From contig JAHBMJ010001008.1 in assembly GCA_018398765.1 (NCBI GenBank), positions 1-36,877 of the forward strand: a stretch of 36,877 bases of DNA, read 5' to 3'. Under the pieces are notes generated by a model. The model made no database searches. It was not told where the DNA came from and saw only the letters and a list, made by a program, of their open reading frames with translations. The position numbers were made by a program, and so were the translations under genes. This DNA comes from Chromera velia. Taxonomy: Eukaryota > Sar > Chromeraceae. Numbering within the stretch: position 1 is the stretch's first letter; each line of letters begins with the position of its first letter. This document shows positions 1-36,877 of this stretch, piece after piece.

Positions 1-309
1 ATCCCAAACTTGCTTGAGATACTGGGCTGAATCTGGGTTGTTTGCGCTATTCAGGATATTCTGTGCGTACCACTTCTGGACGACCTTCTCAACTGCTACT
101 GCTGCCCTCCTGTGCTTCCGCACTGCCAGCTTGAGCTGTGCGATCTCCCAAAGGTGTCTGGATTCACCGTCAGCTAGAGTCTGGTATGCTGAATTTCCAT
201 CCCTCTGTACCCAGCATTCAGTCTTGTATTTCTCGATAATCCATTTGTTTGTGAGGAAGGGGAAGACTGGCTTCTTCGTATCCGACGACTCCGAATCTCC
301 CAACTCCAT
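1..309 (-). CDS. Partial coding region of unknown function, running off the left edge
   Basis: A minus-strand frame is open from an ATG at 309-307 to the window edge, giving 103 residues with no stop. The predicted segment is rich in Trp, Lys, Glu and Gln, including WIIEKYKTECWVQRDGN and a helical stretch around VRKHRRAAVAVEKVVQKW, which looks like real protein and not a chance frame. The frame is closed upstream by a TGA about 50 bases before the ATG. A CAG acceptor-like site (CTCCTGCAG, just upstream of the ATG) could instead make this the start of an internal exon. I do not recognise the family. The composition would fit a DNA-binding or transposon protein, but no motif proves it. Confidence 0.4.
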   Translation of the reverse strand, partial: MELGDSESSDTKKPVFPFLTNKWIIEKYKTECWVQRDGNSAYQTLADGESRHLWEIAQLKLAVRKHRRAAVAVEKVVQKWYAQNILNSANNPDSAQYLKQVWD

Positions 310-1235
310 CTCCTTCGGTTCCGCCCGACCCTGCAGGAGCACCACAAGAAAAGTTTCCTTCGATCACCTCTAGAAGATTCCTAATCTCTAGGATCCTGGA
401 CTTCACGAGGTTTTCTCTCTATTCGTATCGCGAATCGATACGCCCACTGCCAATACGAGTCTCTAATACTGCACTTGACGTCTGTCCTAAGGTTTTGCTT
501 ACATACCTACGTTCTGTCCTACGGAGATCCTTATACGTACGTTCCTACCGTCTCTTGAGGAGGACTGTTCTAGAATCGATCCTTCACTCTCATCGGTTTC
601 TTCTCTTCACTCAATTGCTCGATCCGACTCGATCACTTTTCTCTTCTTTTCTTTTCTTTGTATATGCATGCATGCTTTTTTATTCAAATACGTTTGGATC
701 TCGCAATGCGCACAAATCCCGTGATCTTGAGTGACTTTGACGCTCGTACTGCGCGCGACAGCCCTGCGAGGCGGCGAGATGCTATATGAAGAGCGGCTTG
801 GGCCCTACCGGAGCCGAACTTCCCAGTGATCTGGCCCACACGATTTTCCCAGGACCGACCATATCACCATCCACCCTTTGCGATGAATCTGATGCAAGCA
901 AGCTTGCGAACGGCCCTGGAAAGCAAGAAAAATAAGAACTGCACGTGATAGTACACGATTAATGCACGGCGGCGCCGGCCATGGTGCTGCATTGCATGAT
1001 AAATGCATGGCCCGGAAAGCGTAGCTGAAAGACACTTACAAAGAGTTGAGGTGGTCGGGAGGCTTTGGATGTCGACGTACGTGCTGAATCTCTGATTGAA
1101 AAACTGCATGACACATGCAATTTTCATCATTACACCGGAAATATCGTTGAGAGGACACTGAGGGCACTTAATAAAACTCGAGCACTTCCAACTCCAGTTA
1201 ATTCCGAGTCTAAAATTAATTTCACTTTCCAGGCC
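310..1235. other. Stretch with no recognisable gene
   Basis: No coding frame with convincing composition, RNA gene or repeat structure is visible. Short open frames here overlap on both strands and look like chance. Confidence 0.5.
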
Positions 1236-1330
1236 AGGGGACACAAAAAAATTTGCGTATCTGATGGTATCGGATAAGGGGAAGGGGACCGCCATGGGGG
1301 CCATCGGATACCGACCCCCCCCCCTCCTGA
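1236..1330. repeat. Dispersed repeat, copy A (inverted relative to copy B)
   Basis: The segment begins GGGGACACAAAAAAATTT, continues with GATGGTATCGGAT-like words and ends in a run of C after CGGATACCGA. The same order of words occurs in reverse complement at about 7090-7215. The two copies therefore belong to one repeat family in opposite orientation, 5.8 kb apart. No terminal inverted repeat or target duplication was found. Confidence 0.55.
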
Positions 1331-1410
1331 CCCTGAGACTCTGACCTCCGCCTCTCTTCCAACGTCTCCCAATCACTTGCATGCGCTTCAAGTTGCATGC
1401 ATGGAGGATC

Positions 1411-1640
1411 ATTGAAGAAAAGAAGGAAAGAAGGAGGGAGGGATGGATGGAGGGAGGGAGGGAGGGAGGGAGGAGGAGAGAGAAGGAGGAAGAGAAAGAA
1501 GGAAGGAAGAAAGGATAAAGGGAAGGAAGGAAGGGTTTGAAGGAAGGAAGAAAGGAAGGAAGGGTTTGAAGGAAGGAAGAAAGGAAGGAAGGAAAGAAGG
1601 AAGGAGGGAGGGAGGGAGGGACGGAGGGAAGGAAGAGAGG

Positions 1641-1689
<49 letters not shown>

Positions 1690-1855
1690 AAGGAAGGAGG
1701 GAGGGAAGGAAGGAAGGAAGAAAGAAAGGAAGGAAAAAAGGAAAAAAGGAAGGAAGAAGGGAAGGAAGGAAAGAAGGAAGGAAGGAAGGAAGGAAGGACA
1801 GGAAGGAAGGAAAGAAGGAAGGAAGGAATGACATGAAGGAAGAGAGAAAAGAGTG
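1411..1855 (+). repeat. Polypurine tract, (GGAA/GGGA)n with a (GA)n core
   Basis: About 440 bases are almost pure purine on the plus strand, built from GGAAG, GGGA and AAGG units. A clean (GA)n run occupies roughly 1649-1682. Open frames here encode only Arg/Glu/Lys/Gly repeats, or Ser/Leu/Pro/Phe repeats on the other strand, and are not genes. Confidence 0.95.
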
Positions 1856-1861
1856 AAACTC

Positions 1862-2130
1862 AGTGGGTGAGTTAGTGGGTGAGTGAGCCTGGGGCCCAGT
1901 GAGCGAGCAAGTAAGTGAGTGAGTGACTGAGTGAGGACTCGGGAGTGAGTGAGGAAGTGAGTGAGTGAGTAAGTGAGTAAGTGAGTGAGTGAATGAGTGA
2001 GTGAGTGACTGACTGACTGACTGAGTGAGTGAGTGAGTGAGTGAGTGAGTGAGGAAGTGAGTGAAAGAGTGAGTGAGTGAATAAGTAACTGACTTACTGA
2101 CTGAGTGACTGACTGACTGACTGACTGCAT
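1862..2130 (+). repeat. (GTGA)n tetranucleotide array
   Basis: Imperfect GTGA/GAGT tandem units follow the polypurine tract with almost no spacer. Some units are changed to ACTG, grading into the next array. Confidence 0.9.
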
Positions 2131-2560
2131 GACTAACTGATGGACTGACAGACTGACGGACAGACGGACAGATGGACAGACGGACGCAGACGGACAGACG
2201 GACAGACGGACAGATGGACTGACGGACTGACGGACTGGCTGACTGACTGACTGACTGACTGACGTGGGCTGACTGGCTAACTGAATGACTGGCTGACTGG
2301 TTGACTGGCTAACTGGCTAACTGGCTGAGTAGCTGACTGGTTGACTGACTAGCTAGCTGGCTGGCTACATGGCCGATCTAATAGCCGACTAACTGACTGT
2401 CAGTGACTGTATGACAGGAAGACTGGCTGACTGAATGACTGACTGACAGACTGGCTGGCTCAGCCTGACTGACGGACTGACTGGCTGGCTGGCTGACTGG
2501 CTGACTGACAGTGACTGTAAGACTGACTGACTGACTGACTGACTGACTGACTGACTGACT

Positions 2561-2592
<32 letters not shown>

Positions 2593-2790
2593 GACTGACT
2601 GACTGACTGACTGACTGACTGACTGACTGACTGACTGACTGACCGTTGACTGACTGACTGACTGACCAACCAACTGACTGACTGACTGACTGACCCGGTC
2701 CGACTGACTGACTGACTGTCTGACGGACGGACGGACGGCCGGACGGATGGACTGACTGGCTGACTGACTGACTGCATACATGACTGATTG
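2127..2790 (+). repeat. (GACG/GACA)n then (CTGA)n tetranucleotide arrays
   Basis: A GGACAGAC-type array (about 2135-2235) passes into a long (CTGA)n array that is nearly perfect around 2520-2645. Together with the preceding arrays it makes about 1.4 kb of continuous simple repeat. Minus-strand frames translate as Ser-Gln-Ser-Val repeats and are artefacts. Confidence 0.92.
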
Positions 2791-3314
2791 ACTAGTTGAT
2801 TGACTAATTGACGGACTGAGAGCGGAAGGGGGAGAAGCATGCATATGTATGAATATAGCATGGACATATGTATACATATATTTCGATCATCATGCATCGG
2901 ATGCATGCATGCATACATGAGAATAAAGTCCCTGAAGTACAAATCGGAGTAGACAGTGGTGACGAAGAGGTTGTCCAGCCTGAATGCTACCTAGCACAGA
3001 GGCACACAGGAGATATACAGATACCTGTAGAAGGCTATGCAAGCTCGGAACGGAAAGAGAAAACATATATGGAGACGGCATGCGACACTTTCAACATGCA
3101 TGCAGTCTGCTAAGCAACACCTTCAACAGCCTGAGGGGCCCTCATGTATATATCCCTCTGATGCAAGTCCTGTGAGGAGTCCCTGATAGGCAAATTAAAA
3201 ACTTTTGGAGCATCTATACTGTCACTCAAGAAACAATATTGAAGGTTTACAGACTTACACTCCCAATCAGAGGTCTCAAGTTGTGTGTCTTAAATTTTCT
3301 CTGTATAGGCGATG
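2791..3314. other. Stretch with no recognisable gene
   Basis: AT-rich unique sequence with several GCATGCATGC-type words. Short open frames have no recognisable motif. Confidence 0.4.
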
Positions 3315-3665
3315 TATAAGGGGCATACTATAAGGGCTCATAACTTGCACTGCCTTCTAGAGCTAAAGACAATCCTTATAATAACGTCTAGAGAGCTCTC
3401 ACTGTTGGAGGGAGAAGTCCATCGGTAAGTCTGACAGTCTAACTTTATAGTACGATGACTCTTTGAATCAGGCCCACTCTCATGCTTAATCTATTAATTG
3501 CATCTCTGCGTATGCATGCTCGTCTATTGATCAGTCAGTCTACGCGCACGCCCGCGAGCCATTCCGTTCTTACGCAGGCTAAGGCTGCCAAGCTAAGCGA
3601 TGCCAATTCTAGTTAAGTCACCTTAAGTGCCCCATAAGCCCAAACTCTTGGCAATCACCTCACAC
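3315..3665 (+). repeat. Duplicated segment, copy 1 (uninterrupted)
   Basis: This segment begins TATAAGGGGCATACTATAAG and ends GGCAATCACCTCACAC. It matches 6411-7000 in the same orientation apart from scattered substitutions and a 232-bp insertion present only in copy 2. Homology stops abruptly at both ends. It contains no open frame of note. It may be a non-coding dispersed repeat. A long-terminal-repeat reading was considered and not adopted. Confidence 0.85.
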
Positions 3666-6410
3666 ATGCCCGCCCACCAGACCAACGTCCACGCTTGGTT
3701 CAAATGTAAGCATGCACCTCACACATGCTCGCTCACAGGGCGGGTAGATAGAAAAATCCACATAACAAACAATTTTAAACACTCTGACTCATAACTCTTG
3801 CCTGAGAGTCTCTTTGTGCAGTCTCTGAAATACACACAAGCGAGATCAAAGATCAATTGATTAAGTGTTCGTATAGAATGCATCACAAACTTCAAGTCCA
3901 AACACTTATACGTGTGACTTGTCTCAGGGGATTCATGTGATTTCTGGCTGAACCAATACGATTGGATGCACTCTGTTTCTCTCCCTCTTATTCCAGACTC
4001 TTCCCATCAAGGGTCACTGGATGAATGCATTAGGTGCATTGTCTATGCGATCGAAGAATAAGACTCGAGTCACCCTGGTTCTATGGATCGCGATCTTTCC
4101 CTTCCTGTGAATAGATACCGAGTAGGTATCATACCATGCAGCCTGTCATAAATCTAGAAGGCATACACAATGCGGCCACTACTGTATACACCCTGCACTC
4201 CCCCTACGCAGCGCACACACACTCGGTAAGAGTATAAAGAAGCTTAACTCTGCGTACTCAGAAGACTCGAGACTTTGAAACTCTGTAGCCGACTACCTGC
4301 TGACTGAGCAAGGCAATCAACTCAGAGGTCAATAAGAACACACTTTCCAGCCAGACCAAAAGCAGAGAGCAATTCAAGGCACACACATTCAGAACAAAAG
4401 CAAACTGGGATGCTGCGCTGGCTTACATATGGATATCATTCGCAGGGTTTGACTCCCTGACATAAATGATCGAAGCGCCTTCCGCCCGCCGGCCTACAAC
4501 ACACACAACGTGCGCTGCATGCTGAGCCTCACTCCCAATGCTCCTCACAGCGGCTTTCCGCGATATGTCAAAACTATCTGAATGACCCTGGTGTTTTTGG
4601 TCACCCTATGATCACCTTTTCCTTCTCTGCTTCATACAGCGACCACCTGTCTCTATACAGAGACAGCCCAACCTTACTACAGAATTTGTGCCCCAAACTG
4701 CACACCAGATTCAAAAACATGAACGCTCGGGCGACTCCCTCGATTGAAATCGAGGCGACTCAACCAGAGTACAAGTCGACGCGATCGAAATGTACTATAC
4801 GCATGCTGCTTCAATTGATGCGCAGTTTTCTTCTGCAGCAAGTGCATGAAAACATCCGATCTCACTTAGGCTTCGACCGTCTTGCTGCATCAAGATACCC
4901 TATGCTTCGATCACAGTTTCTCATTCAGACAGCTCGATCGATTCTTCTCTGACATGTGCCTCTTTTATTAGAATGTTTAGCATGCTCTCTTCTCTTCTCA
5001 GGAATTAAAAAAAAACTAAAATTCACAGATCGACACATCCAACTTCCTGGCACCAAACCAAGCTCTCCGTCTGGCGTGAATAGCAATCGCCCGCTGCAAT
5101 TCGAAGACATGCAGCTCACCGCAGCTTGCCTAACTGCGGGGGCAAAGAACTGCACACCCTCTTGAGCAGTCCGACCCAACAGCCGAACACAGTGTATGCC
5201 ACTCTCGAAAACTCTTTAACCAAACATTGGAGATCCAGTGTGCTGACCTCTCACCCTTCTTTTCCCTTCTCTCCATCTCCTTGTTTTTCAAGGTGTCTGT
5301 TTCTCTTTGCTTTGAGTCTTGGAAGTCCATCTCCCCTTCTCTCTTTCTTTTCTCTGCATTATCCTCCCACACCCAGACGAACAGAGGGAAAGGTCAGAGA
5401 ACAGATGAAAATAAAACACATTCACCCTCACGACATCACCTTGCCTCCTGTCTCTCTCCACTTCTTTCAATTTTTCTTTCATTTTCTTTTCTCCCCAACT
5501 ATCTTCAACCCCCATTCATCTTTCACAAATAGAGAAAGAAAACAGTCAGAGAGATTCAAAAAGACACACAAATGAGAGACAATAGACAAATGCACCGGCC
5601 ACCACCAACCATCATCATGAGTCTCACCCCATACATACCACCTCCATCTGAGACTCCCCTCCAAACAAATTCCTCCAAACACAACAGAAACAAAAAAGTT
5701 CCAACAAGCTTCCAAGCCTCCAAGAATCTATCTGTGATAACAGCTCCTATGTCGTGTGCTTCCGTGTGATGCAACCGCCGTGCCTTCATGGCACTTCTAT
5801 GCAGTTAGAAGGCGGCTTGAGACTCCCGGTGATGTCCAATAAATCAGACTGAGCACGAAAGGACCTTCTTCTCAACCAAAAGGTCGCTGCACCTTGATGA
5901 AGCTCCTCTGTTTCAATGTGTACAAGAAAAACACTCTAAGACTTGTACAGCGGCCAAGAGATCCTGCTTCTCTCCTTGGGGTACTTTCTCTATGGGCAAC
6001 AGCGTCTCTGCTTGATGACCGTCACGTCATCAGGGGTCAAAGTCAGTCTCCTCAATCTTCTCCATCACTTCTCCCTGCTTCAAGCTCCAAGTTCTCCTTC
6101 ACTTCTTGCAGTAAGGTTCCATGAATACTGCTCTTCCACCACAAGCGGCAGAAAGCAGAAACACCTCTCAAACCTCTTCAGCTCCTCATCTTCCCTCGCA
6201 GCGCCATAAAATTCATGACAGAATGAAACAACACAATGGAGCTGAAAACTGTCTGAATCGATCAATCTTACGACTGTCATTGCACAGTGTACTACTCATT
6301 AAATTTTCATTGAGTGGACAGCCCATGTCTTTACTGAAAGCTCTGATGGATCTCAACAGGCTTCATCACACTGTCTGCCCCTGTATAAACAAAAGCTCTG
6401 CTAAACCACA
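3666..6410. other. 2.7-kb stretch with no convincing gene
   Basis: Several open frames of 60-150 codons occur, the largest at 5126-5575 (plus) and 4608-4952 (plus), but they overlap frames on the other strand and show no domain or signature. From about 5230 to 5560 the plus strand is pyrimidine-rich, which explains the open frames there. A short direct repeat CCTCACACATGC lies at about 3658 and 3717. I cannot support a gene here. Confidence 0.45.
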
Positions 6411-7000
6411 TATAAAGGGCATACTATAAGGGCTCATAACTTGCACTGCCTTCTAGAGCTAAAGACAATCCTTACAATAATGTCTAGAAAGCTCTCACTG
6501 TTGGAGGAAGAAGTTCATTGGTAAGTCTGACAGTTTAACCTCATATGATGACTCTTTGAATCAGGCCCACTCTTATGTTTGATCTATTGATTAGACCTCC
6601 CTGAACCTAACTACCACTTAAAAGTTTAAGCCGCATTTTTAGATAAGCTTGAAAGTCTACGCCGCAGGCGCGGATCATTTATGGTGTTTTGAAAGCTAAA
6701 GCCGCATATCTAGACGGTGTCTTGACCGTCTATACCGCAGGCATGGACGATCTCTTGAAAAACGATGCCGCAGATAGAGATCATCTTGATTATATTTTTT
6801 TAAGTGATACTTAGGTTCAGGGAGGTTATTGATTGCATCACTGCGCATGCATGCTCGTCTATCGATCAGTCAGTCTACGTGTGCGCCTGCGAGCCATTCC
6901 GCTCTCACGTAGGCCGAGGCTGCCAAGCTAAGCAATGCTAATTCTAGTTAAGTCACCTTAAGTGCCCCACAAGCCCAGACTCTTGGCAATCACCTCACAC
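6411..7000 (+). repeat. Duplicated segment, copy 2 (split by a MITE)
   Basis: Copy 2 of the segment at 3315-3665 starts TATAAAGGGCATACTATAAG and ends GGCAATCACCTCACAC. It is interrupted at 6593-6826 by an inverted-repeat element. Copy 1 supplies the empty site, so the insertion came after the duplication or hit only one copy. Confidence 0.85.
6593..6826. mobile_element. 232-bp MITE with internal tandem units
   Basis: The ends are inverted: ACCTCCCTGAACCTAA at 6595-6610 matches the complement of the right end at 6811-6826, and similarity continues inward for about 28 bp with few mismatches. The sequence TATTGATT occurs on both sides (6585-6592 and 6827-6834), and the matching position in copy 1 has a single TATTAATT. 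Two extra bases (AG) sit between the left duplication and the inverted repeat. Inside are about five degenerate units of 31-40 bp, each starting TTGAAAG or similar and carrying CCGCA. There is no coding capacity, so it must move in trans. Confidence 0.85.
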
Positions 7001-7089
7001 GATGATCCTTCATTTTTTTATTTTTCTCCCGCCATACATTTTTTTTTTACCGGCGAAGCCAGAAAAAGCTTCTGGACAAACTTTTTGTG

Positions 7090-7215
7090 CGCCCCCCCCC
7101 TCGATCCAGTCCAGACCATCGGATACCGTATTATTTTAAGGGGGNNGGGGGGGGGGGGGGTTCATACGGTATCCAATACCATCGGATACCAAAATTTTTT
7201 TGTGTCCCCCCATAT
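7090..7215. repeat. Dispersed repeat, copy B, with an assembly gap
   Basis: It contains CGGATACCGTATT, a poly-G run with two undetermined bases, TACGGTATCC and ACCATCGGATACC, and ends AAATTTTTTTGTGTCCCC. This is the reverse-complement order of copy A at 1236-1330. The inner words form an inverted repeat (GGATACCGTA and TACGGTATCC) flanking the poly-G tract. Confidence 0.55.
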
Positions 7216-7455
7216 TCATACGGAGTGCATCCAGGCTTTCTAGAGTGGCCCTTTTTAGCACCGCAGCCCTTTCCAGGCCCCTCCGCGGCGGCGCCCCCCT
7301 TCGTTTGGGGGATAGCCCCATATACTCAAAAAAACGGTTTTTTTTGCGCGCCGCAGGCACCAAAAATTTTTTTTAAGGTGTTCCAACGATGAATTTGATG
7401 AATTACTGATTAATTTGGTTCAACTAACCTCAGAAAAGGTAAAGATCGGAAGAGT

Positions 7456-7550
7456 CACGCCGCGGTTCCCACCCTTTCTTCCAAGTTTTACAACCGCGGC
7501 GTGCCGCGGTACGCCCTTCGGGCGCTCCGCGGCGCTTGGTGCCGCGGAGT
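7456..7550. repeat. Cluster of GC-rich perfect inverted repeats
   Basis: CACGCCGCGGTT (7456-7467) is exactly complementary to AACCGCGGCGTG (7492-7503). Overlapping it, GCCGCGG (7503-7509) pairs with CCGCGGC (7527-7533) around an inner CGCCC-TTC-GGGCG hairpin. A further GCCGCGG follows at 7541. The word GCCGCGG/CCGCGGC recurs at about 20-35 bp spacing. The function is unknown. Confidence 0.7.
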
Positions 7551-8071
7551 TTGACCGTAAACGCAACGCCGCGGTGTCTAGAAAACCCGCAGGAAAAAAG
7601 CAGCGCGGAACCCCCCCCCCCGCGGGAAAAAAGCCTGGGGTTGAGCGGATCTGAAACCCATCCCCCAACCCCCATCTTCACCCAACCCGGATCTGACGCA
7701 CGCATGGCGCAAATTCAGCCTTTCGGGGCCGGGTTTTTGGCGAAAGACTATAGCGTGCATGCATATGGGCTGGGGTATTTTTGTTTTGTAAGTGCCCCCC
7801 GCTTCGCTTTCCGGGGCCATCGGCGATGATTCGAGTAGAGAAGTGTGGATACGACGTAAACTGTCTCAGTATGTCTTGCTTTGACTAGCTGCGGCTCACG
7901 AAGTGGTGAGATGGTGGAGTCTCAGTGTTTCAGTTGCTCCAACACAGTGGTATTTTGTCAGGTGACGTATAGACCAGACAGTTGGGGAGGAAACGTGTTC
8001 CCTTTTTTCGATACACAGATTCTGCCACCAAAAGAGACGGCAACGGGATTAGATCCTTGCTTAACCACCTC

Positions 8072-10174
8072 ATGATGAAGACCGTCGCTTATTTGTTGCT
8101 GCTCTTTTCATGCTTATGGTTCTGCACGGCTGAAATTTTCGAATTCGACCATTTTGATGTTGCCCCAGGCAAAACCCTCACCCCAATCAGCGTGTTCTAT
8201 GTCTATGCAAACGACCAGATCGATGCAGGTAGGCCCTGACCTCTCTCTCTCTTCTCTCTCTTCGTGTCCCAGAAGAAGCACCTTATGAATGTATTCGTTT
8301 GCAATGCATATGTTTGCAGTACCTGCTGAACTTGTACCGGACGACTCTGCCACGGCTAAGAAGAAGAAGCGTGAGTCGCCGGACCCTTCCCTTCCGCGCG
8401 TCTCCACTTGCTGTTCCTGTTGTTCTTCAGATGGACACGGCATCTCCTTCCTAAAAAGCGGTGTGTCATTTTGTCTTTCTGCTGCATGGTTGTATGCAGA
8501 TGCCACCGTCACTTTTGGGGACATGAGATTCACAAACTCTCAGAGGTCGAATGCGGCCGTTGAAATCGTTTTGTATCACGCAGAAGATTTTCGCAACGAC
8601 GTGACTCGGGATCGTTTTTGTTGTACTGCAAGGAACGAAGAAGAAGGGTGTCATGCACCGATGACGTTACAGAAGAAACTAGGATCAGCACACGCTACAG
8701 GTCATTTGGACCCAGACACTGCGACCGGAGAAACGACCCATCACGACGAGCAAAAGCTCAAAAAAACAGGTGGGAGAAGAAGATTTATTCCCTTCCCCCC
8801 TCTGAGCCCGCCTCTCACCAGCTGATTGAGACGCAGTATCGGTTCTTGTGATTGCTGTTTCGTTGTATCCCGTTGTACAGCTCTTCTGGTTGTGTAGATC
8901 ACCAAAGAGAAAACTTTCTGCAAAAGCACAGCTATTCCTGTCTTTCCCTCCCGTTCCACCATTTGAGCGTTTTATTGAGTTATGCAGACTTATTTGTATG
9001 CTGAAAGGACAAACTTATCTTCAGGTCCCTATATCCTCTGGGTGTCCCACTGCGATGACGCCAAAGGTCTTTCTTTCTCTGGAACCGTCATGGTTAAGAG
9101 CATATACGGGTACCTGCCCGGCGACATGTACCCCAAACTAGGGTTCTACGGCTGGCTGGCACTCGCCTATCTTGCGCTGGCAGCCGTCTGGCTGGTGCTG
9201 TCGTTTGTTCATATGAGGGAGCTGACTCTGATCCAGAATTGGATCTCCGCCTGCCTCGTCCTCGGCTTGTTCGAGGTGGGGGGGTGGGGGGGGATTTCGA
9301 GAAGTGAACATGATTGGTCGCACACTTTTTTCCTCAATCTGATGGATCGATTTTAGCCCTGCATGAGTGCGCACCAGTGCGGTACTGCTGTTTCGTTTTG
9401 ATCCAGTGAAGGAAGAAAGAAGAAAGGCGTGGCACTCTCGAAGACACAAAGGGATACCTAAGCGGCATGAAATGGACAGGAACTGGTTTGATTTTGCTGT
9501 TTAAGCAAACGCAAAAAAAAAAGGGAGACAGACAGACAAGAGTGGCTGCAGAGGGAGCGAGGAAGACTGTTGAGAGAGGAAGGGATAAGAACGGAGTGGC
9601 AACGGATGGAAGGAAGGTTCGGTCATTTACGTGGACGGAGAAATTAATCATCTGCTGCCATGCTATGGGACCATGCAGGAAGAAGAGAGAGAATGTGTTC
9701 GTGACACCCGTCTCACTGTGCACGCGTTTGGTTTTCCCCATCCTTTTGAAGCAGAACACGCCAGAGAAAGAGGCATTCATGCATGATCCTTGTTGTGTGC
9801 AGAGTCTCACATGGTACTCTCTGTATGTTCATTGGAACTCCACGGGAAAGAGGCCTATCGTGTTTTTGGGAATCGCTTTGGTGTTCTCAGTGACGAAAAA
9901 CGCAGCAGCCTTCTTTCTCGTCCTGCTTGCTGTGTTGGGTCTGGGCATCATCAGGCCGACGCTGGACCCCGTCACTTGGAAGAAGGCACAGGCGCTCTTC
10001 GGGGCCTACATCATCGCCCACACTGCTTGGTCGGTCTGTGGCAGAGCTGGGGGGAGTCTCTGGTGCGGGCAGAGGCTTCCTGGTGCATTTTATTCTTCAT
10101 GTATTGATATAAGTACGTGGACGGGGAAGTGAACAGAGAGCCTGGCACCCAAAAGGGATTCCTTCTTTTTGTGC

Positions 10175-10239
<65 letters not shown>

Positions 10240-10650
10240 GATAGGGCAAAGATGGAAAGAATGGTGAAGGTGCGTGGAGTACTTTGGGGCACAAAAAGAA
10301 GGAAATCCTGCTTGTTCCTTCCTCTCTCCAATCCTTATGCTTTCTTGTCTGCGCTTTTTCGGGATAGGGAAGGAAGTCAAAAAGGAAGAAAGATGCAAAG
10401 AAGGAGCGAGGAAACGAATGAAGGATGGCGCTAGTCAGGAAGGACGATTGATTTATCCAACAACTGTCGGTGGGGCCCCCCAACTTTCGTGTTTTTCTTT
10501 TCAGTGGTCATTTATTTGTTTGCTTTTTCTCTCCGTTCCGTCCCGTGCAGGGAAATGGCGACTCACTTCTTTCATGACAAGGTGAGCTCTTCTTCTGCAG
10601 ATCCTTCGACGCTTTTGTTCCTTCCCTCTCTTTGATCGCTTTTTTCGCAG

Positions 10651-10692
<42 letters not shown>

Positions 10693-10946
10693 ATCTATCT
10701 ATCTATCTATCTAACTATCTATCCCTCTTACATGATCCTCTCTTTCTTTTCGCGCTCTCTTTCCTCCTTCCTGGCTTTATGCCGCCGCCCCTTCCCACGT
10801 GTTCTTTTTGACCTTTCCTCTCCTCCTAGAACGTCTCTCCCACTTTCTCTGTCTTTTTATCTTTTTGATTGAGCCATGCCAATCGAGTGGTCTGTGTCTT
10901 CGCCATTCTTTCTCAGCGTGCTTCTTCGGCATTCTCTCTCTCCCCC

Positions 10947-10985
<39 letters not shown>

Positions 10986-11131
10986 TTCAGGCTCTCTCGT
11001 TCTTTTCGGTCCTCTTTGTACTTCTTCCCGCCTCCATCGTGAACGCGTTGATCTTTTTTTGGATCTTCACAGCTCTGGATACGCTGCTGGAGGTGGGCAG
11101 GAGAGAAAGGCGGGAGGGGATCCGTGGATGT

Positions 11132-11194
<63 letters not shown>

Positions 11195-14100
11195 TGGGTG
11201 TTCGCGCACGTTTGTGTCCGATTAAGCGAATGCATGTGCGTTGCATCTGCGTGTCTCCTTGTGTCCCTTGAAACCCTCCGTTGGGACATTCTTTCCATGT
11301 TGACTGGTTCTCTTCTCCTCTCTTCTCTTCTCTCTCCCTGCCATCAGCCGTTTCCTTGTTTTCTCTGGTTGAATGAACATGTCTCCTCATGCAGAGACTG
11401 GAGGAACGGAAACAAACGGAAAAGCTGCGGGTGTTCCGATTCCTTTTTTGGATCCTCGCTGCTTCCGTCGGGGTTGCGTGCCTTGCTGTCGTAGCGCTCT
11501 TCTATGTGACAAGAATGGTGAGTGCCTTGCTGTCGTAGCGCTCTTCTATGTGACAAGAACGGTTAGTCGATCGATCTGTCTGTCTGCATGCTCGTGTGTC
11601 CGTCTGTGCTTATCTGTGTTCCTCCCTGCATCTGCATGTTCCCTCCTTTGTTCATTCCCTGTATTTCGCTCTAGCTTTCTGCTTCCTTCCTCCCCCCTTG
11701 GTTCGTGTAGAAAGAGAGAGATTTATTTGACTCCTCTGCCTCTGTCTCTGTCAAGGAAGGGGAAAGGAAAGAAAAGACGATAGAGCCTGTCTCTGTGACT
11801 GGAAGGAGGAGGAAGGCTTGGGAAGGGTGGGCGAAATGATTTGAGCGCTGGTTTTTCTTTTCTGTGTCTGTCTGTCACGAGTTTTGTTTCGGAGGAGAGG
11901 AGAGGGATGCATGAATGCAGATGGATCGAGGGAGGGAGGGGGGACGTCTGGACTGAGTGAGTGTCAAAGAAAGATGGTTTGCGTCATGTGTGGTTGTGTT
12001 GAAAAGGAAGGGATTCTTTTCCATCTTTCCTTGCTTCCTTCCTGCCTTCCTGCCTTCTTTTTCTTCCCTTCCTTCCGTCCTTCCTTCCTTCCTTCCTTTG
12101 TGACTGTCTTCGTTCCTGTGTGCAGCCGCACCAAGAGACATGGAAGTACATGTGGCTATTCACTGACGGTCTCTTTGAAAGCATTTTCTGGTCAGTCCCT
12201 CAGTGCCATCCTGGGCGGAGGGGAGATGAGCCGAGAGGTGGTCGGAGGCTCATTCGGGCGGTCTGTGACTTTCCTTTCTGCTCTGTGATCATTCTTGCTG
12301 CTGCCAAGCAATCATGCGTTCACAATGCTGCAACTTTAGTCGGCTGCCTTTTTGTTTTGTCGACCCCTCTTTTTGTCTATCTGTCAATTTTTCAAATGTG
12401 GCTGTCTCTTTTTTTGTTTCTTTTTTTTTGTGTCCACAAGTCCCTTTCTCTGTGCCTCAGCCCGGTTCTCTCTGTCTTTCTCGTACGAACACTGGGTGAG
12501 AGATGTGAAGTCCAGGAACGTTTGGCACAGGGAGCATAAAGGTGTCGCTACCGGCTTTGCACAAAATTCACCATACGCCGTGATTGACCTCTGGAGGGGC
12601 ATTGCATTACATACAACAGAGCTGTCTTTCCTTCTCTCTCTCTCTCTCTCTCTCTTGGTTTACCTCTGAGGTGGTAAATTGAGTACTGCTTCTCATCACA
12701 AAGTAAGTCCCTTCCCGCAACCCCCTCTCCCCTCTGACTTACTGTCTTTTTTCCGTCTGCAGGTGCGTCTTGGTGGCAATCTGTCTCCTTTGGATTCCAA
12801 ATAAGCACGCGCAACTGTGAGTTGACTTAATTGAGTATTCATTCGTTCAGTGAGGCAGTCGCAGCGAATGGTGGGTCTGACCGAGTCAGAGAGAGTTCGT
12901 TTTCTTTTTGTCGTTCGATCTCTTTCGGTACCCCCTTCAAACCAGGGCTGCTGCTCGGGGGGTCGCTCCTGTCCCATTATTCCCTCTTTCCCGTTTGTTT
13001 TGTTGTTCCCCTCATCTCTCTGTCTCTTGAGTGTGTGCGCGTAATTTTGCGTGCGGGCCTTGAGAGCACCCATGCACAGGCGTCCTCTCAGGATTGAAAC
13101 GGACAGCCTGAAGGCCCACACAGAAGGAAAACAGGAAATTAACGCCTGAAAAAAAACTCAAGAAGAGCCAGCCAGAGGCAGACGCAGAGAAGAACAAACA
13201 CACCGCCATGCAGGGAGGAGAGAGAAGTATGTTCTGAGAGGAAGAAGGAAGAACCGGTGGAAGTTTCATTTCTTGTCTTGGTTTGCAGATACGTCTATAG
13301 CGCGGTTGCAAAGATAGACATCGAGGGATTGGGCGCGACGACAATTGGGAAGAGCGCCCAGGCAGCAGACAAAGACGGTGACGGGGGGGCAGAGACAGGG
13401 AGAACATTGGCCGACAGTGCGACGGGGGGAGGGGACGGGCAGGTCGGGGAACACTCTTCAAGGGGGGCTGTTCGGCAAATGGGGGAGGTGGAAGCTTGGA
13501 GAGAGGAGCTGGACCTGGACGATGATGTGGGTGGGCTTTTTCTTCTTCTCTCTCATTCTTTGTCTGTCTGTCTGATTGCATCTTCTTGGCTTGTTTGTTG
13601 CTTCCTCTGTCTGCTTGGTCTGGTTGTGAGTTCAGCGTCCGACTCCTTGTCCGTCCTTGTCTTTTGGTTTGTCCGTCTGGCGGTCTGGCTGGATGTGTGG
13701 CAGCCTGTCAGTCAGTCAGCCGGTCGGTCGGTCGGTCATGAAAAAAGAAGACAGAGCAGTATGCTGTAAGTGTGATCAGCTAGTTCCCTTCGTTCCCCTT
13801 CTTTCCCCGTGCTTTCCTTCCTTCGTGCCTTCTGTTGATGTCTGTGAGATGAATTCGATCGAGCATGAATGGACAGTACTAATAGATAAGTCCGTCCGTC
13901 CGTTTGTCCTTGCGCCTTCTTTGTGCCTTTTCGCCCTTCTTTCTTTTTTATATTGGTTTGCTGTCTGGTCCTGTCCGCTCCCCCCGTCATGTATGGATGG
14001 TTTTTTCTTTTTGGAATGAAATCGGAGTACTGCGAGAGAGTGGTGTAGTGAGTGGTGGGCAAGCGGCAGACTGTCTACGTGATTGTTTCTGGACGGATCG

Positions 14101-14428
14101 AGGACTGTGCGCAGGGACGGATCGAGCTAGTGCAGCACTTCTCAAATTCTCCCATTCTTCGCTTTTCCACTGTTCTCTGTCTCCCTCTTCTCCCTGCCTG
14201 CAGGATAATGACGACGATGACTTCTCTTCGGTCTGTCTCTGTCGATTTCGTTTGTCCGTCCCTCGTGCATTTCGGCAGGCTCTCCTTAATTGCTCGTCCT
14301 AGCTGACCGTATTTTTTCTTTTCTCGTCAACGAAGAAATCGGAATCGAAGCCCCGGGGCTTGACTTCCTCCGACACAGAGACAACGTTACAAAATCACAC
14401 ACTCACTAACTCATACTCATGCATGTGA
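8072..14428 (+). CDS. TMEM87/LUSTR-type (GOST family) seven-transmembrane Golgi protein
   Basis: Fourteen exons splice with GT-AG sites and matching phases: 8072-8228, 8320-8370, 8431-8460, 8500-8769, 9025-9275, 9803-10062, 10551-10581, 10991-11092, 11395-11517, 12126-12190, 12763-12816, 13289-13526, 14204-14230 and 14336-14428 (TGA). They give 583 residues, close to the usual 550 or so. Residues 1-20 are a signal peptide. A lumenal GOLD-like region follows, with CC at 120-121 and HCDD at 178-181, then GYLPGD at 198-203. About seven membrane helices run from 209 to 463, including NSTGKRP at 265-271 and IIRPTL at 302-307. The C-terminal tail is acidic and Gly-rich. The order of motifs matches plant and animal TMEM87-like proteins of the lung seven-transmembrane receptor family, which act in the Golgi in trafficking and ion balance. 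Intron 3 (39 nt, in frame) and the last intron are the least certain. If exon 13 is terminal, the protein stops at 14302. Confidence 0.85.
10063..11394 (+). repeat. (CT)n, (GT)n and (ATCT)n microsatellites in introns 6-8
   Basis: Intron 6 has (CT)n at about 10175-10199 running directly into (GT)n to 10237. Intron 7 has (CT)n at 10653-10689, (ATCT)n to about 10722 and (GT)n at 10951-10983, ending seven bases before the exon-8 acceptor. Intron 8 has (CT)n then (GT)n at about 11131-11198. Another (CT)n lies in intron 10 near 12632-12656. All have the pyrimidine-then-GT order on the sense strand. Confidence 0.9.
11478..11565 (+). repeat. 44-bp tandem duplication spanning a 5' splice site
   Basis: GTGCCTTGCTGTCGTAGCGC... 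occurs at 11478-11521 and again at 11522-11565, with two differences. The first copy contains the exon-9 end and its donor (AATG|GTGAGT, cut after 11517). The second contains a donor-like ACG|GTTAGT at 11562. Since 44 is not a multiple of three, reading into the second copy meets TAG almost at once. Confidence 0.9.
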
Positions 14429-15107
14429 ATGCACGCTCTCCTTATCGCTCCTGTGTGCTACATTCCTGTCCTTTCGGTTGATGGGTGCAGGGTCCTGGCG
14501 GCAGTAGGGGTGGGGCAGTAAATGCCCACAAAACTGCGTAGCCCTGCGGTCTTGGAATATGAATTTCTGGGCCTCGTTAACCCTTTCAGGCCCTTTCAAC
14601 TGTCACGACTCGCTGCAATGTATTTGTGGAAGCGCGTGAATTTGTTGTTCAAAATATTAATTAATGTCTTATAAGAAAAAAAGGAAAGAGTGCGTTTTCA
14701 ATCGTTGAATTGTTGTAAATTCAAATTATTATTTAATGTTTAAATTATAAATTAATTTGATTGATACATCTATGTTTTTCATTCTGCTGGTTCAGATCGA
14801 TGAAGTGACTGCTAGCTAGAATCTAGCTAGACTCACATTCATTTAGGGGCAAATTAGGGCTAGCTACGACTATCAAGAAACTAATATTTAATCTAGTATT
14901 TAATTTTAATAGTTTGACTAATAGTTTCATACAGGATTACAGGATTATATTGTGTTCGGGGCCGGAGCCGTAGACCTGCGTGCCAGTTATCTGACGTCCG
15001 CCTTAATTGCACCATATATTTATGCACATTACTCTACATCATGCACACATACATGCAACAACACACATCCCATCACGACATATGCATTTCTTGCCTTGCA
15101 CTTTAAA
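14429..15107. other. AT-rich stretch, no gene seen
   Basis: This lies downstream of the membrane-protein gene and contains long A/T-rich runs with a TAGCTAGAATCTAGCTAGA direct repeat near 14811. No coding, RNA or transposon end was recognised. Confidence 0.4.
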
Positions 15108-15115
15108 ACCATTGC

Positions 15116-17076
15116 TAGTGACCATGTTTGATTTGATTTGATTTGATTTGATTTAACTTGAGGTAGGGCTTAAGCTCAAGTCAAATATCCAGTCAGGGAG
15201 GACCTAGTGTTTAAAGACCTATCAAATACGATCAAATATTTGATCAATATAACTTTCAACCTCAAATATGAAGGTCCCGAAAAAACTTTGCAAGTACCGA
15301 TCCGTCACGCATGCTGATTCAAATGAAAAAACCTAAATCTTGATGGTTTGCTCTCAAAAAAAAAAATGTTTTAAGCTGCACTGAAATTGACGTTTCACCC
15401 CTTTTTACTTCATACAGAGGTAAACCGATCAGCTGAACGTTTTTGCGAACAGCTGTGTTGACTTTTCTGGTGCTGAAACATCTTTTACGGCCCCCTTTTT
15501 GGGCGTCTGCAAACATTTTACACCCCGTAAAGACATGTCACACAATCTAACAGGGTCGAACGGGAAGAAGGAGACATTTGTTTTTTGAGCCGGGTACACA
15601 AAAAAAATACTATGGTCCGTGCAAAAGGGGGCAAATGTGATTTAGTGTCAGGTGAAAATACAAAGAGCCGAGGGGGAAGGAGAAACTATTTGTGGCTGTG
15701 AGTATCCAGCAGCGGCAACCAGTTCTTTTCAAACCCAACAGCCAGGGTTGCCGATTTTTTTGGCGGTAGACAAGCTTCATTACCGGTAACCGGTAATTAC
15801 CGGCAGAGTTTGCTGGCAGTTGGCAAATACTTAGCAGAATTCTAACAGTCACTAACACTTTTCAATAACCTAAGTCCTAGGTTATAGGTCAATCAATCAA
15901 TCACTTAAGGCTAGACTTAAGGTCAATTCAAAAAGTCAATGCGTCAATGACAGAAACAGGGAGAGCGAGTAATATGGGAACGAAAGGCAAGTGGACCGTT
16001 GTGTATAATTATAATTAAGCGGACGGGGACAGGGATGGCAAGTATGTAAATGGAAGTTGATTGGGTGGCAATTTGGGCCTCTAACGACGGTCAAGGCCTG
16101 ATATACAGAGAAGCAGAACAGTGAGAGATGAAGCAAAGTCAAAAAAGAGAGTAGTTGTTGGACAGACGCTGTCATAGAGCTGTTAGAACTTTTTGCCACT
16201 TATAGGGGTGAAGCAGTTAAAAATTTTTATTTTTTTAATATTTTTTTTTTTTGTGTGTGAATAGGCTTTTCAAATGCCAATAAACACTTAAAAACATGTT
16301 TTTGAAGGTTGGCGCCGCAGGCGAAATTTTTTTTTTTGGACCCTAATTTTTATTATTTTTTTTGTCGGTAAAAGGAAGGCAGACTGAGGCCATTACCGGT
16401 TACCGGCAATTGCCGGTAGACTAGACCTGTTACCGACCAGAAAAGCAACCCTACCAACAGCAATAGCAAACGTGTGCACGGTTCTCCGTCTCACCCCGTT
16501 GTCATCTCTCCGCAACCAAATAGAAGCCCAGGAGCACCCACTCCTAGAAAGCCGAAAAGCCAGAGAAAAAGCTCTCAGCAGCTCCCACCACCGATCGATT
16601 CGATTCACATTGAAGAAAGTGATTATGATTCATGAAGAAGAGGAAAAGGAAGTGCCATAAAGCTGAGTGATTGTCACCTCAATTTTGGTACGTGCTCTAA
16701 TTTTATCGTATCAATAAAAAGTTATATGTAATTTCAAATCTATTAATTTTACGTTCTTAATCTCTATTAGTACTAGAGTGAGTCTCAGTAACTAGTGTAT
16801 ATACACTGCCACACAGGCATATTTTTTTTACGGAACTGATAAGTTATAATTTTATATATATATTTTTAAATTTTTGAAACACACATCAGAAATGTTCTGA
16901 TAACTATTGTCATGAGAAAAATGATCAGAGTGATAGTAAGTCAGTGACTTAGTGAGGAACCCTAAGAGGTTAACCTCAAATCTTACCTCAAATATCAAAT
17001 ATTTGAGGTTGAAGCTCAAATTAAATCAAATCAAATCAAATCAAATCAAATATAATCAAATCAAACATGGTCACTA
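15116..17076. mobile_element. Non-autonomous hAT-like element, 1961 bp (outer of a nested pair)
   Basis: The left end is TAGTGACCATGTTTGATTTG and the right end is its inverse, ending CAAACATGGTCACTA. The perfect 8-bp duplication ACCATTGC flanks it at 15108-15115 and 17077-17084. An 8-bp duplication with TAGNG-type ends is typical of hAT transposons. The subterminal parts are runs of TTTGA/TCAAA pentamers at both ends. No transposase frame is visible. A second element (15743-16453) sits inside, so about 1.25 kb belongs to the outer element itself. Confidence 0.9.
15743..16453. mobile_element. Nested hAT-like element, 711 bp
   Basis: The left end CAGGGTTGCC and right end GCAACCCTA are inverted copies, flanked by a perfect 8-bp duplication CCAACAGC at 15735-15742 and 16454-16461. 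Near each end lies a TACCGGTAACCGGTA-type palindrome (about 15781-15806 and 16393-16420), a likely transposase-binding site. It is non-coding. It lies entirely inside the element at 15116-17076 and is therefore the younger insertion. Confidence 0.9.
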
Positions 17077-17084
17077 ACCATTGC

Positions 17085-18835
17085 AACTGCCGACAAACAT
17101 GAATACATTTGAATTACAGTCCCGGGATAAGATTAGATTATGCTTGATTTTCTCTATGCATATAATTTTTCTAATTAATCCGGTCATAGGGTGTAACAGA
17201 GTGTTTCGTTCACTGACAATTACTGATATAATGACTAGTATAACGATTGATTCCACTTGATTGGGTCTAGACTCGTGCCTAGACTTGTACGAAGTTATAT
17301 AAAAGTTCTGTTTTTTTTGTGTATGATTCAAGTCGTTCTCAGTCTCATTCTCTGTCCCTCGTGTTACCTCGTATGAGTGCGTAAGGCTTGGAAAGAGGAA
17401 AACAGACAGCTCACAAGTCGCTAACAAGCCAGAAAATGGCAAACGTTGAGTCAGACAGAGACTGCCCAATACCACTGAATGTCTCCTTTGCAGAAAGTCA
17501 GTCACCGTCATTGCGATCTTTCTGAATCTCCGCGGAGGTTGACGCATTGGAGTCTCCTAAAGTCATAAGGAGTCCCCTCTTAGGTCCCCTCACTTCAGCA
17601 CAAGGAGCAGCACCAAAAAAGACAACCAGGAGTCAACAGTGGAAGTAAGACAACTACGAGAGATGGACTCTGACCTGATCTGACTGATCGAGGAGACGCC
17701 TGCAACCTAAGTTGGCAACATTGTGCAAACTTGAAGCAGCGGTGCTTTCCTACCAAATCCTATGCCTGGGGGTGGATGTCAGCCTTTCGGGTTGCCCTCT
17801 TCTTTTAGTGCTAATCAAACAAGCCGCGTTGAAACTTCACGGCCACAGCGGCTGCCAGCTAGTTTTCAGAAGGCAAAGCTTTGTGAATGAAGAAAATCGG
17901 AGGAGACGGTAAAAATCTGGGGGCGTGATTTAAAGAGGATTCCGCCCGGAGCATGATGGGGATTGCACAACACGTGCAGGCCTTTCAGGCAACCTTTGAG
18001 TCCTTCTCATAGCAATACACACGATTGACAGCTCGGTATATATATAGCCAGTCAGAAAGGGGAAAGGGAAACAAAGCAGGGGGAGAGAAGAACATCGATA
18101 AGAGGGGGTAGGTCGTACGGCTCCGACCTGATGCCTTGCAAGCTGATATAACAGCTAGCATGACAGCTCTGACTAGAAGCCGGGGGCATGTATAGATGAG
18201 CGGAGTCCGACTATATCTTTGGTTGAAAGTCAATCACTTCTATTACTGGGAAGGATTGATCGATTCGTTCTTACGTTTTGATCTAGGTTTTTGCATGTGT
18301 TTTCTCCCCTGGGGAGGAATGGCTGATCCTAGTATGGTAGTAGTACCCTGACTGACTCATTATTCACAGTGATTCACTCATGTCGAACCATCCGACTTAA
18401 ACGCTGGACTAGACGCTCGAAGTTCAGAATGGACGGATGGCGATAATGTCTTACCTTTTGAATGTTCTTTTTCCATCTCCCAAGTACATCTCCCGCCCCC
18501 CCTCTCCACCGGTCTTCCTGTCTGCCTCTACTGCCTGAGAGTCTCCGTTGCAGTCATTACACTCCTCCACAGAAGGGAAACGATATCAGCAATTGAGAAA
18601 GCATCTTCTAGATGCAGAGTGTTTAGAGTTGCAAGAATGAAGCTCCCTCCCGTTATATGATGTAGGTCTGGCAAAGGGGCAATAAAGCATTGTCCTAGAC
18701 TCATGCATTGCATGATGGCCTATAGACCGATTAATAATAATAATCATATGATGATGATGTATGAGATTTTAACCCCGGAATTAATTCTAAACTTTAATTT
18801 CTAGTTTGATTTATAGTAAAAAAACTTAGAAAAGT
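17085..18835. other. 1.75-kb stretch with no recognisable gene
   Basis: The longest open frame (17074-17547, minus) overlaps the end of the hAT-like element, has a mixed composition and carries no motif, so I do not call it. A short (AAT/ATG)n run lies near 18730-18765. Confidence 0.4.
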
Positions 18836-18843
18836 ATATGTAT

Positions 18844-19043
18844 CTAGGGGTAATTTTCAAACAAAAAAACAAACAAAAAAAAAGCTCTCCAGACCAATTT
18901 TTTTTTTTTTTACAAGAATCACAACCATGGTGGGGATACAAAAACACTAGGGAACCGCATATTTCTTACATAAAAACAAAAAAAAAAATAAAAACAAAAA
19001 AGTGAAAATGACCATTTTTTTTTTTTTTGAAAATTACCCCTAG
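18844..19043. mobile_element. 200-bp MITE with 8-bp target duplication
   Basis: It starts CTAGGGGTAATTTTCAAA and ends TTTGAAAATTACCCCTAG, a perfect inverted repeat of at least 18 bp. ATATGTAT occurs immediately outside both ends (18836-18843 and 19044-19051). The interior is A/T homopolymer-rich and non-coding. The size and 8-bp duplication suggest a hAT-like MITE. Confidence 0.92.
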
Positions 19044-19051
19044 ATATGTAT

Positions 19052-19426
19052 GTTTCTGACTGACAGTGACTGTATGTTTCTGACTAGCTCTAAGGGATTA
19101 GATCTAGGTAGCCTTCATGATGCCGGCAAGTACTATGAAGGGGTTCTTATAGGAGAAACACGTTCTGCTTGCTTGTGCCCAATAAGGATCGAGCAGTTTC
19201 TCTCATTCGGGGTAAACGAGATGGCGGTACATGGTACGTGCGTCGCTGCTAAATCGACTTGTGCATGCAATCAGAGAACTCGTGCATGCAATCAAGTCAG
19301 TTAATTTATATCAATTACTTTCGTATTGTAGCTTTCTGTGCCCCCTTTCTCTGCATGATAGAAAAGTCTGATACTACGTCAAGAGTGTAAGGGAGGAGTT
19401 TCACATTCTCAGTCTTTTTGATCAAC
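19052..19426. other. Short intergenic stretch
   Basis: This lies between the MITE and the 3' end of the minus-strand AT-hook frame. No feature was recognised apart from a TATGTTTCTGACT direct repeat near 19048 and 19073. Confidence 0.35.
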
Positions 19427-20524
19427 TCATTCACTGTGGGGAAACAAAATGATGAACACAACCATCTGAAGGAGCTCTCTCTTGGAGATCACCATCGGAA
19501 TGGTGGTCGCCTTCATCCCCCCTCGCTTCAGGAAGTCAATTAGCCTTCCGTTCATCTCATCGTCATCTGTGCTAAGCCCCTCTTGCTCTGCCTATGCAAT
19601 CATCTTGGTAAGCAGAGCGTCGGTGAACGCATTAAGCTTTCGCTTCTCACTGTCTGTGTTGTCAGGGAGCCTGCTAAAAAGCTTTTTGAATCCGCATACC
19701 AACCTGACGGAGGTGCAGGGTCTCAGCAGGTTAGTCAGTCTCTCGGCTGCTTCTACTCTCTGGTCTCCCTTCGTCTTATTCTTGGATCCAGGTGGTCTGC
19801 CTCGTCCTCTGTTTTCCTGCTTCTCTTCTTTGTCTCCTGTTTTTTGTCTCTTTGAGGGCGTAACGGTTTCATCGCCTGCTTCTTGGTCAACCTGAATGGC
19901 AACCTCTCGATCATCAGGTCGACCAAAGGATGGAGACTTGACTCTGGGCTCTAGGTCCCTGTCCCTCTATCTCCTCAGGATTCGGCTGTTGGTGGCTGCT
20001 GCTACTGCCACTGCCTGTATTCCTTCTTTCTGCTCTTCTTTGTGCTCATTCTCAGGAATCTCCCCTTCTTTTTCTTTCCTCGCCTCTTCATAGTGACCCT
20101 CGAATCTGACCGCCCTCTTCAGTACTCTGTCAACCTTGTCTATATTATAATCGCAGGCATCCATAAGTTTGCCCAGACCTGACAAAGACACCGACAAGAG
20201 GTCTCTGGAGGATTATAACGATCGTTCTGTCTTCTTTTTGAATCGCCCCCAATTCCCCTCATATATGTCATATCTCGGAGAAAAAATGGGAAACGTTCCA
20301 TGCTCTAGGTCGAAGGCCCACTTGATCAAGGCGTCCATGAGGAGAAGGACATCCGTCCCGGAATCCCACACTTCCTTAAACTCAGGGTAGTACACTGTGG
20401 AGGGAATTGCGCTTCTCCCGTATGAGATGGAGTTTCTGACAGACAGATAGACACTAGCAGACAGTTTAACCGACAGAATGACAGACACAGACACGCATAC
20501 GAACATACACCCATGCAGACACAA
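19427..20524 (-). pseudogene. AT-hook protein frame with internal TAR codons
   Basis: One minus-strand frame runs about 366 codons from 20524 to a TGA at 19429-19427. It is interrupted only by TAA (20215-20213), TAG (19969-19967) and TAG (19594-19592), with no frameshift. Composition is protein-like throughout. The middle part is Glu/Lys-rich (HYEEARKEKEGEIPENEH), followed by an AT-hook, RGRGRPPGSKNKTK, which binds the minor groove of AT-rich DNA. The C-terminal part (LTNLLRPCTSVRL) is helical. The first 30 or so codons look non-coding, so the true start may be near 20440 or in an upstream exon. I do not recognise the family. It lies head to head with the LINE, 208 bp from that element's first ATG. 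It is either decayed or uses TAR as sense. Confidence 0.55.
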
Positions 20525-20732
20525 GATAATAGCTAAGAAATCAGTCGATCGTCCGAGGATTCATGCTCATACTGTCTTTTGCGAGCTGTTTTCTATCTTC
20601 TACGAGCTGCGCTCTCAGAGCGAATCAGAACGAAAGCTTCCCGAGAAGAAAAGGTGAAGAGACGGCAAAGTTTTGGACACACGTGCAACAGTCAAAAATC
20701 CTTAGCCGTCTTACTTTTTCTTTGTGGTCAGA

Positions 20733-22871
20733 ATGACAGAACAGGAGGAAAGAGATGCAGAGACGAACTTTCTGAAGTGCTCTGGCCTCTCTAATATCAG
20801 CTCAGATGAAGAAGGGACCCACAAGGAGATGCTGAAGGACAGGAAGAAGATGCCCGAGCAGCCAGCTCTCACAGAAGGTGCCATGGAAAGGCTACTCCAT
20901 GAAAGCGAGGCTCGAACAGAAGAGAAATTGAGAGGGAAGATCCAGAGACTAAAAACCAGTATAGAAGAGATAGGGGAGCAGCAAAGAAAGATGCAGCAGA
21001 CGGTGAACGATCACGAAACAAGACTGGGAAATTTGGAGAAGGGATAGAAAAGATTGGCCAAGGAAAAGGTGGAAGAGGAGAGGAGAATCTGCTCACAGGT
21101 TGTTCTTGGACTGAAATTGCCCAAGAAAGACATCCGCATACACGCAAAGAATTTTATCTACATAGCAGCACTCGATCCCAATGGGGTGAGAAAAGATACC
21201 CGACTGCAGGCTGCAGCGTTTGCTGAGATGATGTTCTAGGCATTCTAGGGGGTGATGTTGATGAACCATCAGTCGTGGGGGTCAATGACGAAGATGGTCT
21301 TCAGTGCGGAAACAGTAGCAAAGGATCTCGACTCCCTCTTTGATGAATAGAACAACATGCAGCACTCAGAAATAGGAGACCAACTCCGCTGTGTGATCCC
21401 AAGGACGAAGGAGCAGACAGACGCGGCAACGAAAAAGTGGGCAGTGGGAGTGATGGGAGATGCAGCTTCCAGTGATCAGAAGAAAGAAGAGGCGAGGAAG
21501 GCCCTTTAGAGACTAGGCATTCCCCTCTCAGAGCAACCCCAACCGAGAGCCCCAGAGGGAGATGAAGATCTCGTGATGGGGGGAACACAGAGAGATGGCC
21601 AGCAAACAGGAATCCCGAAACCAAGCCCCAGGATTGAGCAGAAGGGAAAGAAGAGGATGCAGGAGCAGAATGGAAGTATAGAGCAGCAGCAGGCAAATGC
21701 CGGGGGGGAGGCCTCCGGGGTTGGCCATTAACGGGGATGGCAGTTGAAGGAGGAGAAGGGAGGAGGAAGAAAGAGAGAGGTCGGGAGCTGGCCTCCCCCC
21801 GGAAGAAGGCTCTCAAGGGAAGACGAGCAAGAAACGTTGATTGAGGAAGAAAAGAGATCGATAGAAGAGTTCAGAAAGAGAATAGAAAGGGTGATGGAAG
21901 CAAAGGAAATGTTGAAGAGAAGGATGAAGTTGTTAGAGGCAGAGATGACTGAGTGGACAGTGAGAGACACGATAGAGAGGGTAGAAAAGATGGGGCTCGG
22001 GGAAGAACTGAGAAAAATCGAGAGACGGAGGACAAAGAAAGAGCATGCCGGGAAGGCTCCATCCGAATCTAACGTTTTGAGAAGGAACAAGTTTTGGGTG
22101 CTGAGTGAGGAAGGGGAGGAGATGGAAGGAGGCACACCGAATTATGAGACCACCTGTGGAGCCCCCAACGAGTTGCATACTCTTTTAAAAAAATTGTGTA
22201 GAAATTTTCACTCTTCCGCTCCGAATAGTCGAGACTCTTTTTCCTCTGCAAATTGGCTCAGCCGGCCTAAGCGCAGGGAGGAGAAGCTCACTGGAGACCC
22301 CGAGCTGATGCAAGGGGGGGGGAGTGGGACTGCTTTGCGGGGGGCAGTCCCTATACAGGTGTGTCAATTAGACGAGCCTCGGCTACGTTCCTCGCTACCC
22401 TCCAACTCTCTTTCACACTCACTGAAAAAAGATGTAGACCAGTGTGCTCCCCCCCCCTTGTGCCCTCCTTTCCGTGCAGAGCGATGTGAAGGCGAGTGCA
22501 CAGAGAAGGACGGGGCAACTCCGAACAGAGAAAGGACCAATCCACCTACAGGGGAGACGGAAGGAAACCAAGTGAGAAAAGGTGGAGGATTTTTGTTGGG
22601 AAGAAGGAGAGGAAGGAAGGAGAGTCAAGGGGAGGAAAAAGAAGAAAAAAGCGATTTCGTTCCCTTTTAGTTAGACCCCTGGGATGTAGATTGTGGCCCT
22701 GCCAGAGAGAAAGAACCAGAAAACACCCTCGAGCATCCCAGATATTTCTGCAGCATACATCCATTCTCGATCAACACACCCGAGCAAGACGGATCCCAGT
22801 TTGGCTTCTCTTTCTCCTCAGAAATCGAAGGCTCGTCAGAGAAGGAGAATAGTTTAATTCACAAAGATGAA
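20733..22871 (+). pseudogene. LINE ORF1-like region, coiled coil (with in-frame TAR codons)
   Basis: It starts at ATG 20733 (MTEQEERDAETNFLKC). Residues about 60-105 form a heptad-rich coiled coil (IQRLKTSIEEIGEQQ), as in ORF1 proteins of L1-type elements, which trimerise and bind element RNA. A second charged helical region is encoded at about 21830-22040. In-frame TAG occurs at 21045, 21237, 21246, 21348, 21507 and 22668, and TAA at 21729, with no TGA. Either 22668 (TAG) or 22872 (TAA) could be a true ORF1 terminator. No frameshift is needed anywhere in this block. The RNA-binding fold is inferred from position, not seen. Confidence 0.6.
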
Positions 22872-23123
22872 TAAATACGTGCCAACATGTGTTCATGTGT
22901 ATGTTCTTCTCTTTCCTGTTCCGTTCGAGCTTCTTTGCCTTGTTGTCCCCCACCAGGTCTGTCTTCTTACAGCTTCACTACTTCTTCTACGTCTTCCTCT
23001 TGTTTTTCTTTTTCCTCTGAGTCTCTTTATTTTTGTTCTTCTTTCTCCGGCACTGGCGGGGGAAAGAAAGAGGGCGGGAAAGGACAGGGAGGGAGGGGTG
23101 GGAAGAGGCCAGACCGCCGGGAG

Positions 23124-23126
23124 ATT

Positions 23127-23161
<35 letters not shown>

Positions 23162-23505
23162 TTCTTCCTCCTCCTCCTCTTCTTCTCCTCCTATTTCCTC
23201 TTCTTCTTTTTCTTCTTCTTCTTCTTCTTCTTCTTTTTCTTCTTCTTCTTCTTCTTCTTCTTTTTCTTCTTCTTCTTCTTCTTCTTCTTCTTCTTCTTCT
23301 TCTTTTTTTTCTTCTTCTGCTTCTTCTTCTTCTGCTTCTTCTTCTTCTTCTTCTTCTTCTTCTTCTTCGTCTTCTTCTTCGTCTTTGTCTTTGTCTTTGT
23401 CTTCGTCTTCGTCTTCATCTTCGTCTTCTTCTTCTTCTTCTTCTTTTTCTTTTTCTTTTTCCTCTTCTTCGTCTTCCTCTTCTTCCTTTTCTTTTTTGTC
23501 TTCCC
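23124..23505 (+). repeat. (TTC)n microsatellite inside the LINE frame
   Basis: About 380 bases of TTC/TCC/TTT triplets, later GTC-interrupted, lie between ORF1 and the endonuclease. In the element's frame they encode a Ser-rich tract of about 130 residues. The other frames give poly-Leu, poly-Phe or poly-Glu/Lys and are artefacts. Confidence 0.92.
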
Positions 23506-23555
23506 CCGTGACAAACAGGAAGAGCAAACAAAACAAGAAAGACAAAGGAGTAGAG

Positions 23556-24420
23556 ATGTGGGCTCTGAACATAAGGGGAAGAACGGAGAATTTGGTGCAA
23601 AGCCCGCTTTTCACAGAAGAAACGAAAGGAGCCGACATCCTTTTTATGAATGAAACTAGAACAGAGAGGACAATGTGCAGTGTGAATGGAGGAAGACTGT
23701 AAGGAACGAATTTCTCGTTAGTAAGGGAGGGAAGAGAAGTGACGACGACAGGGGGGGTGATGGTATTGATGAGCAGAAAGGCAAGAGAGCTGGGCTTTAC
23801 GACAGAAAGAGCAATGGAGATAGTGGTATTTGCAGAAGCACCAGGCTTCCCGCTCTTCGTTGGCTTATATGACCCCCATGAAGAGTCAAACTACGCAGAT
23901 AAGACATACTTTAACAATTTGGCAGAGAGAATCGAAGAGAAAAGAGCAGAGAGAGAAAGAAAAGCCTTAGGAGAGAGCAGATTCTCAGAGGTCTGTGTGA
24001 TGGGGGACTTCAACGCCCGCACCAGAAAGAAAACTCCTCTAATAGTCTGGACAGGGAAGGGAAGGGGTGAAGGGGAAGAGTGGGCATAAACAGGCAGGAG
24101 AGAGGAAGTTTTCAGACTGGAGAGGGAGTCTGAAGACGAGACGGAGAACACGAAAGGAAGGGCTCTTATTCGTTTTTGTGAGATGGTGGGCATTGTTCCT
24201 CTGAATGGACTGAGGCGGTTTGCAGTCGAAGAGGGGGGGGAGAAGGTAGCTTTCAACTTCAATGGATCGTTTACCTTTGACAGGGGGAGAGACAGAGGGA
24301 GGTCCCTGATCGACTATGCATGCATGTCTCCTGTATCTCTGCCATCTGTTCTCTTTTTTTCTGTATTTTGTGTGTGCTCAGCTCGGTCAGACCATTCAGC
24401 TCTTAGATTAGTCCTGAGGG
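23556..24420 (+). pseudogene. LINE AP-endonuclease domain
   Basis: The domain starts MWALNIRGRTENLVQS and continues with ADILFMNETRT (the metal-binding Glu of APE enzymes), GFPLFVGLYDP, MGDFNAR (about 24000-24020, catalytic Asp and Asn), RSLIDYACMS and SARSDHSALRL (about 24380-24410, the Asp-His pair). These are the landmarks of the endonuclease that nicks target DNA to prime reverse transcription. All the key residues are present. The frame carries TAA at 23700 and 24087 and no frameshift, so the active site could be intact if those codons are read through. A Lys/Arg/Glu-rich linker follows to about 25240, with TAG at 24777, 24975 and 25239. Confidence 0.8.
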
Positions 24421-25339
24421 AGGAAGAAAGAGAGAATGAGAGCGGTGAGGGAAGAGGAAACGAGGAAGAGAACGAAGCGAACCAAGAACAGAACAAAAAG
24501 AAAAGAAGAAAAGATAGGCAAAGAAAGACAAAAAAGAGGGAAAAGAGAAAGAAAAACGAGAAAAGAGAAGATCAAATCAAGCCAAAATGGAAGGGAACGC
24601 TCATAAAGGAAGGAGAGCAGAGGTACCTCCAAGAGCTTCAGAAAAGAGTGAAGGAGGAAAAAGTGAGTGAGGTCTTTCAAAAAGCAATGGATATGGAAGA
24701 GGGAGAAGAAATAAAGAAAGACTTGCTCGATGAAGCATACCAGAAATTCCAACACATCAGAGAGAAAACCTTCATGTAGGCAATAAGGAAGGAGAAGAAA
24801 GAAGAAAGAAAAAGGGAGAGGAAAGAAGCGCCAGCAGAAGCGCTGAGAGGGGAAGGAAGAAAGCAAATAAGAAAACTCAGAAGAATAGAGAGAAAAGTGA
24901 GAGAGGAAATCAGAGGCCTGAAAGCAGAAAGAGAGCAGAGGGATAAACGAGAAAAGGAGAGCAGCACCTCAGCTTAGGAAGGAGAAAGATTAAGACAAGC
25001 ATATGAGAAGAGGAGAAAACAGTTAGTCATAATAGAGAGAGCGCTGAAAAACGTGGTGACGAGAGAGCAACGGAAGGCAGAAAAGAGAAAGGCGGAGAAC
25101 ATAAGAGCCGAAATAAATGAGGGAGGCTGCTGGAAGGTGTGGAGGAGACTCGGTGAGGAAGACAGGAGGGCAGCACCAAGAAAAATAAAAGACAGCATGA
25201 CGACCCAGCAGGTAGCAGAAGGTTTCAAACAAACGTACTAGCTGCCAAAGGAAGAGAAAGAAGAGAGAAAGAGGGAACAAGAAGGAAAAACGACAGTGAG
25301 TAGAGCAATTAAGGAGAAAGGATGGCATATAACAGAGGA

Positions 25340-27919
25340 AAAGGAGGTAAAGAAGCAATGAAAGGAGCAAGCAACCCCAGAAAGGCCGCTGGAAAGGACG
25401 GAATGCCCCCAGAAATGCTGAGAACGATGGAGAAATCAACTGAGCTGGTATCTTTGTACGTTTTATTAATTAATGTTGTATATCGTTTCGGCTGGTAGCC
25501 GAAAGGGTGGAATGACTTGCCGGTGATGGCTCTTCCAAAACCGGGTAAGTCACTCGCATTAATTGGGGGATGGAGGGGAGTGCACCTGGTGGTAGCAGAT
25601 GCGAAATGGGGGGACATGATCATCAGAACGAAGGTGGAAAAGGAAGCCAGACAGAAGCCATAGCAGTTCGCATACAAGAGAAAGGCAGGCACATGTGATA
25701 CAAATTTTCTTTTGCTGTTCGTTATTGCTCGAATGGAAATGCTCAGTATTGCTTTTGTTGACTTCACACGGGCTTTCGACGAAGTGAGGCTGGAAAAGTT
25801 GAAAGAGAAATTGAGAAAGGCAGGGGTGGAGGAAGGTCTGATCAGATGGGTTGAGGCCTCTCTGGAAAAAGTGAGGGCACGGGTGAAGAGAACGAGCATG
25901 TGGTATCTGGAAGACAAAGGACTCAAGTAAAGAAGCCCGAGCAGCCCTTCCTTTTACTCTGTGTACACACATGACTTGCCAGAGGAAGTAGGAAAGAGGA
26001 GAAGACAGAGACGACAGACCGACAGACAGAAGCTAAAGGTGCCGACAGGAGAAAACGGGAGGTAGGTCGATTTCCTTACCCCTCTGTTTGCAGATGACAC
26101 AACACTCCTTGAATCCTCAGATAGACAGTTGAACCTTCTTCTTTCGAACCTTGTAGCCTTTGCAGAACCTCTCCGTCTTCTATTCTCTGACAAGTCGAGA
26201 TTGGTCCGGTTTGGCCGCATCGCATCAAGAGAGAAAGAAGAAGTTAGACTGGGGGAGATAGTGATAAAAGAAGCAAGAGAGCAACCCTACCTGGGACTAG
26301 TCCTATCCGCCGACTGCAACCTAGAGACCATGATGGAAGCGTAGTCAATCAAAGCAGAGAGATGCATGCAGGGACTGATGGGGAAGATAGGAAGGGAGGA
26401 AGGGATTCCACCTGCTGATTGCTTCAATATATTTAAACAGACAGTGCACGCCGTATGGTTGTATGCCATTGGATGCAAAATCTATGTATGCCCAGATAGC
26501 GCATATATAGAATTCGACGAGAAGTAAAGGAGATTTGTCAGGTTTGTTTTGCGTTTGAGAAAGAAAGAAAATTGTGACACGCTGATGATAGAAGGAGGTT
26601 TCATTCCGATCGATCTTGAAGTGGCTTCCAGAACGATCCGGTGGGCAGGGAAGGCTTTAAAGGAGAAAAAAAACGAAGCGGTAGGGCAGGCAATCCTCAT
26701 ATACCTGAGAGAGGGGGTAGAGAACGAAATGGGGGGCCGGGGGAGAGGAATGCATCCTTTTCATCTTTTCCCTCATCTGAAGCAATGTGCACAGGCACTC
26801 TACACAGACAGAGGAATGCACCCTTTTGTAAGAAAAAGACTAAAAGGAAGCGTAGGGCAGCGAGGAACACAGGTAGTCAACGAGAGAGTGGACGGGATAG
26901 AGAGATGGCTGCTGAAGAGAACAAAAAATGAGCTAGACGAGAAAAAGAGAGAGGCGTTTGCACATAGAATAAAAAGAAACATAAAAGAGAAGAACAGTCA
27001 GGAGAAGGCAGAACTGACAAGAGTGATGATGGCTGACGTGCACAGAAAGGTCTCAAACGGAAACCGTCTCCACCTTTCTTTGTTTGAAGACAGAGCAGGT
27101 AGAAAGGTTGGGTCGACAATGAAAATAGACAGAGAGAGAATAGGGAGAGCCCCTTTTTGCTATACGAGAGTGGCGCCGCGATTGGAACACAAGAGGAGAG
27201 CAACATGCAGGGTGGGAGACAGGGCTGTGGCTGCAACTCAGGGAAAAATTCTGGTAAGGGGGGGAGAGAAGGTGCCGTTACAGAAAAGGACGTGCCAGTT
27301 CTGTCGAGGGTGGTTGGGAATCGAGGTGGTGGAAGATGAAATCCATCTGGTGACAGAATGTTCTGTTTTTAACAGAGAGAGAGCAGAGATGTTCAGAAAG
27401 ATAGAAGAGAAATGGGACAGCAAGATGGAAGAAAGAGCCAGAAAGGCAGCCACAGAAAGAGAAGGACTCAACAGAGAAGAGGGAAAAAGAGATAACTCGA
27501 TGCTTTTCTACTTTTTGTTGAATGAATGTCATGCCGGAGTGGATGAGTTTTTGGAATGGGCGTCATTCAGACGGAGGGTGTTTGAGGAGTGTCCAGGACG
27601 GTACGGACACATAGAGGGAGACGCTGTGGCGGCCAGACATGCAGGAATCACTGGAAGGCAGCAGGCGATCGAGAGACTAACAAAAGAATATGAGGAGACA
27701 ATTGATAACTTAGAGACGACCGAAGGAGCGTTAGGGTGGGGAAGGAGGGAGCCGCAGAAGAAGATTGATAAAGCAAACAAGAAGAGCGAGGAAGCCCAAA
27801 TCACATGCCGTTTCAGATCGATTTTCAGGCCGGAAAGCCAACGCGGATCCAGAGCCGTGGCTCGAACAACGAACAATCATGCAGCAGCGACCAGGGCAAC
27901 AGACTCTGGCGGGCCCTGA
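25340..27919 (+). pseudogene. LINE reverse transcriptase and C-terminal zinc knuckle
   Basis: The RT begins with KAAGKDGMPPEML (the usual KAxGxDG box), then LPKPGK, QFAYKRKAGTCDTN, FVDFTRAFDEVR (first catalytic Asp, about 25755), FADDTTLL (about 26087, variant of YADD with both Asp), PYLGLVLS and, near the C-terminus, CQFC...EIHLVTEC (27290-27360), a CxxC-H-C knuckle common at the end of LINE ORF2. The frame joins that of the endonuclease by one net frameshift near 25357 (EEKEVKK/AMKGASN). In-frame TAG occurs at 25496, 25661, 26063 and 26342, and TAA at 25928 and 26525. No TGA occurs until 27917-27919, which I take as the end. The last 456 codons are uninterrupted. Confidence 0.85.
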
Positions 27920-28043
27920 GGGCGGGGTCTGATACCTCAGCTTAGGCTGAGGAACGCCCCGCCCTGCTAGCTCTGGCGACAGATAGACATAGCGGGAAGG
28001 CCCTAGGGCGAAACATATCAATCAATCAATCAATCAATCAATC
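27920..28043 (+). repeat. LINE 3' UTR: hairpin plus (TCAA)n tail
   Basis: GGGCGGGG (27920-27927) pairs with CCCCGCCC (27957-27964). Inside it CCTCAGC (27935-27941) pairs with GCTGAGG (27946-27952) around a TTAG loop. About 50 bases later the element ends in (TCAA)n from about 28018 to 28043. A 3' hairpin followed by short tandem repeats is what many LINEs use for recognition by their own reverse transcriptase. Confidence 0.85.
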
Positions 28044-28553
28044 ATGCTAGACATGATCCCAAGATATTTATTTTTGGAGTATGAAATTAAAGTAACGATG
28101 ATTTCAGTGATCATTTCACTTTAAATAAATAATTTAAACCATCACAACACTGCAGTAGCACTTAAAGAAGAAAAGTTGAAACTGTAGAACTGAAAGAAAA
28201 CATCACTTTTCTAGTGTTGTTTGCAGGGTAGTTTTAAAGTGTTTAAAGGGAAAATTTTAAAATTTACACTTAAAGTGCATGGGGGTGTCATCTGATACTT
28301 TATTTAAAAATTTAAAACTATTAGTATCACGCCTAGGATCCATGAATCCAAGTAAGGATATACAGAGGTTGAAGGACATGAGTCACATGACAAGTTTTCA
28401 ATCAAAACGGTAAGAATTAACCGATCAATCGGATTCGATCAGAACCCTTCAACGATTCATTCAATCAATCAATCAATCAATGATGATTATCAGTCAATCA
28501 ATCAATCAGTCAATCAATCAATCAAACAATCAATCCGTCTATCAATGATTCGA
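28044..28553. other. AT-rich spacer with a second (CAAT)n array
   Basis: There is no gene. An imperfect (CAAT)n/(TCAA)n array lies at about 28461-28545, right beside the aldolase stop codon. It resembles the LINE tail but is not preceded by the LINE hairpin. Confidence 0.5.
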
Positions 28554-29702
28554 TCAAGTCCTCCACCCCCTAAAGGTCTCTCGAAGAGACGCCGTCGCAC
28601 TCCCCTGCGACAACGACGGGTGGGGTCCAGTGAAGGTTCCTGCAGCTGCCAAACCGTTCGCTCGTCCGAGAGCTGCGGCCATCTGTTTGGCCTTCTCTTT
28701 CCCTTCTGAGCTCTGATCGGATTTGAAAATTTCCAGAACAGATGCTTGGAGGGCCCGTCCGAAAGAAAATGACAGAGGCCACGGACACACAGACTTTCCC
28801 CGTCTCTCTTTCTCTGTATTGATTGCCTGAAGATTCAAAGTGGCTTCCTCTTCTGACATACCCCCCGACAAAAACATCACCCCCCCAACCTCTGCCGGGA
28901 TGCATTTGACCAAAACATCTAAGGTGGCGGTCGCTATTTCAGAGGGACTCGGCTTGGGCCCTTCACAATCTGCCCCCGGAATGCACATCTGGATCTTCAA
29001 CAGACACCCGGGAAGAAATACATGTATGTCCATCAATGCTTGCACACAAGCTGCCAGCACTCTCTCAGTCGCAGAACAAAATTCTGCCAAACTGTGAGTA
29101 CCATCAATGAGAATCTCAGGTTCAACCAGAGGAACCAGACCTTTCGTCTGACAAGTCAATGCATACTCAGACAGCTGCTGACAGTTCAGTGCAATTGCAG
29201 TCTCTGACGGCCACCCTTTCTCTGCATCAATTTTCAGAGCTGCCCTCCATTTGGTAAAGCGCGCTCCACAGGTAACGATCTCATCGCAGAAGTCACGGAG
29301 TCTCTCGAGTCCCTTGGTGGTCGTCTCACACAACCCCGGAGGAGGACGCGCGGAACCGTCTCCCGGTTCGTTTGGAGACGGAGAGAGGGGGACCAGGCCC
29401 TCGTCAACCTTCACACCCAGGAGAACCCCACGGTCAGCCAGAGCCTTCGTGAAGGGAACACCGTTAGAGTCTGCTTGGTAGAGGGCTTCCTTGAACACAA
29501 TGGCGCCGCCGTAGCAACTGGAGATGTCGGCTGTGTAGAAAAGTTCACGGTATTGTCTCCGAACTTCTTCGGTGTTTTCGAACCCTGCCTTTTCCAAACG
29601 TTTTCCGATTGTGGACGTGCTCTCATCTGAGGCCAGAATGCCTTTGCCCTTGGCGGTGAGAGCAGCCACCGTGGCTTTCAAAAGTGCTTCGTCCAACGGC
29701 AT
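28554..29702 (-). CDS. Class I fructose-bisphosphate aldolase
   Basis: This single open exon of 382 residues ends in TGA. It would cleave fructose 1,6-bisphosphate to DHAP and glyceraldehyde 3-phosphate through a Schiff base. Conserved features: ASDEST with Asp26, VKVDEGLVPL at 97-106, KWRAALKI with Lys151 and Lys157, EPEILIDGTH at 194-203, the Schiff-base Lys236 in LLKIQM, LSGGMSEEEATLN at 278-290 and FSFGRALQAS at 312-321. Three oddities: LLKPNM is LLKIQM, about a dozen extra Pro/Gly residues lie at 107-124, and the usual C-terminal Tyr is absent (end RGWRT). The ATG follows a splice-acceptor-like GTCTGGTGCAG directly, so a 5' leader intron or an upstream exon with a targeting peptide is possible. 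As written, no targeting signal is present. It diverges from the DUF262 gene across 500 bp. Confidence 0.93.
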   Translation of the reverse strand: MPLDEALLKATVAALTAKGKGILASDESTSTIGKRLEKAGFENTEEVRRQYRELFYTADISSCYGGAIVFKEALYQADSNGVPFTKALADRGVLLGVKVDEGLVPLSPSPNEPGDGSARPPPGLCETTTKGLERLRDFCDEIVTCGARFTKWRAALKIDAEKGWPSETAIALNCQQLSEYALTCQTKGLVPLVEPEILIDGTHSLAEFCSATERVLAACVQALMDIHVFLPGCLLKIQMCIPGADCEGPKPSPSEIATATLDVLVKCIPAEVGGVMFLSGGMSEEEATLNLQAINTEKERRGKSVCPWPLSFSFGRALQASVLEIFKSDQSSEGKEKAKQMAAALGRANGLAAAGTFTGPHPSLSQGSATASLRETFRGWRT

Positions 29703-30202
29703 CTGCACCAGACAGGCAGACGCTCAGACTGTGAGGAAGAACGTACTGGCTATCCGTCTACACACTGAGCGTCCGTCTCCCTCGACGAGACGGCAAACAA
29801 GCCTTCCGAACAAACACCGAACAACAAAGAGTAGTGAGGTCTTACTTCAAACTCCGAAAAACCTTACATATACTAAGAGCCGTGGGAAATCTACAGACGA
29901 AACTGCCACACACTGCCACTATTAATATATATCTGCCACTGAGAGATCTACGGAGAACCCCGGCGGACCTATATATGGAGGCGGGGGCGCTGCGGGGCCG
30001 CACATGGGCATCCATGGGCCGACTGCATGCAATGTGAACGCGCGGCCTGTCCCTGTCCGTCTCCCCGTCTCCTTTTCTGTCCATGTCTCTTGTGTGCCAC
30101 AACGCCACAACTACTCGGCTTTCTCTATCATTCAGACTACTGGATGCATGGAACAGCCATCCTTCTGCTTTCTAAAATGTTACTGAGTAATCAGATGGCA
30201 GG
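29703..30202. promoter_or_regulatory. Divergent intergenic region with TATA-like boxes
   Basis: This 500-bp spacer lies between the two divergent start codons and should hold both promoters. CTATATATGG at 29969-29978 and AATATATATC near 29923-29932 are near-palindromic TATA-like words that could serve either direction. No start site can be assigned from sequence alone. Confidence 0.35.
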
Positions 30203-31240
30203 ATGACTCAAGACCCCCTCATTCCTGCGTACTCGTGGCTTTGTCCTGCGATACACGGAGACGCCGCAAAAGAGCATGAATGCTATCCACTCGCGTATGG
30301 CGACTTCTTCGCGAAGTTCCAGCTGGAAATTCCTCTTTTCCAACGGCGCTATTGCTGGGCAGCTCCGATAATAGAAAAATTGTTCCAAGACATCATGACG
30401 GGAGCCAACCTCCACACTGGACTCGGGAAAGTAATTCTGTTTCCACAGGAGAAGAGCCCAAGCAAGCACAAACTTCTGGACGGTCAGCAGAGGACGACCA
30501 CTCTTCTGCTGCTTCTCAAATGCCTGAAGGAAGTTCTGCCTCCTGGAGATTTTAATGGCCTCGTCCCCTTCTCGATCGAGGATCGCTTGAAAGTTTCACT
30601 CAACGACACACCCTGTTTTACCTCTATCATGACAGGGGACAGCGGCTCTTCTTCCAACCAGTGTGAAGGCTGCCGTGTGCATGAGAGCTACGCTTTGCTA
30701 AGGCGCCTTATTGCCGCCACACCAGCGAACCAACGGGTTCTCGCATTGGAGCGGGCGCTGCAGCAGAGACTTGTGACTTTCGTTGTACATACTGCGGATC
30801 CTCACGGAGAAAATCATATTTTCCTCTGGCTCTCTGAAAAGAGCCGCTTTGCTGCCTCAATGGTCTACAACAGGTCCCCTGGTGAGACGATGGCAGAGTC
30901 TGACTTGATACGGAACCTCCTCCTTTCTCTGTACCGAGGGGACGAAGCACAGATGGAGGGGTACAGATCTTTCTGGCTTCCTTTGGAAGAAAAACATAGA
31001 AGTCCGGAAGACCGAGACAGGTTTTTCAAAAGCTCCCTTGAGCCTCTTGCAAAAGAGATTGTGGGAGATCGGTCGGAAGGACTCTTCAAAAAGACCCCCA
31101 CCATGCCCGGGTGCAAACCCCTTCTCTACGACCACTTCAGGCACCTCCTTGCGACCGCACTGCCTACGAAAGGAAAGTGCAGCTCTCCGAATGACGTTCT
31201 GTCTAAGCTCATACATCTCTTAGACACGCAGGCAGGCTGA
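30203..31240 (+). CDS. DUF262 (GmrSD N-terminal-like) domain protein
   Basis: An intronless frame of 345 residues ends in TGA. The N-terminal half carries the DUF262 signature: FQLEIPLFQRRYCW at 39-52, a DIM...H..G stretch, and LLDGQQRTTTLLLLL at 91-105, whose DGQQR is the family's nucleotide-hydrolysis motif. VYNRSPGETMAESDLIRN at 221-238 matches the later conserved region. In bacteria this domain is the NTPase-like half of GmrSD-type modification-dependent restriction enzymes and related defence proteins, often joined to an HNH (DUF1524) nuclease. No HNH motif is seen here. The protein ends soon after, so it could act without nuclease or with a partner. The domain is mainly prokaryotic, so acquisition by transfer is likely but unproven. 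The start is the first ATG of the frame. Confidence 0.82.
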   Translation: MTQDPLIPAYSWLCPAIHGDAAKEHECYPLAYGDFFAKFQLEIPLFQRRYCWAAPIIEKLFQDIMTGANLHTGLGKVILFPQEKSPSKHKLLDGQQRTTTLLLLLKCLKEVLPPGDFNGLVPFSIEDRLKVSLNDTPCFTSIMTGDSGSSSNQCEGCRVHESYALLRRLIAATPANQRVLALERALQQRLVTFVVHTADPHGENHIFLWLSEKSRFAASMVYNRSPGETMAESDLIRNLLLSLYRGDEAQMEGYRSFWLPLEEKHRSPEDRDRFFKSSLEPLAKEIVGDRSEGLFKKTPTMPGCKPLLYDHFRHLLATALPTKGKCSSPNDVLSKLIHLLDTQAG

Positions 31241-32183
31241 GGCTAGAGGCATCGAAACAAATGAAACCCGAGTTACAGAACATAATGTACCTTCATGAAT
31301 AGAGAAGCAAGGGAGCTGAAATTCATAAGTGTTGCTCAAATTCATAATTAAATTATTTGAATATCAAATTCGATCATAACTCATAAGCTGATATCTAGCA
31401 GCTATAGTGGACCGCTGCTCTGACCGCTAGGATTCCCGGCAATTTCCCGTAACATAAAATCCTATGATCCCATCCTATAATAAGTATCACAATACACTTC
31501 TCAGTATACTGTATTTCCCTTTTTCTGGTACTTTTTCTTTTAATATGTGCACGAAATTACCACGAATTTCTTTACGAATTTCTATAGCTCAGCCAGCTTA
31601 ATTTAAAATTTGAATTAGGTTTAAGTTCAGCTTTTGCACTGTTATAGCTAGCTCGGTCTCGGTATATGGCCGGAGTAACCTAGGCCCCCCATATGAAAAA
31701 AAAAAATAAAAAAGTAACTGCCTAAATTAAATTAATTTTTCGTATGCCGGGGGTGAGTGGGGTGCTTTTTGCCCCCCCCTCTGCATAAGAGACCGGCGCT
31801 TTTCCGCAAAAAAACTCGTTCTCATAATTGGTAAGGAGTTAGAAGCTGAAACTTTGTGTAAGAAGACGTTGTAACGATAGAAAAAGAACTATAGAACAGA
31901 TTTTTTATATCATTTCTAGAAACATAGGCTGCCATACAAATTTTATAATTCGATAACGAACCCGATAGAGATGCATCGCGCATCGTTGTGCTTCTATGGT
32001 TTTCATGCCTTCCTTTATAGATATATATACGACAACGATCCACGCACACATTTTTTAAAAGTAGGTGTTCTTTTATATGGGTCCAATAGTCTCTAGTCCT
32101 CATTCATAAACTCATTAAGCTCTTCTTGTAGACTTCTAGCTAGTTCTGCCTTCTGTGCAGGTAAAGAAGCGCTGCTCAATCTC
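31241..32183. other. AT-rich spacer, mostly without a recognisable gene
   Basis: Most of this shows no feature. The last 90 bases (about 32183-32095), read on the minus strand, look like the continuation of the chromodomain frame beyond the inserted element (LPAQKAELARSLQEELNEF). Confidence 0.4.
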
Positions 32184-32191
32184 GAGCTGCC

Positions 32192-33299
32192 CTAGGCGAC
32201 GCACAGTGGTAAAAAAAAAAAAAAATCTGAAAACGTCTATTCTTTTTTTTTTTATTTATTTAAAATTTTATTGTATATGTAAAAAAAAATAAAGGTTAAA
32301 TGACTAGCTTCAACTAGAGTTTGAATTATGTCTAGGATCCCAGTTTCACTTTTAGCTTGATACACGCTTAAAAGGATTGACCCAAACTAGCTTCGACTAG
32401 AGCTTCGAAATGTATATCGTCCTAGATATCGTCAAAGAGCCAGTCAAAAAACTTCTCTTCTGTCTGCTCTTCTGTCTGCATCCATGCATCCATCCTTCTT
32501 GTCACTCTTTGCATAGGATAAAAGAGAGCCTCCTTTTCCCTTTGCCCGCCCGCTCACCTTCGTCCCTGTAATCCCCTTTTGCGATGGTCGCTGCGTGCAG
32601 TGCCATACACGCAGACTTTATTCATTTTTCAATTAACATGAATGGTGAAACGGCGGTGAAACGTCTGAAACGAACATACAAAACAAAAGAAGCGAAAGCA
32701 GGAGCAAAGACCACCATATTTACCCAATCTTCATGATGGCCTTGTAATCACTCAGGATAAGCAAGGTGATAATGCAGATACAGCGGCCAGCCATGAAAAT
32801 GTGTTCAACCAAGAGCACGAGTCGATACCGCATGGGGATGATACTGAAGTAGCTGCAGAATTTACGAGAAAGAAAGGGCGGATGCAAGTCAATATGAATG
32901 GAAAACAAGAATATATTAAGACATGTTAGTTTTTTTAACAGACACAGCAAAGAGAAGAGAGAAAAGTCTGGTGACAGTGCAGTTAAACAAAGGAAAAAAG
33001 ATCGGTTGGTCCGTGTTCAACAAAGTCGATGATGGAATGGTGAAGACACTAGTAGAGACACTAGTAGAGATAAACATATAATAACAACTAGGACTAGAAC
33101 TAGGGTTGAAACTAGGGTTGAAAGATGTTTAAAACTTAAATAGTAATAAGTTTGCGAGGAAGTTAGTTTAAAAAGACTTCTAAAAGGTGCTCCTCTAGGT
33201 GCTCAGGCTCCTAGAAGTGCTCTAGGAAATCCTTCATTAAAAAAAAAAAAATCTGAAAAGGTCCTTTTTTTTTTTTTTTTACCACTGTGCGCCGCCTAG
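32192..33299. mobile_element. 1.1-kb inverted-repeat element inserted in a reading frame
   Basis: The left end CTAGGCGACGCACAGTGGTA followed by poly-A is inverted at the right end (poly-T then TACCACTGTGCGCCGCCTAG). The perfect 8-bp duplication GAGCTGCC flanks it (32184-32191 and 33300-33307). There is no transposase, so it is non-autonomous and hAT-like by duplication length. Removing it with one duplication would rejoin the minus-strand chromodomain frame in phase. Confidence 0.9.
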
Positions 33300-33337
33300 G
33301 AGCTGCCAGGGCACGCCTGTGAAGAAAAGGCCTTTAT

Positions 33338-34063
33338 TTACCGGGGAGATTGAGGAGAAGGGGGACGAATGATACGCGTACAAGAAGTCTGGCCAGTATT
33401 GCTAACCCTTTTGTACCAAAGACGCCGTTGACCACCTCTAACGTCTGTAGGAAAGAAAGACGACGTCCGTTTCAAGGGCCGTTTGAACATAATACAAGGA
33501 TACTGATGGCCGTTCTGGCTAGAGAGGAAGAGATTGAGCGCCTGTGTATAGTGAGGTGGAGTAGGGGAGCTGGCAGATGCACTTGTAGCAGCAATTATAG
33601 GTTTGAGATCATTCATTTCTGTTATCTTGAATATGGGATGAAGATTTGCAAGTTCATTCTGCAAATGCGGTGGGAGCTGCGTTTTCAGAAACTCTTTAAG
33701 CTCTGCACGGCTTGATAACCAGCTTGTGGTGGGACAAGACTTTGTTTTATCGCCGGTCTCAAGTTTTATTCCTGACTCCTGCATTTTAACAGCAGCAGCG
33801 CGGTCCATGGAATCCTCTACCTCAAAAAAATTGAGGACTGCCAGGCGTTCGTCAAGCAGCTGGACGTCTTGTCTCACCTTATGGTGGTACTCAACAAGCA
33901 GACGGTCCTCGGTGCCCTGGAAGTTTGATGCTGGAATCCACTGCAGATTATCTGGGCCTAATGGGTAGTCTTTCCATTGGACCGTATGGTGGTTGCGCTT
34001 CTCATCGTAGTCAAAAAAAAATTTGACCTCCCACTCTACGTCATCGGAAGATTGGGAAGTCAT
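33338..34063 (-). pseudogene. Chromodomain protein frame, 3' part split by a transposon
   Basis: A 241-codon minus-strand frame begins at ATG 34063. Residues about 11-62 form a chromodomain: VKFFFDYDEKRNHHTVQWKDYP, then LQWIPASNFQ and LLVEYHHKV, matching the KILDxR...YLVKWKGYP...TWEP pattern that binds methylated histone tails. The rest is Ser/Pro-rich and unrecognised. The frame meets TAA at 33338-33340. It stays open beyond that up to the 1.1-kb insertion at 33299, and continues in the same frame on the far side to TAG near 32100. Chromodomains occur in host chromatin proteins and in retrotransposon integrases. No integrase motif is seen, so the class is open. Confidence 0.6.
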
Positions 34064-34304
34064 TGAGTCTGGCTCTTCTTCTATATTTCTAATTTGAGAA
34101 GGACAGATCCCTTTAATTGATTCTGAGGTATTAGTAAAAGAGGTCGATATCGCCGTTTCCTTAGACCTTAATTGTAGTCAAGGCCAGAAGCCCAGCGTAA
34201 TTCTTGAATGTTCATTCTCATGACCTGTTTGTTTGCTCGTTCTTTTTACCGCTGACGTGCACCTTGATCAGCTTTTAGCTCCTCTTGACTCAATGCAATG
34301 CTCT

Positions 34305-34769
34305 TTAGGATCTTATGTTCTTCATCCAAGATTGCTGACTCTGTATAAAGGTTATAATATCGGACCATAGTAGATATGCGTCGATTCGGTAAACCTGCTT
34401 CACGACCTGGTCACGAAAAGACCGGAATGTTGTAAGTATATAGGCATGAGAGATGTTAATTAACCATTCTTGGCGGGACTCAAAAATCTGCACTAGGCTT
34501 TTGAGCTTATAGTCGCTGAATAAGTCGAGAAGTATCTATTCCAAATGATCTAACCGCGTTTGTGTAACCGCAGGCGGAAATACTAGGACACAGATTATGT
34601 TGAAACCCCACGGATAACACAAGTGGTACTGGTCTAGTCTACGGTCTGGGTTCTTCAACGTGCTACCAATTTTAACAAGTGATGGACATGCTAGGAAAGG
34701 ATTTTCTAATGCGTAGAGAATTGGGCGATTAACGTTAATGAGACAGGCAATAGCACCACCGGCAGGCAT
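34305..34769 (-). pseudogene. T5orf172/GIY-YIG-like domain frame with an internal TAG
   Basis: From ATG 34769 the frame encodes ILYALENPFLACPSLVKIGS (residues 17-36), then NPDRRLDQYH (40-49), resembling the core of T5orf172/Mug113 domains, a GIY-YIG-like nuclease group. After a TAG (34538-34536) the same frame continues ILLDLFSDYK and ESRQEWLINIS, which is how the second half of the domain usually reads (lE..lh..F.dyR...EWF). The domain therefore spans the TAG. Further on, a different minus frame (GLPNRRISTMVRYYNLYTES, about 34400-34340, and on to about 34150) looks better, suggesting a frameshift or intron near 34400. The domain call rests on pattern memory only. Confidence 0.45.
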
Positions 34770-34785
34770 ATTTTTTTCCTTTTAA

Positions 34786-35570
34786 TTATTTTACAAGGCG
34801 GGGTGCCGAAGCAATCAGCCATGCTATGCGATCGCGAATGTATGACACTAGATTATGAAGATACTCGGCAACTTGCCGATCAAAGGCAAGCAGGTCAGCA
34901 TTTTTTCTCCAGAGAAGAGATTCTAGAGTACCTCCCGTTTCAAACACGTGGTGAGCATTACTCGTTAGTTCCCAGAGGCTACAAAGTTACGCTAGCACTG
35001 AAAGAGGTGCTAGTGGGGCAATGGTATCAAAATCCAGGTTTTCCAGAAGCTACGCTAGGACTGCAGTCTGTACATAAATCTTCAGGCGGGACTCGGTGAT
35101 GCGTTCAAGAAGATTTTCATATCGAAGAGAGACGGCAGACGGGAAGAGACGGCAGTGTGAGTGGACCGTACTTGGAGCTTGGAGAGCCGACAGCCACTAT
35201 CCGCCAACGCGCGCTAACGTCTGCATACACTACAAAACACTTGTGGCTTGCAGGCCGCGTTCTAGTGTCGTACCAGGTAACTAGGAAAAGGCTCATCTAG
35301 GTCTACCAAGGCATTATCTATTAAACTTTCATCTAGTGTATCTAGTAGGCTTGCTGAAGTCTCGATCACTTGCGTGCTAGCGGCTACAAACGGTACAAGG
35401 TGAAAAGGGATAATTAGACTGCTGCTAGGGCAGTGAGGGCCCAGAAAGTCGGCGATAAGCGCTCGGATAAGAGCAGGGAACCTAAAGATCGTTTTTCGAT
35501 TTTTGTTGCTTTCATTTTTTTATTTCTAGAAAACGTTGCGATGCCCATTAGAACCTGCAGATCGATCAAT
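34786..35570 (-). pseudogene. Degenerate minus-strand coding blocks of unknown function
   Basis: Two minus-strand frames have convincing protein composition. The upstream one (about 35570-35250) includes IADFLGPHCPSSS and ASLLDTLDESLIDNALVDLD, with TAG and TAA interruptions. The downstream one (about 35130-34786) includes YENLLERITESRLKIYVQTA and AEYLHNLVSYIRDRIAWLIA, with TAG and TAA each following the tripeptide VLA, and ends at TAA. They precede the T5orf172-like frame on the same strand and may be parts of one large gene or element. I recognise no domain. Boundaries are approximate. Confidence 0.35.
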
Positions 35571-35617
35571 CGTTTGCCGTTTGGTTTGATGCAATGCAGG
35601 CCGGCTTGGGAGTCTAC

Positions 35618-35650
<33 letters not shown>
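35618..35650 (+). repeat. (GATT)n array
   Basis: Seven or so tandem GATT units (ATTGATTGATTG). This is the complement of the (CAAT)n arrays near 28018 and 28461. Confidence 0.9.
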
Positions 35651-35651
<1 letters not shown>

Positions 35652-35803
35652 GGTGACATACAGTTCTGCTTGGTTTTGGTCTAGGTTTGGGCATGTGAGA
35701 GCGATGGTGCATCAAGTCAAGTCAAGTCACGTCGGGTACAAACTTTTTTTAACGCTTTCACAAATACAGCACCTGCATCATGATGGACAGGATTTAAAAT
35801 TCA

Positions 35804-36585
35804 TTATCGAGACACTGCCGGTATTGATGCATCAGGAGGTAACTGCAGCGAAGCGGTGTCTGTACTGTGCAAAGTAGTGTCAGAAACACCTCGCCGAACC
35901 CCGAATACCCGTGACGGATTTCGCGTGGAATTCAGCAGTCCACGTGCATCAAGAAGGGAACGGGTACTTTCTTCTTGTCTCCTAAGCGGACAACTCCAGC
36001 ACTTTGGACGTTTCTGTGGCCACCCGTCACGTCGTATTTTCCCGCAAAGTTTGCACCCCCTCTCTACCGCACCAATTACGAAGAGAGCCAGGGCGACCAT
36101 CGCCGCAAGGGAGCCAAGGTCACCTGCTATCACAAGTCCTTTTCTGGCAGCCGCCGATGCCACCAAAAAGGCCAACGCGCCCACTTGGAGAGCGAATGAG
36201 AGAGACGAACTGGTTCCAGGTGCCCTCCTCAGTCCTTCCTGCACTGGGACGCACAAGACAATTGGTGCGTCATCGAATACATCATGCAATACATGTGTTG
36301 AAAAAATCACGATCAAACCCCGCCGATCCACTCACCTTCGAGCTTGTCCAGGATAGTTGCCAGGCGGTCCCGGTCCACTGCAAGGAAGCGGTAGCACGTA
36401 TCTTGCAAAGCTGGTCCCCGGATCGAAATTTTCCCAGGCGATGACCATGTGGAAAGGGAAAAAGAAGCAAACCGACAGAAAAAAAATGAGTGCAGTGACA
36501 CACACTCTAGCTCGGCGGTCACGGTTGAACCCGAGGTGAGGCACACAGGCACGCCCGCATGACACGCGAAAAAGCCCCACGACAC
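35804..36585 (-). CDS. Possible spliced minus-strand gene, structure uncertain
   Basis: Reading leftwards, GTGAGT follows CTCGAAG at about 36339 and a TGCAG acceptor precedes GAAGGACTGAGG at about 36239, a plausible GT-AG intron of about 100 bases. Upstream, CTTCCTTGCAG at about 36380 is another acceptor. Depending on phase, the joined product is either soluble (VDRDRLATILDKLEG then RTEEGTWNQF) or has two hydrophobic helices (VGALAFLVASAAARKG and GSLAAMVALALFVIGAV) followed by a Cys-rich tail. I cannot choose between them and recognise no family. Plus-strand frames over the same bases are less protein-like. Confidence 0.25.
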
Positions 36586-36877
36586 CCCCGGCCAGCCTTA
36601 AACACTTGGTGACTCAGGCACGCACCTACTATGCACTCAGACACCCGTTCCTCACAGCTGGACGCCCGATCAAACGGCGTCCTTGCCACACACCCCACAT
36701 CACGCGTCTATAGAAAATGGAGAGATAGAGGGTATGCTGGGAAAATTTTCGTTCGGGCGACGAAAAAAAGTCTTAGAACGGAGAAGGCCCGCAAACACTC
36801 AAAGCTCCACAGACCACGCAAACCCGAGACCAGACCTTCCAATTCAGACACACACGCACTTCTCTCACGGCTCGCAT
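36586..36877. other. Right-edge stretch, no feature seen
   Basis: This is CA-rich unique sequence with no convincing frame, possibly upstream of the minus-strand gene. Confidence 0.3.

Follow-up and report, generated by a model that had tools for sequence, protein, structure and literature searches.

The window, the whole 36,877-nucleotide stretch of Chromera velia DNA analysed here, carries on its forward strand an essentially full-length copy of a LINE, or non-LTR retrotransposon (20572..28041), whose ends are common to its sister copies. Among the genome matches listed, 41 others show 90-96% identity, and some of these are pieces of a single copy. The 5′ truncation point varies between copies, the 3′ end is shared, and the window copy ends in a tail of ATCA repeats (28017..28044). 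The element comprises ORF1 (20733..21731) and an ORF2 region that is broken in the window copy (21732..27970). Translation under table 6 of the frame starting at 25157 revealed a reverse transcriptase domain (RVT_1, E 5.1e-11; residues 127-380, 25535..26296), and an unbroken piece of sister copy L009 matched the same profile at E 9.8e-12. In these two sequences, no Pfam match above threshold was obtained for an AP-type endonuclease domain; visual inspection of the LINE translation picked out GDFNA and SDH-like motifs, which may correspond to those of AP-type endonucleases. A PDB search with the unbroken LINE piece returned no match, and a homolog search with the LINE C-terminus recovered one protein, from C. 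velia.

The LINE also holds, on the same strand, a TTC microsatellite array (23126..23493), which we excluded from substitution counts, and two 6-bp insertions with a footprint pattern, at 23963..23968 (target AAGG) and 26464..26469 (target ATGG). Two further repeat families lie upstream in the window: a MITE-like dispersed repeat of 235 bp with an apparent 8-bp target duplication (6594..6828), and a third family bounded on either side by direct repeats of about 355 bp (3300..6600).

An initial sequence-only reading had listed 19 in-frame TAR codons in the LINE, and all of them are present as listed (13 TAG and 6 TAA). It had likewise reported no TGA upstream of position 27917 and a single frameshift near 25357. 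Both observations hold: the two joined frames are free of TGA for 1,567 and 920 codons, and the sole frame change relative to the column majority is a 1-bp deletion at about 25355. Alignment with 20 sister copies (21 copies including the window) established what these positions carry elsewhere. At 21729, each of the 12 covering copies, the window copy included, has a stop (TAA in 8, TGA in 4), so ORF1 very likely terminates there, as had been suspected for one or two of the TARs. With this conserved stop set aside, the other 18 TAR codons (21045..26527) are, on the sister alignment, derived.

Seven of the derived codons occupy columns that are mostly CAG in the sisters (21045, 21237, 21246, 21348, 21507, 22668 and 24975), five occupy columns that are mostly CAA (22872, 23700, 24087, 25928 and 26525), and four occupy columns that are mostly TGG (24777, 25496, 25661 and 26063), so that 16 of the 19 TAR columns are mostly CAG, CAA or TGG. 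At 26342 the sisters carry CGG, TGG or CAG. Only 25239, where they carry GAG or AAG, requires a transversion. The TAR sites vary between copies, and the column majority across 2,268 codons contains 21729 as its sole stop. The TGA at 27917, previously read as the protein end, proved to be a lesion: 17 of 19 covered sisters have CGA there, and the next in-frame stop, read from the window copy alone, is TAG 27968.

The apparent absence of TGA had been taken to require an explanation, but 2.2 such codons were expected in the window copy and 1 was observed (P(≤1) = 0.36), which is unremarkable. Nor is the mutation of these repeats unable to produce TGA, as had been supposed; TGA lesions are common in sister copies, and CGA became TGA 23 times in 21 copies. 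Expected and observed nonsense counts over the copies agree closely: 69.5 and 60 for CAG to TAR, 36.4 and 39 for CAA to TAR, 48.1 and 48 for TGG to TAR, 22.9 and 23 for CGA to TGA, and 15.6 and 10 for TGG to TGA. The window copy itself carries about twice its expected TAR load, with 16 observed against about 8.8 expected from CAR, TGG and CGA codons at the measured rates (Poisson P = 0.019).

Substitutions in the LINE are dominated by C>T or G>A, which account for 3,335 of 3,884 changes (86%) across the 21 copies. The C>T rate per site is highest at CpG (.103), followed by CpA (.079), CpT (.037) and CpC (.030), whereas the reverse-type changes A>G and T>C reach.004 and.006. Even CpC and CpT thus stand six- to eightfold above the A/T transitions. 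Within CpA, CAG is lowest (.061), below CAC (.079), CAA (.085) and CAT (.100), and neither CTG (.036) nor CCG (.021) rises over other CT and CC contexts; CHG methylation of the plant CMT3 type was rejected on this pattern. The same direction and context preference recur in the 235-bp repeat (22 sequences; 74% C>T/G>A, CpG.126, CpA.116) and in the third family (7 copies; 87%, CpG.123, CpA.094). Other short repeats are uneven, with pairwise transition:transversion (ts:tv) ratios of 28:2 or 24:2 in some and 24:13 or 33:18 in others.

Insertions and deletions follow a pattern of their own. In LINE copies, 33 of 60 insertions measure 6 bp, and most of these are patterned in a way that resembles a transposon excision footprint, with no clear target motif; the third family carries such 6-bp footprints too. 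The footprint pattern occurs 36 times in the LINE flanks against 15.6 in shuffled sequence, but control patterns also exceed their shuffles (22 to 88), so that this excess does not discriminate. In the tubulin and H3 duplicates described below, individual gaps measure at most 3 bp over the little sequence compared. It had been argued that 19 nonsense changes should bring many frameshifts. With 86% of substitutions being C>T or G>A, however, few indels accompany each nonsense change, and the shortage of frameshifts stems mainly from this scarcity of indels and from the 6-bp length of more than half of the insertions.

Host gene duplicates, comprising one tubulin pair and three H3 genes, served as a control, and the C>T excess is missing from them. 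Fourfold-site ts:tv is 23:23 in the tubulin duplicates (1,373 bp, 94% identity) and 12:11 in the H3 duplicates (690 bp, 87% identity); a third, more distant H3 gene gives 17:22 and 17:19. Compared with 350:30 at fourfold sites in ten LINE pairs, the combined 35:34 in host duplicates differs strongly (Fisher P = 4.5e-15). The noncoding flanks of the tubulin and H3 duplicates gave 8:5 and 20:22. Plastid inserts were sought as a further neutral control, with no psbA-family match in the assembly.

These observations are probably best explained by cytosine methylation of transposable elements followed by 5-methylcytosine deamination, the derived in-frame stops being mostly CAR and TGG lesions in a dead LINE. 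In C. velia transposons, cytosines of either strand are converted to T roughly tenfold more often than A/T bases are to G/C, with CpG and CpA the most affected contexts. Methylation of transposons would cover CpG and CpA, and more weakly CpT and CpC, and ordinary deamination over time would yield C>T on either strand. Since CAG, CAA and TGG hold a CpA on one strand, they would become TAG or TAA, and CGA would become TGA; the copies stay nearly without frameshifts given rare indels and mostly 6-bp insertions.

A search for the corresponding machinery covered methylases and methylcytosine readers. A PF00145 profile search, run exon-wise such that intron-rich genes can be missed, matched three genes. 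The nearest PDB structures of two are DNMT2, which is usually a tRNA enzyme, and the third is DNMT2-like by eye. We count this DNMT2-like appearance against the methylation interpretation, together with the raised CpC and CpT rates (which require wide methylation or another source of damage), the roughly twofold TAR load of the window copy, the small number of genes tested and the uneven ts:tv of short repeats. One gene with an SRA (methylcytosine-reader) domain counts in its favor. Profile searches with APOBEC_N and MBD carry no information, since they returned no match in any control genome.

The sequence-only reading had offered, as one of two models, CpA-to-TpA mutation aimed at repeats. 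Its core, C>T/G>A change that turns CAR and TGG into TAR, is upheld by the very comparison which that reading had proposed, the TAR columns being mostly CAR or TGG in other copies, but neither its CpA specificity nor its RIP-like character is. An active defense of the kind known from ascomycete fungi, which recognizes duplicated DNA by homology and converts C to T, would account for heavily loaded repeats, the 86% C>T/G>A share and the favoring of CpA. Classical RIP, however, is CpA-led and does not discriminate between genes and other duplicates of enough length and similarity, and here CpG is affected at least as hard as CpA in all three families, while the tubulin and H3 duplicates are spared. 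RIP is also episodic, premeiotic and dependent on a RID/DIM-2 type methylase. Across LINE copies, C>T load climbs with other changes (Pearson r 0.87, Spearman 0.66) rather than in bursts, which speaks somewhat against an episodic process. The 235-bp element is struck as well as the 7.5-kb LINE, and no RID-like methylase was seen in the limited-power, exon-wise PF00145 search. Classical RIP therefore fits poorly, and we regard a RIP-like defense as unlikely.

An APOBEC-like cytosine deaminase attacking transposon DNA or a reverse-transcription intermediate, consistent with C>T and G>A across all contexts, appears very unlikely. Both strands are affected alike, and strand-coordinated runs or clusters are absent from the LINE: adjacent same-type changes make up 0.526 against 0.519 simulated, and pairs within 10 bp number 890 against 885. 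Moreover, the MITE-like repeat, presumably a DNA element lacking a cDNA stage, shares the spectrum. We place lower still a genome-wide C>T bias, for example from weak uracil repair, merely visible in neutral transposon copies; every C context is indeed raised, but in the host duplicates ts:tv is near 1 at silent positions as well as in flanking noncoding sequence, and the LINE flanks retain 46% GC with TpA depleted (0.69), against an equilibrium GC of 8.8% at LINE rates. Reading of UAG and UAA as glutamine in the element or host, suggested by 19 TARs with no TGA before 27917, is rejected with near certainty, since CAR or TGG predominates in these columns among the sisters, the TGG ones encode Trp rather than Gln, TAR sites change from copy to copy, TGA lesions occur too and the majority sequence has one stop only.

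Transposon methylation followed by deamination thus remains our preferred interpretation, and we infer it from mutational evidence. A bolder proposal, to which we give a low probability, is a non-fungal transposon-directed mutator in C. velia that would destroy CpG and CpA cytosines and spare duplicated genes through an enzyme outside the DNMT1/3/5/RID set, such as a DNMT2-like paralog guided by the SRA protein.

C. velia is a photosynthetic relative of apicomplexan parasites. Its mutation map predicts modified cytosines in transposons and not in the tested genes, at CpG and CpA first. Were 5-methylcytosine at CpA confirmed, this would be relevant to how transposon methylation evolved close to the apicomplexan root, and to whether enzymes of the DNMT2 type act on DNA. 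Among the titles that searches of the open-licence PMC library listed, none concerned chromerid DNA methylation or transposon hypermutation; PMC4751559 contains both "Chromera velia" and "DNA methylation" as terms. For this LINE the recoding question is settled: the stops are mostly Gln and Trp codons lost to C-to-T mutation and hence no sign of an altered code, and a run of TARs lacking TGA in a repeat is no evidence for one.

Comparison with known systems places these features in context. Like other non-LTR retrotransposons, the element has two ORFs, an RVT_1 domain, copies that are cut short to varying extents on the 5′ side yet share their 3′ end, and a tail of short repeats; a point of difference is that no endonuclease domain scored above the Pfam threshold in the two sequences searched. 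The UAR=Gln nuclear code (NCBI table 6) is used by many ciliates; its likeness here is confined to the in-frame TARs of the window copy and the lack of TGA upstream of 27917 in that copy, whereas the sister columns are mostly CAR or TGG. As in RIP of Neurospora and other ascomycetes, C. velia repeats have accumulated much C>T change, and its CpA>TpA part creates TAG and TAA, yet CpG at least equals CpA, tested gene duplicates are spared, 235-bp repeats are affected, the load tracks other change and the limited search found no RID-like gene. The closest parallel to our preferred interpretation is 5-methylcytosine decay of transposons in plants, vertebrates and fungi, with both-strand C>T that is strongest at CpG, proportional to other change and present in transposons and not in tested genes. 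C. velia differs, besides being a chromerid alveolate, in that CpA almost equals CpG, no CHG peak appears (CAG below CAT) and the methylases recovered from it are DNMT2-like.

The LINE (approximately 20572-28041, forward strand) carries a reverse transcriptase domain and a 3′ tail of ATCA repeats. A search of 177.8 Mb in 4,040 contigs gave at least 42 LINE matches including the window (40 of 390 candidates were scored), some of them fragments of a single copy; an extract of the published C. velia genome report gives 193.6 Mb in 5,953 scaffolds, with transposable elements at ~30 Mb (PMC4501334). The 20 best-scoring of the 41 other listed matches were aligned to the window as sister copies; the element has 5′-truncated sisters that share their 3′ end. 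The homolog search yielded a single protein matching 463 LINE residues (84% identity, 60% of the query), from Chromera velia CCMP2878 (UniRef), a species placed in Alveolata, Colpodellida. The sense strand across 20733-27919 is rich in purines (from 21 to 28 kb, five of seven kilobases have an AT skew between +0.25 and +0.44), so that the encoded proteins are rich in Lys, Arg and Glu.

The sequence-only reading had described 19 in-frame TAG/TAA (TAR) codons, no TGA before 27917 and a single frame change, and all three observations were borne out: every TAR codon was recovered at its position, the two joined frames are free of TGA over 1,567 and 920 codons, and the frame changes near 25355. Sister copies at 16 of the 19 TAR columns carry mostly CAG (7), CAA (5) or TGG (4); at 26342 they carry CGG, TGG or CAG, and at 25239 GAG, AAG or AAA. 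Because every copy covering column 21729 has a stop there (TAA or TGA), this position is probably the true end of ORF1, and it is the sole stop in the column-majority frame of 2,268 codons. At position 27917, 17 of the 19 sisters covered have CGA. Among derived stops in the 21 copies, CAG>TAG (58) is the most frequent, followed by TGG>TAG (47), CAA>TAA (39), CGA>TGA (23) and TGG>TGA (10), with GAA>TAA (5) among the rarer ones. On the evidence of the aligned copies, the LINE stops are lesions that vary from copy to copy, with TGA lesions common. The proposal that UAR is read as an amino acid is thus rejected, given the predominance of CAG, CAA and TGG in sister copies and the one-stop majority frame.

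Scored against the column majority in the 21 copies, C>T and G>A account for 3,335 of 3,884 LINE substitutions. Per-site C>T rates follow the order CpG (.103), CpA (.079), CpT (.037) and CpC (.030), beside A>G at.004, T>C at.006 and every transversion below.003, and both strands are alike in their mutation rates. Among CpA sites, rates by third base are.100 for CAT,.085 for CAA,.079 for CAC and.061 for CAG; since CAG is the lowest, no CHG preference was found. Copies with more C>T also carry more change of other kinds (Pearson r 0.87, Spearman 0.66), and neither strand-coordinated neighbours nor clusters are in excess in the LINE copies.

Expected stop counts were computed from these context-specific rates and from the majority frame, which contains 56 CAG, 28 CAA, 31 TGG and 15 CGA codons. 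Expected and observed counts over all 21 copies are close in each class: 69.5/60 for CAG>TAR, 36.4/39 for CAA>TAR, 48.1/48 for TGG>TAR, 22.9/23 for CGA>TGA and 15.6/10 for TGG>TGA. For the window copy, approximately 8.8 TAR and 2.2 TGA are expected from these four codons, and 16 and 1 are observed; its TAR excess is roughly twofold (Poisson P 0.019), and a TGA count this low is unremarkable (P 0.36).

Two other repeat families share this spectrum. A 235-bp dispersed repeat (6594-6828), which has an apparent 8-bp target duplication and is nested in the right-hand one of another element's direct repeats, has 24 near-full-length matches listed elsewhere at 90-93% identity; in 20 of these plus the copies in the window and in L025, a LINE-copy contig, 74% of changes are C>T (CpG.126, CpA.116, CpT.044, CpC.042). 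A third family was scored from the copy at window positions 3300-6600 plus six more with 90-91% identity, setting aside a further, fragmented copy and relatives of 67-82%; it shows 87% C>T among 837 substitutions (CpG.123, CpA.094, CpT.037, CpC.027), and the longest stretch without a stop in its seven copies is 190 codons. Direct repeats of ~355 bp, ~90% identical, at 3315-3668 and 6411-7004 bound a 3.7-kb repeat element; they could be LTRs, and transitions to transversions (ts:tv) between them stand at 30 to 1. Pairwise ts:tv in other short flank repeats varies from 28:2 and 24:2 down to 24:13 and 33:18.

Host duplicates provided the control: a tubulin pair with 93.7% identity across an alignment of 1,373 bp, and three H3 genes. 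The tubulin exon in that alignment, 1,227 bp long, has zero amino-acid changes and a fourfold ts:tv of 23:23 in 208 sites, with 8:5 of 128 in 5′ noncoding sequence and 5:7 of 145 in the C-terminal exon. The close H3 pair gives 12:11 of 74 at fourfold and 20:22 of 263 at noncoding sites, and comparisons with the third, more distant H3 yield 17:22 and 17:19. In contrast, fourfold sites in ten independent LINE pairs give 350:30, against 35:34 at host fourfold sites (tubulin plus the close H3 pair; Fisher P 4.5e-15) and 28:27 at host noncoding sites (P 9e-13). Under the LINE rates GC would settle at 8.8%, whereas 56.8 kb of LINE flanks stand at 46% GC with TpA odds of 0.69. Therefore, on these few genes and on composition, the C>T bias is neither genome-wide nor tied to duplication as such; selection on genes could affect the control, although silent and noncoding sites were used.

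Relative to the majority, the window LINE has four indels: insertions of 6, 6 and 3 bp and a 1-bp deletion. Both 6-bp insertions (23963-23968 and 26464-26469, forward strand) follow a footprint pattern in which a site LabR becomes Lab, the reverse complement of LabR, and abR; a copy of the 4-bp site thus stands on either side of its reverse complement, each copy short of one base. In 20 aligned LINE sequences (the window plus 19 copies, without L026), 33 of 60 insertions are 6 bp, the commonest length here and in the third family. Exact fits number 23 of these 33 private insertions (1 in 3,300 for random 6-mers at the same places), rising to 25 once placement is freed for two in L024; of the 15 six-bp insertions in the third family, 13 fit exactly and the remaining two are one base off on inspection. 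The footprint looks like the excision trace of an unseen cut-and-paste transposon that makes 4-bp target duplications and leaves flanking ends that would seal into hairpins, staggered by one base. No target motif was found, nor a resident element with such 4-bp target sites in the pieces examined.

Adjoining the LINE are an open class I aldolase frame (28557-29723, reverse strand) and an open GmrSD_N frame (30191-31240, forward strand), the latter domain being of DUF262 type; the stretch 29900-31400 matches only itself in the genome. Degenerate GGAG/GGAA/AGTG/TGAC tandem arrays occupy 1433-2819, and 10-13 kb, with TC/TG repeats, has an AT skew of about -0.37, opposite to that of the LINE.

Four features fit cytosine methylation followed by deamination in transposons: rates that drop from CpG through CpA and CpT to CpC, no such bias in the genes compared, equal action on both strands, and a C>T load that tracks other change. 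A C5 methylase search gave four matches, seemingly three genes (L029, L030/L031 and L054). Two are nearest DNMT2/TRDMT1 in PDB (L029 scores 116.5 bits versus 26.7 for DNMT1), and the third has DNMT2-like pieces by eye, with no Pfam match in four of its pieces; one DNMT2-like gene per host is the more usual number. The search, which ran exon by exon and could miss such genes, turned up no methylase of DNMT1, 3, 5 or RID type. One host gene carries an SRA domain, which reads methylated cytosine, in two exons (L066:1979-3317), making it a possible methylcytosine reader.

RIP, in the extract of one account, acts in CpA context and depends on repeat length and identity (PMC12543289), and DNMT4/RID appears, in a passage of another, to be confined to fungi (PMC12344493). 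Of the RIP-like model first put forward, C-to-T mutation of repeats stands, and loss of CpG and CpA cytosines in transposons describes it better than RIP does.
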